Positions 1-64,000 of a stretch of DNA of 64,000 nt are shown here, in pieces (positions within the stretch are counted from its first letter, which is position 1; the number at the start of each line of letters is the position of its first letter). Source of the stretch: Nitzschia sp. pyKryTriq1 (taxonomy: Eukaryota; Bacillariophyta; Bacillariophyceae; Bacillariales; Bacillariaceae); contig OY101116.1 in assembly GCA_956465555.1 (NCBI GenBank), positions 558,001 through 622,000 of the forward strand. The letters are read 5' to 3'. The position numbers were made by a program, and so were the translations under genes. The notes under the pieces are model-generated. The model ran no database searches and was not told the DNA's origin. It saw only the letters and a program-made list of their open reading frames with translations.

Positions 1-477
1 TTACAAGCAGTCAAGGCTCTAAAAGTGAGGGTGGTTTTGGTCGGGGACACTTTTTTACGAATCCACGAGAGCCACCCGGCCATTCGGTACGATCGGATTG
101 TATGTGTCTCTGCTGCTGCATATTCACTTCTTTTGCAACGTTGCTCGATGATGATATGTCATGGTGGCATGGGGGTCGTCCAGGCATGCCTACGAGCTGG
201 AGTGCCCTGCCTAATTAGCCCGCTCATGGGCGACCAGTTTGCCTTGGCAAAACTGGTGGAAGCAAAAGGCTATGGAGTCCAGTGTGGTTCTAGATTATCA
301 GAGCTCTCGGTAGAAGATGTAATACGGGCAGTAGATGCGGGTCGGAAGTGCAGTGACTCCTGCCGTGAACTTGGACTGAAGATTCGAAAAGAAAGGCCTT
401 CCGCGGTGGAAAGGCTGGCTGATTGGATGGTCGAAACAATGAATAGTAGTAGCCGAGAGGACAAATGCAAAACATAA
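1..477 (+). CDS. Glycosyltransferase (UGT/GT28-like), C-terminal part, 5' truncated by window edge
   Basis: The reading frame is open from base 1, so the N-terminal part lies outside the window. The visible 158 residues are the nucleotide-sugar-binding C-terminal half of a GT-B enzyme. The stretch CHGGMGVVQACLRAGVPCL is the donor-binding signature (His-Gly-Gly followed by a helix), and PLMGDQFALAKLVEAKGYGV follows it as in UDP-glucuronosyl/sterol glucosyltransferases, where the D-Q pair contacts the sugar. A short helical tail ends at a TAA at 475-477. The family transfers a sugar from a UDP-sugar to a lipid or other small acceptor; the acceptor cannot be told from this fragment. No intron is evident in the visible part. 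Confidence 0.75.
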   Translation, partial: LQAVKALKVRVVLVGDTFLRIHESHPAIRYDRIVCVSAAAYSLLLQRCSMMICHGGMGVVQACLRAGVPCLISPLMGDQFALAKLVEAKGYGVQCGSRLSELSVEDVIRAVDAGRKCSDSCRELGLKIRKERPSAVERLADWMVETMNSSSREDKCKT

Positions 478-949
478 GAATAGTTTTCTCTCTGGTCGAG
501 TAGTAATGTTCATAGTTGCGTTTGTTGGACCCGCCCTCTCGGCTCTGGGTGATAGTAATATAAGTATGCAAAGAATGGGGAATGGGGTGCCCTTTGCTAC
601 GTTGTTAAAGAATAAACTATGAATAGTCTACATACAAAGAGAACGTACTATCCGTAGGCCCTACCGTACTATTATTGTACGAGTACAGTAGGTCAAATGT
701 CTGTACACGTGTACGGTACGGTACAGTATTACAACGGGCTACCGCACAGTCTATTGCCGTCTCAAAAGAGACAGCGAAAGCTGAAGAAGCAACAACATCA
801 GAAGAACATCAAACAGCCCAAAACAACAAAAAGCATATTGACGGCAGAGACGGAAGACAAAGATGCTTGTACGATCTCAAGACATTGTATCTAAAATGGG
901 CTTTCGCTGCTGCTGCTGTGGTTGGCTCGTACTCCTACTCTAGAGGTCG
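478..949. other. Intergenic region upstream of the fucosyltransferase-like gene
   Basis: No supported gene lies here. The stretch around 700-730 is a cluster of GTAC-containing palindromes (GTACACGTGTAC followed by GGTACGGTAC), the kind of short palindromic DNA that recurs in most intergenic regions of this window. Small ORFs in this region read through low-complexity Lys/Gln-rich sequence and have no protein-like features. Confidence 0.5.
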
Positions 950-2335
950 ATGGGTTCGGCAGCAGCAGCGACTGCACCATCGCCAGCGAGTGGCACAATA
1001 GCACCTTTCAAGTTCAACAGGACAGCCAAGGTTTGTTTCTTCTTTTCTGTTCTGATAATTCTCAATTCCTGGACCTTTATACGGAGTGGTGAAAGTCATT
1101 ATGGGACCCAGGAGAAGGAAGTGGCGGGGCGAGAGGCTGGACTGAGTTTCAATGCCTCGTGGATGAGTCTTCTCAATTCGTCGCTACAGTCTGCGCCTGT
1201 GCCAACAGCATCAGAAATTCTTTCCTATGAAGTCGGTTACGACTTTTTGTTTTGGAGGGGTAAGAACCGAATTTGTGATTTGATTCGCAATATCACGGGT
1301 GCCAATACTCTGGGAAAAGACGAGCCCAACTATGTGCAGACATGGAAACGCCCCCCATTGATAAATCTGACGTTGCACTGCGAAGAATTGATGAGCAATA
1401 CCGGCAACTGGATTACAGCAATCTACCACATCCGTCTAGCGGCCGCATTAGGAAGAGTTGACTTCCAATTCCAATGCCATTCAGGAATGGAGTTGGCGGA
1501 AGTGAGTGTGCTGCCCTGGTTGTCAGGGCGATATCCGATGCTATCAACAAAGGGCGAATGGCCTTATGACTTTGGATGGCCCGAACCAGGCCATGTCTGT
1601 TCGAAGACCTATGCCAAACTTCCCCTCCAACATTTAGCTCACGAAATGCAGCACGATATGCGGCGAATCGCTGTGGCCATGCTGGGCCCAAGGCACTTTT
1701 CTACTTCAGAGTTGACACAGGGTGTCGAATCGTTGCAAGCATTGCTACGGCATCGACCTATGTCGTCGTCCCGAATCGAATATCCGCTGAAAGATTTGGA
1801 GATCGATGATGCCGCCATTCATTTTCGCTGTGGCGATGTCTTTGGTGGAACCAACAAAGATGTCTATGGTCTTATCAAGTTTAGAGAATATGTCGACCGA
1901 ATACCCAAGGAGACCACCAAGAGTATCGGGATCCATACACAGCCGTTTGATGTGGCACTACTCCGAGGAGCCGATCAAGAGCACGCCAGTCATTGTGAAA
2001 AGGTCGTCCATGTCCTTGTCGATTATTTACAACAAGCATATCCTAATGCTACCATCACGATACGAAATACAAAGGAAGATACCATTCCACTAACATATGC
2101 TCGAATGACAATGGCAGCACAAACGATCACCACCATGAGTACATTCGGCATTTTCCCTGCCATTGGCAGCTTTGGGGAGGGATACTATCAAAAGAGCGGA
2201 AGGCAGAATAAATTTGCTAACGGAATTCCTTCAGCATTGTCCAGCTTCCACTCCATGGATGGACCCATTCTGTCGTCACCGGCGATTCGGAAAGCCAAGT
2301 GGGAAGATATCATTAAGTTTCTAACGGAATCATGA
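950..2335 (+). CDS. Type II membrane fucosyltransferase-like glycosyltransferase
   Basis: A single-exon gene of 461 residues. After a short basic cytosolic tail, residues about 28-43 (VCFFFSVLIILNSWTFI) form one signal-anchor helix, the layout of Golgi type II glycosyltransferases. The lumenal part has several Asn-X-Ser/Thr sites. Around residue 290 it has HFRCGDVFGG followed by a Y-G-L-I-K-F-x-E-Y segment and IPKETTKSIGI. This resembles the donor-loop region (R-x-x-D/G type) of GT-B fucosyltransferases of the alpha-1,6/O-FucT clan. Family assignment is by motif resemblance only. The ATG at 950 is the one that gives a short tail before the anchor. The gene converges on delta-COP, with 129 bp between their stops. 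Confidence 0.6.
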   Translation: MGSAAAATAPSPASGTIAPFKFNRTAKVCFFFSVLIILNSWTFIRSGESHYGTQEKEVAGREAGLSFNASWMSLLNSSLQSAPVPTASEILSYEVGYDFLFWRGKNRICDLIRNITGANTLGKDEPNYVQTWKRPPLINLTLHCEELMSNTGNWITAIYHIRLAAALGRVDFQFQCHSGMELAEVSVLPWLSGRYPMLSTKGEWPYDFGWPEPGHVCSKTYAKLPLQHLAHEMQHDMRRIAVAMLGPRHFSTSELTQGVESLQALLRHRPMSSSRIEYPLKDLEIDDAAIHFRCGDVFGGTNKDVYGLIKFREYVDRIPKETTKSIGIHTQPFDVALLRGADQEHASHCEKVVHVLVDYLQQAYPNATITIRNTKEDTIPLTYARMTMAAQTITTMSTFGIFPAIGSFGEGYYQKSGRQNKFANGIPSALSSFHSMDGPILSSPAIRKAKWEDIIKFLTES

Positions 2336-2464
2336 TCGTATATAGTATTTTGTGCAAAACCACCCACACTTTTTTCTCGTCTTAAACTACTTCCAAAATA
2401 TGGTGGGACCTATGCCTGCTTTCTATGTTATTAGTCGTACTGCTACCTATTAGTGAGACTGCGA

Positions 2465-4445
2465 CTATGCACATTGGTAGGTCTCTGGGGTAAAGCTCTT
2501 GGTCAATTGGTTGGGAATGGGAGCCCCCGACGTGGCGTTGGTGATCCCCGTAAGGGTAATGGGGCAGAGAAGTGTCTCCGATCGGAAACCAATTTGAATC
2601 GGGAAGAACACATCGGGGTTGTTTCCTGGAATGCTGAATTCGAGACTGCCCGAGTTTGTGTCCGCATCCAAGGTATCAAAATGCCAACACATCATTCCTG
2701 CTCGTGGATCATGTTTGAATTGACCATCTATGTTTTCAATCGACGGCGCTTCCGTAGTACCAAGCGGTAATAGGATGTTTACGTCATGCAGGACCAAGTC
2801 GGATCGAGTCATTTCCATTTCAATGTTGACATTGATCATGCCCGAACCTTCATCTTCTGGCCAACAGTTGATAGTGATGGGAGCCGCATCTTCACCGCTA
2901 TACGACCAACGCAGGATACCCACAGCACGACCCACAGGAAATCCTTTTCCACCCTTGAGCGACAAGAGGCCTTGTTGTTCATACCCCTTCTTGTCCACCT
3001 TGGGGTGCGTCGCATAGTTAAATGTAGACGGCAGTTGTGCTTTGTTGACAGCAATGACCGCTGCAGCTCCGACGTCTGTATTCGCTGTAAGATTCAAGAT
3101 ACCCTTGATTTCGCAGGCTTCGACTGCACCTTCGCGAGTCATGTTGCAAGAAATCTTCTCTTCCAAAACCAGTGTGAGAGGAGTAGACGGGGCCGCCACT
3201 GGAGCTTCGACTGGGGCACCGAATCCAAAGTCGGCTGCGGCGCCTCCCTTGGACCCCCCAAAGAGGTTGTCTTCTGCAGCCATGGCGGCCATGAGGGAGT
3301 CTTTCTTGCCTCCGCCCATTCCACCGAGTTTCATACCCGACTTGGCCAGTACCTTGGGGGCCGCAGGAGCCGGAGCCGTTGGCTTTTGGAGTGCTGCGTA
3401 CGGATTGAACTCCTCTTGTTGAGCCCCGAAGCCTTGTTGATCTTGCTGCATTTGATCGAACATACCTCCACCGTGGCTGGGATGTCCACCTCCTCCACCA
3501 AAGCCTTCCATACCCCCCATAGGCGCAGTAGGAGCTTGACCCGTGACAAATGTCTGTCGAAGATTCGCCATCTTTTGCTCTTGCAAAGCCTTGGCCTTTT
3601 GTTGCATTTCGTGTCGAGCTTGTTCTTCTCTGGATTGCCGAAGAGCAATGGCGATCTTTTCTTCGTGACTGTCCATGAGCAGATTCGTTCGGATCGAGGA
3701 CAAGGAGGCTTCTTCCTTGTATCCACCTGCAGTCAAGACTTCATCGAAGGCAAAGATGAGCTCAAATGCGTGCTCGTTGATAGTATGCTCCTGCAAGCCC
3801 CCAGCTACATCTGGTACCACCTTGGCCAGGAGTCGCAAAGTTCCCAGGTCCTCTACAATGTTGCTGGCTTTCGTAGTGATCAACAGGAGATACAGGTTGT
3901 TCTCGAGAGGTTGGTACACATAGCGCACGGAATCCGTCTCGACAAATGTGTGCTGCTTGGCAGTCAGCCCGACCAACTTGGGGAAGGCTGCCAACAAGCC
4001 CTCGACGCGTAGTCGATTCATCTCGACGAATTGACGCGAGACGAGGGCCTTGCCCTGTCGGGTACAAACCGAGGCCGACAATACCACCTGCGGACACAAA
4101 CACGCACACACACACAAGATCGCAGCAAACGGAAGGTGAGTCACTGACGGTAGTAGTAGATAGAGAGTCGAACACACTACGATTGTACCGTATTCGTTTG
4201 TGCCTTCGTGCTAATCACTTTGAGATGAAACGGATAGATGATTCATCATCCAATACCATTACAGCGGTGCAGGCCATGGCCGATGCACATCGTCACTGGT
4301 GCATGATGTTTATCGCGAGCCAATTTACGGACAGACAGACGGTAGTTGTGACCCAAAAATGACGGCGATTGGCGCGAGCCTTGATCGTATCGAGGATCTC
4401 CCAACGACGCCATGGAAACATAGATCCCTTTGCATTGCTTACCAT
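2465..4445 (-). CDS. ARCN1: Coatomer subunit delta (delta-COP)
   Basis: This is the delta subunit of the COPI vesicle coat, which works at the Golgi in retrograde transport. The N-terminal longin-like domain has the family's RQGKALVSRQFVEM, EGLLAAFPKLVG, KQHTFVETDSVRYVYQPL and FELIFAFDEV. A helical Lys/Gln-rich linker and a Gly/Pro-rich hinge follow. The C-terminal mu-homology domain carries KVDKKGYEQQ, ITINCWPEDEGSGM and SLEFSIPG. The family begins M-V-(V/L)-L; here VVLSASVCTRQGKAL starts immediately after a CAG acceptor at 4088-4090. The only upstream in-frame solution I see is ATG at 4443-4445 directly followed by the donor GTAAGC. Model: exon 1 = 4443..4445 (Met only), intron 4088..4442 (355 bp), exon 2 = 2465..4087, 541 residues. 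Confidence in the identity is very high; the exon 1 model is good. Confidence 0.93.
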
Positions 4446-5058
4446 TGTGTTGATCAAAAACTTTTTACAATTGAGAAAAGAGAGACCCTGAATCAATGGT
4501 TGGCACCATGCACTGGGACAATGCAAAGGTGAGGAGGACGAGAAGAGAGCCGCAACGCGAGATGGATGCCTCCCCGCGATGATGCAACCGATGATCGCCG
4601 CCGCAGCACCGCATCTCATCTCAGCGTATGCGCGACGAAGAAGGCTGGCAACTGGCAAGGCAGATGAGACCGGGGACAAAACACCTTATGTTTCGGACAA
4701 ACGAGCGACAATGAAAAAGATGGCCGGCGACCCGTTGGACTGCTTCAAAAGAAGATGGTGTGCGAATTGCATGCGCGATAGATCCAGGCAAGCTTTTTCG
4801 GAAGCCAAAAAAATCGACTCCAACGTACCGTTTCCCACACACACGATCCAATGCACATCCACTACTCTCGTACAGTAAGTAGTCTACACAGACGGTACAA
4901 AGTTCTACGGGCGGAAGGTCAACAACACGGCGGATCCAACGTGCTTTTCGCAGTGCAGTCATTTTCATCGCATCCGAGGACCGAGCACCGCCACCACCAT
5001 TGCGTTCTTAGCTTTCTTCCTCGGTTTCAATCTTCTCCAAGAACTACAATATTTTACC
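4446..5058. promoter_or_regulatory. Divergent promoter/5' UTR region between delta-COP and the R-SNARE gene
   Basis: Two trafficking genes are transcribed away from each other across this 613-bp space. It contains no supported ORF. It must hold the 5' UTRs of both genes. I see no TATA box that I would call with confidence. Confidence 0.4.
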
Positions 5059-5957
5059 ATGACTGACAACAAACTGCGCTGTGCTCTCATCTTCCGACTT
5101 GAGGGAGGCGGCAAGCCCGTCTGCGTTGCCAAATATGACCATGCCGGGCAATACGAAACGCACGGGGGAGCTGATTCGAGTTTGTATGGAGGCCGTGACA
5201 AGTCCTACGCCGAAGCCGTAGCGGGAGTCATTCAAAACGATCCCCCCACGGGGCTCGCACAAACTGGGCAGATCGGTGGTTTCAAGGTGGTACAATCCGA
5301 CGTTCACCAAGTTATCTATGGTGCCGATATGGACGGTCTTAGTAAGTACGAGTAGTATACGGTGAAGCCAACGGCTAGTTGCGCGTTGGATCGAATCGAA
5401 TTTTCGTTCGATCGATGGCACGACCCACCGATAAACTGACCATGTTTTCTCGACCGTTTCTTTCTTCTATAGGCTGTGCCGTGATTACTGGAACTCAGTA
5501 CCAATCTCGAGTGGCTATTCAAATGCTTTCAGAGCTGTACAAGGACTTCTCGTCCAAGCACGGAGCTGCCGCCAAGACTGCCGCCGAGAATGCCCTTTCG
5601 AAGAAGGCCAAGCCTGTGCTTTCAGAATGCTGCAAGAAGTACGAAGATCCTTCCAAGGTCGATAAGACATCAAAGGTCCTGGGACAAGTCGATGCTGTCA
5701 AGGGACAAATGCAAGGCAATATTGCCAACATGCTCAAGAACACGGAAAAAGCCGAGTCGTTGGCAGAAAAGTCGGATCAACTCAACGAGCAAGCGTCGGT
5801 TTTCAAGAAGAGAAGTACAGACTTGAAGAAGCAAATGCAATGGAAGAACTTAAAGATGACCCTGCTTCTAGGAGGAGTGGTTGTTGTCATTCTTATCGCC
5901 GTTTTGTGGCCTGTCATCAAAAACGCCAAGAAGGCTGCTGGCAGCGGTCGTTTCTAA
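5059..5957 (+). CDS. Longin-type R-SNARE (VAMP-like)
   Basis: Two exons, 5059..5341 and 5473..5957, joined by a 131-bp GTAAGT...TAG intron whose removal gives GLSCAVITGTQYQSRVA; 255 residues. Residues 1 to about 125 form a longin domain. Residues about 158-218 are a SNARE coiled coil (LGQVDAVKGQM, then QWKNLKM, the classic R-SNARE juxtamembrane motif). Residues about 222-243 are a single C-terminal membrane anchor. The family pairs with three Q-SNAREs to drive vesicle fusion; this one would sit on endosomal, vacuolar or Golgi membranes. By alignment to VAMP2/VAMP7 the ionic zero-layer Arg falls at Asn184 (MLKNTEK), so the diagnostic Arg is absent. It converges on UTP14, with 89 bp between stops. 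Confidence 0.85.
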
Positions 5958-6046
5958 GACTCGAGGATAGCATATCAGTCATTTATTACTCTAGAGCGAA
6001 ACACTACTTCTTTATTTCGTCTAGTCATACAGTAGATCGTCGTCTA

Positions 6047-8334
6047 CTAAAATTTAGCGGGTGCTCGCGCTACCTTGGCTTTCTTCGAAATAGGCTGGAT
6101 GATCTTGCCCGATCGAGTCAGGATTTCGGGGCGGGTCATGTTCTTGAAGGAACTAGTGACATTCCATTCTCGTCCGACACCACCCAGCATGGACTGTTCA
6201 TATTCTGCCCGGGAACTGAAAGGGTGAGGAACATCACCCAGCATGAAGGTGTTGGCAACCTTCTTTTGACGTTTCTGGTTAATGATCACGTCTGGTTTGC
6301 CTTCATCCTTCCGCTTTCGCTTGGCGTCCTCCTTTTTGATCGGAGCTTGCAGTTTCTTTGGAAGCTTGTTTCGTCTTGGAGGTGGGGGAGCCCCATCACC
6401 AGCCCACGAGCCCCATCCGGCGACTTCTTTAGGACCCTTTTCAGCAGCCACCTTTCTCGTGGGGTCATTATCCTCTTCCATGGCTTCTTTTTCTTTTTTA
6501 AACTCTTCGTCTGCATCCTTTTCGGATGTGGTCGCGAATGCCCTTCGAATGAGTTCTTCCTGACTCAACGCAGTAATCATCGTTGCGGTGCCATCATCGG
6601 CCTTCGAATCCTTATCAGTGATCGACGTGGACGGCAGACAATGTTTGCCCTTGGGGCCGGCATCCAAGATATCCACTGCACCTTCCACATCTACCATTCC
6701 TCTTTTGGAAGTCTTCTTCTTGGCTGTCTCTGACGAAGGCGTCAGATCAGATTCAGTCGACTTTAGCCAAGGATTTTCTTCCTCGGCATCCACAGACAAT
6801 TTAGTGGATACTTGGGATGCTCTATGGTCTTTCTTGGAGTCAGTGACACTGTCCTTCCGCTTGTTCTGCAGTTTACCAGCTGGGGTGTCCTTCTTGGCGC
6901 TATTGGTCGCGACAGTCAACGTGGAGACATGCTCCGTAGGTGCCATTGTTCTAGGCTTCTTCGATGGCTTGTTGTCCGTCGTATCATTTTCGTCAGCTAG
7001 ATCAGAATCATCATGTCCCCCCGAAATATCAATTTCAATACCACCACTGGTAGAAATTGTATTGGAGTTTCCGAATTCCAAGGAAGTGGCGACCAGTTCG
7101 CCAGTCTTCATGATCTCCTTCATCTCCTTCTCCGAAGCAACGATTTCTTTCTGTTTTCTTTTATTGTCATCGGAGTTAATATCCCCCGCAGGGTTATCCA
7201 TGTCTTCGCCTTCATTAGATTGCAACTCGGTCAAAAGTCGTCGAGCTTCATCTCGAGCCTTGTCACGCTGCTTCAGCATTCCCTTTTGCATAAATGAAAG
7301 TTGGAAGAGTCCCGACTTGCCCTGCGTTGGATCGGCACCATCATCTGTGTCCTCCAACACCTTGCGCGCGGACTCTACGAGATCCTCATCCGAATCATCG
7401 TTCGATTCATCATCATCCTCGTCACCCATCATTTTTCGTCTCAAGTCGTCACCACGTTTGAGTTGTGCCGAAAGCGCTCTACGAGTCTCCAAGTCTACAT
7501 TCTTGCCTCGTTTTAGTACGCGTTTGGCCCATTTGCTTGTATTTTTGTGAGCAAGAGTCATTCGTTCTTGAATTCGAGACACTTCCTCCTTCTCCTTCAA
7601 TTCCTGTGCCAGCTCGACATCCTCTTCCTTGGCGGCTTCCAAGCCTGACTCCTTGAGGCGTTCTCGCTGCTTCTTTCGAATTCGTCTGTACTTCTTCGAC
7701 TTAATTTTCTTGATGTGGTGTCGTTTTTGTTCATGATAGAACATCAAGGCTCGAATCTGTGCAAGTTGTCCACGACGCTTTTTATATTCTTCCATTGTGA
7801 GGCGGTTGGCGCCAAGATCATCCTGTAACGCTTGTTCTTCCGCCTTGAGGACAGCTTCCTCGTCTTGTTGACCAGCTTCTTCCAGTGCTTGCTCCAATTC
7901 CTTCTCGAATTCCGTAGTTGGTTCGAATTTATCCACCAGTGTATCGCGAGTAACATTGAGGCGTTCCTTGGGTTTGAAATCGAGGGTTTCCGCTTGCCGG
8001 TTCTCTTGCACAACTTTGGTCCACCTCGAGACATTCTTGGCTTGTTGCTCATAGGCCAACTTGCGCTGTGTGCGGTCGGAAACTACCTTATCCATTGGCG
8101 CAGCAGTGGCACTTTGCTGCGTAGAGAAAGTCTTTTGAAGATTTTTGAATCCTTGCGTATCCTGAAGACCTTCCATCAAGTTGTCCATTGTCAAACCCTT
8201 CTTGGAGATCGAACTTGAGTACTCGGATTCCGAGAGCTTGGCCATTTGCGCGCCCGAAGAAGGCTTGTCATCAGCCTTGCGTTTTTTCCCAGCGGTATCC
8301 AGTTTGTCTAACAAATTGAGCATATACTCTCCCC

Positions 8335-8365
<31 letters not shown>

Positions 8366-8653
8366 GTCGTCGCCGCCGTCAGACTCTTCGTCGTCCTCTC
8401 CATCTTCGTCACTGGTGACATCTTCTTCGTCACTTGCCTGTTCCTTGGCCCCTCGTTTCTTTGTGCCCTTGTTTTCGAAAAAGTGACCAAACATTCTTTC
8501 ATCTTCCGAGTTGAAAGCTTCATCTTCGTCAATCTCCTCGTCTTCTGAATCGTCCACCGAGTCGACAATTTGTGGCTGATGCTGCTGCTGACGACTCGTG
8601 GTCGGTAATTCGTTCTGGGCTTTGTGGGATTTTCGTTTCGTACGGCGCGCCAT
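6047..8653 (-). CDS. UTP14: U3 snoRNP / SSU processome protein UTP14
   Basis: A single-exon, 868-residue nucleolar protein. Utp14 is part of the small-subunit processome and activates the helicase Dhr1 during 18S rRNA maturation. Family markers in order: a very acidic N-terminus with an Asp run; SRWTKVVQENRQAETLDFK; the basic block FYHEQKRHHIKKIKSKKYRR; MTLAHKNTSKWAKRVLKRG; a variable acidic/Ser-rich middle; GWGSWAGDG; and the C-terminal VANTFMLGDVPHPFSS and WNVTSSFKNMTRPEI. Length is close to the yeast protein. The poly-Asp run is encoded by an ATC/ATG-type trinucleotide repeat on the plus strand at about 8335-8364, a likely site of length polymorphism. The start MARRTKRK is the first Met and is basic as expected. 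Confidence 0.93.
8335..8364. repeat. Trinucleotide microsatellite coding for the UTP14 poly-Asp run
   Basis: About ten tandem CAT units on the plus strand, read as GAT/ATG-type codons on the minus strand, extend into CGT/CGC units. They encode most of an uninterrupted stretch of a dozen Asp residues in UTP14. Confidence 0.85.
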
Positions 8654-9421
8654 GGTCCAAACTAGTACCAGGTACTGGGAATCCTAATGTTGGATCGGAA
8701 TGCAGAATATAAACTTTACACGAGGCACCAACAACACAGGACTCTGACAACCCTGGATACACAACCCAAACAAAGTTGATATCACGACAACGAAGTAAAA
8801 GTCTACTGTATGGTAGAGTTACAGTAGGGTAGTTGTCGGATGGAGATCCTGTCAAGAAGAAAAACACCCCCAGAAATAATAAAGTGGTGTGCCCTGATCT
8901 CTCGGGTGGATGAGGCAGTTTGGGGCTGTTTCTGTTCTTTTCATGCGAAAAAATGGCTCATAACCCACGTTCGATTAGGACGATTAAAAATGACTCCAAA
9001 GAGGAGTCAAGCAGATTTCATCGTCAGGCAGTGTTGGGTCATTCTTGAGATACAACGATCTACAGCTTGAAGAGACGGTTGTATTGCTTGAAATATGTAT
9101 ACTATTGATTAGTTTGTTGATGCGAAAGATAATTGTGCCATTGTCGATGTTTCTGTTGTTTCGGAATTTTGGATACGCTTCGCTTCATAATGACCGTATG
9201 TATGTTCGTATGTATGATTCATATATTCATATGTAGGAATGGGTAGTGAGAACGCTTCGTCTCAACAGTCATGTGTTGAACAGTTCGCGGGACGCAAAAG
9301 AGCACGAAGCACGAAGGACTGTCGACAATGACAGTTTTTCACTCTACTACTGTAGTACTTGCACTCCTACTTTTCACATCGATCATCGATCACATCATTT
9401 TCACAAAAGGCTTTCAATAAC
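8654..9421. promoter_or_regulatory. Divergent intergenic region between UTP14 and the prolyl hydroxylase
   Basis: This 768-bp stretch separates divergently transcribed genes. I see no gene in it. The part near 9190-9235 is an AT-rich run of ATGTATG/CATAT-like short repeats. The part near 9250-9320 contains CGAAGCACGAAG-like short direct repeats. Confidence 0.4.
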
Positions 9422-11874
9422 ATGAAGATTGTGACGTATCTCTTAGGAGCAGTGTGGCTCGTTGCTGGCCATGTCTTGTGCCAAGATTGTGCGGCAGATG
9501 GCACTTGTGACACTCATGAACGATGTTCCGTATGGAAAGAGGAGGGCGAATGTATTCGAAATAAGGTTCGTGCAGTACTAGTACTGTGTTGCGGTGCGGA
9601 TCTCGCATCGATCAATTCTAACAATTTATCACGTGTCGCATCTACCATTTTTAGAAATACATGGCGAAACACTGTCCCGTCTCCTGTGCGGAAGACTCAT
9701 TGACTTTGACAAGCATTCGTAGCCAAGCCGACTGCGAAGATGCTCATCCGAGATGTCCTGTCTGGGCCAAGCTCGGCGATGAGTGCGACAATAATGCGGA
9801 TATGAGAAAGTATTGTGCCAAGAGTTGCGCTACTTGCCCGATGGCTGTGTCCGATGGTGAGAGCTTGTGTAGGGACACTAATGAAAACTGTCGGTTTTGG
9901 GCTGACTCTGGAGAATGTTCAAATGTGAGTATCAGTTTTATTGAGGTGCAAATCTTGCTATGTACCGTCTTTAGGAAGGGAGAAACTCACTCACCATGTT
10001 TGCTGTTGTTCTCATACTTTAAGAATCCGAGCGTAAGTACTCTTGTAGGATTTTCGTTGAATGGAAATTCATGACGATGGAAGATGATCTTCTTGCTCAC
10101 CATCCTTCTTCGTGTACTTGTGATTGATAATGTACGGCCAGTATATGCGTTCTAATTGCGCCATGAGCTGTGGGACGTGTGATAAAATCGCTAATAAGGC
10201 TGTTACCAAAACGGGAACTCGAACCCGGACCGACGAAGAAGTTTTGGCGGCGACAGCAAAGTTTGGGGAACGACAGCTTGCAGAAGGTGGTGACGCCGTT
10301 GAAACTTTAGCATTGATCGAAGACTCTGTCACGTACATGACCAGCGACCAGGTGATGTCGCTCCCGGCAACAATTCGAGAGAACTGTCGGAACAAGAACG
10401 ATCTTTGTAGCTTTTGGGCCTATGTTGGTATGAAAAACAATTTTCGCATGGCATTGCTTGGAAGGAAAAGGTTACTTGGAGTACTACTCGCTAACACGAC
10501 GTTTTATGCTCTGCAGGTGAATGTGAAGCCAATCAATCGTTCATGAAAATCAATTGTGCACCAGCGTGCAAGACCTGTCACTTGATCGAGTGAGTACAAT
10601 AGGAGTGCAAAGAGTAGTCAGGCTGCTCACCTGCCAGATCTTATCTGCTAAATGAATTTTGCTGCTTCTTGTGTTTTGGCATATGCACAAAATGCAACAC
10701 AGTATGTCGACACGATGCCCTCCTTTACCAGACGATACTGAGCCCGCTTTTCGACCTGGAGACTTGAACAAAATGTTCGAGAGGATAGTTGCGACCGCTC
10801 CTGGGAATGCAACGAATCCTTCACAAAAACTAAGACTCCTGGCGGGAGGGATGTCTGACTACACGGTTCATGTAAAGTCTAGACCTCACGAAGCACCAGA
10901 AACGGAGGTTAGCTCAGATCTCGACAAGTCTAATCCCCCATGGGTCATAACGTTTGACAACTTTGTCTCCCCGGAGGAATGCGATACACTAATCGAGCTC
11001 GGGTAAGAAGACTTTGCTAGTATAATACTACTTTTGGTCGAAGGAAGTTGGAGCTTACTCTTCTTTGCGTTAATCAGCTACAAGACAGGATACAAACGTT
11101 CTGAGGATGTTGGGAAAGAAAATCTTGATGGGACCGTTGAAGGCAAAAAAAGCAAAGGACGAACGTCGGAGAATGCTTGGTGTTCCTCTCGAAATGGATG
11201 CCGCAGGGAACCAATGGCAGATCTAATCCATAAAAGAATCGCCAAGGTGCTGGGAATCCCTGCCGAGAACAGTGAAGACTTTCAGATTCTCAGGTAGGAG
11301 GAGTCGTCGTGCATCGCAGGGGCATGTTCCATTATGATTTTAACCGTTCCCGTTTTTCTTTCTCAGGTATGAGGTTGGACAATTCTACAACACTCAGTAA
11401 GTATTGTACAAACGCGAGACAGTGCCGTGATCCCATGAAATCAATTTTCTCGTTCTCACGGTGTTTGTGATCGTTGCTGTAGCCACGACTATATTCCACA
11501 CCAGAGAGACCGTCAGTGTGGTCCACGGATCCTGACTTTCTTCATTTACTTGAGTGACGTAGAGGCTGGAGGCGGGACCAACTTTCCTGATCTTGGCATC
11601 ACTGTTAACCCAAAGAAGGGTTCTGCGTTGTTGTGGCCCAGTGTTCTTGATGCAGACCCCGGTGAGGTGGATCCCCGCACGAGACACCAAGCCCTCCCAG
11701 TCGAAGCGGGCACAAAGTTTGCTATGAATGGATGGATCCAGTAAGTTGGGAATATGGCAGTTTGGACTAGTCCGTACCACCCAGAGGTCAGCATCTCATT
11801 CTTCTTTCTTCTAACTTGCGATTGAACCCAGTCTTTTTAACTACGTTGATCCCCAAGAGCGTGGATGTAACTAG
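9422..11874 (+). CDS. Secreted prolyl 4-hydroxylase with four ShKT domains (10 exons)
   Basis: Model: 9422..9565, 9655..9924, 10024..10032, 10142..10427, 10517..10589, 10703..11002, 11078..11293, 11367..11396, 11483..11740, 11832..11874; 542 residues. A signal peptide (about 1-20) is followed by four ShK-toxin-like six-Cys modules, each ending in a C-x3-S/A-C or C-x2-C pattern such as NCAMSCGTC. Then comes DMSTRCPPLPDD and a 2-oxoglutarate/Fe(II) catalytic domain. Iron ligands are the H-x-D of NTHHDYIPHQRD, whose His codon is split by intron 8, and the distal His of RHQALPVEAGTKFAMNGWIH; the Lys of GTK should bind 2-oxoglutarate. The family hydroxylates prolines in ER-lumen proteins. Exon 3 is a 9-nt microexon (N-P-S) that completes the third ShKT module. 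Intron 1 has a weak donor (GTTCGT). The gene converges on the F-box gene. Confidence 0.88.
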
Positions 11875-11933
11875 TGCGATGTTCAAATAGCGGCTACAGA
11901 GTACACAATTGGATTATTTGAGTCGACTTCGTT

Positions 11934-13343
11934 CTACCTCACCATGCTGTCGAGTGACTCTATTGGCGAGCGGAAAGAAGCAAAGGTCCTATCAAACTCG
12001 GCGCATGCGGCCTCGCCCTCCGGCAGGGTGACCGACCCATAGTTGTAAAGGAGAGCCTCCCGCCATTGATATCGGCTCGTTATTAGAAGAGCGTTATCTC
12101 CCAACAAATGACCATAACCAGTGGTCCCTTCTGTGTCCACTTCCATACGCTCGTTTTCGTCTCGTTCGCCTTCTATTTGATCGACATTCAACCAACGCAC
12201 TTCACCACCGTTTATCCGTCTCAATCGCATCCGTGTTCGGTGCAGAGGTGGAGTCCGACCAACCGTGTCTACTTTTAGCGGAAGCGGAAAAGAAGCAAAT
12301 ACTCCCCAACAGTTTTCCAACATAAAACCCCAGTTGCCAGTTGGTGATCTCTGAACAATATAAGTCGGAACATCCCGATCCGCCACTGTTAGTCTAAGAT
12401 AGGCACCGGGGGGGCGGGAGGACATGTCCATTGGAGAAGAAAGAAATCTCCATTTCATAGAAATATGTGTTGTGCCCTCGTCAAGATCCTCGAAATCACC
12501 ACGGTGATGGTCGGGAACATCCATGAAGGGATATTCGATTCTGAAGGAACCCGGGAAAGCTGGATCTGACGCTAGTTCTTTGATGGTACCGTCGCTCAGG
12601 AATACCATTCTTCGACAGTCGAGACCAGCGTGCCAAGGATCAAATGACGTCCAAGCAGCACCGGCCGACTCTTTGAAACGGAAGTACCAGACTGTGCCTG
12701 CTCCAGATTTAGAATCATAGCAAAGTTCCCGCTGTGAAATTTCCTGTCGATTTCCATCTTCGATGCTCATTCGATATGCGTCTATTGCATTATTGGAATA
12801 TCCCTCTGCCGGTTTCGATACAAAAACCTTGTCTCTCCAAAGACACTCACAATGGCGTGGCCACCCTGACTCGTCCTTACTCCCTTGTTCCTTCAGTCTT
12901 CTGGAGACTAGCCTCACCACTGACAAGGAATTGACATCCAGGTACGTGAAAATCTCACATATGAGGTCATCGGGAAGCATTAAAAACAGCTTCAAGGGCG
13001 GGGTTCTTGACTTGCTGCTGAAAGCAGTATGATTTCTTGCTTCACCAAATACAGGTGGTGTAGAGCAATCTTCGAAGATCGCTTCTGTGATTGAACAGTC
13101 TTGGGGACCCTGAATTTCTTCGAGATGTTCATCGTCATTCATGATGTCTTCCACCAGCAAAAAGTCGGTTGATAACATCGATGGACAGTCACTGACGTAG
13201 CAAGAACTGACTGATCCTACAGATCTTTCGCACCACTCGTCACAACTCCTTATTGATGTCACCGCCGAGGCGCCACCAATATCCATGCCGTCCTTTGTGC
13301 CAGCTCTAGCAACATCGTTTGGAGGATGAAACCGAGGCAGCAT
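11934..13343 (-). CDS. F-box protein
   Basis: A single-exon, 469-residue protein. Residues about 121-160 (LPDDLICEIFTYLDVNSLSV then RLVSRRL) match the F-box, which binds SKP1 in SCF ubiquitin ligases; a W-R-D-K segment follows as in many F-box proteins. The C-terminal 280 residues (for example VWYFRFKESAGAAWTSFDPW and FPGSFRIEYPFMD) look like a globular beta-rich substrate-recognition region. I do not recognise a named repeat such as WD40 or LRR in it. The N-terminal 110 residues are acidic and probably disordered. Its substrate is unknown. Confidence 0.75.
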   Translation of the reverse strand: MLPRFHPPNDVARAGTKDGMDIGGASAVTSIRSCDEWCERSVGSVSSCYVSDCPSMLSTDFLLVEDIMNDDEHLEEIQGPQDCSITEAIFEDCSTPPVFGEARNHTAFSSKSRTPPLKLFLMLPDDLICEIFTYLDVNSLSVVRLVSRRLKEQGSKDESGWPRHCECLWRDKVFVSKPAEGYSNNAIDAYRMSIEDGNRQEISQRELCYDSKSGAGTVWYFRFKESAGAAWTSFDPWHAGLDCRRMVFLSDGTIKELASDPAFPGSFRIEYPFMDVPDHHRGDFEDLDEGTTHISMKWRFLSSPMDMSSRPPGAYLRLTVADRDVPTYIVQRSPTGNWGFMLENCWGVFASFPLPLKVDTVGRTPPLHRTRMRLRRINGGEVRWLNVDQIEGERDENERMEVDTEGTTGYGHLLGDNALLITSRYQWREALLYNYGSVTLPEGEAACAEFDRTFASFRSPIESLDSMVR

Positions 13344-15699
13344 CTCAAATAATCTTTATATAACTTTGACGGTCAATGTTCTCGGTCCGATTTATATTCT
13401 TAATTAGTACTATGTAAGATGTTGTGGGAATAGAAATTTTGATTTGACGACGATGATTCCATTCTTGCTTTCTTCGTCGTTGACGCTCAATTCAGGATAG
13501 CTGATGAAGGGACCCTATGATCAGAGTCCAGCTGGACGGAGGCAGGATTACGGCTTCACACAAAAAAATTGGGAACTCGTCCTCTCTATTATCAGTACGA
13601 GTATTATTGTTCTCCAGCACGAACTAGTCTAGTTTTCATAGTTCGTTTTGTGGTGATATTCTTCTGAAACCTGCAACATTAAAGCCCCCTATTGCTGTTG
13701 TTAAGTAGTTTCGCACTTATAGATATTTGGAACTTAAACGACTTGAACCTCCGCCTTCATCCTTGCAGAACACGGGTCCCGATGATTTTAAATTCGCATC
13801 CTTCTCCCACCCACGAGTATCGTACACGTACTGTGTACGTACATAGTGCTCCCACCAACACAAGGGAATTCAGAATGATAAGCTTTTCCAAGTCACCCGG
13901 ATCTTCAGGACTTCTAGTTTGCGCGTTTTTTCTCCTCGCGATAACGCGTGTTAAGAACATCTTTAGTTTTCTGTGCTCCACTTGGGAAGCCATCAGAGCA
14001 TTGTTCCCGCGGTGAAAGCACGGTGTCCATGGCAATTCTTGTTGATGCGTATGCATGTTCTACGTTGCGAGTCGAGGAAGGGGTCCAGTCTACCAGAGTT
14101 TTACAGTTTGAAAAAGTTGATGAAATAAAAATAAAACCAGTCAACCGGGAAGTACCCATTTGTAGGCATTGACGAAGGAATTTGCTGCATCTGAACGGAA
14201 ATTTGGACGCTTCTAAAATGTATCCGGGGGTTTGACACTGCCCCCGTCTAAAAATTTACTTAAATTTGAACGCCTGCCAGTCTGTCCGGGGGTTTGACAC
14301 TGCTCTTAGAGGGTGAATGACCCTTTTTTAACGGGTGTGTAGTTAGATATGGGGTGCTTGCGCACATGTGGGTGCCGGTTGGGATGTATTCATACCGGTC
14401 GTTAGATCATGGCGGGCGCCTGTCCGTCCTTCGAGCGTACGTGGTTCTCGACAACCTCGAGCACCACTCAAAATTCGAAAATATGATGTGTCTCCCTCCC
14501 CTCGTCCACAAAAAAGCAGCAAGGGAGGGACGCATTACCGGTACGAGTACAGATACTACATCTACTGTAGTTACAAGTCATACCCCATCAGGTACCGGTA
14601 CTCTGTACAGTACGAGTACAGCGGTACCAGGTATTCTGGAATCTTTTGTGCTGATTTTTTCACATCATCCCATCGACGATGGCGATTGCATCATCATACA
14701 AGTGCCCGCAAGCATGATGCGAGGATCATGACATGGACACCTTAAAGTGGGTGCAAGTATCTGGCTTTGAATGGTGAGAAAGCTACGACAACCTTGACAA
14801 CGTGTTTTGGGCGCCTTCGACAGGACGAAAGGAATGAGATCTTCGGATTCCCCTTCTTGATGCAAATTTGTCCTTGCACTTGATGAATCATCTCCATTTT
14901 TATCGGATCGAATGGGGCGTTCTTGCCTGACTGGAAGCGTTTACTATTCCTGACGAGAATGAAGAACGGCGAAAGCCTATCTACGCGAGCGATATGCAAT
15001 GAAGTCGTTTTTTATGTCATAGTTACTCTGACTCGTCGGGGGAAGTGAAAAGTTTTGGAGCATCAACTCTAGACTTTTGGAAGTAACACCATTGTTTCTC
15101 ACTTTCCCTATATCTTCTTTTCTTACAGCTTGCGGGATGAAAACATTGATCGGAGTGAAATAATGTGAGTTTTTGGATTGTGTATATTGTGTGCGATTTT
15201 TTTGTCGAGAGGATTACCCATCTTGGATGGATGCCGCCCCAGGCTGACTTTATGTGAGAGATTAACATTCAAGTAAATTATTCAACATGATCGACATATC
15301 TCGGTTTGTACGATGGTCTTAAACCCACGTACGAACAAGCTTGTCTGACCAGCTTCTCCTTTGCTTCGAAATTCACAGAGCGAAAATACCTGCACGAAGG
15401 TTCTACTCGTGGGCACCCTAAGTTACCACACCCAAAAGAGTGTAAGTGATCAAAGCATCTCTGACCATGTTTTACCTCGCAAGGACGATAAACTACCCAG
15501 CTCACTACGAGCCTCAAAAAGGGGCGATGTAGAAAGCAACTTGATTTCCTGTTATATATCTTCAGAGCGACATCGCTTGACTACGAAGCAGTATGTGCTT
15601 ACATTTTGGCATTGAGATGCTAACCACGTTATCATAATTCTCTTCATAACAGGCGAATGTATACACCACTCATAATTTGGCGCTCTATTGCTTTGACTA
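13344..15699. other. Long intergenic region (2.36 kb), repeat-bearing
   Basis: No ORF here has protein-like composition or recognisable motifs. A 20-bp sequence (GTCCGGGGGTTTGACACTGC, allowing one mismatch at its first base) occurs twice in direct orientation, near 14221 and 14284. Around 14540-14640 is a dense cluster of GTACCGGTAC/GAGTAC palindromes. Otherwise I see only AT-rich unique sequence. Confidence 0.45.
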
Positions 15700-17873
15700 T
15701 TACGCCCTACGTCCACCCCTACTCTTGGGCAACATTTCAAGGGTGGCAGTTGGACCAATGTTCAAAGCTGCAAGTGTCGCGTTGTTATTGTTGTAAAAGC
15801 CAGCGTTCGGATCCTTGAGTTGAATCTTGTTCACAGGCATACCATTCAAGTGAATTCGGGATAAATCTGCCTTGACTTGTTTGATTGTAGACATGACGTT
15901 CATTGTAAGCGATAGAATCTGACCATAGAAATTCCATGCCATCTGTGTCGGATCATTGGGTATACGTATTTGTAGCGTGACTTCCGGTTTTGACAAGGAT
16001 GCCACAAACTCGGCTTCGGGAACTAGTTGTGTGCCGGATATCTCGCTCGTTGCAGTGCCGAACATGGCATCGGCCATTGGATCTCCAGAAGGTTGTCCCA
16101 TCCCCGGTGGACCTCCAGCTGGTGGCGGCGGCGGCGTTGGAGCAACGGTGGTGGTCTGTTGGGGCATCGGTGGAGGAGGTGGAGGAGGAGGGACTGCCAT
16201 ACTACTGCCTCCACCGACGGTTTCACCCATTCTCATTCGTTTGGCAGCGGGTTCTGACGATTGGCCTCCAGAAGGACCCGCCGAAGCAACCGGAGCAAAA
16301 CCAGGTTGATTTGCTTGTTCGCGGATGATACGATTTGCCTGCTCCAAGCGTCGTTTGGAATCCTTTTCCTTGTCCAGAAGTTCCTGCTCCTGTGAAAGAT
16401 GACAACGAAAGGACACAAGGATACACTGTGAGATAACGGTCACACAACAATTGCAGTCATCAAGTGTAAGCCATAACTTACCGACTTTCCAAACAAGTCC
16501 CCTCGTGCCTGCGAATACCTCGAGAGATTGCTGACAATCGCATCTCCAGCAACCAAGTTGCTCTCTTTTTGTTTGTCTTGAAACTTCTTTCGCTCCTCTG
16601 CCCACTTGGGATCCAGCAATTGAATTCGCAAGTGCTCTGGTACGTCTGCCACTGACACACTCTTTCCTGTGATGGGATCAATGGCGCGTGCCAATTGCGG
16701 ATTGGCGGTCCCGACCACCTTGGGAGTATACGATGGAACCACTCGAATGTTCTCTTCTTCCTCGTCGTCATCGTCGTCGTCGGATTCGTCCATCGCATCC
16801 CGCGCCGCCGCGGTCGGCTGAGGTTCTGGGGGAGCCGTCGTCGTCGGTGGAGGAGGCGGTGGAGGGGGAAGCATGTTCAGTTCCACCTTTTCGTCCACAG
16901 GAAAGTCAATCGTTTCCACAACCACAAAATCATGCCAATCAATCGCTACTACTTCCCCCTCTTCGTGATGCTGGGAGCGTTGCAGCTCCCTTTCTCGTTC
17001 ATACTCGGCACGATACGCGGCCTCCATCAAGACAGATTGCAACTTCTGGTCTGCATTAATAGCCCCTGATGCTGTCGCCTTGTCAGCATCTTCTTCTTTC
17101 TTCTCTTCCTTTTCCACCACGGCAGACGTCCATAGACTAACGATACGACGGTAAGCATCCACTAGGGCCGAAAAGTAGGCAAAATGAGCATGTCGCGGCT
17201 GACAAAACGAAAACTCGGGATTGCTCCATTCTCGCAAAGAGAGTTGATGCAGGAAGGACCCCCCTTTCCCATCAAAAGCTGCAAATTGAGCGACTAATTG
17301 AATGACCTCCATTTGAGCTGGTGATAGATTGGCGGGTGCCACAATCGTCACTAGATCCAGTGGGGGTGGAGGAGGAATGGCAGCAGCCAACGAAAAGTTG
17401 GTTGTCTCGCCGTCGTCGGCGTCACCTCCACCTCCCTCGGTGGCGCGTTCCGCTTGTTCCTTTTGTTGGGCCTTGGCTTGTACAATTCTAGCTCGTTGAG
17501 CTAACAACGCCTTGGCAATCGGATCGATGGCACTCGCGACTTGCGTCTTTTCCGTCTTTCGGGCCGTCTCCCTGGGCAGCGAGCTGCTGGCGGGCTGTTT
17601 ATTGGTGGTTTCCTCGTCGTCTTTCTTTGGAGCCTCGTCTGCTTTCTTTTCTTCGCTGTCCTCTCCTCCATTCTCATAGAACTGGATCCGATCTTCGTAA
17701 TAAGCATGGAAGGGAGACGTCGGTTGCAAAAAGGCAAACTTGGGCGTCTTGCCCTTGGCGCTTTTCAAAATACGTTGTTCAAAGGTCCGTCCATTCTTGG
17801 CCACATACGAAGCCGTGCGATCGGCGACGGCGCGAATCTCCGGCGGAGGTCGGATCACTCCTGTAATCGCCAT
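15700..17873 (-). CDS. SF3A1: Splicing factor 3A subunit 1 (SF3a120/Prp21)
   Basis: A U2 snRNP component needed for branch-site recognition and prespliceosome assembly. Two exons, 17873..16482 and 16389..15700, flank a 92-bp GTAAGT...CAG intron; 693 residues. SURP1 is GVIRPPPEIRAVADRTASYV through FAFLQPTSPFHAYYEDRI. SURP2 follows residue about 195 (VIQLVAQFAAFDGKGGSFLH). The Prp21-type middle has HDFVVVETIDFP, poly-Pro and IDPITGKSVSVADVPEHLRI. The C-terminus is a ubiquitin-like domain (VTLQIRIPNDPTQMAWNFYG through ATLAALNIGPTATLEMLPK). I start at MAITGV (17873), where homology begins, although an in-frame ATG exists at 17900. A separate spliceosome gene, ISY1, lies on the same strand 1.6 kb away. 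Confidence 0.92.
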
Positions 17874-18147
17874 GACGAAGGGAAAATTAAAGTCACGCAA
17901 ACAACCAAGAAAGAAAAATGGAGGGAGAGTGGTACGGGGAAGCTAAGCTGGACTTAGTTGTGCTTTTTGTTATGTGCCGTAATTTCCCATCACCGTCATC
18001 ATCTGTCATGGTCGTTTTACTTGTTCGTACCGCTACCGGTACAGTACGTGTGTTATGCTGCTGCGCGGTACGAATTTTTTATGCGGACGCGGCAGCGGCG
18101 CAGCGCAGTCGCTCACGGTTTTGGAGGAACGGACGGTGGACATGCCA

Positions 18148-18588
18148 TCACACCTGCTGAGGAGGAGTCAGCAGCAGTGATATATTATAGTCTTTGGAGG
18201 AGTACGATCGATGACAAGTACCTGGTACCATACGATTGTACCAGATTTCGTTACCCACTTGTGAACAGTAGATGTCGTGGCATGTCATCCCCGGAAACAA
18301 ACGGTGGATGGCTCGTGGTTCGTCCTCTTTCCGGAGCGATCCATGTACTGGTACTTTGCATCTCTTGCAAACTCCAACATTACTCTTTACACCAGCCGTC
18401 TTCCCAAGACCGCCATCGTGGGCAGCAGTAACATCGTAGAGATCAGCCGCAGCACGGATCCTCGACTTCGTCTCTTCCGTATTCCGATACGTAGTTTTCA
18501 ATTTGGACTGATCGACACTGGCGGGAAGATTGGGCAATGATACCCAATCGATTCGATATAGGTTGTCGTTTTTCTTACGGGGGGGCAT
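18148..18588 (-). CDS. Hypothetical protein, possibly the 3' part of a frameshifted gene
   Basis: 146 residues, basic at the start (MPPRKKNDNLYRIDW), with a later C-K-R-C pair that might bind metal. I do not recognise a family. Its ATG lies just upstream of a run of seven C on the minus strand (18579-18585). Only the other frame is open upstream of that ATG, because a TGA lies two codons before it. Its 5' 91 bp overlap the 3' end of the neighbouring ORF (18498..18998). One extra C in the run would fuse both ORFs into one continuous protein, so this may be the second half of a gene broken by a homopolymer error or a real frameshift. Confidence 0.4.
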   Translation of the reverse strand: MPPRKKNDNLYRIDWVSLPNLPASVDQSKLKTTYRNTEETKSRIRAAADLYDVTAAHDGGLGKTAGVKSNVGVCKRCKVPVHGSLRKEDEPRAIHRLFPGMTCHDIYCSQVGNEIWYNRMVPGTCHRSYSSKDYNISLLLTPPQQV

Positions 18589-18998
18589 TCGTCAACAATT
18601 CCGACAATCATGCCCGAAATGCCCGCGAGGGGAAGGCCGCTGAGGGAGAAAAAGGAGCTGTCTCCAAGAATCTTTCTCTTGGAATAAGCGTATCGCTTTC
18701 TTTTCTTTTGAGCATCCAAGTCGGATTCCAAAAGATTGCGTAAACCATCGCTGACGACATTGTCTGCGTCATGGGCATCATCGTCGCCATCGGCCATTGG
18801 AGGGAGTGGAGCTGCCGCGACGGAATTTGTTACTACCGTAGCTACTTGCTGATCCTCAAGAGAAGCCTCCAACAGAGTCCTGTATTGCTCTAAATCAAAA
18901 TTTTCGAAGCTAATCGACTCCCTACGGATGTTGGTGGGGTTGTTCAACTCTAAGAGTGAATCTCTGTCCCATACAGGGGACGAGGGAGGGTCCGACAT
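18498..18998 (-). CDS. Hypothetical acidic protein, possibly the 5' part of a frameshifted gene
   Basis: 166 residues starting MSDPPSSPVWDRDSLLELNN. The first 120 residues are acidic and look real: an amphipathic LEQYRTLLEASLEDQQ helix, an Asp/Ala-rich stretch, then the basic KKRKRYAYSKRK, a possible nuclear localisation signal. After the C7 run at 18579-18585 the frame becomes less protein-like. I found no acceptable intron that would join it to the downstream frame. See the neighbouring 146-residue ORF. No family recognised. Confidence 0.45.
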   Translation of the reverse strand: MSDPPSSPVWDRDSLLELNNPTNIRRESISFENFDLEQYRTLLEASLEDQQVATVVTNSVAAAPLPPMADGDDDAHDADNVVSDGLRNLLESDLDAQKKRKRYAYSKRKILGDSSFFSLSGLPLAGISGMIVGIVDECPPVRKTTTYIESIGYHCPIFPPVSISPN

Positions 18999-19463
18999 GG
19001 TGGATGCAAGTTCGGCCGAAATTTTTGAGACAGAGGCAGAATTACTGGTGAAGTGTATCTCGACGAATAACTGGCACGGGACATTTGATGCCAGTACGAT
19101 ATCTACGTAAAATTGGATGCTCTTTCACGTCGTTACACTTGGAGGAGGCAGAAACATGTTTTAAGGGGAGATAAGAAGCGCTAAAGGCTTCGAGGCCCCT
19201 ATAGGGGCCTCCGATCCGATTGGCGTTAAAATCTACTCGTACACGGAAAGCCGCCGATGTGCGCTGGCCTGGCCAACCCTTTTTGGACAAGCGCCAACAC
19301 ATCACTATTCATGGCAGCAGCACTTTACGCTAGCTAGTAATGTGCTACTAACACTACTAACTGGAGATCGTTAGATGAAAACAGTTTCAGCAAGTGACTT
19401 CCGGTAAAGTAAACAGATGGCGACTTATTTTAATTAGAGGAGGAGTCAGTTGTCACTCTCTTT
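18999..19463. other. Intergenic region
   Basis: No gene supported in this 465-bp stretch between the 5' end of the hypothetical gene and the 3' end of ISY1. It contains a short GGGGCCTATAGGGGCCTCC-like imperfect palindrome near 19190-19215. Confidence 0.35.
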
Positions 19464-20183
19464 TTAAAACGAGAATTTAGCAAGGAGCGCCTTTTTCTTT
19501 TCCTCAAGCAATATTTTGGACACTTCTTCTTGCGACGGAACATCTAGGTAGTCTGTCAAGTATTCTTCCCCTGCCTCGCAATTGGGTCGTGCCATCATCT
19601 GCTCTCCTTCTTCTTGCAGTCGTCGTTTCTTGTGCTCTCTGAATGCTTCGGCTTCCAGTTCTAGCAGTACCCCATCCTCCTCGTCACGCCACCCATAATA
19701 GGCAGGAGTGATGTGTTTCATGATATCTCCTCGCTTCCGATTTTGTAGTTTTTGAGCTTGTTTCTCAAAGAGTTCTTGAACCCCGGGTAAGTCCTTGGCG
19801 GCTCCAAAGTATCGGTATCCACCTGGACCTTGTCGAACATCACCCTCCTCAATCTGGCGTTGCCGCTCAATGGCATTGAAATCGAGACCACCCAATGCCT
19901 TGATCCGTTTGTTCCAGTGAAACTTTTCTCGAAATTTCTTGTTGATTTCATCGTTCAAGTCCCGAATGGTATGCTCACCCAATGCGGGGTTCTGAATCTT
20001 TGCAATCCCCGCCGTGATTTCTCTCAGAATTTGATTCCGATAGTACTCCGCGTCCGCCAAGTGATTGCATTCCGACGCGAGACGGGGGCGTTTACCACGA
20101 ACCGAAGGGGCGGCGTTGCCTTCCTCTCGCATCTTCACCCACTTGTTCAGCATGTTGCGGGCTTTTTCTGCCGGACGAGCCAT
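19464..20183 (-). CDS. ISY1: Pre-mRNA-splicing factor ISY1
   Basis: A single-exon, 239-residue protein. Isy1 is an NTC-associated protein of the catalytic spliceosome that acts at first-step splicing and fidelity. The N-terminus MARPAEKARNMLNKWVKMRE is the family signature. It is followed by ILREITAGIAKIQNPALGEH, IRDLNDEINKKFREKFHWNK, GGYRYFGAAKDLPGVQELFE and DIMKHITPAYYGWRDEEDGV, all strongly conserved. The C-terminus is an acidic/Lys-rich helix, and the length is typical. An independent gene, same strand and spliceosomal like the SF3A1 gene nearby. Confidence 0.93.
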   Translation of the reverse strand: MARPAEKARNMLNKWVKMREEGNAAPSVRGKRPRLASECNHLADAEYYRNQILREITAGIAKIQNPALGEHTIRDLNDEINKKFREKFHWNKRIKALGGLDFNAIERQRQIEEGDVRQGPGGYRYFGAAKDLPGVQELFEKQAQKLQNRKRGDIMKHITPAYYGWRDEEDGVLLELEAEAFREHKKRRLQEEGEQMMARPNCEAGEEYLTDYLDVPSQEEVSKILLEEKKKALLAKFSF

Positions 20184-22279
20184 GGTGAATGATCGTTCTT
20201 GTGCTGTATCCGGTTTCTATCGTTGTCTCTCTAGTAGAGCTAGAGTGCGAGTATATAGGATCCTTCCAACCATGAAACAAGGGGCAAGGGGGTGGCAATT
20301 GGTTTTTGGTGGTTAAAATGTATCATGTATCATACCGTACGACGCTGAAGCTCCGACCTCCGTTTGGCTGCTGGGATGCCTGTGAGCGCAATGTTTACAT
20401 AAACAACTTTTAACGATCATTCAAAAATAATCATACCTGAAAATATGCTAGCGCAACTTTTATCGTCTTGCACTTGTTGAAGTCTGTTCTCCTGTCCTTC
20501 CGATTTCGTCCACCTCCCCACTCCGCGTCTTCTCGCGCGCATTCTCTCCCTCCAACGCACGCTTCCACGTGAACGAGTAGTTTCACAGCGACGACCGATC
20601 CAGATCTCACCAGTGCCATCGATTTCAATGGACATATTGACTCTAAGTACATTTCCCGGATGAAAACTGACTTGGCAATGGCAACCAATCTCTACTTTCC
20701 AATGCAGATAGTCCAGCTGCAAAACCATCAGTCTTTCTTCACCTACTACAGTGAACAGATGGAGCTACATCTAGGGGCCTGGCCACCGTCTTGTTTTTCA
20801 CTGCCGTTAGAATCGCTTTATTGATAGAACCGGTCAACATTAATTAATGTGCCGAATTCACCTGCCGAACCCACCTGCCTGAATTTGGGCAGAAAAATTC
20901 TCCAGACAAATTCTCCAGACAAATTCTTCCTAAGAATTTGATGGGGCTTTCTCCAGACCCAATCACCCCATTTGCTTTACATCGAGTAGCTATCCGTCGA
21001 AAATGGACAAGACAGGTTGGGCAGGTCGTCCTTTCGTCTTCATCGTAGTGTTCACGGGAAGAAGAAATCCTTTTGGGCATGGTTGAGAGCAAGATAAAAT
21101 ATACAAAAAGGGTATAGAACACATCGAGAAAGTTTCTATGCGGATGAGGAATGAGGGATGCAAAATGTATTTTTGTGAGAGTAGGGTCAGTGCGGATGAT
21201 GGAAGATGGACGCGACTGGGCGAATGCTACTGGGCAACAGGGATGTCGTAGGGGAATCGTGTGCTGATTGAGTCATGTTGCAACTTTTGCACCCTTAGAT
21301 GCAGCAGTCCTGGCACGTGCAAAATATTATGCAGGCATATGTAAATTATTTATCCTGCAACAGTGCTGGTGGGGTAGGAGTCCGGGGGGGGAGGGACAGA
21401 TACTACTGTACTTCGGTTGTATTTCCAGGGTAATGTACAAGTACCTGGTACGGTGCTGTACCTGTGGTACACAGTTAGCACAGACTGCTCTAAATAATAA
21501 ACTAGTGTCATGTTTGTGATGAGTTTTTCTCGCACGTGTAGCTACCGGTACGTGTACCGGTAGCTAAATAGAGGAGTAATAAAAAAGTTGCGAGAAAATA
21601 TTTTGTACATAAGTACATAGTAGTTTTAATACTGAGAAAGGCGGGAGAGGTGCGCGGGCCAAGCGAAGCAAGGTGCGCCTTATGCTGTGGGAACTGCGGG
21701 AACCTGGAAGACATAATCCTCTCTACCGGTACCTGGTCTACCAATGGTCTACCCTGGTACTGAACGGTACGGACAGTACTGTATGGAATGGTAGTCTACA
21801 GGGGGAGTGACAAGTCGCTGTTATCAATTGCGTAGCGCCGGCTAGAGGCCCTACGGTACATACAAGTACGTCATCTCTTCTGGAGGCCCTCAACGGCAAG
21901 GCAGAAAGTTCCTTCGGAAACTCTATTTGGTATTTAGCAAAGAAACGCTACCAAGAACATTTTTCGACTGCCGACCTTTGACTAATCAACAGTCTTTCAC
22001 ATGTTTCATAATTTATATACATGTATAACATATAATCTATGCATGCTCATCAAACATGATGTGGGCATATGTATTTTCTGGGAAAGGAGGACAACAACAT
22101 AATCAAACCCTTGGCGGGAAGTCTCCGAGAACGTTGGCATCACATATTTGTCGATCGACCTGTTCCGATTTGAAACATCGTGACGAGAATGCGAGCGAGA
22201 ATGGAGGAGCCCACGCACGATCGATGCTCCTTCGATGCTCGATTCTCGATGCTTTCATTTTCCACCCATTAATGATATC
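20184..22279. other. Long intergenic region (2.1 kb) between divergent genes
   Basis: No supported gene. Around 20895-20930 a short motif ATTCTCCAGACAA is tandemly repeated. At 21539-21566 there is a perfect hairpin of two 13-bp arms (TAGCTACCGGTAC and its complement) with a 2-nt spacer. More GTAC/ACCGGT clusters lie near 21430-21470 and 21725-21790. ORFs here are short and mostly low complexity. Confidence 0.45.
21539..21566. repeat. Perfect 13-bp inverted repeat (hairpin) rich in ACCGGTAC
   Basis: The arms TAGCTACCGGTAC and GTACCGGTAGCTA are exact reverse complements separated by GT. It is the longest perfect example I saw of the GTACCGGTAC palindrome type scattered through this window's intergenic DNA. 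Confidence 0.85.
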
Positions 22280-24624
22280 ATGAAGTTGTTTTATGCTTCA
22301 ACTCTTTTCACTTTGCTCTGCTTGTCGGAGGCCGCCGCTTTACCCCCCATGACCTTCCGAGGTGATTTGGTAACGAATCGCTACGATACCGGGGAACCGT
22401 GGACCAGTTTGGTAGATGGCACTGAGTTTCAGCCAGCCGCTGGCAATCTCAGCCCATTGGCCCAGGCGCACCTCCGCCGGTTGACTACGAACCCCATGTC
22501 GACGGATGCGGCGTCCTTTAAAAAGATATACGTCGACGGGGCCGAAACGTATTTTGACGATTATGCACAAGCTTGGCGGTACGTACTACTGTATATCTAA
22601 TGATGTGCATGCTACTTTGAGTCCTCCGGGATACAAGACAATCACCATCTAACACCCGAAAAGTGCGCTGGGCTGGTATATTGACTGCGATTACTGTGAC
22701 ACCGACGAGGATGGAGAGAAATATTGCTGGTGGGATCTAGGCGACGATGAGGAGGTTGGCAAAAGGTATCAGGGATGCAAACGATTTCTCCTCTGGGCAG
22801 CGGTAAGACTACTCACTCGTCTTCTGGTGGTTCAATACTCTAGAGTCTACACCCTCACACATTTACCTTCTTTTCAAAATCCATCTCTCCAGTACGTCGA
22901 CGAGAACTATTCTGGAGGCGGCGTTGGAGAGTACAAGTACTACGATCGCAAGAGCGACAAATGGGATGCCTCGACTTGCGAGTACGAGAAGAGTTCCCGC
23001 TGTGTCCCGATGGATTGCCACCTACCGAACACCCACTTTACCCTGTTGGGAATCTTCAAGGAACCTGACTACGATCAGTGGATGGAGCAACTCTTCAAAC
23101 ATCAAGGCGATTGTCTCTGGGACGACGACGAGTACAATCTTATGCAAGGAGACCGCAGGGCCTGGCCTACAGGATGCACCAGCACCCCCTTTACAGCCGA
23201 TGATGGCAAAACGATCAGCTATGACCTGAAACCAGGGGCCAACGGTGAAATGGGCATCGGCATGTACACGGATGAAGCGTGTATTACGGAATATCAGGGG
23301 TCACTGCGAATCGAGGAAGTCTTGCACACCATGGTCTGCGATGGATACGTCGACGACGATGACTACATGGACGGGGGAGAAGGCGATGATGCTATAACTT
23401 CGTGGATGTGCAACAATAACAATACCGACTACCTCGCTTGGTACCAGAAGTATCTCAAGAATAACGATTATGACCGTGGCGATGCAGGCGACGAAGGCAG
23501 GAGCAACATATGGAGTTTGGACCATTATCTAAATTCATGGAACGCAGCGTTTGATGTGTACAAGGTCGGTGATGTTGTGTTCTTTCTTGGATGCTCTCGC
23601 ATGCTCAAAACATCATAATCTCAGTCTATCTTTCTCTTTCTTCACCAGCAATGTCAACCTTGCAAAGCATATGACTTGACCCATACTGTCGCCGGAATTG
23701 GATACGTCAAGAATAATGAAGGTGACCGATACCAGTACGACCGCAAATACGACGAATATGCGGAAGATCTGAATGACGACAGAGCTATTCGCGAATATAT
23801 GGAGAACGATGTTTTTCATTGCCACGACGACGCCGGCTATGATAATGTCAACCAGGTACGTCCTTGCAGTCCTTGTTGTTTTGTGTTTGAAGCCTTTTGT
23901 TGTTCGGAGGAATGGAGCGATTCAACAGTGGAACTCACCAATCATTTTTTTCTTCCAGTGCATGAAATTCGCATACAAGACCAATATGTTGACTGCCAGT
24001 TGGCGTGAGGTCGAAATGGCATCGATGCAAGGAACTATTGTTGACCTTCAAATTAAAGGAATGAGTAGTTTCCAGGTTCTGGGTCAGCAATTATCTAATC
24101 CCAGCCGTCAAGACTTGGTACAGGGTTGGGCCGCTCTGATCGTTTCCGCCGTTTTATTTGCTATCAGTGTCTGTCGATACAAGACCATCAAGGACGGCAC
24201 GCAAAGAAGTGCAATGAGAGAGCCCCTCTCACCCAATAGCACTTCTAGTAGTGACGACTCCAACGACTCCCCTCCCAGGCGCCAGACGTCCAAATCGACT
24301 GCGGCCGTAATTACGACCAACACGAAGAAGGCAGCGCGAAAAGTGAGAACATGGTTGCAGAAGCCACACTGGGCGAAAGCATACATCATCACAGGGACAC
24401 ACCGCGGCAGCAGCAAGCGGTCGAGAAATCAAAGCGGGGACGACGGGAAAGAGGAGGTTGAGGGTGTTCCTTCCGACGAAGAGCAGCTTAGTAGTCCAAC
24501 CTCAGTCCAAGAGGAGATTTCGGATCCAAAACCTCGATCCAAAAGGCCATTTCGAAAGAACTGTCCAAGTAGGACGCATCGTACCCGCCGACAGGGAAGA
24601 TTCTTTGAGGACGCATACTGCTAA
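22280..24624 (+). CDS. Type I membrane protein with Cys-rich acidic ectodomain, unknown function (5 exons)
   Basis: Model: 22280..22578, 22664..22802, 22893..23564, 23649..23855, 23959..24624; introns of 85, 90, 84 and 103 bp, all phases consistent; 660 residues. A signal peptide (MKLFYASTLFTLLCLSEAAA) leads into a long ectodomain rich in Cys, Asp, Tyr and Trp. It has C-x2-C and C-x-W-W-type motifs (YIDCDYCDTDEDG, KYCWWDLGDDEE, CEYEKSSRCVPMDCHLPNTH, CNNNNTDY, KQCQPCKAYDLTHT). A single membrane helix near residues 492-515 (ALIVSAVLFAISVCRYK) is followed by a Ser/Lys/Arg-rich tail of about 145 residues. The signal peptide start at 22280 is preferred over an in-frame ATG 45 bp upstream. I recognise no named domain. 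It could be a cell-surface or endomembrane receptor-like protein. Confidence 0.75.
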
Positions 24625-25738
24625 TCTCTGCACCAAATATTATGAGATAGCTCGGCAATAAGCCTCCCTCGGGGAGGGATCTTGAGAGCGTCGAGGCAAC
24701 TGTTTCCGTGATAGGATGCTGGCATGCATGCAAACCACACAAATCAAGTAGTGTAACGTTCAACAACGCGTGCAGGTGATGCTTGTCATGGCACAGGCAC
24801 AAGTGGGCCATTCAGTAATCAGTCATTCACCGACCTCCGTCTTTCCCGAAAGAATTTTGTTTCGGGGTGACATCAGGCGAAGGCGTGCGTTGTTCGTATT
24901 CGTAAGCGTATCGTAAAATAAGACTATCATTAGTCTATTCTTTTACCGGAGAAGAAAAGTAGATCACATGAGCTTTAGCAGTAAGGGCCAATTGGTCATC
25001 TCCTTTTTTATTAGAAGTAACTTTCCAACTTCAAAGCCACTACAGCATCAGGCAGCAGACAAATATATAGAACGTATGATATGAATACAGCATGTAGAAA
25101 TTACTCGTATTGTAGTCTATCTCTAGAGAGAGTATATCGTAAAGCAGCGAAAAGTGCACTGTCTAATTTAGCTACTGTAATACCTTGACGACCTTGACGG
25201 TCGAGAGCAATGAATCTCTCTACTCTAGAGCAGTAGCACGACGATCCAAGTTGTGGCCATCATCGTCTCCTTTCACTCGTCATGTGGATGAAACTAATAC
25301 TTTGGGATGCTGTCCCTTTTTGGTTCCGGCATTGTCACGACAACATAAACTTCGTGCTTCGTGTACTCTTAGTCTACTGCACCACCGCTCAGTATACTAC
25401 TTCTCGTACATCAGTTATCAGTAGTTATAGTACTACTACTCTGCCGGTGCGCTTGTAGAGCTACAGCTCTCTACCGGTACTTAATGATCACTGTCTGTGG
25501 GCTGAGAGACCCGCAGCATGCATGCAGTGCGAAGTAAATTTGCGACTCGGACGAATCATCATCATCATCCTGAAAAAAAGAGATGCGAGATGCGATCCAA
25601 TGACGATAATATTAATGAAAGATGGAAGCGACAAAAGCCACGCATACGGATACAGTAGTAAATTAGCGAGACAACCATAAAGTACGATACTGTGTTGACC
25701 CCCGGCGCCCCCCAGCGGTTCCCAGGACATTCCACTTT
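24625..25738. other. Intergenic region (1.1 kb) with a dispersed-repeat fragment
   Basis: No gene supported. Bases 25133-25170 match, in reverse complement, the left end of the small inverted-repeat element at 40134-40172, apart from one T in a T-run. The repeat AGTA/TACT and CTACTAC sequence near 25420-25470 is low complexity. Confidence 0.5.
25133..25170 (-). repeat. Dispersed element end (related to 40134-40172)
   Basis: The core TCGTAAAGCAGCGAAA and the adjoining GTGCACTGTCTAATTTA are the reverse complement of one end of the 40-kb inverted-repeat element, including about 10 bp outside its terminal repeat. I found no matching opposite terminus nearby. Confidence 0.65.
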
Positions 25739-27397
25739 TTGTGTATTATGGGCTCGAAAGGCAACGATACCGGTACGAGTAGTCATCGCCGTCGCCCATC
25801 CAAGGAGGACGAGAATGATGCAGATGCAGATGCAGATGAGACAACGGCTCAAGATGATTCTTCGCCAACGAGCCAGGTCAGCACTGCTATTTCCGAGTCG
25901 CCGTCGTCCCCTGCCGTCAAAGACATGGAGGAGGATGTGGATATGGATACTGCTATGCCACGTGGTTCTCATTGGTTTCAAAGCATGGCGATATTTGGAG
26001 ATTCGACATTTGCCCTGGGTGTTTCCTTCGGGTTGCTGCTGTTATCCGTTGGTATGGCATGGTACTTGGACAATGATCAAATGCCACAATCGGAAGACAA
26101 CTACAACAAACACAATTCCAACGCCAAAGAGGCGCCGGCGGTACTTGTAGAGGAAGCCTATCGCAAGCTGGGCCCTCTTCCGGATTGGATTGAGACTTCT
26201 GTGCCAGTGCTGGAATGGAAAGAGGATGATGCAACTTTTGCGGAAGAATTGAAAGCCTATTTTGATCGAGATGGTGTGGTTGCGATTAGGGGCTCGTTGG
26301 CACCGGAACTTCTTCAAAGACTCGACAAAGCTTCAGCCGAGATCATTCAAGAGCAATACGAGAAAAAGAAGTCCAAACCCAAGGGAGCCTTGACAGGCAA
26401 GCCAAAGAAGCAGCCACAGGGCACGCAGTTCTTTACAGTCAAAGAGGGGGCTATCTTTCTAGGATTGGATGACTCTACGAACGATGGTCCAGACAGTATT
26501 ACTACAGATGCAGACCTAGACAAATCGTTACCACCCTTTCTTGAGGTCGCCCTACGATCTAAGATTCCCCAAGTGATTGCAAAGATCTTGCTCCCAGTAC
26601 CCTCGAACGAAACACTACGGTTGATGCGGGATATCTTTTTAGCCAAAGATACGGATGAGTACATTTGTGGGTGGCATGTCGACGATACTGGATTCTGGCC
26701 TGCTACGGCGGAGGCTCCAGGTGTGAATGCCTGGATTGCACTGGATGACATGCCTGTGGAGGGTGGAGGTGGCTTTGCCTTGGCGGTGGGATCACACACG
26801 GCCGATTGGCGTCACGACGCCTACCAGATCACAGGATCGACGCACACATTTCCACCCGAAGGCTTTACATCGGCGAAAGATATTGTCGAGCGACGAGTCG
26901 GCAACGGAACCTGCAATGTAGCCACAGCCGCTCCACATTTGCATCGGCGTTTGGAAGAGACCAAGCGAGTCTACAATATGAAAAGAGGGGATGTTATCTT
27001 TCATACGCGGTGGCTCTTTCATCGGACTGTGCCTTTTGAACGAATTGTCGTGGAAGAGCGACAGCAACAAGAGCCTCCTCTATTGTACCGACGATACTCG
27101 CTTCGTTATGGACCAGGAAGCTCCGAAATCCCCAAGGGTTACGGAAGCGAACCCAGTGTCCTGTGGAATATTGAAAATGCCGGTCGAACAGCCGATCAAG
27201 TAGTTGCGGAGGATGCACCATGGTACCCACAGGCTTGGCCCACGGTTCTAGACGACTCCTCGGAACTGCCACGATTGCAAGAAATTGCGAAAGAAAGACT
27301 GGGCAAGGTGACCCGTCACGCCGAAGCGAGACGTCAACAAATGCGACAAGCACGAAAACTGGCTACACGCCAGCAAATGAACCGGCAACCTCATTAA
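25739..27397 (+). CDS. Membrane-anchored phytanoyl-CoA dioxygenase (PhyH)-type 2-oxoglutarate/Fe(II) oxygenase
   Basis: A single-exon, 552-residue protein. An acidic N-terminal tail of about 85 residues precedes one membrane helix near 90-110 (FALGVSFGLLLLSVGMAWYL), so it is likely a type II endomembrane protein. The oxygenase part begins near 160 with AYFDRDGVVAIRGSLAPELL, typical of the PhyH fold. The metal site is GWHVDDTGFWP (H-x-D, near 312) with a distal His in DVIFHTRWLFHRT (near 420). The Arg of LYRRYSLRYGPG should hold 2-oxoglutarate. NAWIALDDMPVEGGGGFALA is the usual PhyH strand between them. The substrate is unknown. An in-frame ATG at 25748 is an equally good start. It converges on the TLDc gene. 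Confidence 0.82.
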   Translation: MCIMGSKGNDTGTSSHRRRPSKEDENDADADADETTAQDDSSPTSQVSTAISESPSSPAVKDMEEDVDMDTAMPRGSHWFQSMAIFGDSTFALGVSFGLLLLSVGMAWYLDNDQMPQSEDNYNKHNSNAKEAPAVLVEEAYRKLGPLPDWIETSVPVLEWKEDDATFAEELKAYFDRDGVVAIRGSLAPELLQRLDKASAEIIQEQYEKKKSKPKGALTGKPKKQPQGTQFFTVKEGAIFLGLDDSTNDGPDSITTDADLDKSLPPFLEVALRSKIPQVIAKILLPVPSNETLRLMRDIFLAKDTDEYICGWHVDDTGFWPATAEAPGVNAWIALDDMPVEGGGGFALAVGSHTADWRHDAYQITGSTHTFPPEGFTSAKDIVERRVGNGTCNVATAAPHLHRRLEETKRVYNMKRGDVIFHTRWLFHRTVPFERIVVEERQQQEPPLLYRRYSLRYGPGSSEIPKGYGSEPSVLWNIENAGRTADQVVAEDAPWYPQAWPTVLDDSSELPRLQEIAKERLGKVTRHAEARRQQMRQARKLATRQQMNRQPH

Positions 27398-27587
27398 AGC
27401 TAGACTATACCAGCTAGAAGCCTCGAAACTACTGTAGATACATTCAGTATAATTCCGTTTGGTTATGGTACTGGACGGTGCATGGTTTTTGTGCTCTACA
27501 GGAACTAGCAAAATCCAGCCTTGCTCGGTTTTAGGTCGTCAGGATAGCGAGAAATTGGCTGCCTAGTAGCGATTCCTTTATACTGAT

Positions 27588-28442
27588 CTAACCCGAGGTC
27601 ATGTCCAAGACACCTCCAGAATACGGGATCTCTTCTCCTGGCTCGTACTTACCAACCAAGACTTTGAGTTCTGTCAAGTCAGTTGCACCACCAAATATAC
27701 TAGATAGCTCGTCCGGGCCACGTTCAAAGTAGGGACCAAGCTTGGACTGAGCTTTTCGCTCTCTGCCAGGCTGGAGCCCAATAACCAGTCCGTCAGCGCC
27801 AAAGCAAATACCAAAGCCAGGGTCGTCACGGGCACAGGCCAATCCACCTCCACCAACCTTCTGAAGCTTTTGAAAGTTCCCCGGGGCGCGCTCATAAAAG
27901 AGGAAGGCAGCGACCGACGGCCTCGCTCCTCCCAATGAGGCCCATCCTTTCGGGTTATACCCTCCACATATCCTGCCTTCGCGAGTCTTTGCCAACACCA
28001 CTGCAGCACCTCTTCCATCGACTGACGAATGGAACGAATTTGGGCTCCAACCATTCTTTTCGGCACTATAGACAAGTTCCAATGCTCTGGACTCTAATTG
28101 TGTGTTCTTTAAAAGTGGTCGCATCAGCTTTGCTTCGAGACATCTTGCATCTTCCTCGAGTTCTACATTATTCAGCTCGTAGGTCGCTGGATATTGCTCT
28201 GGGTACTGAACTTCCCTCGATGACGATGACGACGACTTTCCTGGCTCAAAGAAATTCTCCAACCAACCAAAATGGATTGACTTTGGCGTTTGTCTTGATG
28301 CATTGTCGAATCGTTGGGACCGTGCTGACGTTCCACCGGCGGGGATAAATGCATCGATCCGAGAGGGCGCTATCAGCAGTGTCACCAACAAGACGATTGA
28401 TCGCAAAATCACATTGATCTTCTTCATGGCAGATGGTTGCAT
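27588..28442 (-). CDS. TLDc-domain protein with probable plastid (bipartite) targeting
   Basis: The C-terminal 200 residues match the TLDc fold: RPLLKNTQLESRALELVYSA, SSVDGRGAAVVLAKTREGRI, the hallmark GGYNPKGWASLG, SVAAFLFYE, then GFGICFGADGLVIGL. TLDc proteins of the OXR1/TLDC class are linked to oxidative-stress protection and V-ATPase regulation. The N-terminus has a hydrophobic signal peptide (INVILRSIVLLVTLLIAPSR) followed by IDAFIPAGG; the A-F junction with a Ser/Arg-rich stretch after it fits the diatom signal-plus-transit peptide. The ORF extends to an ATG at 28577, but the signal peptide is N-terminal only if translation starts at 28442 or 28427, so I use 28442. The plastid assignment is inference. 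Confidence 0.7.
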   Translation of the reverse strand: MQPSAMKKINVILRSIVLLVTLLIAPSRIDAFIPAGGTSARSQRFDNASRQTPKSIHFGWLENFFEPGKSSSSSSREVQYPEQYPATYELNNVELEEDARCLEAKLMRPLLKNTQLESRALELVYSAEKNGWSPNSFHSSVDGRGAAVVLAKTREGRICGGYNPKGWASLGGARPSVAAFLFYERAPGNFQKLQKVGGGGLACARDDPGFGICFGADGLVIGLQPGRERKAQSKLGPYFERGPDELSSIFGGATDLTELKVLVGKYEPGEEIPYSGGVLDMTSG

Positions 28443-29605
28443 GGTTGTTCCTGCTGTTTTTAGGCTACTCGATGAAAGGGAAATGTGAGAACGAGGAAGG
28501 ATCGTCGTCTTCTGCATCATCATGCTACCGGTGTCCAAAAGTGATGCCGTGTAAGAATAATCCGATTCGAAACCCATTCACCGATGAAAGGACAGACCGT
28601 CCGTTGAGACCGTCAAAGTACTGACGTAAGTGATTGAAAGATATCGGACTCAAAGTACTAGAACTACGGACGCTCTAGGGATTTTTGAAGTAATGGATGT
28701 TGAAGATAAGCTAGGATGAAATTGCAACTTCATCCTCAGGCATCTCGAATGAAGAGTGGATCATTCCAACATCTCACAATAAATTATAACAATATTCGCA
28801 ACAACAAATACTAGCCCTGTAACTAGGCTCATTACCTGGTTATTTGTACACGCTTCCTCTGCGCAAAGACCTATCAAAGATGGTGACACAAACTCGTAAC
28901 CAAGCGGCAACTACGAACCCTCCGCCGGTAGGAGGAGCCGGCGGTGGCGCCGGCGGTGGAGCCGGTGGTGGAGCTGGAGGCGGCGGCGGACCCCAAGGTG
29001 GAGCTCCTATCCCAAGCGAACGACTCAATGATTCCTTTCGGGGTGGGCGGCGACGATGGCTTCTGGTTAGTAGTACCGGTAGTAAAAAGGGGGGGGGGGG
29101 GGGTTGACAATACTCTCACGAACGACGGGCAGATGCTGGTAATACTTTACTCGTTGCACAACGACGTCAAGACGCTCAAGCTGTTGGGCAAGAGGCAATT
29201 GGGTCAATGATAAACTAATAAAGCAAAACTAGGTTGCTATCGATTGCTTTCTAATATTGTGAGCTTTAAACTATTTGGTTTTGGTTTGCTTGTAAGATGT
29301 CCGTCGACGAGATCTTTGTATTTTCAGTTCTACAATCTACGTAGAGAGGGAATCGTTTATGTTCGGGAGACGAATATGGAATAATCTACTCCCCTCTCTG
29401 CCTTGCGGAACAATTCCTCGACCCAAGCGACTCAAACGAGCACTTTTGACTTTACAGTAGAGGCAATACCGGGGGACTGCTGCTTCCGCTGGACAAGTAC
29501 ATTTCGGTACTACCGGTACCACCCTACAAGTACAGTACAGGATTTACAGTAGGGGCCGTCCGTGCAAGCTAGCAAGTGGCGTGCGGTCGATGTAACGGAC
29601 GGACT
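28443..29605. other. Intergenic region with Gly-rich ORF and G15 homopolymer
   Basis: An ORF at 28880-29107 starts MVTQTRNQAATTNPPPVGG and then becomes a long Gly/Ala run encoded by GCC/GGT/GGA repeats. It ends just after a run of fifteen G (29089-29103). A different frame is open after the G-run (DNTLTNDGQMLVILYSLHND to 29210). It could be a degenerate retroelement gag start or a small gene broken by a homopolymer; I cannot decide. The rest (28443-28840 and 29220-29600) shows no gene. Confidence 0.35.
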
Positions 29606-29639
29606 ATAAGCCGTGTCGCGCGAGCGCGGGTCACCGGAA
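29606..29639 (+). repeat. Left terminal inverted repeat (34 bp)
   Basis: Exact reverse complement of 32494-32527 over all 34 bases. Beyond the repeat, the next ~20 bases on each side are only loosely alike (both AT-rich with AATTTT). An outside flank of inverted octamers (CCGTCCGT and ACGGACGG near 29556 and 29594) adjoins this end. Confidence 0.9.
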
Positions 29640-29841
29640 ATAATTTTGGCCACGAATTTTCTTTGTCCGTCGCGGAGAATCATGCCCATCTCCAACCGAC
29701 AGGCTAGAAGTAGTTGACCATGGCAAGGATGTTTCTACTCACCATGTGCATTAAATTTCAACCAACATAGATTTTACATTGTACAAGTACGACTTCCGCT
29801 ACCCGATGGTCGTCAATTAGATCATAAAATGGCCTGCTACG

Positions 29842-30870
29842 ATGAGCAGCGATTCCCCTGCCGGGGCCTTGATTCCACGCTTTGGCAAGGTGGATCAACG
29901 CAAATGCGTTTGTGCTCGCCCCGCATGCAAGGAGCTCTCGAAGAAATACCAGCTTTTGAAAGACATACGAGGCAACTACACACAGTATCCACTAACCAAT
30001 TCCAACATCGAGGTGAAAGACAAGGTTGAGCGCCTCCATCTCAGGCACTTGCGTGCTTCTTCGCAGAATGTGGCCACAAGTGGAAGACGCTCGCGTGCTG
30101 GTGGCATTATGGAAACCAGGAATACTACCAGTCAACCCACATACGACAGGAAATATGTCGCTTGGCACCACTACCATCCTGCCTTGATCAAGAAATTTGC
30201 AATGAACAAGCAGAAGAGACGCTACGACCGACCTGACATGGTTCCAAGGGACTTTGTGGACAAGTGGATACGTCAGGACAAAGATAACGGATACTCGGAC
30301 CTTGAAAAGCATATTTTGGATGGTCTGCCATGTTACATCTTTGTACCAAGCTATCCCCTTGCGCAGGCACAAACGGATGTGGTATCAGTGGAGGAATGGC
30401 AACGACTGGAAGATGAAGCCTCCAGTCTAGAAGCAAAGGCTGCAGCAATTCGGAACCAGAGACAAGCACGCATTGCTCCTCGCATTGCTCCTCCTCGATC
30501 TGATACAATTACCAGCTTGCAACAAGAGCTCGCCGTATGCAAAGATGTGATTGCTTTGCAAGATCAGAGGAAAAGAAGCAATCCAGTTTTCTCCCCCTCA
30601 CCTGCAAGGAAGAAGCGGGCGAAGAAGGCGACTGGTGATGATTCGTTGGCGCTCGGTGAAGTACGGACACTGACTGGGAGTCATGGAGGCCTGAATAGGC
30701 TCTCAATTGCAAGCAACGAATACCATCAGCAGTTTCCAAAAGCAGCTAAGGAGCTTCTGAGGCTGATTCAAGAATTTGGAAACGGATGTAACCACCATTG
30801 CCCCGAAGCAACAAGCGGGGCAATGGGGGCAACGGTGGGTCTCGTGTTGCTAGATCAACGACCGTATTGA
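29842..30870 (+). CDS. Element-borne basic protein with N-terminal Cys cluster and coiled coil, unknown function
   Basis: 342 residues, single exon as read. The N-terminus has a Cys group, RKCVCARPACKELSKKYQLL, followed some 30 residues later by RLHLRHL; this Cys/His spacing could form a zinc-binding DNA-binding module, but it does not fit a family I can name. A middle region (KYVAWHHYHPALIKKFAMNK, VPRDFVDKWIRQDKDNGYSD) looks globular. Residues about 195-215 form a coiled coil (EEWQRLEDEASSLEAKAAAI), then Arg/Pro-rich sequence, a second helix (SLQQELAVCKDVIALQDQRK) and a bipartite-like basic cluster (ARKKRAKKA). Lying alone with a nuclease between inverted repeats, it may be the end-binding or transposition partner; that is inference. 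The last 40 codons run antisense through the 3' end of the nuclease gene, so the true stop may differ. Confidence 0.6.
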   Translation: MSSDSPAGALIPRFGKVDQRKCVCARPACKELSKKYQLLKDIRGNYTQYPLTNSNIEVKDKVERLHLRHLRASSQNVATSGRRSRAGGIMETRNTTSQPTYDRKYVAWHHYHPALIKKFAMNKQKRRYDRPDMVPRDFVDKWIRQDKDNGYSDLEKHILDGLPCYIFVPSYPLAQAQTDVVSVEEWQRLEDEASSLEAKAAAIRNQRQARIAPRIAPPRSDTITSLQQELAVCKDVIALQDQRKRSNPVFSPSPARKKRAKKATGDDSLALGEVRTLTGSHGGLNRLSIASNEYHQQFPKAAKELLRLIQEFGNGCNHHCPEATSGAMGATVGLVLLDQRPY

Positions 30871-32221
30871 CTATTTTGTCGCGGCGTTCAGCGGGATCGT
30901 CAATCTTGTTGAAGTCGTTCGCAATTCCTCTGGCGGCCAACCAAAATAGCAACTGATTTTCGTGTAGGAGACGAGCAGGCCTCTTCTCAAAATCTATTAT
31001 CGAACCGTGGCACAGGATTTCGCCCTTGTCATTGCACAGATCTGGAATTCCTTCCACGGCTTTACCAGTTCTGCTCCATTCTTGCATTCTGAAGAACTTG
31101 TTGTACCGATCACCATCTTGTGCATTCGGTAGTTCGGCCGATGGAATGAAGCCAATTCGAAGATTATCCGTGGATCCCTCCGGGTTGATCCAATACCCGT
31201 CTTGGAGACTCTCTGCATCACCGTCCATCGAACGTAGTTCGACCGTAAAATCACCGGATAGGAAGGCGGATCGAGGTGTCTCACCCTCCGTCGTCGGCTG
31301 CACGTAGAAAGCTGGCGAATGCTCCCACAATTCCACGGCATGGTTGAATTTGCAAGACAACGGGGCACCCTGCTTTGATAAATATTCCCTAGTAATCTCC
31401 GCTCTGTCATCCGGTGTATCACATTTCACCCAAGTGATCATACGCTTTATGTTGGCATGGATCCCCTCCCCACGAGTGTTTGGGACGTAGTCGTTTCCCT
31501 GGAAACACGAGAAATACGTAAGGTCTTCTTGTGTGAGATCCCGATCTGATTTGAACGCAGTTTTCAAATCAGAACATTCCAAAATGCGCTGGACTAAGCA
31601 ACATTTCCCAGAAGCTGACAGTCGCATTATCGTTTTCGTAGCACCTTGTAGAGGAATATCGGAATCTTCCGTGAGTGCATAGTCTACGATCCCTTGAGCA
31701 AACAGTGAAATGATTTGACTATCAGCCTCAAAGGGTGCACCAATGTACCGAATGTCTTCCTTTTCGCAATACTTTATAACCTCGTACATTAGATCATCCC
31801 GAATGTATACTGCGCCCTTTTGTAGTTCCATAATCCTATTGAAGGTAGAGGTGGGATCCAAGTATCCATCTCGAAGCTTCTCCAAGTTGAAGTCTCGATC
31901 GTGGTATCTCTTAACATGTGTTGCATCCTTCAATGGATGGTACTTGCCATCAAACACAAACAATGGTTCGAATCCGGCTTTTCTCAAAAGCTCGACACGA
32001 GCACTGATACAACCATTGACTTCCGTGACTGGAACCTTCGGTTCGAGGAAGAACTGCCTCTTTACGTCAGCTTCTCGGATTGCTTTGTGCAACCAAATAG
32101 ATACATCCACTGCTACCAGTGGGTTTGGCTCACCATCTGTGTGATCCTTACGAATACCACCCAGAGTGTGGGTGTATCCTTGTGAAGGGCGGAGGAATTT
32201 GGCGGCGTCTTTGACACCCAT
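30746..32221 (-). CDS. FEN1/XPG (Rad2)-family structure-specific 5' nuclease in a TIR element
   Basis: XPG-N and XPG-I regions with the metal-binding acids in place (numbering from the ATG at 32239, six codons upstream of the start used). They are D45 (LVAVDVSIWL), D97 (LFVFDGKYHP), E171 and D173 (GAPFEADSQ; usually E-x-E), D192 and D194 (LTEDSDIPLQGA), and D250 of GNDYVPNTRGEGIHAN, which also begins the helix-two-turn-helix DNA grip. The family cuts 5' flaps or junctions in DNA using two metals. I start at MGVKDAAKFL (32221) because FEN1/XPG proteins begin Met-Gly-(I/V), and the N-terminal Gly sits by the active site; that gives 491 residues. The C-terminal 200 residues (TVELRSMDGDAESLQDGYWI onward) are not typical of FEN1 and no PCNA-binding QxxLxxFF is evident. 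This looks like an element-borne nuclease rather than the housekeeping FEN1. Confidence 0.82.
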   Translation of the reverse strand: MGVKDAAKFLRPSQGYTHTLGGIRKDHTDGEPNPLVAVDVSIWLHKAIREADVKRQFFLEPKVPVTEVNGCISARVELLRKAGFEPLFVFDGKYHPLKDATHVKRYHDRDFNLEKLRDGYLDPTSTFNRIMELQKGAVYIRDDLMYEVIKYCEKEDIRYIGAPFEADSQIISLFAQGIVDYALTEDSDIPLQGATKTIMRLSASGKCCLVQRILECSDLKTAFKSDRDLTQEDLTYFSCFQGNDYVPNTRGEGIHANIKRMITWVKCDTPDDRAEITREYLSKQGAPLSCKFNHAVELWEHSPAFYVQPTTEGETPRSAFLSGDFTVELRSMDGDAESLQDGYWINPEGSTDNLRIGFIPSAELPNAQDGDRYNKFFRMQEWSRTGKAVEGIPDLCNDKGEILCHGSIIDFEKRPARLLHENQLLFWLAARGIANDFNKIDDPAERRDKIVNTVVDLATRDPPLPPLPRLLLRGNGGYIRFQILESASEAP

Positions 32222-32493
32222 GATGACACTGTGAGACAAAAATTATCGTTGCTTGACATAATATACTATCATCCCTTACCATGGTACCCTACTCGTAGCT
32301 AGTTGATAGCATCCAACAAATTACACCAGCAGTTCCAGCATACATTAGGGTGGGTTGTGAGCACCAGAGCAAACATAGAGAGAAAGTATTGTACAACGGA
32401 GGTCGGTCATTGTCATGGTGGCTTATTGTGACTTGTGAGTGGATCGATGAGCTGAAAAGGCCGCATGGGTGCGCGAATTTTCCGAAAAATTGG

Positions 32494-32527
32494 TTCCGGT
32501 GACCCGCGCTCGCGCGACACGGCTTAT
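32494..32527 (-). repeat. Right terminal inverted repeat (34 bp)
   Basis: Exact reverse complement of 29606-29639. It lies 272 bp upstream of the nuclease start, so the nuclease promoter lies inside the element next to this end. Confidence 0.9.
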
Positions 32528-32960
32528 CTACAGTACCCACGACTAGAGAGCTCGTCAAAAATGAGTCGAAGTCGTTATGTACCAGCTACTGTACATACGT
32601 ACAAACACCGTACAGTATTATACTATTGGCTACCCTGCCCTCTCTACTCTACTCTACTACTACTACTACTAGTAGTAGCTCTCTCTAGTAGTAGACGTAG
32701 AGAGCAAGTAAATATTGTATAGTCTGTTCCAGTTCGTTCCCCGCGAGTTTATCCAGTGAAATTTTCCCTCCGCCGACCGCCCATTTTTCTTTTTCCTCAT
32801 CTTCTTCCACCCTGCCTCCACCCTTAAACCCAACCAATTCATTTTCATCAGCTCGATCAAGTGGTTCTACGTATGCCGGTACATACAGGAGGAAAGCATT
32901 TCGATAAGGGTTTTCAAAATAAATGACTTTTGGCAACCCCCCTTCATTCTTCCGGCCGTC
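32528..32960. other. Intergenic region upstream of the O-FucT-like gene
   Basis: No gene. The part near 32640-32705 is a CTACT/TAGTAG low-complexity run with self-complementary pieces (ACTACTACTAGTAGTAG). Confidence 0.4.
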
Positions 32961-34676
32961 ATGAAGGAATTCCTGAACGGTCGTGTTAACGATGGTGATG
33001 GTGATGGTGATGCCTTTGAAAGCCTTGAGATTGAACGCAATCTCTTTTGCCGACAACAGTGGTGGGATCGACGTCGTGAGCAGTATGCGACAATGTTGGT
33101 CCTGGTTGCCACTTTTCTAACATGGCAGGTTCAAGTGGATCGATCTGAGATTCTGTCCTGCACCACCGGCTCAGGGGGGTTTTGTGACGTCAAAACGACA
33201 ACGACGAATGCAGACCTATTTGTCTACCAAACAAACGCGCCAAGCGAAACAAGAACTCCAACTCCAACGGCTTCCCCTTCGATTGATCTCGATAGTTCAA
33301 AAAATAACAGTCAGCCACCCACCAGCACACAAAGGACCGAGAATTCGTTCCAAAATAATACCTCGGCCGTGGACAAACACGTTGCAGCTACAGAAACGCC
33401 AACGGCAAATCCAACGGCATCCCCTTCGATTGATGTGGATAGTTCAAATAACAGTCAGCCACCCACCACACAAATGATGACGGCGAATCTGAGTCAAGAG
33501 CCGACCTCAAGTCACCATGGTACCGACGACAACAACAAAGATAGTGGCAGCCATGGCCCCACCAAGAGCCCCGAAATACCCATAGTCGATAGATCGAGTC
33601 AAGATGGAAAGTATGTGTTGTATTTTTCAGAGTCGGGGTGGGCCAACCAGGAAATTGGCCTCGAGCATGCGTTCTATATTGCGAGGGCTTTAAACAGAAC
33701 GCTCATTTTGCCTCCCGTCTTGCCTCATCTGGGAAAGGGAAATACAATACCGCGAGATGTATTTGGTATGGACTCTGGAAACTTCAAAACCTGGGTGGAC
33801 CCTCTCAAATTTTATGTCAAGAAACTTCCTTCTAATAAGTACCTGCCAATTTCCAAAATTCTGGATCGCGACTATTCTTTCGCGGACGTTTCAACCATCG
33901 ATGCCAAGGAATTCTCCTCAATAGAGGGGAGCAAGACGATGTCAAGATGGGTTATGGAGTACAATTATTCCCATTTCAATACCAAATGGATCTACAACAG
34001 TCCCGAGCTCGAGGGAACAGTCACTACGCAAACAAGAACCGAATACGGCAAGGCACGGATTCTGAATTTGACACTTCGTGATATTGCGGTCGAATTCAAG
34101 GATTCCCCCGAGGATATTCTGGTTCTACTGGATGGCTTTAAGAGTATATTTGACAAAAGCGCGATGCACCCGCCGTTCCAGCCTCGCATGAGTACTCCAA
34201 TACGCGAAGCGGCGCATGTCGTTCGAGATCGATGGAATGTTCCGGCCTACGCGGCGGTCCATATCCGTGGCGGTGATGGAAATTTCCAAAAAAAAGAAAA
34301 GCTGAAAGAATCCATCAGGACTGCCATGGACCATATATCCTTACAAGTTACAGCATGGCTGGGCAGCCATAGTGACGAGATCGATGCCGTCGGTCTCTAC
34401 GTGGCAACAGATGTCGAGAATTTGTTCAATCATCCAGTGATGACTCACGAGATTGAGGAACTGGTTGACGGTATTCGCAAAAGTGGTAATACCACGATTG
34501 AGATTCTTTCGGGCAAGGATATTCTGAATGAAACTAATTTGCTGGGTGATTTGCGGTACGCTAACGTCTTTATGGACATTCAAATGGCGGCATGCGCCAC
34601 AATCGGGTACATTGGCACAGAAGGCAGTACATTTTCACGGCTTATTCAAGATCACCGACACGAGAACGCTTGTTAA
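32961..34676 (+). CDS. Protein O-fucosyltransferase-like type II membrane protein
   Basis: A single-exon, 571-residue protein. After about 40 residues there is a moderately hydrophobic anchor (MLVLVATFLTWQVQV). Next is a Thr/Ser/Pro/Asn-rich stem containing two imperfect copies of a unit with TPTASPSIDLDSSKNNSQPP, likely heavily O-glycosylated. The catalytic part opens with YVLYFSESGWANQEIGLEHA, YIARALNRTLILPPVLPH, the GT-B start seen in GDP-fucose protein O-fucosyltransferases. It later has AYAAVHIRGGDGNF (donor-site Arg) and VGLYVATDVENL, and ends with ACATIGYIGTEGSTFSRLI. These are typical of O-FucT/GT65-68-like enzymes. The acceptor is unknown. A GATGGT hexamer repeat codes for the DGDGDGD run at the N-terminus. 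Confidence 0.75.
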   Translation: MKEFLNGRVNDGDGDGDAFESLEIERNLFCRQQWWDRRREQYATMLVLVATFLTWQVQVDRSEILSCTTGSGGFCDVKTTTTNADLFVYQTNAPSETRTPTPTASPSIDLDSSKNNSQPPTSTQRTENSFQNNTSAVDKHVAATETPTANPTASPSIDVDSSNNSQPPTTQMMTANLSQEPTSSHHGTDDNNKDSGSHGPTKSPEIPIVDRSSQDGKYVLYFSESGWANQEIGLEHAFYIARALNRTLILPPVLPHLGKGNTIPRDVFGMDSGNFKTWVDPLKFYVKKLPSNKYLPISKILDRDYSFADVSTIDAKEFSSIEGSKTMSRWVMEYNYSHFNTKWIYNSPELEGTVTTQTRTEYGKARILNLTLRDIAVEFKDSPEDILVLLDGFKSIFDKSAMHPPFQPRMSTPIREAAHVVRDRWNVPAYAAVHIRGGDGNFQKKEKLKESIRTAMDHISLQVTAWLGSHSDEIDAVGLYVATDVENLFNHPVMTHEIEELVDGIRKSGNTTIEILSGKDILNETNLLGDLRYANVFMDIQMAACATIGYIGTEGSTFSRLIQDHRHENAC

Positions 34677-35289
34677 GCGCTTATTAAGACCGAGGATGAA
34701 TTCGGCTTTAGTAATCCTAGAATGCATAGTTCTCTCTAGATTCTCTTGAGTATTTTTAGAGAGATCTTCTCTGGAATCTACAGTGGCCAATCTGTAGAGA
34801 GAGAGGGTCATGACGAGGGTGCACGGACGATGATATCAATAGATGGATGATGATCTAGTAGCAAGGAGACAAGTACGACCTATCCGATCCGATCACTTTG
34901 ACTTGTTCTCGGTATAGGGCTGGCTCGTTCGGAAGCGGACGACGGACAGCAGTACGCGCCATACTCGCCTTGCGTTTTCGACGACGACTCCTCCGACCAG
35001 CAGTTCGGCCATCTCCTCATGTTGACGCGATCGCGATTTGCGACGATGGCAGTCCATGACGATACTACAGTATCAGAGACTACCAGTGCTCCATCAGATC
35101 TCAGATCCCTCAACTCTCAACTCAATCATACAACCTTGCATCATATCAGAGCAGGTATTGCTCGACTATTGATTAGCTGGCTTTTAAACTTTCCGTTGTA
35201 TCTTTTCAGTGTTGTGCCAATCGAAAGCGTCAAGGGTTTGTGGCCTACTTCTAGTAGGAGGAGGAGAATAAATCAATAATAAGATTACG
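34677..35289. other. Intergenic region
   Basis: No gene supported in 613 bp. It holds the 3' end of the O-FucT-like transcript and the promoter of the beta-helix gene. TCTAGAGAGA/CTCTAG short inverted sequences occur near 34730-34810. Confidence 0.4.
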
Positions 35290-36657
35290 ATGGCAGGCAA
35301 TCGCAAAAACCGCGGCCATCACCACAAAGACAGCGGCGGCGGCAGCGGCAGTAGCAGCCACCAACAACAACACAACCGCTATTCCGACGGCGGCAGCGGC
35401 AGTAGCAGCCACCAACAACAACACAACCGCTATTCCGATGCTTCAAGCCAAAGCAAAAAAGATAGTGCTTCAGCGGCGCAATATTATTTGGATTTCAACA
35501 AGGTCTTGCAAGAAGCCGATGAAGGATTTCAAATCACTTGGCGAGAAATTGTCTTTGCGATCATGGGAGTTGCCATTTTGGCAGTGCTGTCGATTTTCGT
35601 GGGCATTGCAGCGGGAATGACGATTTCGATTCACTATTATGACGATCAGAGTCCTGTAGCGGTCCGTCGAATGGATCCTAAAGAGACAACTACCATGTAC
35701 AGCGGGTCAGCGGCCTATCGTAAAGTTACCACTTTGGATCCCACTATTGCGTCGAGTAATGTGTTGCAGAGCAAAGAACGAGGCGGTTTGGACCTAGGAA
35801 AAGTTATCACGACATCGGCATCCGGGCAGTTGAATATATTGATGGTGGTAGAGGAAGCGACACCGTTGCATGTTGATGGGAGAGCCAGTAGCAAATCCAA
35901 AGCACCCCCCTCTTCGTCCTCTTTTACTAACGAGAAAAAGAAAGGATTTGAAACAGACGAAAGTTCTAAACGAATTCCCATGACTATGGAACAGGCAAAT
36001 ATATTGGTCCCAGGATACAGCAAATGGAAAGAAAATCAGCCAGATATTGCCATCCGGGAACCAATGATTTTGCCGAAACAATGTTCAGATGGGTACACCA
36101 CAGGATTCGAGGACTGGCGCACATTAAAAGCAGCCGTACAAGAAGCCAATTCTATCTCAGCCGAGCGATTCATGAAGTGGAGTGCCTACTTTGCCAATGT
36201 CGGAAAATCTTTTGCAGCCTTTGAAGATGATGATTTATACTACGAAGAAGATGTCGTCTTTACGATTTGTCCAGGAGCAACACTCAGAGCCCGACGAGGA
36301 CCTATTTATATCAATGCCGAAAATGTGATCATTCAATGTCATGGTTGCGCGATTGATGTGGGTGGCACGCATTTGAACTTTGGCCCGCACGCCAAAAATG
36401 TCTTGGTGCGAGGCGTCACCTTTAAGAACGCACAGACTTCAAGTTTGACCTTCTTTCATGATGGGGCGGAAGCATCTTTTGAAGATTGTTTTTGGCTCGG
36501 AAATTCGGGCATCAATGGGAGGTTTGGAGGGGTGGCCGATATCAACTCAACCAGTTTGGTCAATTTCTACCGATGCGAGATCAGTCAAGGTCGAATGGTA
36601 TCAGCTCTTGGAAATGTCCATCCAGGAGCCACCTCGTCGCTGTCGATTCGGACCTAA
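35290..36657 (+). CDS. Membrane-anchored right-handed beta-helix (pectate-lyase-fold) protein
   Basis: A single-exon, 455-residue protein. The N-terminal cytosolic region is Ser/Gly/His/Gln-rich and contains a perfect tandem duplication of 17 residues (GGSGSSSHQQQHNRYSD, twice). One membrane helix lies near residues 95-117 (FAIMGVAILAVLSIFVGIAA). The ectodomain ends in stacked beta-helix rungs: VVFTICPGATLRARRGPIYI, VIIQCHGCAIDVGGTHLNFG, VLVRGVTFKNAQTSSLTFFH, ASFEDCFWLGNSGI, VNFYRCEISQG. This is the pectin-lyase-like fold common in diatom cell-surface proteins. No catalytic Asp/Arg set of a known lyase is clear, so it may bind polysaccharide rather than cut it. Confidence 0.65.
   Translation: MAGNRKNRGHHHKDSGGGSGSSSHQQQHNRYSDGGSGSSSHQQQHNRYSDASSQSKKDSASAAQYYLDFNKVLQEADEGFQITWREIVFAIMGVAILAVLSIFVGIAAGMTISIHYYDDQSPVAVRRMDPKETTTMYSGSAAYRKVTTLDPTIASSNVLQSKERGGLDLGKVITTSASGQLNILMVVEEATPLHVDGRASSKSKAPPSSSSFTNEKKKGFETDESSKRIPMTMEQANILVPGYSKWKENQPDIAIREPMILPKQCSDGYTTGFEDWRTLKAAVQEANSISAERFMKWSAYFANVGKSFAAFEDDDLYYEEDVVFTICPGATLRARRGPIYINAENVIIQCHGCAIDVGGTHLNFGPHAKNVLVRGVTFKNAQTSSLTFFHDGAEASFEDCFWLGNSGINGRFGGVADINSTSLVNFYRCEISQGRMVSALGNVHPGATSSLSIRT
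35337..35440. repeat. 51-bp perfect tandem duplication in the coding region
   Basis: Two adjacent copies of a 51-bp unit (beginning GGCGGCAGCGGCAGTAGC) encode GGSGSSSHQQQHNRYSD twice with identical nucleotides. Identity at the DNA level suggests a recent duplication. Confidence 0.85.
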
Positions 36658-36917
36658 AAAAGCACGCTCAGATACTTTTAACAACAGTAGTAGGGACAAA
36701 CAAACTACTACTATCGGTACTGTAGTAGGAAATCATTGCGGTGGCTTGGGATGAGATGCATTGCCTTCCTCAGTCTCGAGTATACTAAAGGTGGAAGTCG
36801 AAGAAAGCTTGAGTTTTCATTTCGGTAAAGTTTGTTGGTGTTGGGTTTTACTATTGTACACAACCCCAACCCCAACTATTGTACACACACTACATCGGCG
36901 TTACTGCCTTGACGCAC

Positions 36918-38468
36918 TTATTGTTGTCTTGACTTAGCAGAGTATTTTGAGTTGAAAGATGCATGATACTGTTCGTCAGTTTCCTCGCACTGAGAGTTTG
37001 CTCCCTTCTCACTTCCCTCACTGACGCCCATCAGGCTTCCCGCGACGGTACCCCCGGCCTCGCAATCGATCAACTCTTGCTTGAGGACAAGTGTAATCTC
37101 CAAGAAGTTGGGTCGATTGTGCTGATTGGCATCCCAGGCGCACTTGAGCATTTCACCAATCAACTCATTCCACCGGCGGAAGATGGCAGGACGGACTCCC
37201 TTTGTATGGACTCGATTTGTAATCATGTTTTCTGTGTAGAAACCAAAAGGTGGCTCAAGAGCTAGAATAAACCACATCACCATGGACCAGCTGTAGACGT
37301 CAGCTGATAGATTATAAGGCTCCCCCAATCCGACTTCAGGTGCCACTGTTTTTGTAGAATCAAAGAAGACGTGGTTAGATTATAAGCATAGCAGGCAAAT
37401 CAAGCAGTGCCGTCGGTACTTACTGTATCGGATGGCTCCGGTCATTGCAGTCATGTTGCGGTAGGTTCCGTCTGCTCGCAGATCTCTGTCCTTAAGCTCC
37501 TTGGCCAAGCCGAAGTCAAACAGTTTCAGTTGGTTGTGACAATCAAAGCCAATGTTGGCTGGTTTGAGATCGCGGAAAACAATATTCTTTGAGTGCAGAT
37601 AAAAGAGACCACTTGCAATGTCGTAAGCAGCCGCGATTCTCTCGTGGTAAAGCTCTTGTTCCTTCTTCTTGCCTCCAGTTAGAGATCCGAAGAGACCCTT
37701 GTACATCCTTTCCCTGTCCATCCACTTCTTGATTCGTCCCGTCAGAGTATCAGTCATCTTCTCGAGAATCAAGAAGTATCCAGGGGTGCAGGGTTTGGCC
37801 TTGCTGACCCCAGCCAACTCAATGATGTTCGGGTGGTCTAGCACCGCCAAGAACCTGGCTTCCATTGCAATATCGACATTTCCTTTCATGTAGTTAATCT
37901 TGTCAGTATCCTTGTTGAGGCTTTTCAGGACATACCGTCCCCCGTTCTTTCGGGTCTTCTTCGATCGAGTTGCCACGTACTCGCGCGAGAACTTGTACGT
38001 TTCTAGAGCTCCCTTTCCTGTGCCACACCCTGAGTGATCACTGCCATCCATACTGCGCAAAGACAAACTTCGGTCATCGGAGTTATCTCGTTTGGGGAGG
38101 CAGAGGGACAGGATTGCCCCGAAACCCCGAGCTTCGGTAGCCACTGGATCGGCTTTGTCGCTGCCACTGGATCTGAAGGATCGAACCGAACCGCCCCCTC
38201 GCCCTTGCACACGAATTCGATCAACGTCTCGAACGACACAAAATCCTCCTCGTCCGATGATCCCACCACTGACGATCTCACGGTCGCTGAACTGAGGAAC
38301 ACGTTCCAGAATACCAGAATTCAATACCTTGGAATCTTCTCCAGCGAACTCGACAACCCGTGATGCGGTTGCCAGGAGCTCCTCAACCGAAGCCAGACGA
38401 ATGTCATCGGGTGAGCGCTTCGGTTTGGGGGTGGGTCTTTCGCCTTCGCCGTGTAGTGTGATAATCAT
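36918..38468 (-). CDS. Protein kinase (TKL-like), first of three paralogues
   Basis: Exons 38468..37424 and 37345..36918, with a 78-bp GTAAGT...CAG intron splitting the Met codon of GAIRYMAPEV; 490 residues. Subdomains: glycine loop GGIIGRGGFCVV; a long insert (about 95 residues, Ser/Arg-rich) before the ATP Lys in YVLKSL; helix C MEARFLAVLDHPNIIELAGV; catalytic loop VFRDLKPANIGF, where HRD is FRD; DFG in LKLFDFGLAKEL; MAPEVGLGEPYNLSADVYSW. A second insert, GSLTGGKKKEQEL, precedes helix E. Lys, Asp and DFG are present, so activity is likely despite the missing His. The helix F sequence resembles TKL/RAF-like kinases. Two paralogues follow at 40.5 and 43.2 kb. Confidence 0.85.
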
Positions 38469-39390
38469 GGTGCGAAAAATAAGTTGTTGTTAGCTTACCA
38501 AACGGAGGCGAAATCAAAATATGAGCTATCTTTTATTCTTCATGCTAGTCTACGATCAAGTTTTAAGCTAGACTACCGGTACGATATACCACGTACGTTT
38601 ACGAACCTGTTGTTACTCGTAGTATGAAAGTTCACAATCGCGCTTCTTTCAATTTTCTCGGAAGAATTGAAACGGGTGGGCGGAATGTAGATCAGGGTTC
38701 TGTGGCGTTCTGGTCTTTTCGCTACGGTGCGCAATTATTGTACGCGCTGCTGTACTGTACCTTACACATACCGGTACGGTACAATACTCCGATACCGCAC
38801 ACACAACAAGGACTACTCCTGTACTGCTGGACATTTTAGGAAGTGAATCTACATAAGCCCACACCATCTCTTTTACATGCTCGTATGTACTGTGTTGGTA
38901 CCTGGTAGTGGGAACATCGGGTACGCGAAGACGCCGCTGACGGACGGTGGAGAACCTGTTTTACTCGTAAAATCATCATCATCTATAGTATGTAGTGGAG
39001 CTGGTCTTGAAAATCCGTTGGGCTGGTGTCCGAATTGGAGAAGTAGTGCCGGCGGAGGATGGAAACAGTCGGTGGAAAAGGCCTGAGTAGTGGCACTGTA
39101 GCACAAAACAAATTCGTAGGCGAATCCAAGATTCCCAAGCTACGCCTCGGCCAGTAAGCAAGCCAGTACGCGTAAAGGAGGGAACTACCGCCGTACAGTC
39201 GTCAGACATGTACCGGGACAGTCGAATGTGTGGTTATGCGCTTCGCAAGCGCGCAGAGACAACTACACGGTAGATTGTGCTATCGCCTGGAGGCGGAACA
39301 GTGTGTTGTGAGTGGTAATTAGCCATAGTTGTTTCTCCTACCGGTATCCAAGATCATATGTGACGTCACTGTCCGTCAGTCGTCCGTCAA

Positions 39391-39560
39391 CGGCCGATAC
39401 CGGAGCCATGATGCTCTCGTCACCACTAGTAGCTAGCAGTCTCATAAATCTACTAAAGCTCCTCTTATTGATTTACTTCACGGCCGATACCGGAGCCATG
39501 ATGCTCTCGTCACCACTAGTCTCATAAATCTACTAAGCTCCTCTTATTGATTTACTTCAC
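39391..39560. repeat. Head-to-tail duplication (~90 and ~80 bp)
   Basis: Both copies begin CGGCCGATACCGGAGCCATG and end TTATTGATTTACTTCA. The second copy lacks a 10-bp AGCTAGCAGT segment and one A; otherwise they look identical. Confidence 0.85.
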
Positions 39561-40144
39561 ACGTAGTGACAATAGTAACGCGAATCTGGGGTGTGGCGAA
39601 AAGGGGGATTTACTGTTGTAAAACGTCAAACGTTGAATTTTGGTGATACTGTAGTGATCCATTGCTAGTAGAGAGAGAGGTGGCTACTACAGTACCTGCC
39701 AGGTTACACGTGCTATCACGAGGAGAAAAACACGCAAACTAAAAATCCTGCAAATCCAGGGGACTTGGCGGCAAAGCTTATTCGACGCGAGCGTTGAGCG
39801 GAAGATCACTCTTTTGTTTTCATTACTATTGTGATCTCTCTTGATCATTGTAACAATAATCAATCGACATCTGCTGCCCTCATATCAAATAGGCCTTCCC
39901 TTCTAATCCCTTTAGTTGTTCCGTAATGTGAGAGCAGAATAGTAGGAATAAACTAGCGTGCAAGGTAGTTGACATCCCTACTAGCATCTAGCATCATACT
40001 ACTACGATACTACGATTCAAAGCCACCTTTAGCCATGAGTTACTACGATAGCCTAGTGAACAGAGACGAGCAGGAAGCCATTGCTTTACGGTTCAGGAGA
40101 ATCCATTCGGTATTATCTCATCAAGGTAGGAACTAAATTAGACA

Positions 40145-40250
40145 GTGCACTTTTTCGCTGCTTTACGATATAGTCGTACACTACTAGTAGAGGGTAGCGA
40201 TGGGTTTCTCTACTGCTGCTACTGCATCGTAAAGCACCGAAAAATTGCAC
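40145..40250. mobile_element. MITE-like element with 25-bp imperfect terminal inverted repeats
   Basis: The left end GTGCACTTTTTCGCTGCTTT (continuing ACGAT) and right end (reverse complement GTGCAATTTTTCGGTGCTTT, continuing ACGAT) match at 23 of 25 positions, 106 bp apart end to end. No coding capacity. The left end with about 10 bp of flank recurs in inverted orientation at 25133-25170, which argues for a dispersed family. No convincing target-site duplication is visible. Confidence 0.6.
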
Positions 40251-40489
40251 TCAGAGATTGTGCCTACTCCAGAGTAGAGAGAAGCTAGTAAGAGTGCCTT
40301 TTAAAACATAGACTACCAACTGATTGGAACGCAGGATTGCTGGAGAGGATGGCAATATTCATTCAGGTGTTAGCTGTTAGCTGTTATCTATCACTAAGAA
40401 ACCACTTTCTCCGCAATGATAATGATTGATGTCTTGATAGCGAAAAAGTCTCGGGGCGAGGTCTTTTAGGTTCCCCACCTCGCCGCGGT

Positions 40490-41971
40490 TTAATATATTG
40501 GCGCAGAGCTTGACGCCGTAGATGTATTTGCCGTGAGGTCTGCGTCGTCACTTCCATTCAGAGTTATTCTCAATACAGAGCTGATGTGGACGAAATCTGG
40601 CCTGGCCGCGATATCTGTTCCCCACGCCAGCTTCATCGTATCACCCAAAAGCTCTGGCCACGAGTCGAAAATGGCAGGCCTTGAGCCTCGCTTGAAGACG
40701 CGATCTCGAATCATGTCTTCGGTGTACAAACCAAACGGAGGTTCAAGCGCAAGGATGAACCACATCAACATCGACCAACTGTATACATCAGCCGACGAAT
40801 TGTAGGGCTGTCCTAATGCTACCTCAGGTGCCACTGTTATTTGAGGAGTAGACAAAACGTGGTTAGATCATGAATGATGTGTCAATGCAAGACACGCCAG
40901 ATCATGCAGATCGAAGGAAGAATCTTCTCAGTACTCACTGTATCTCAGAGCTCCAGTCATTCCAGTAAGCTTGTATAATCCATCACCAACACTGTCTGCA
41001 TCCTTCAATTCCTTCGCCAAACCAAAGTCGAATAATTTGACTTCGTCGGCCATATCAAAGCCGCAGTTGTCAGGCTTCAAGTCACGAAAGATTATGTTCT
41101 TTCCATGCAAATACGCAAATGCACGTGCAAGGTTGTATGCCACGCTTATTCTCGTTTCGAAAAGATCAGCCTCCTTTCGTTTCGATCCGGTAAATGCTCC
41201 GGTGACTCCTTTGCATTGTCGATCGATTCTTACCCATGTCTTTAGACGAGCCGAGAGTGTTTCCCGGAGACGCTCAATGATGATGAAATGGGCCGGCCCC
41301 TTGGAGCTCATACCGCAGAGGCTGATGATATTTGGATGATCAACAGTGGCAAGGAATTTTGCTTCCATTGATAGATCGACTAGGCCTTTGAGGTAACCAA
41401 AGTTGTCGAGACTGTCAGGTAGCACCTGCTTCAGCGCAAAACCTCCTCCCTTTCGATTGCGTCTTTTTGACAGCCGCGCAATGTTCGAGCGTCCGAAGTC
41501 GACTTCGGAGAACGCTGATCGTTTCCCCGTACCATCCAGGTCGACTTGTGGGGATTCACTTTGCGATGCTGCATTGGATCTAAACGACTCTTCGAGGCCG
41601 TGTGAACTCTTCCTAAAGAGCGATAAGAAAGCGTTGCTTCCGGTGCTGCTACCTTCGCGGGCTGACCCCGCAATTTTGACCTTTTCAATGTCAATAACCA
41701 TGCAGAACCCACCGCGACCCAGAGTTCTTCCAAGCCTCAATTCAGCCTTTTCGAATCTAGGGATCCGATCTTCCACAGAAGAATCAAAGAGCTTGGAGTC
41801 ACGGACCTTATCTTCGACGATGCCACGAGACGTCTTGAACAACGTGCTTTTCGAGGCCTGCATCAGTTCTTCAACGATGTCCACTTCTTGATCCTTTTGG
41901 ACGACAACATCAGGAGCCCGTTTCTGCCCAACAAGAGCACTTTCAGGGTGAAGGGCGGTGGTATTTGCCAT
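40490..41971 (-). CDS. Protein kinase (TKL-like), second of three paralogues
   Basis: Exons 41971..40939 and 40833..40490 around a 105-bp GTGAGT...CAG intron at the same codon as its paralogues (RY-Met-APE); 458 residues. Glycine loop GRTLGRGGFCMV; Ser-rich insert; ATP Lys in GFALKQVLPD; LSMEAKFLATVDHPNIISLC; catalytic loop IIFRDLKPDNCGF, again FRD in place of HRD; DFG in VKLFDFGLAKEL; then VAPEVALGQPYNSSADVYSW after the intron (spliced M-APE). The shared insert is GAFTGSKRKEADLF. The N-terminus shares the helical ELMQASK...VEDRIPRFEKAELRLG segment with the other two. The substrate is unknown. Confidence 0.85.
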
Positions 41972-43206
41972 CGTCTCTTGTCACGAAAAGGGTAAATACG
42001 TATCGACACCGATTATTATTTTCGGTTCCAGTTAGTGGGAATAATGAGAGCGGGAGCAGGAGCAAGCAGCGAGCAATCAAGGACCAAAAAGTGCAGGAAG
42101 CAACTATTATTGCATGAACTTTCAACGGCTCAACAACAACGCGGTGGTCGCCCTCTCTGCATGCAATATACAATAATCATCTGCAAATAAAATAGCCTAA
42201 CTACCGTTCGCAGAGTCATTTGTCATTATTTAACCTGTTCCTTTTCTGCAATTCGTTCCCCTTATTTGTAAATCACGATTACTATATTCGCTATTCTTCA
42301 GCCTTCTGTGGCATCAATAATTGTCTTGTCTTGTCAAATAATTAAATAATAGACAGCTAGCAATAATGCATGCAATATTATTATTTTCCGGATCGACGCA
42401 CACGCGCACGGAGGAGAAGCGGAGCGGATGAGGCCTGAAGCCTCATACGGTCGGGCGCAGCTGGCGGTGGGTTCGGTCGGAAGGGGTTCTGCCTCCGGGT
42501 TCTTCTAATTTCCGCTCCAACACATCACACTAATGTGGAACCCAGGGGTCCATAGCGCGCGAAGAGCTCAGAGGGTCCATAGCGCGCGAAGAGGTCAGAC
42601 GGGGTATGAAGCTTCGCCCTTCGCTCTCATCCATGTTAGGCCCGGACCTTGGGCAACGTTTTCATGCTCCTGGCTCTTCACGTGGGGGTTCATAACCCAA
42701 ACCATGACGCATTGTCGTGATGGCGATCGCGGAAGAAATTCTTTCAGAATGATGGCGCGGCAGGACTTGAGTTCGTGATTCGGGTGTTTGTACCGGCGCC
42801 ACGTGGACCTACGCGCGCCCGCGGTCGAGTCCAGTCTACTCGTAGCTTGCATGCTTGCGCTCTTTCCCCAAAAGAATGTTTTGATTGGTGGGGAGCGAGG
42901 CATCCAGGCGGGAGAGTTGCTGTTGTTTGTTGAAGCTATGCTCGCGCGATGTCTCAACAAAAAATAATACATACACAGATAAAGACCACATTCCTCATTC
43001 TTACTCATTACACAAACACTCTCAACTAGTCGTGGAGAGTAGTAGTATAAGAACTTCTTTTCGCTGCGAGTATTCCATACGGTGCCGGTACCACCGCCGG
43101 TAGAGCAAATCCTCAACAAAGAGCAAACCTAAAGCGCGAGTGATCAAGAAAGACGTATTCTTACAGATACCATACGAGAATATAATTTTTGAAACAATTT
43201 TGAAGA
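41972..43206. other. Intergenic region between divergent kinase genes
   Basis: 1.2 kb without a supported gene. It includes a 27-bp tandem repeat (two copies, 42546-42599) and a GC-rich block near 42400-42840 that differs in composition from the AT-rich flanks and might be an old inserted element. The sequence at 42950-43206 is the likely promoter of the third kinase. Confidence 0.4.
42546..42599. repeat. 27-bp tandem repeat, two copies
   Basis: GGGTCCATAGCGCGCGAAGA begins each copy; the 3' ends differ slightly (GCTCAGA and GGTCAGA). Confidence 0.8.
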
Positions 43207-44659
43207 ATGAAGAGTCCATCAGTGAACCCCAACGAGGCCGGCGGTAGAACCTCTCAGCCGCAAGAATCGATGGACGATGTCGTCAAAGATATGAGGTCCG
43301 CGTCGACTTTAACGCTTTTGAATTGTGCGCGTGATATCGTGGCGGAAAAGCTTGCCGATTCGGTCATCCTGGGCGACACCGCAATGGACGAGCGGGTACC
43401 CACATTAGACATTCGAGACTTACGAGTGGGACGCGTGGTTGGTAGAGGAGGATTCTGCGTCGTATTCGAAATCAAAAGTTTTGGCTCTGCGATGAGTATT
43501 GGAACCAGGCAATCCAGTAGCGGTGGTATGTCGCTCTCAAGGATGGCCAACCCCTTTCGGTCATCACGTTCAAGAGCTGACAGAGATTCTAGCACAGCCG
43601 GCGCCAGTTTGGGCACCGGCAGCGATTGGTTATCGAATGTAAGTGGGCATAACCGCGAAGAAGCATCGAACATTGTGGAAACTGGAGGTGCCTTCCAACC
43701 CATTGATAGGAGTAAGAAATACGTCGTCAAGCGCTTGAGCACGGAAAATACGGACAAAATTACATTTTTGAAGGGTACCGTCGATCTTGCCATGGAGGCA
43801 AAATTCCTGGCGGCACTGAATCACATCAACGTAATCAAAATGTACGGAGTGTCGTCGGATGGACCGTTTTCTGAGGGATTCTTTATTGTTCTTGAAAGAA
43901 TGGATGAGACTCTTACAAAAAGAATTAAAAAGTGGATGGATATTGACCGCCAATGCAAAGGAATTACTGGCGTCTTCACCGGGAGCAAACGGAAACTAAA
44001 AGAACTGCAGACAGAAAGAATGCTCTCAGCCTTTGAAGTTGCGAAAGGTACAAGTCACTTGCATGACAAGAAGATAATTTTCCGAGATTTGAAGCCTGAC
44101 AATATCGGCTACAACTCCAACGGGGTGCTGAAATTGTTTGATTTTGGACTTGCCAGGGAGTTGAGTGAATCCGATAGGCTAGAGAATGGTACCTACAAAA
44201 TGACGGGTTTCACAGGGGCCTTGCGATACAGTAAGTATGATGGTGTTCTTCCCTCGTGTTGGAAGGAGAATCGCAATTTCTCATTATTCTTTTCCAACAT
44301 CGTTGCTTCCGACAGTGGCACCCGAAGTCGGCTTACATAGGCCATACAATTTAAAAGCCGATGTGTACTCATGGTCGATGCTATTGTGGTATATGTTAGC
44401 GTTGGAGCCTCCATTCGGGATATACTCACAAGGTATGATCGAGGAGCGAGTATTTCGAAGGGGATACAGACCAAAACTGTTTTCTAGTTGGTCTTCGCGT
44501 GTTGCGGCTGTTATGAAACAGTCATGGAACCCGGATCACAGAGCTCGCCCGACTATGCATGAAGTTGCGAGTGTTATAAGAACAGAGCTGGCAGAAATTA
44601 ATCCGAGGTTTGCGGTTTTGATGGAGACCAGTAATGACCTCGGTGTTCTTCCAGAGTAG
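43207..44659 (+). CDS. Protein kinase (TKL-like), third of three paralogues
   Basis: Exons 43207..44230 and 44316..44659, with an 85-bp GTAAGT...CAG intron in the Met codon of LRYMAPEV; 455 residues. Glycine loop GRVVGRGGFCVV; Ser/Arg insert; ATP Lys in YVVKRLSTEN; LAMEAKFLAALNHINVIKMY; catalytic loop IIFRDLKPDNIGYN (FRD); DFG in LKLFDFGLAREL; APEVGLHRPYNLKADVYSWS. It keeps the family insert GVFTGSKRKLKEL. It lies head-to-head with the second paralogue, unlike the first two, which are in tandem, so an inversion or inverted duplication took place. Confidence 0.85.
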
Positions 44660-45954
44660 TTGCATAGTAATGGAGGGACACGACCACCGAATTGAAATTG
44701 TATTTGCACAGCGTCCTCCAATAATCTTGAACCTAATGGCTTCCCCATCTCTGCTAGCATAGTAGCATGAGAGGAATAGACTAGTCCGGGACGATGGCTA
44801 CTTTCTACTCAACCGGAGTTGTTCATAGTCTACTCTTTAACATACACGAAGAGTAGACTACTCTGTAACTTCTCTACCCGTACTAAAAGCTAATGAGCTC
44901 CTGTCTGTGCGACGCTCCGCAAGACTAAAATAGGCCCCCCCCACCATTTGCGTACCTCCTCGACTCTTTTGTTGAAACCTCTAGCGGATGATGCCCCTAG
45001 TCGGGCTCCCGCCGTGGACTTGCTTCCAGATGACGACCCCTGTGTGTCCTATTCCGGTGACGACGTCTCAATTTCTGGTTCCACTTTGGCCTCCACCCAT
45101 TTCCACCCATGCCTTGATGAGGGGAAGGTGAATACTACTACCTTGACTGTTGAACGACACGAGATCTCCTTTGGTGTGCTCTCGGGATCTTCTATCAACA
45201 CCAATGCACTGAACGATAATCTGTTGGAATCTACCATTTCTGCTGCTTTGAACGACGATTGCCTCTCGGTAAACCTACAAGCACTCTTCCGCCTCTTCAA
45301 TTCCTCTTTCTATCGATCTTTGGTTGATGAACTTATCTACGCCTACGAGTATGTAAAAAAAAAACCGCCTGCAGACATCGACCCCGACATTAGACTGTCT
45401 CAGAGGGTCTTAGAATGAATCTCTGGGTCGTGATCGAAACGTGCGTCGTGCGTGATCGTGCGTAATTGCGAACGCTGGTCGCGTCCGTCCGTCGTTCCGT
45501 GGACGTTCGATGTAGATATTCGAACAGGCGAGACGGAAAGGAGGTCGATGAATGGATAGCTACTACTGGAAGACGCGACGTGGCAGTCTAGCACCATGTA
45601 CTAAAGTAGTCTCGATATATCGTATCTCGCGAAGAACGGCCCCAAAGAAAAATCGTCGCCATTAAAAACCTCGGAAATAGGCTATCGGCTTTTATTCTTT
45701 CTCGTTCTATCGTCTACCATACCGGTACCGTCTACCGTACCTGGTACTTGTACCGGTACCTGTCTCGATCTCCTTTGCTCCGTCGTAGGTAGAAGACTCA
45801 CTTCTTTCTTTTCCTATGGATTCGAGGGAACTTATCATCGGCTGCTCTTTCCTTCGTCTACAAGCACAGCCCCCATTTTGTCTGCTGCCTTTTCTGGAAT
45901 GGGTATTTTCTTACGGGAACTCTATAGCTACCGATCCACTGTTGAGAATCGACC
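44660..45954. other. Intergenic region with a hairpin and an ORF remnant
   Basis: Apart from the ORF remnant listed separately, no gene is supported. A perfect 12-bp stem hairpin lies at 44826-44860 (TAGTCTACTCTT, 11-nt loop, and complement). A GTACC/ACCGGT cluster lies at 45715-45765. Confidence 0.45.
44897..45418 (+). pseudogene. ORF remnant without start codon
   Basis: A reading frame without any usable ATG runs from a TGA at 44894 to a stop at 45416-45418, about 170 codons. Its composition is protein-like (LADDAPSRAPAVDLLPDDDP, SIDEL-type helices such as FYRSLVDELIYAYEYVKKKP). I do not recognise the family. It could be a fragment of a retroelement polyprotein or an exon of an unmodelled gene. 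Confidence 0.35.
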
Positions 45955-47253
45955 ATGAATGGCTCTGCCTTGTCCCCTTCGCGAACGTTGGTGACTTCTT
46001 TCAACCCCAAGACCACCACTGCCTCGCAGTTATATGCCAGTCAGCATGGCGAAAGTGCCGATTATTTTGAAGAGGGCGACTGGGTTCTTTGTGTGACAAG
46101 CTCCTCCAGCACAAATGGTGCGTCTTGGATCGGCTGTGCCCTCAGCAATGGCGAAGTCCAAGTTTACGATCAAACCAAGCTACTATCTCTCCAAACGTAC
46201 CATCACGACGCCCTCATTACGGATTTAGTTCGGGATGTATCCAATCCCCATCATTTAGTTGCAAGTGCCTCTGACGGGACAGTTGCCATTTTTGATGTTC
46301 GTCAATCCAATCATCCAGCCTGCCAAATCAGACTTCCGCGTCCTGAAGAGGAAGCTTTGAGCGTCTCTGTAGGATTTGACGGTGCCATTGCGGCTGTGGG
46401 GTGCAACAAAGCCAAGGTTCATTTTTTCGATGTTAGAGATACACGGAGTGTGCTGGGTACCTACAATCAAGCCCACACCAACGAAGTCACTCGAGTGAGA
46501 TTCCAAACCGTAACGTCACCCGGAATAATGACAACCACGACGCCAGTTCTAGTATCTGCGGCCGAAGATGGCCTTGCCTGTGTGTACGATACTAGTCAGG
46601 CATCCGAAGAGGCTGCTATTCAAAATATCTTGGCCGTTCAGTCTCCTATCCGTGAAATTGGATTTTTCGGGCCTCAATCCGATGCCATCTACTGTTTGAC
46701 AGGATCGGAAAATCTGTTCCTGTATCACAAAGATGATTCTGTCTGTCGAAAAGACTTTGGTCCCAATCTGCGATCAATTCTTAGTCAACAACTTGCATCG
46801 GGAACACCCAATAATAATGGGTCGACGACTTCAACAATTGATTATCTCGTCGACTGTCATTGGGATGTGGTACGACAAGAGTTGCAACTATTGGCGGGAA
46901 ATGCCAAGGGGGATGCAGCACTATATCAAGTGGGAGAGCAGGGGCTCACCCTTCAAAATCGATTAAATGGGGGGCACCGTGGTGTGGTACGGGCATGGAA
47001 TGCCTTGTCGAGCAGCATCTTTGTGACTGTGGGAGAGGATGCTCGCATGTGTGAGTGGAATCGCGTTTCGAACGTATTTGGTGCAGGCTCGGGAGCTGCA
47101 CTCTCGTCTCTATCGTCTGTACCACGAAACAGGTCGACTGAAGTGCTTTTCTCAAATGCAGCAAGTAAGAGTAGAAATGTTGGGCCTCTTTCTCGTCCCG
47201 GGGGTGGGAAGATGAGACGGCCGCGAAGTCGAATGACGGCGTCACCGTACTAG
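45955..47253 (+). CDS. WD40-repeat protein, WDR89-like
   Basis: A single-exon, 432-residue beta-propeller. Repeats are visible as IGCALSNGEVQVYD, HLVASASDGTVAIFDVRQ, AAVGCNKAKVHFFDVRDTRS, PVLVSAAEDGLACVYD, QLLAGNAKGDAALYQ and SSIFVTVGEDARMCEWN. The last repeat, with GGHRGVVRAWN and GEDARMCEW, and the overall length resemble WDR89. The C-terminus is a basic, Ser/Arg-rich tail. WD40 proteins are scaffolds and no molecular role is established for this group. An alternative is another small single-propeller WD protein. Confidence 0.75.
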   Translation: MNGSALSPSRTLVTSFNPKTTTASQLYASQHGESADYFEEGDWVLCVTSSSSTNGASWIGCALSNGEVQVYDQTKLLSLQTYHHDALITDLVRDVSNPHHLVASASDGTVAIFDVRQSNHPACQIRLPRPEEEALSVSVGFDGAIAAVGCNKAKVHFFDVRDTRSVLGTYNQAHTNEVTRVRFQTVTSPGIMTTTTPVLVSAAEDGLACVYDTSQASEEAAIQNILAVQSPIREIGFFGPQSDAIYCLTGSENLFLYHKDDSVCRKDFGPNLRSILSQQLASGTPNNNGSTTSTIDYLVDCHWDVVRQELQLLAGNAKGDAALYQVGEQGLTLQNRLNGGHRGVVRAWNALSSSIFVTVGEDARMCEWNRVSNVFGAGSGAALSSLSSVPRNRSTEVLFSNAASKSRNVGPLSRPGGGKMRRPRSRMTASPY

Positions 47254-47505
47254 CGGAATGAACGGAGGGCGAAACGAATGGGAGAAGCTGTCGTTTTAGG
47301 GGGGAACGTTTTAAGTACAAACATTACATACCGGTACGGAGCAGCTACTCTAGCTTGCTCCGATCTGGAGTCCATCACTTTTCGGGTTTCAATGTCGCTG
47401 GTAGTCGATGAAGAAAGTATGAATTTTCATACAGTAGTACCCGTAGAACACAGCATTGGTATGGTGCCGCAAGTTCGATCGTCACCATACCTGTAGACTA
47501 ATTTA

Positions 47506-48132
47506 TTAAACTTCATCTTCCGAAGATACCCACGTCTTTTCCTTCAAAGTGACTGCATCTGTACCATCCCCCATCTTTTCGGCATTTTCAATATCGTGCT
47601 TTATCGCAGCAATCAATTTCTCTAATCCTTCAAAGGGGAGTTCGGGCCGCAAATAGCCCACCACGCTGAGTCTTATCGGTTTATCATAGAAATCTCCCAA
47701 GACAGATTCTCCACAACTGGATGCATGCCGATTGGGATTCGCGGGAGGAGCGATCAAATGCGGCTCGACTGTTTTTGTATCATTTCCGTAGGTAGGATTG
47801 TACCCAATACTGCAGGCTGTCTTGTATGTGGTTGGATCCGAACCGACACGAGCAAATCCCCAGTAAATTCCTGTCGGCAATTCATCAAAATGTGTGGTCG
47901 AGTGGAAGGAGCCGGCGGCATCAGACTCGCGTCGTTCTAGGTTTGCGGTCGGAATGCCGAGATCGCTGCTCCCTCGTCCAAATCCTCGGACCACTGTGCT
48001 GATCATACGAATGGGTAATTTGGCCTCCACGGCGGCGGAAGCACCTGCAGAACTCATGCTTGTGGCTGTTTTGTTACTAACTATCGACTTGCTTGGTTGG
48101 AATAGAATGGAAAGGAAAGTATCAAAGATCAA
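47506..48132 (-). CDS. Riboflavin kinase (flavokinase)
   Basis: A single-exon, 208-residue enzyme that phosphorylates riboflavin to FMN with ATP. The N-terminal core has RGFGRGSSDLGIPTANLERR, the nucleotide/flavin loop of the family (G-x-G-R-G-S-x-x-L-G-I-P-T-A-N). It is followed by LPTGIYWGFARVG, ACSIGYNPTYGNDTKTVEPH (with the N-P-T/Y and E-x-H signature), DFYDKPIRLSVVGYLRPELP and FEGLEKLIAAIKHDIENA. It has no FAD synthetase or phosphatase domain, unlike the bifunctional bacterial and plant enzymes. The first 40 residues are poorly conserved and could be a weak targeting peptide; the Met at about residue 26 is another possible start. Confidence 0.88.
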   Translation of the reverse strand: MIFDTFLSILFQPSKSIVSNKTATSMSSAGASAAVEAKLPIRMISTVVRGFGRGSSDLGIPTANLERRESDAAGSFHSTTHFDELPTGIYWGFARVGSDPTTYKTACSIGYNPTYGNDTKTVEPHLIAPPANPNRHASSCGESVLGDFYDKPIRLSVVGYLRPELPFEGLEKLIAAIKHDIENAEKMGDGTDAVTLKEKTWVSSEDEV

Positions 48133-48654
48133 CGATCAATCGAAAATGAGAAGTGAGACAAGAAACAAGAACCACGAGAAGGGAGAAAGATCTTTTCTCT
48201 TCGCGCGGAGCCAACGGCCAACGGACGCGGGCGTCGGGCGTGCGGCGTCGAGAAGCAAAACGGGTGAAAAGTCGGTCTTTGATGGATGGACCAAGGAGGA
48301 TGGACGGACCGACCATATACTGTACGGGTCGAAGTGGTCGAGAGCGAAAATTCGCGCCATCTTTTGCTTTTGGCAGCAGTTTCTCGAAGCGGGCCGGCGA
48401 AAACCGCGCCAATAAAAAACAGCAAGCAATGCTGCCTCTTGCGGCTCTCCGACGCGACTTTGGGCTTGGGGCGGCTCTCGCACAAAAGATTGTTTATTTT
48501 TTTGTTTTTCAACCAAGGTGTGACACCATACTGTACGGATACCTAGCCAACGTCAACACTCACGAAAGCAAAGACGACTTGTAGTCCTCTCTCAATTGAT
48601 TGAGCCTCACTCACTCTCACAGGTCCCTAGCAACCAAGCAGCAAACCACGCACC
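48133..48654. promoter_or_regulatory. Divergent promoter region between riboflavin kinase and Ctf4 homologue
   Basis: 522 bp between two head-to-head housekeeping genes. All six frames here read Arg/Lys-rich shadow sequence because of CGxx-rich composition. I see no gene. The two genes probably share a bidirectional promoter. Confidence 0.4.
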
Positions 48655-51600
48655 ATGCCGATCACAGAGAAAGCGCAACCGCTGTGTCTGGAAGACGAAC
48701 CGCAAGAGGATGACGATGATGATCTCGTCGAACACCCGCGCCGTTGGTTGCAGCTGCCCTTTTGCGGCACCGTCTTGGCGTACGGAGGCGAAGATGGCTT
48801 GATTACTGCAAGGAACAAGAAGGACGGCAAATTTAAGGTCGTTCAGCGCTACAATGACATGGTCCGCGCGGTTGCCGTTTCCGCAGATGGCAAGCGCATT
48901 GTGGTGGGCTGCGATGACGGGAGCACCATGGTTTATACCTTTGATGATTACAATGCAGGGGAATCACCTGGATCCGGGCTGCACCCGTTTTGCCGAGCTC
49001 TCGAATCATTGGGCAAGAACAACGACGACGATGATGACCTCATGTCTCAAGACTTTGGCCTTTCCTCGGGACTCAAGTCGTTTGCAGGTCCGCAATTCGA
49101 GTTGCCGATTCGAGATTTGCAGTTCCTCCCTCAAGAGGACGATGACTCATCGATCTACTGGCTCGCCATTGCTAGCGAGTCGGGCATGGTCATGGTCAAT
49201 GTCACCAGCTCGTCCACCTTGCTGGAACGCGAATTGGAACACCAAGTCAAGGAACATCATGCCGACTCGGGGATTCGAGGCGTGGCCCTCCTCTCCCAGA
49301 AGAAAGATAAAGAAGAGGCGACTTTCATGGCGACGTTGGCCATGGATGGACGCTTGTGCTTGTGGGATACCAAGAAAAAGGCTCTATTGGAGCGCGAAGC
49401 CTCCAGTTGTATTCCCAAGAAGGATGTGGGCGAGATCCATGGGGCGGATGCTTATGATCGATCCTGCAGGCCCGTCTTTTATTCCCTGTCTCCTACCAAG
49501 TATGCCCTGGCAACGCCTGGCTGCTTGCTCCCGACTATGCGTCTCTTGGAAACTACTGCAGAAGCTCCCACTAAACTTCAAACTCTGGAATTGGAAAATT
49601 CCAACCCTGACAAAGGCCATTTGGAACCGATTGTCTGCATTCGCTTCTTGGACGAAGCAGCCACCGCTGACAGTGATGACAAGAATGCCAGATACTTTCT
49701 TACGGCAGGTCGGGACTCGCGATTGATTTTGTGGAAGTGGCACAGCGATCGCACCAAGGTGACTCCCATGGAAACCTTTCATTTAACGAGTTCAGCGACT
49801 GATTTGATGCTGCTGCAGGAGCGAGGTCAACTCTATGCTGCCTGTGCCAACGGAACCTACTCGGTCATCGACTTGGCGCCCCATGTGCCCGATTCGTTCG
49901 TGAAGGCCTCCAAAACCTCGAGCAAATCAATCTCGATGGATTCTGCAGAAGCAGAAGCAAAGTTGTCCGCCAAGAAAATCAAAAAGTCCAAGATTCCAGC
50001 AGCCTTGGACCACGACGACGACGACGATGATGATGTTTCTTTCCCCGATGCGGACGACTCGCCCGCCAAAAACAAGAGTCGAGTTCGTTTCGTCGACGAC
50101 GAAGCCGACGAAGATAACGATGAGGACGACAACGACGATGAGCCCAAGGAGACGAATAAGAATCATGAAAAGTCTCAGGATGGAGCTAAGAAATCCAATT
50201 CTAGAGCATTTGACGATGATGACGATGATGACAGTTTGGACAACCATCGTTCGGCTCAAAAGACGTTGGATGACTTGGACGACGCCATGGCTGATCTCGA
50301 TGACGACCTTCCACGCTTCAAACCGTCCGGGGTTCTCGTCCAAGCGGCTCCTTCGATTCCACCGCAGGCAGCGTTTTCGCCCTCGTCAACACCTTTGGAT
50401 CTTGCACGACGATTTTTGTGCTGGAATCACATCGGAGCTATTACTCTACTTCATGGCGACGACCGTAATACTGTGGATATTTCGTTCACTGATTCGGCCT
50501 ACAAGCGTCCTATCAGCTTCACTGACAATATGAACTTTATTTTGGGAAGTTTGGGGGAAGATGGAGGAATCTTTGCCACGGACTTGCAATTGGATGACGA
50601 TGACGAAAATGCATCGATGGATGGTCTGGACGACCTCAACATGAGTGAAAGCACAAAAAGTGCCGTGCGTCAAAGTCAAAAGAAGGGAAGCGGCAAAGCG
50701 ACGGGATCTGCCATTTTCTTTTATCGATTTGAGAGTATCGGGAACTTGAGAGAAAAGGATTGGTACTTGACCTTGCCTGTGGGAGAGCGCGTTTGGGGAG
50801 CGGCCACGGGAGCGGGATGGGCCGCCGTCGCCACTTCACGCAAGTTTCTTCGATTTTTCAGTGCGGGAGGCAACCAGGGGCAAATCGTATGGCTCAAGGG
50901 AGATCCAGTCACTATGGCGGGAAGAGGTCGCTTTATGGCTGTTTTTTATCATGATAACACACCGCTAGCCGATGGTACTCAACAGCTCGCATACACGCTT
51001 TGGGACGCAAGCACCTTTGAGGTTCTCTCGGGGGGTGCCGTATCCTGTCTCAGCAAGGGTGCTTCATTGGCGTGGGTCGGATTCAGCAACGATATGTCGT
51101 TGATGGCATTAGATTCCGATGGTATTCTGAGTATGCTTGTCCAAACTGGGTCTAGCAGCAAGTGGGAATGGGCCCCTGTTTTAGATACAATTGGGCTTCG
51201 TAAGTCTATGGATGACCAATTCTGGCCTATTACAGTCTACGATGGCAAAATGGTTTGCGTGCCTCTCAAGGGTGGGAACACCTACCCTGACGCTGCCCGC
51301 CGACCTGTCACGAGTACCTTGGGGCTTCGACTGCCTCTGGCAGCTACTTCGGGAAAATCGTAAGTGAAACTCGGCGATGAAGATGTGCAGTCTAGCCGAT
51401 ACTTTTCGCCTTGACTCACTCAAATGTCCACATTTCTTTCCCTACAGGTCGGCTCTGGAAGAGCTCAATGTGCGCTCCAACTTGGCACTGTCGCAAAAGC
51501 GCTTTGTCAATGAATTGGAAGGTGACGCAGAGGAACTAGAACAAGAGTTTTTGAAAATGACAGCTCAGGTGGTAAGTTGAACGAGTCCCCTCGTCGGAAA

Positions 51601-52049
51601 GTCTGCCACTAGTAGCACTCAACAAGTTTTCTTCCATCTTTATTTCCTTGCAGGACAAGGTGACCCTGAAACTGTTTGCATCCATGGTGGACGCCAACAA
51701 GTTGGAACGTGCCCTAGATCTTGTCGATCGTTTGCATTTGGAAGTGTCGTTCAATTTGGCCATTCAGATCGCTGGTCGCCACGATAAGCTTGCGGATCTG
51801 ATCGAGGAAGCCAGAGATCGTAAGTTTGCTGCAGAAAATGATCAAGGACTCGAAGATGAGAATGATGAAGAAGTTTTGTCAGAAGCAGAGGACAACCAGC
51901 ACTCGCCAGAAACAACATTTATGGATCGCTTGGCACCTTCGCGTCAAATTAGTCCAGACGCTGGTCAGAACGATAAGTTCAAGAGAGGAGGACAACCCCG
52001 AGGGAATGCCTTTGAACAAATTCGAAGCAAGAAACAGCGTCTTGGATGA
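48655..52049 (+). CDS. WDHD1: Ctf4/AND-1/WDHD1 replisome adaptor
   Basis: Exons 48655..51359, 51448..51571, 51654..52049; introns of 88 and 82 bp; 1,074 residues. An N-terminal WD40 propeller (VLAYGGEDGLITARNKK, VRAVAVSADGKRIVVGCDDG, GRLCLWDTKKKALL, LTAGRDSRLILWKWHSD). Then a very acidic Asp/Lys linker near residues 430-540. Then the SepB beta-propeller (ISFTDNMNFILGSLGEDGGI, VGERVWGAATGAGWAAVATS, RKFLRFFSAGGNQGQIVWLK). Then a C-terminal helical bundle split over exons 2-3 (RSALEELNVRS, DKVTLKLFASMVDANKLERA). The protein trimerises and ties the CMG helicase to polymerase alpha. The animal HMG box is absent, as in fungal Ctf4. Confidence 0.88.
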
Positions 52050-53725
52050 GGAGTCACAACAAGGGGGTTCTGTTCGGATCTTGCGATTAGAGGCGCACTA
52101 ATGAGTCTTTCCTCAGTATAACATTTATCATATATTCATTGGGTACTGTCGTTGTAGCACCTAGCTGCGAAGAGCTCTACTTCACTCTCTCATTCCATCG
52201 CTATGTGCTAGCAGGCAAGCAGGATACTACCGACGGTTGTAATAGTAGCACCCCTCTCGTTCTCCAACTACTCGCTACGACCGAGCACGCTGGACTTTTC
52301 TCTGTCCTCTTCCAGCCAAGCAAATAATGAGAGAGTGGCGACGACGACGGGTGGAAGATGGCGTCTACCAAATCAGCCCCCGGTGGACTGGACTATAACT
52401 ATCGGTACCTGGTACTGTACCGGTAGACCACCACGATATCATATCTAGTAGTACTACTAGTACTGTCAGAGCACTTTGAACGAGACCAACAACGACCTGT
52501 TGGTGCTAGTTCCCAGCATGGTACTGTAAAAGAATATTAAAAGACTCGTCCCTCTCTCGCTCGTACACCCCCCCCCCCGCCCCCAAACCCCCTTTTTCCA
52601 TGCATGCGCGCAAAAGCTTGTGGAGATGATGATTATTCTGTCTGTCTTGACTCTGTCGTAGTTCAATCGAGTCAATTAGGGGAACTATTTTTTGTTAAGT
52701 AAGCCACTCGCTCCAAAATTTGGGAGAAGATTCTTCATGCATTCGGATTTGAGACAGCCTTCTCACCGACCACCACCGACCAGCTGGTCAACACAATAAT
52801 TACGAACGTTTTCTAGTAGAGATGATGATTCTTCACTGCGGCAAGTTCTTTGTTCTGCGGGCACGCAGCGGAGCAGCGAAGCAGGGCGCGGCGGAACGGC
52901 TGTTCTTGGTTCTACCGGTACCGGTATGATATCATTACTACTTTACCAGGCAGCTAGCTACCGGTATGTACTCGTACAGTAGGGACGGAAATAAGGTGTA
53001 TGTATACAGCTCTGTTTAAAAATTATATTTGATTTGATTTAAGGAATATTTTTCTTACGTAAAATTTGTACTGAAAAACATAATTATGGTCTCATGTCGC
53101 ACCAAACTAGTAAGTACACTAAAATATTTAATATGATATCCCAATTCTTCTATCTCTCTGCTTGCCGCCCCCTGCCTTGTGCTTCTCGCCCACGCATGCA
53201 CCGACCTCATCTAATCGCCGCGGGGCGGCGTACAGTACCAGTACAAGTACGCGCGAGAGGCGGCGGCAGGAGGCGAGGCGCGAGAGGCGCGTCGGGAAAC
53301 TGTAGAAACTATGTAGTTAGAAACCGATGTTTTGCATGCATGTGTGGTGTCTTCTTATTTTTTCATCCCAAGTTGCCAAGGTAGGTCTATCCACCATGTT
53401 TGTTCCTAAAGTGGCTTCGTTGAGCAGCTGTTTCAGTTTGTTATTTCATCCAGACGTCCTGGCGCGTCAATGGATCCGAATTGACTCTTCAAGCATTTGA
53501 ATTTATGTCCCTCGCATCATCTCGCCGAAACTGGGTCGATCGAGAACCGTCTGTGTGTTCCGACGTTACCCTCCAACGCCTCTTCGCTTTCGTGGGATTG
53601 CACTCTGTGATGTATAATATGTGTATCACGCTGACTGTAATAAACACTAACCTTTTGCTTTCCTCTCTCCTCCATTTAGTTCGCCATTCCGCTTTCCAGC
53701 TTCGATTTATCAATAGTTACCCACC
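52050..53725. other. Long intergenic region (1.7 kb)
   Basis: No supported gene. It contains GTACC/ACCGGT clusters (52405-52430, 52910-52985), a poly-C tract (52566-52585), and two low-complexity ORFs at 53094-53384 and 53481-53795 that I do not accept. The latter overlaps the start of the MYB gene in another frame. The stretch from about 53400 is probably the MYB 5' UTR or promoter. Confidence 0.45.
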
Positions 53726-55308
53726 ATGTCCTCCCCTGCACCTGTCCCTGATCCAACTGCTACTTTGCCTTCGCCCCCACCCGTTCCTGAACTAACTGCC
53801 GTTGCGGCTGCGGCTGCGGTGGCTGCAAGCGCAGTGCCCGTCGGAGCTGCTCCGCCGCCGCAGGACACTTTGGCCAAGAGGGTTGCGGCTTCTGTTGCCA
53901 CTGTGGCACCGTCTCCAACATCTTCGTCTGCTGCGCCGACCAAGTCCAGCAAATCCAAGAAGAAAAAGTCCCAAGTGACTGTGACAATGGCGACCGCCGC
54001 CACTGCCCAGGCAAGTGATCACGGGGCACTAGGGGAAAACACGGGACGTTGGACTGGAGAGGAACATCGATTGTTCCTCCAGGGATTGGAACAACACGGT
54101 AAAGGGTGGAAGAAGATCGCCTCTCTCATCAAGTCGAGAACGGTTGTGCAGATTCGAACACATGCTCAGAAATACTTTCAAAAGCTCTCCAAGGCGAGAC
54201 AAAACGGGGAAGAAGGTGAAGTTTCGATGGAAGGCCGCGGTGGGCCCACTTCGGTGCCTTCTGTAACAACATCGGCTGCTCAATCGAGCAAACGCAGGCG
54301 GCAAACCTCCGGCACAAAACGCAAGGCCATTCAATCGGTGGTGTCTTCAGCACAGCGCCAGGGCAAGAAGATTGCTGCTGCCCAAGCAGCATCTGGGGTG
54401 ATCAAGCCGGTTCCTCCTCTGCCAGCGGTCGCTCCTGCACTCAGCCCCTATGTCTTGCCATCGCAACCGCTTGCTCCTGATGCTTCCTATAATCAACCAG
54501 GCATTCCATCCATCTCCACGGCGCAAGGATTGATTTCTGGTGCTGCTCTAGAGGATTCACTGTAAGTTCTCGTGATGATTTCGTCCTGGTATCATCCTGC
54601 ATCACAATCTCATATTGTTATATTTTCTCCTTCCCTCTCTATTACAGTTTCAGATTCCTCACACCTGCACCAGTTGCCCAAACAGAGCCACAAGTCAACC
54701 AAGTTGCCCGACAAGCTGGGGCAAATCCAATCACTGTTCCCACAGAATATCATGGATATGCTCCTGCTAGCGGCGGCGGCGATGTGTCTCCCACTGGTGT
54801 CCTCGACTTCGCGCTGTATCCATCGTGGACTGATGCCAAGGACACGCCGTCCTGGTACGCCAAAGGATCGGATGTGGATGCTCTGTTGGATGTGGCCGAC
54901 ACTCTTGACTGGCTCACTGATACCGGTGATCTAAACGAGGCGTATCATCCAGACAATCAAATTTTCGAGTCCGGCCCAGAAATCCCAGACCCATCGTGCG
55001 GCAAACCTGTTGGTACTCTGTCTCATACTCCGTCTGTCAACAACATGAGTATGAATACGCTCCCCCGCGTTGACTCCAACACTGGTGTCGTCGTGCCACC
55101 GTTGCCATCTCTCTTTGATGGTGCCACGGAAACCGAGGAGCCATCCACGAAGCTCAGTATGCAGCAGTTGGCCCCATCCACCAGTTCGGCGACTATTGAC
55201 GAGCATCTCCAGGTCTTTGATGACCACGACGATTTAGAGCATGATTTTGTTTCTTCCATGCTCGACAATACTGGAGAGAGTTCTGACAATCTTGCTGACC
55301 TTCAATAA
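53726..55308 (+). CDS. MYB1R / SHAQKYF-class transcription factor
   Basis: Exons 53726..54561 and 54648..55308 around an 86-bp GTAAGT...CAG intron (joined ...EDSLFRFLTPAP); 498 residues. One MYB repeat near residues 109-157: RWTGEEHRLFLQGLEQHGKG, WKKIASLIKSRTVVQIRTHA, then QKYFQKL. The W...W...V spacing and THAQKYF identify the single-repeat SHAQKYF class found in plants and stramenopiles, which binds GATAA/I-box-type DNA. The N-terminus is Ala/Pro/Ser-rich and a KKKK cluster precedes the MYB domain. The C-terminus is acidic (DDLEHDFVSSMLDNTGESSD), a possible activation domain. The target genes are unknown. Confidence 0.88.
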
Positions 55309-55667
55309 TCCTGGCGGTTGCGCGCACGGAAATAATTGATATCGAAATCAAGTACAAGTACCACTCACGAAGAGCAAGCCGAACGGCTTTTACGTTTACG
55401 TTTGTAAACTATTTTTACATAGCGCCATGAACCACAAGAATAGGATAAAAATGAGAAAAAATGAAAGATGGCGATTCCCGCGGGAAGATAACATACTGAG
55501 GAACCAAGGCAGCACGGCATAATAACTCAATAGAAGCTTTTGCTGCGTTATTGTTATTTTGATTTAGCACATTACACTGCATGATACTTCTCTTTGTAGC
55601 AATGCAAGCAGGGACCGATCGCTTTCAGCATGGTTTTCTCTCTCACAAAGTGACCTCTTGCCCTATG

Positions 55668-55685
55668 CACGAGGTAGTCGACAAG
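55668..55685 (+). repeat. Inverted repeat, left copy (partner at 56579-56596)
   Basis: GCACGAGGTAGTCGACAA is identical to the reverse complement of 56579-56596. Similar bases extend several positions beyond on both sides. Confidence 0.7.
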
Positions 55686-56293
55686 AATGTCTGGCGTTTT
55701 GCTCTACTACTACTAGTAGAGAGTAGTCTGTGACTATTAGAGTCTAGTTCTACTAGTTGTAGAGTCGAATGGAGCAGTCTTCCTCCCACCGTAGTACCAT
55801 ACTATACTCGTCATCATTCATAATAATATTATGATCTCCAGCAATACCGGGTAATCGTAGTACTGTAGAGAGAAAAGGGGGGGATGACGGACGACGCGAC
55901 AGAGCTATAGGGCAGGTACGTGGTGGTGGGCGCGGACGGTACAAGTGCTGTACAGTACCAGGTACGGTGTACTGTACCGGTACCATACCGGTACCGGTAT
56001 GTCAGATGGACAGGGGACGAGGACATTGTAGTGTTCGGTCCAGCCGGCTGGAAAACCATGACGACATCGGTGATCGTTGAGAAGGTCATTGTCGTTGTTG
56101 GAGGATTGGAGACTAAAATTGCGCTCTCAGCAAATATCAATCAAGTACAGCGGGTGTCGTAGATACCCTTAGGTAAATCCGTTTCGCTGAGTTGAGGAAA
56201 AGTTGTTGGGCTCATAACCTGTCGTGGTATTTTCAGTACCTATGCAATACTATAGTAAAGTAGAGGTGCGGTGAAAAGAGTGAGCTATTTTAG

Positions 56294-56294
<1 letters not shown>

Positions 56295-56324
<30 letters not shown>
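56295..56324. repeat. (TTG)10 microsatellite
   Basis: Ten uninterrupted TTG units followed by a degenerate GCCGTTG. Confidence 0.9.
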
Positions 56325-56578
56325 CCGTTGTTTTGGAATAGCTTCTCAATCTTTTGAATGTTTGTCGGCAATGCTGGATGATGAATCGAATTTGTGAGTC
56401 GTCTGTCTGTGGTGCGTAGATTCAGTTGACATTCATCTGGTCAACCATGTGAAAGTCATGCAAGACTAATATTTCGCCAAGTCAGCGCAATATCTTTTCT
56501 CAACAATTGATTTTGAAACAAGTAGTTCCAAAATAACAATTCATTTCTAGCTCATAATTTTCACTTTCAATCATTTTT

Positions 56579-56596
56579 GTCGACTACCTCGTGCAA
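56579..56596 (-). repeat. Inverted repeat, right copy (partner at 55668-55685)
   Basis: Reverse complement of 55668-55685. About 930 bp separate the two; no ORF lies between them. Confidence 0.7.
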
Positions 56597-57241
56597 AGGG
56601 CATAGGCCCTCTGGGGAGCGAAGAGTGGACGAAGTACAGACGAGTGTACGGTTGAGGGACAGACCAGAGCCGATAGCTATATAGAGTGGGGGGGACCGCC
56701 GGCGGGGGCGCGGGGGAGGGGGAACAACATCACACATCATCATTCATTGCAGGGTTCGCCATTCGCTTCGTCGCTCCGCAGCTATGATCGCGATGCGTGA
56801 GTTCAGTTCAAATTCTACCTGTGAATCTTCCTCAACGTTGGGTGTGCGGTGCGCAGCGAGAGGAGTCGTCCCATTACAGGTACCGGTACATAGTACCGGT
56901 ATGTTCAATGACCCTCGGGGGACGGATACTGTAAAACAAAACACACAACAAACTACCATACTCGTACAGCGGAGTTGTTGTTGTCAAGGTTGACGATTGA
57001 TTGCAATCGCTTTCCCTTTTTATTCTCAGGCGTCCTTCGCATTGTAGTGGGCCTGTTGACTGTTTCGTGAGAGAGAAATTGGGTATTGATTCATTCGATT
57101 TTACGGTTGAGAGGCTTCACGCAGAAACGAAAACGCCGCTGCTGGTATTCTTGCTTGCTTGACACTCTACGGTACTTGTGGGAGAGGTCACGATTGGTCT
57201 CGGTCTGCTTCCTTCCCTGTAAGCAAATTACATTGTGCATC

Positions 57242-60019
57242 ATGACCCCTGCTCATGATGAGGGCGAGCATAACAATTTTATGAAGGACGGGCACAGCTC
57301 CGCTCCCACTTTCGACTACCGAGCCAGCGGAGCGGGGTTTGATCACCGAATGAACGACGACGATCCTCTGAGTAGTTCGTACGGCGCCGACATGAACTAC
57401 GACGAAGAAGTGATGCACAAGTCCGCAAACGCGGGTGTCGGCTTTGAGGTGGGATACTTGCCACCCGATCAACGCCCTGGGCTCCCCGCGGAGCTGCTGA
57501 CTCATTTGGTGGATACGGAAATTGCCGATGATACCGAAGCGGCGGCAGCCCTGAGAGCGAATGCGAGTGTGAAGGTTGGCAAGGTCGGAAAGGTCGCCCG
57601 TAGTGTAGGTGTTCAGTCGGTCCGCAAAGTCGCCAAGCGGCTGACACTGAGAGGGCAGAGTGGAAACCGCCGTGGAAAACCTCCGCGTATTCCACCAGGA
57701 ATGACTGCCTCTCAATTTGCTGCGACTGCGGAAGATGCGATGCTGGCAGTGCAAGAAGCCGATGATATGTCCATGAATTCGGAAGAAATAGGTCTTTACC
57801 TTGAAGATCAGCAGGCTCACGATACCGGTGAGGACTCGCATCCAATTATGATCTCAGATGTCAACATGGCGGAACGTTTTGAGGGCGAGGGGTCCAAATC
57901 GAAACGCCTTCGACATTCGCATATGGAAGAGGGGGGTACCGGTAAGGATATTCCTGTCGAAGTTGTGGCAGCCACCATGGATGCTGGTCGGAAGCTCATG
58001 GGTGCGATCGATCCCCACAACATGCTTCAATTACAACGGTGGCGACGCAAGAACAAGAAGGGCAAAAGGGACAAGCGGAAATCGTACGTCAAGGGAAAAG
58101 TCATTGATGGACGACACGAGCTGTACACGTTGTCTATTGCTGTCATGCTGGGAGTGCGAACATCGATCGCGCGTACAAATACTATCATTGCATCTTCGGA
58201 TCGAAAGAAGGTTCTGACACCTCAAGACTTTATGGCGGAAGAGAAGTACGAATTTGCGCCCAAAGGGTCAGCTACGACGCCACCGCACAAGCTTTCACAC
58301 ACGTTCAAGTTCAAAGATTACGCCCCAGTCGCCTTTGCTTACTTGCGACGCATGTTTGGGGTAAACGAATTTGATTTCTTGCTATCCGTTTGCGGAAATG
58401 CAAACTTTATTGAATTCATCTCGAATGCAAAGAGTGGGCAGTTCTTTTTTTACTCAAGTGATGGAAAGTATATGATCAAGACCATGACCAACGCCGAATC
58501 AAAATTCCTTAGAAGAAGTGAGTAATCATGCTGCTGCGATCTTTCCTGGTTGTGCGGATAAAGATGAGAGTATATATGTACCGGTATGCATTTTCACACT
58601 GACTTGTTTCATTTTGTTGTTGCTTCACCAGTTCTTCCGCATTACTTCCGCCACTGTACGCAAAATCCGAATACACTCATCACCAAGTTTCTTGGGATGT
58701 ATCGTGTGAAGCTGTACCATCTTCGAAGGAATGTCAAATTCGTCATTATGAATTCGGTCTACTACACGGACAAGAGTTTGCAAGCTTTTTACGATCTCAA
58801 GGGTTCCGAGATTGGGCGCGCAGCCAAACCAGGACAAGACGTTTTGAAAGACAACGACCTGAGAGCAAAGCTCCCAGAGGAAGCCTTCAATTTCGAAACA
58901 CATGTCCAAGAGCGAGTTCGAGCCCAGGTGGCGTCCGATTGCCGCTTTCTGAGGCAAATGCAAATTATGGACTATTCAATGCTGATTGGTATTCACCACA
59001 TCCCCCCGCACAGTGATCACGATTCAAAGAAGAATATCGCAGAAACAGGATTCCGGATAAAGGAACGGCAACATTCGCATCAGTCACAGCAATCGGATCC
59101 GATGAGGAAGGCAGCTGCTCATGTTCATGAACAAGACAATAACGGAATGTTGGCGAATGGCTATCCCGCGGAGGCACCCACGGCAGAGGAGCAAAAGCGA
59201 CAAAAGTTGAATGATAGCCATGATCTGAGCAACGATCAGGGGGACTCTACCAGAAAGCTGATTTCTGATATCCGGGAATCGACATTCACCGGGAAGAATT
59301 TCGAGTTTGCTGGTTTGTTTGAAGAGGAAGACGACTGCAGTTACCTCGAAGGCTCTGAAGCCCACAAAAAGTACGAAAAGACAAAGCATGCTCACAAATT
59401 TGCAAAAGGTGTTTACGATGATATCGAATTGAAGAAGGAGCAAACAGTTGAGCAGATTTACTGGCCCTTCCACCGCTTCTTTGATATCAACGGTTACCGG
59501 CGAATGAAACCAAAACCATGTTTCCGCTGCAATACGGCCCCATGCACATGCGACGGCGACCAAAAGATCGTCCGCGCGTGGAAAATCCCAGACTTTGTCC
59601 CACCCTTGTCGGATCGTAAAGACGGTGGGATCATGATGGACACCACAGGACTGCAAATGCCGATGACAGTAAAAGGTCCACAAGGCGAGCATTTCTATGA
59701 GGGGAAGATTTATTTCATGGGAATTATTGATATTCTTCAGCAATACAATGCTCGAAAACGTGTGGAGACTTCTTATCGTCGAATGGAGAGCCGAAAGGGG
59801 CTCGAACCAAGTTGTGTAAGCCCTCACGACTACGCAGAGCGATTCATTCAGTTCTTCGATGAATATTCTGGCAGGGCAAGGCCGAAGACCGATCGTCACG
59901 ATGAGAATACTGCAGTCGAAGTTCGTTTGTCTCCAACAAGAAATGACGACAGTTCAAGGAACGTGGACATCGTGGTATCATCAGCCGCTAACAGTGCTCG
60001 CCATGGAGATCATCAATAG
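57242..60019 (+). CDS. Phosphatidylinositol-4-phosphate 5-kinase (PIPK family)
   Basis: Exons 57242..58517 and 58632..60019 with a 114-bp intron; the join gives FLRRILPHYFRHCTQNP, a conserved PIPK segment. 887 residues from ATG 57242, which I prefer to the in-frame ATG at 57086 because the sequence between looks like UTR. The N-terminal 250 residues are low complexity. The kinase core has HTFKFKDYAPVAFAYLRRMF, SGQFFFYSSDGKYMIKTM (ATP Lys), NTLITKFLGMYRVKL, YDLKGSEIGR, MDYSMLIGIH and YFMGIIDILQQYNARKRVET, with the I-I-D metal Asp. It ends near CVSPHDYAERFIQFFDEY. A long insert of over 200 residues between MLIGIH and YFMGIID carries CFRCNTAPCTCDGD, a four-Cys cluster. It makes PI(4,5)P2 at membranes. 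Confidence 0.87.
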
Positions 60020-60191
60020 TCGATTTTTACAATTTGGTGGGAATCAGCAAGAGATGATATAACTCTGTACGGTAGCGTGGATCTGTGAACATACAATACT
60101 CGTAGTACATCGTATTATTTAATGAACTTTTTTCTCTACTTCATGTCGTCGGCCAGGTAGCTTGCAAGTGATGGACAAACCTCTGCACACG

Positions 60192-61190
60192 CTAACGTTT
60201 GAGTAGGTCTATTTGTGAGTAATGATATCGTCTCTGGACATTCTCATACAGCGTGCTGTCCAAAGAAGACATCGCCAAGATTGTATCGACAGTGGAAGTG
60301 GTCACATTCTCTCTGCCAAAAGTTTCGCCGCTCTCCTGGGAAACCTTGAAGCGTTCGAAGACGAAGTCAGAAGGTAAATCCAAAAGATGCGCCAGAATCG
60401 GTAACGTTTCATCAGAAAGCCGTTCTGTAGTTCCTACCCAGTCGAAAAGACTCCACATATGTCGTTGTACGTCACTACATTCATCCGGTTGCAGCACAAT
60501 CTGCTTCGGCTTCTGGGCTCGCAGTGAAAGTTCACCTTGGAACAAGAACTGACATTGTGGGTTCCATAGCGAGAGCCGGAGAAAATTTTCTTCGGTGGCG
60601 TTACACCTCTCGAAGGTGGGATTCCGCTTCTGGACGTGGAAGAAACTGAAATGACTGAAGGAAAAGGCAAGTGGATCTCGTACTAGTGAAAAGAAAAATA
60701 TCGGGATCTTGTTGCGCTTCGCAATGTCCCGCCAACGCTGTAGTCGTTTCCTCATTCGATAAAATGAAGGGGCGTCGCTCGCGTGGATTTCAAAGAACAG
60801 GACGGTGTTGTTCTTTGTCCCGTGCAAGATGGCATCTTCAACTTTGGGTGCTTCGTTCAAATACACCGAGTAGTTGCGACCAAAGACGTAGTCAATGTGA
60901 TCTAGATTTTCGAGATTTCGCCTTATGGTCGTCCCTCCGGTTTTGGGGAGGTGTAGGAAAAATATGACGCCTCCTTTGTCAAATGATGGTAGGCTTCTTT
61001 CGGGATACGGGTATGGGATTGGTCCCAATACCATGTTCTGCGTTAACGAGCCCTCGGCATCGACAACAGAAAATTCATTGGCATTGTTAACCGAAATTTC
61101 GGTTTCCGCAACAGCTGCGCTGCCTACACAAAAATGAACTGAGAAGCTACCCAGCACAAGGAGTAGGCAATGGACAACATCTCGCTTCAT
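60192..61190 (-). CDS. Secretory-pathway sulfotransferase-like protein
   Basis: A single-exon, 332-residue protein. An N-terminal signal peptide or anchor (VVHCLLLVLGSFSVHFCVGS). FFLHLPKTGGTTIRRNL is the 5'-phosphosulfate loop (K-x-G-G-T-T). IFFFSLVRDPLAFSFSHFSF is the 3'-phosphate motif (R-D-P...S) of PAPS-dependent carbohydrate sulfotransferases of the HS2ST/uronyl type. WVGTTERLSDETLPILAHLL is also found in that group. The lumenal part has several Asn-X-Ser/Thr sites. It probably sulfates a polysaccharide or glycoprotein, of unknown identity. Confidence 0.75.
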   Translation of the reverse strand: MKRDVVHCLLLVLGSFSVHFCVGSAAVAETEISVNNANEFSVVDAEGSLTQNMVLGPIPYPYPERSLPSFDKGGVIFFLHLPKTGGTTIRRNLENLDHIDYVFGRNYSVYLNEAPKVEDAILHGTKNNTVLFFEIHASDAPSFYRMRKRLQRWRDIAKRNKIPIFFFSLVRDPLAFSFSHFSFFHVQKRNPTFERCNATEENFLRLSLWNPQCQFLFQGELSLRAQKPKQIVLQPDECSDVQRHMWSLFDWVGTTERLSDETLPILAHLLDLPSDFVFERFKVSQESGETFGRENVTTSTVDTILAMSSLDSTLYENVQRRYHYSQIDLLKR

Positions 61191-61604
61191 GACGTCTATG
61201 GCATGAGTTATCCATTTCGAAACAAGCTAACTGCAGTAACGATGCCCCTCTACAACTCGCATTACTTATGCCGGTACTCTTTTACTGCGTATTATTGTCC
61301 CTTGTCCCTACATCATTTCCAAGGCGGGTGACGGACGTGCTGCAGCGAGCAGAGGTCAAGGGAGTCGAGTCGTTCAGGGACTTCGTTCGTGCTAATATGC
61401 TATGTGCTATGACATCCGGAAAAAAACTACACGTTGGTTGCCAATCCCACTCAAAGATCTTACTTCTTGTCAAGAGATCTAGACAGAGGGGAGGAGGAGC
61501 CTCAGCTCCTTCGGTTTTCAATTCTGGGCGCATTCTTTAGCTACCCTCGTTTTTCCACCAGATGACAGTAAAAAAGCCTCAGACTCGCAGTAGTGTACCT
61601 GCCA
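61191..61604. other. Intergenic region
   Basis: No gene supported in 414 bp. It carries the sulfotransferase promoter and the 3' flank of the BRCT-like gene. Confidence 0.4.
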
Positions 61605-64000
61605 CTACTCGTCGATAGTAAAAGACCCCAAGCAAAATGGCGAAATGGGGGCCACCATGTCGGCCACAATGGATTCAACTAGCCAGGAATAGTAGACGAC
61701 GGAAACTGTGCAGTTTGATGTTCTGGAATTGTCAAGGCCTGATTGATTTGCTCGAAACTGACTCTTTTCTGGGATGATTCCTTTCTGAACAAGCGTTGGG
61801 AGAAGCTGATCTGTGAAAAGTTCATCATCAATCTCCTCTGGGATCAATACCAATAGTGGCTCCACAGTCCGCCCGTGTGGAACCGAATCCATCAACATCG
61901 CGCCCGTAGCTCGACAAAGTGTTTTCATCTAATGCGGAAGAAGAACGTAAAATGTTGAGTCGGAGTTGCAATGATTCCGAGGAAAGGTGGCGATCGATGC
62001 TCAACTTACTTCATCACTAGCAATCGAGTCAAATTCAAGCCCGAGATTGCGAGAGGTAAAGTCCCGAGAAGTGTAGGCGACATTGGAAAAGTCAACACAA
62101 GACTTTGTTTTTGGCAATGTCTTGAGCATTTCTTTCGATACGACCAGGATTTTGTGGCTCGCAAGTAATGATTTTTGCGTTCTCGCACACTTCGACCTCG
62201 TTCTCTGACTCCACCATGGTGCATCGCGAATCCACGCCTTCTCGTTTTTGGGATCCTCCAGTGCTGCCAACGTTTGTTCGTAAAGTAATGAATCGCCCCA
62301 GACCGGCTCTCCGTTAGTCGCCTGAATAGTCCGCGAATCAGCACGTGCCAACACGTAATGAAAGGTTCTGGCGCAAAGGTGAACTGATTGCGAGGCCCAC
62401 TTGTCGAACGGATGTGTTAGAGACTGACAGGGTAATGTGACGGTTGCTGTTCCGTCAAGAGACGCCACATCGGGGGTACCTATCTCCATATCGTCGGGCT
62501 TTTCACGATTAGACGTGCCCTTGACATCGCTACCAGCTAGTGGCGTGATTAAGGGTGGACCTGACATGGTGGTCTGGAATGGGGTCTCTACCTGCGTCTC
62601 GATTTTCTGGAAGGAATGAGGCGTCGTCGTCAGATGCATCGCCGGCGTGACAAAGCTCATACGCACTTTCATGCTGGCTGCTTCATTTGCGGAGGAACTG
62701 TTTTGACTGTTACCGGTAGACTTCCAAGCATAAGATTCCGTCAAGGGACTCAAATCACGAAAAAGTTCGGTCTCTTCACTGCTACGACCTTTTGTGGATT
62801 CCTCTTGCTCGATGGGACGACGTGAGCCCTCTCCTGTAGTAGAGGTGGTTCTGTCATCCTGCATGGAGCGATTTGAATTATCTCCACCCAGGCTTTTCGT
62901 ATCCGTGCGGCGTGATGGGGAGTTTTCAGTTTCCGAATCAGAATGAATGCCGTCATCCAGCAGTATTGTTCGTTCTTCGGACTTTGGTGGTGGTCGTGGT
63001 AAGATTTTTTCAAAGTCAGCAGTTTCTGGCAAGTGGTTTTCCGACTCATCCATGGAGTTTCGTACGGAAAACTGTTGCTCGTCGTGCTGAGGAAGTGGGC
63101 ACAGTGATCGACGTGGCTGATTGAACAAATCAACTCTGAGGGCTTCGTGTTCCGATGATGATTGATGGTCTCTGTGATTGTTTTCAGATGCGACTCCAAG
63201 AGCTTTCTCACTGGACCGCTGCTGGCGCTCACAATGCATCACAGTCTGTTCTTCGGACGGAGTGAATTCCAGTGTTGGAGGGCGAGGAAAGATTCGTTCA
63301 AAAGCGGCAGTTTCCGGCAGCTCGTTTGCCGATGATTCATCCATGGAGTTTCCCACCGAAAACTGTTGTTGGTCGTCGTGCTGACGAAGTGGATATAGTG
63401 ATCGACTTGTCTGAGTGGAATCATTTCTAGAGTTTTCCCGATCCAACAATGATTGGTGGTGTCCTCTCTGATTGTTTTCGGACGCGACTCTAGGATCGTT
63501 TTCACTGGATTGCTGCTGGCTCTCACAATGCATCACAGTCTGTTCTTCGGACGGAGAGAATTCCAGTGGTGGGGGGCGAGGAAAGATTCGTTCAAAATCG
63601 GCAGTTTCCGGCAGCTCGTTTGCCGATGATTCATCCATGGAGTTTCCCACCGAAAACTGTTGTTGGTCGTCGTGCTGACGAAGTGGATATAGTGATCGAC
63701 TTGTCTGAGTGGAATCATTTCTAGAGTTTTCCCGATCCAACAATGATTGGTGGTGTCCTCTCTGATTGTTTTCGGACGCGACTCTAGGATCTTTTTCACT
63801 GGATTGCTGCTGGCTCTCACGATGCATTCCAGTCGGTTCTTCGGACGGAGAGAATTCCAGTGGTGAGGGGCGAGGAAAGATTCGTTCAAAATCAGCCGTT
63901 TCCGGCAAATCATTTGACGATTCTTCATCCATGGAATGATCATGATCTTGGGGGGTTTGTGTAGGAGGGGACTGGCTACTGCTCGTACCACAGCATTTGG
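61605..64000 (-). CDS. Repeat-rich BRCT-like nuclear protein, 5' truncated by window edge
   Basis: The frame is open to the right window edge, so the N-terminus is missing. Exons 64000..62010 and 61928..61605, with an 81-bp GTAAGT...TAG intron; about 770 visible residues. The first part consists of tandem 98-residue units, each with ELPETADFERIFPRPPPLEF, followed by QSS-rich and ENNQRGHHQSLLDRENSRND sequence. Two units are nearly identical at the DNA level and one or more are diverged. The C-terminal 200 residues (ILVVSKEMLKTLPKTKSCVD, LEFDSIASDEMKTLCRATGA, VSVVYYSWLVESI) look like tandem BRCT domains, including the W-L-x-x-S/C helix. Such proteins act in DNA damage signalling (MDC1/PTIP type). 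BRCT identity is moderate. Confidence 0.6.
63243..63830. repeat. 294-bp tandem repeat (two near-identical copies, plus diverged copies on both sides)
   Basis: The phrase CAGTCTGTTCTTCGGACGGA recurs 294 bp apart, and a third copy follows at the same spacing. Copies 63243-63536 and 63537-63830 differ at only a few positions. 294 bp is 98 codons, so the reading frame is kept. A more diverged copy covers about 62950-63242. Confidence 0.85.

Follow-up and report, generated by a model that had tools for sequence, protein, structure and literature searches.

What mobilizes an element whose terminal inverted repeats (TIRs) enclose an XPG-type nuclease and no recognizable transposase? The question is raised by a locus in a 64,000-nucleotide window (the whole stretch of DNA analysed) from contig OY101116.1 of the diatom Nitzschia sp. 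pyKryTriq1, in which an earlier note had described perfect 34-bp inverted repeats around exactly two convergent, 3′-overlapping genes: one for a Rad2-family nuclease and one for a basic, coiled-coil, Cys-cluster protein (hereafter, the partner). In window coordinates, its features are:

29606..29639, + strand: left TIR, 34 bp perfect (42 bp at 95%)
29842-30870, + strand: partner ORF, 342 aa, with its start 203 bp inward of the left TIR
29842..30767, + strand: genuine partner sequence (about aa 1-308), with a Cys-rich N-terminal domain (CxC...C, WHHxHP, FVPSY) and a coiled coil by eye
30760..30770, no strand: approximate internal-deletion junction, where each ORF runs into the other; nuclease alignability ends here at focal aa 485, and the C4 copy is alike
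30768..30870, + strand: C-terminal tail of the partner (about aa 309-342), antisense to nuclease codons past the junction and not original coding sequence
30746-32221, − strand: truncated XPG/FEN1-family nuclease ORF, 491 aa, from the reading frame, Pfam and a longer relative
31895..32221, − strand: XPG_N domain, aa 1-109 (PF00752)
31490..31753, − strand: XPG_I domain, aa 157-244 (PF00867)
32494..32527, − strand: right TIR, with AT at its end

The arms of the inverted repeat (29606-29647 and 32486-32527) pair at 40 of 42 nt, with the outer 34 perfect, which confirms them as brackets of a nuclease ORF and a partner ORF; the ORF coordinates likewise place the two starts 203 and 272 bp inside the repeats, as described (272 bp being the nuclease). 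The AT that opens the left TIR may belong to a target duplication and not to the element itself. The element was also said to lie between a TLDc gene and an O-FucT-like gene: the TLDc flank stands (PF07534, above the cut-off), but the O-FucT-like match (PF10250) falls below it.

Judged from its domains and catalytic acids, the nuclease is a member of the XPG/FEN1 (Rad2) family. Both XPG_N and XPG_I score above their Pfam cut-offs, and seven acidic positions (D39, D91, E165, D167, D186, D188 and D244) are invariant among the focal nuclease, P0005 and P0006, the only relatives recovered among the 8000 best candidates in the protein database; these positions, which we take to be the places of FEN1's seven catalytic acids, agree with the full catalytic set originally reported. 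The NCBIfam FEN1 and RAD2 models score below cut-off on this protein. A sister nuclease of 840 aa (C2:2268164-2270686), the longest intact ORF among the copies read, is 52-53% identical to the focal protein up to focal aa 485 and then continues for about 350 aa, an extension with which P0005 can be aligned to residue 536. The XPG protein appears to carry a SAP-like helix pair and, in its full form, a SWIM-like CxC..CxH finger as well; both labels were assigned by eye, because a Pfam search of the tails (the SWIM-like tails alone) gave no family. The Ish1 match in P0005 has an E value of 0.15, and the two AlphaFold models are of low confidence (pLDDT 42 and 41).

The similarity of the focal nuclease to the 840-aa relative and P0005 spans the stretch occupied by the partner tail and ends near window position 30767, where both focal ORFs read through. 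On this alignment, the overlapping 3′ ends mark the scar of a deletion, and the partner is only a stub. Two convergent, overlapping ORFs are indeed present, but they are truncated reading frames meeting at a deletion junction (around 30767) rather than two genes; similarly, the Cys-rich domain of the partner, and by eye its coiled coil, hold up, whereas its status as a complete protein does not. A profile search of the 342-residue partner, proposed in the earlier note, returned no family above the Pfam cut-off (one match, E 0.24), and in the protein database the partner retrieved only itself, whether the query was the single sequence or a profile of three members. Matches of the partner to a PHROG of unknown function (E 0.004) and, below the Pfam cut-off, to PH_10 (0.014) and POPLD (0.029) were judged to be chance.

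The TIRs define a mobile family. With up to three mismatches allowed, their 20-bp core had 22 + 21 matches in the 40.65-Mb genome, as against 0 + 1 for a reversed-pattern control, bearing out the view that the repeats do not match by chance; the possibility that the TIRs have no second copy in the genome was examined, and many copies were found, among them 13 two-ended elements with the same ends, six of which are miniature elements (MITEs) of about 510 bp. A second subfamily (B), also among the 13, has TIRs of about 43 bp at 93%, and its copies consist of blocks mostly 98.9-100% identical whose deletions differ from copy to copy, with about 0-3 bp in common at the deletion junctions. Nuclease and partner lie tail to tail in all four copies that keep both (focal, C4, C10 and C9b), and in the C4 copy both ORFs likewise read through the junction. 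C2b and C9a, which are 99.9% identical over 2527 bp, retain the nuclease without the partner and have one partner-side junction in common; since this junction occurs at two loci, the deleted form appears to have moved, with gene conversion as the alternative. An older copy (C1:3789663, 92%) and a solo end (C17:355052) have no recognizable middle, and no intact element with its middle in place turned up in this genome. By its same-ended copies and the internal deletion seen on comparison with a longer relative, the focal element is thus a non-autonomous TIR transposon, in keeping with the non-autonomous relative suggested at the outset. Beyond this genome, no confirmed relative was found in viral contigs (queries P0001 and P0004; profiles A5, A9 and A8) and none in a plasmid collection.

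At 23 of the 24 ends of 12 insertions the TIR is bordered by AT, the T of which belongs to the search pattern and which is inseparable from the TIR without an empty site. The bases outside it lean towards Y-AT-R (18 of 24 pyrimidine), and none of the 12 insertions has a 3- or 4-bp duplication there; the target duplication would be AT or none. Searches with the 12 joined flanks found no empty site (40 of 110 candidates scored; none spanned the junction), and cut-and-paste at AT is for that reason not proven. One MITE, m6, has its right flank in a dispersed repeat that begins about 9 bp from the junction.

A scan of contigs from other genomes (67 stretches, two confirmed) yielded two further XPG ORFs, in L078 and L079, each tail to tail with a transposase of the DDE_Tnp_4 + HTH_Tnp_4 type (DDE_Tnp_4 E values of 8e-27 and 3e-29, respectively); in L078, 30-nt TIRs (97%) with AT at both ends enclose the XPG gene and the transposase and nothing else. 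These same-layout elements suggest that the complete form of the diatom element may pair its XPG nuclease with an ordinary cut-and-paste transposase. The partner stub had no BLASTP match (E ≤ 0.01) to either transposase, and it is from position and orientation alone that we infer a DDE identity for its missing part. The genome itself holds six DDE_Tnp_4 matches (four above cut-off), none near a partner-domain match and none inside a two-ended copy. One of them (C4:2494561-2494866) comes within 0.9 kb of a solitary MITE end (C4:2495815). That 6.5-kb locus lacks a second TIR, and even its best match to partner or nuclease (E 0.06) is not credible; the DDE_Tnp_4 match was read as a Harbinger-type gene unrelated to the family that adjoins a piece of a MITE.

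The focal element is probably an internally deleted, non-autonomous derivative of a PIF/Harbinger-ISL2EU-like transposon in which an XPG nuclease occupies the place of YqaJ. ISL2EU elements, which belong to PHIS (PIF/Harbinger-ISL2EU-Spy), duplicate AT, encode a DDE-HTH-THAP transposase together with a YqaJ protein and have TIRs that "usually" begin with GG (PMC4482050). As in ISL2EU, the element here has TIRs around two genes, one for a nuclease protein, and the AT at both its ends is compatible with an AT target duplication. It differs in that the nuclease has XPG/FEN1 domains where ISL2EU has a YqaJ exonuclease, in TIRs that begin (A)TAAGCC/(A)TAAGG or (AT)TGACAC, and in a Y-AT-R lean in place of the outer A and T of the ISL2EU site A|AT|T. 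ISL2EU also carries its DDE gene, whereas the element's own was not seen in this genome: a counterpart of the DDE transposase with HTH was found in L078 and L079 only, and not in the copies read here, in which the middle is deleted. The partner ORF would then be the N-terminal DNA-binding stub of a PHIS DDE transposase that has lost its HTH and DDE regions together with the middle of the element; copies would have been cut and pasted in trans at AT dinucleotides by an intact transposase that is still present or was so until recently; the deletions could have arisen by interrupted gap repair at about 0-3 bp of microhomology; and the XPG protein may act as an accessory 5′ nuclease, for example in the resection or trimming of 5′ ends, either at the donor site or where the element inserts.

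Lambda exonuclease and EXO1 alike degrade DNA in the 5′-to-3′ direction. A PHIS-like lineage in which a structure-specific XPG nuclease fills the place of YqaJ would, if confirmed, mean that one kind of 5′ nuclease had independently replaced another, pointing to a common need for 5′-end processing in transposition or donor repair. The addition of accessory nucleases is recurrent in DNA transposons, as with YqaJ in ISL2EU. The Kolobok lineages KolobokD/E/P are likewise marked by a nuclease added beside a DDE transposase, although they belong to another transposase superfamily and their nucleases are DEDDh, lambda-exo-like or His-Me rather than XPG (PMC9587614). No paper on a PHIS-like element with an XPG nuclease was among the matches listed in a literature search, and passages searched within individual papers made no mention of XPG.

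It is also conceivable, if unlikely, that transposition is catalysed by the XPG-nuclease/SWIM-like protein itself, with the partner as an end-binding protein, in a family that never had a DDE domain. The nuclease retains its catalytic acids, none of the copies read has a longer intact ORF than its 840-aa form, and C2b and C9a hold it without the partner behind the same deletion junction at two loci. That no transposase is visible, as originally noted, is true of the copies read, but says little for the focal and C4 copies, because both ORFs are visibly truncated there; L078 and L079 show the same arrangement with an XPG gene next to a DDE transposase, and no flap nuclease is known to us to excise and insert a TIR element. 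The wider claim of a new transposon superfamily, in which a FEN1/XPG nuclease fused to SAP-like and SWIM-like parts excises and inserts TIR elements at AT without a DDE transposase, is still more doubtful. Academ transposons also carry an XPG nuclease within their TIRs, with a DDE transposase and 3-4-bp target duplications, and the missing middle could hide any transposase, including theirs. Descent by deletion from an Academ-type element is nevertheless improbable, and the kinship raised earlier is not supported: none of the 12 insertions has the 3- or 4-bp match outside AT, and the transposases next to the XPG genes in L078 and L079 are both DDE_Tnp_4, Academ being set apart here by its general features rather than by protein comparison.

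Transposons can capture host genes, and the partner domain occurs in one host-like gene (C2:3376857), yet it is highly improbable that the locus arose by transduplication, with a MITE-type TIR pair coming to flank two host repair genes to which it is unrelated. The same nuclease-partner pair lies inside the diverged TIRs of the second subfamily, which indicates that the pair was transmitted with the TIRs. The phylogeny proposed in the earlier note, run with five host genes, points the same way: the host EXO1, FEN1, RAD2 and GEN1 proteins have the XPG core and catalytic acids in common with the focal nuclease, but the latter is mobile and groups with the subfamily B, P0005 and P0006 nucleases apart from all five host genes (97/96; nuclease cores only, C-terminal parts left out), not in a vertical host position. 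With L078 and L079 added, the same four-member group was recovered (93/91), the deeper order being unsettled, and the L078 and L079 nucleases joined a host EXO1-like gene (83/91, with a long-branch warning). Since they fall outside the focal group, XPG nucleases may have been captured more than once.

The focal element, an XPG/FEN1-family nuclease gene and a partner gene between terminal inverted repeats (TIRs), belongs to a family with many copies, common ends, different sites and internal deletion. The inverted repeat described in the earlier note is present, with its outer 34 positions perfect and 40 of 42 positions complementary overall (window positions):

29606-29647 and 32486-32527, TIR arms
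29842-30870, + strand, partner ORF, 342 aa
30746-32221, - strand, nuclease ORF, 491 aa

XPG_N (E 4e-10) and XPG_I (E 3e-11) matched the 491-aa ORF above Pfam cut-offs, and seven acidic residues, at what we take to be the places of FEN1's catalytic acids, were invariant across the focal nuclease and two database relatives (P0005 and P0006). No Pfam family matched the 342-aa ORF above cut-off; by eye, the partner has CxC..C, LxDxRxxY, WHHxHP and FVPSY motifs and a coiled coil.

Genome-wide (40.65 Mb, 20 contigs; window, C2:558001-622000), the TIR core was matched 43 times at ≤3 mismatches (control, 1); 26 matches form 13 two-ended elements, and the remaining 17 stand alone, a few of them perhaps by chance. 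Six of the two-ended elements are MITEs of ~510 bp, another is only 281 bp long, and a 36-bp scrap at C2:2469565 consists of two joined TIR ends. The one MITE examined for self-complementarity (C3:755209-755719, ~510 bp) is a foldback form, almost completely palindromic (87% self-complementarity over its full length), with no frame longer than 53 codons; its outermost 62 bp match the left end of the focal element. A second subfamily (B) has the TIRs TAAGGCGCGTCGCGCGAGCG and a partner 33% identical to that of the focal subfamily. Searching the genome at the DNA level for the focal element and for the B element on C4 revealed one more B copy, now decayed, at C1:3789663, as well as additional ends (for example C16:792032 and C13:302216).

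Between B copies, aligned blocks are mostly 98.9-100% identical (two 97% blocks against copy C8 include a length difference), showing that the copies spread recently, but the interiors vary from copy to copy. C2b (C2:2267733 to about 2270926) encodes the longest nuclease, 840 aa, but has neither the partner nor the final 12 bp of one end. The start of the nuclease is missing from C9a, two gaps interrupt the nuclease of C8, and C4, C10 and C9b retain partner sequence with only parts of the nuclease. Deletion junctions, read by eye, have about 0-3 bp in common. C2b and C9a share a partner-side junction, suggesting movement of an already deleted form; the C8 junction differs, retaining about 55 bp more of the family's missing middle.

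The focal copy itself is a deletion product. The 840-aa relative (52-53% identity) is alignable to focal residue 485 of 491 (window ~30767) and extends 350 aa beyond, and P0005 likewise extends beyond residue 485, indicating that the C-terminal part of the focal nuclease was lost. The focal partner frame stays open across 30767 and stops 103 bp later within nuclease codons on the opposite strand, and the C4 partner frame likewise runs into nuclease sequence, stopping about 20 bp in, showing that the original partner exceeded about 308 aa; the C4 nuclease frame stops about 10 bp past the junction. The 3' overlap, previously read as gene anatomy, is instead a deletion scar, with both frames reading across the junction, and the transposase, rightly reported as not visible in the focal copy, is most simply missing through deletion.

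In the 840-aa protein, the XPG nuclease is followed by a conserved middle, then by a SAP-like helix pair and finally by CTCANGCFFCAH. The helix pair is placed at focal residues 421-458, the best-modelled stretch of a structure prediction that is poor overall, and P0005 has an Ish1 match (E 0.15). CTCANGCFFCAH resembles a SWIM-like CxC..CxH finger, a label given by eye that Pfam does not confirm.

One nuclease-profile scan of a genome-contig collection matched 67 stretches, of which two, L078 (4.3 kb) and L079 (4.1 kb), were confirmed. Both were binned into bacterial MAGs and are probably eukaryotic contaminants, with one match per MAG to the L078 transposase. Their XPG ORFs (699 and 525 aa, respectively) lie tail to tail with an ORF matching DDE_Tnp_4 (E 7.8e-27 and 2.8e-29) and HTH_Tnp_4 (E 2.5e-12 and 1.2e-6), the D-D-E residues of both being aligned by eye. 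L078 also has a CxC..CCHIG finger, and its TIRs enclose exactly the XPG and transposase genes:

386-415 and 4206-4235, L078 TIRs, 30 nt, ends ATTGACAC...GTGTCAAT

No such TIR pair was found on the L079 contig, which begins 33 bp ahead of the nuclease ATG. This gene layout is that of the focal family; because the partner stub had no BLASTP match to either transposase at E 0.01, the tie is one of layout only.

Insertion sites were compared for 12 insertions (11 of the 13 two-ended elements and the 36-bp scrap). C9a, with one mutated end, was left out, as was C4:1525740, counted with C2:4250313 as one insertion since both lie in one block (C2:4249321-4251861 and C4:1524700-1527240; at least 2541 bp, 100% identical, in inverted orientation, one MITE inside). 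AT occurred at 23 of 24 ends and GT at one (the T belongs to the search pattern). Outside AT, flanks matched over 3, 4 or 5 bp in none of the 12 insertions and over 2 bp in three (0.75 expected). Because AT is palindromic, the terminal AT may belong to the TIR or be a duplication; L078 likewise has AT at its ends despite another TIR, which favours target duplication. Of 110 candidate empty sites in this assembly, 40 were scored, and none proved to be one.

PF00867 matched 11 times genome-wide, five times within copies of the family. Trees used five host genes that, by sequence features, we take to be FEN1 (C7), EXO1 (C1), EXO1-like (C3), RAD2 (C13) and GEN1 (C16); the trees omitted a sixth, the asteroid/MKT1-like gene at C8:1764128. 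The focal, B, P0005 and P0006 nucleases formed one group separate from the host genes (97/96), which was kept when L078 and L079 were added (93/91). The added nucleases joined the EXO1-like gene (83/91, with a long-branch warning), and the trees thus do not establish common descent of XPG-bearing elements. That gene (C3:1490923-1493049; 57 bits to L079) did not group with the other EXO1 gene; its placement may reflect kinship with transposon nucleases or a long-branch effect.

Together, these results identify a real, recently active transposon lineage, of which no description was found in the literature searched. A complete DDE copy, since lost or missing from the assembly, may have cut and pasted copies in trans, with gap repair producing the internal deletions and the XPG protein perhaps processing 5' ends. 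According to PMC4482050, ISL2EU (PHIS group) elements duplicate AT and encode a YqaJ protein beside their DDE-HTH-THAP transposase; the two-ORF layout is also described in PMC9179366, and PMC9587614 reports various nucleases added in Kolobok lineages. No XPG-bearing PHIS element was found in the literature searched, which covers few subscription papers.

Within C4:2494561-2495815, a Harbinger-type DDE_Tnp_4 match containing one in-frame TAG and a lone MITE end of the focal family are 0.9 kb apart, probably by chance; no second TIR was found at this locus. The right flank (C4:1733156-1733213) of another MITE, m6, is part of a dispersed repeat with 28 more copies among the matches listed (87-96% identical). 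Finally, the Cys-rich N-terminal domain of the partner recurs (E 1.8e-7; reverse match, E 1.7e-5) in a host-like gene (C2:3375357-3377603; frame of 799 codons, encoding 749 aa or more from the ATG), which may be a domesticated transposon gene or may have supplied the partner with this domain.
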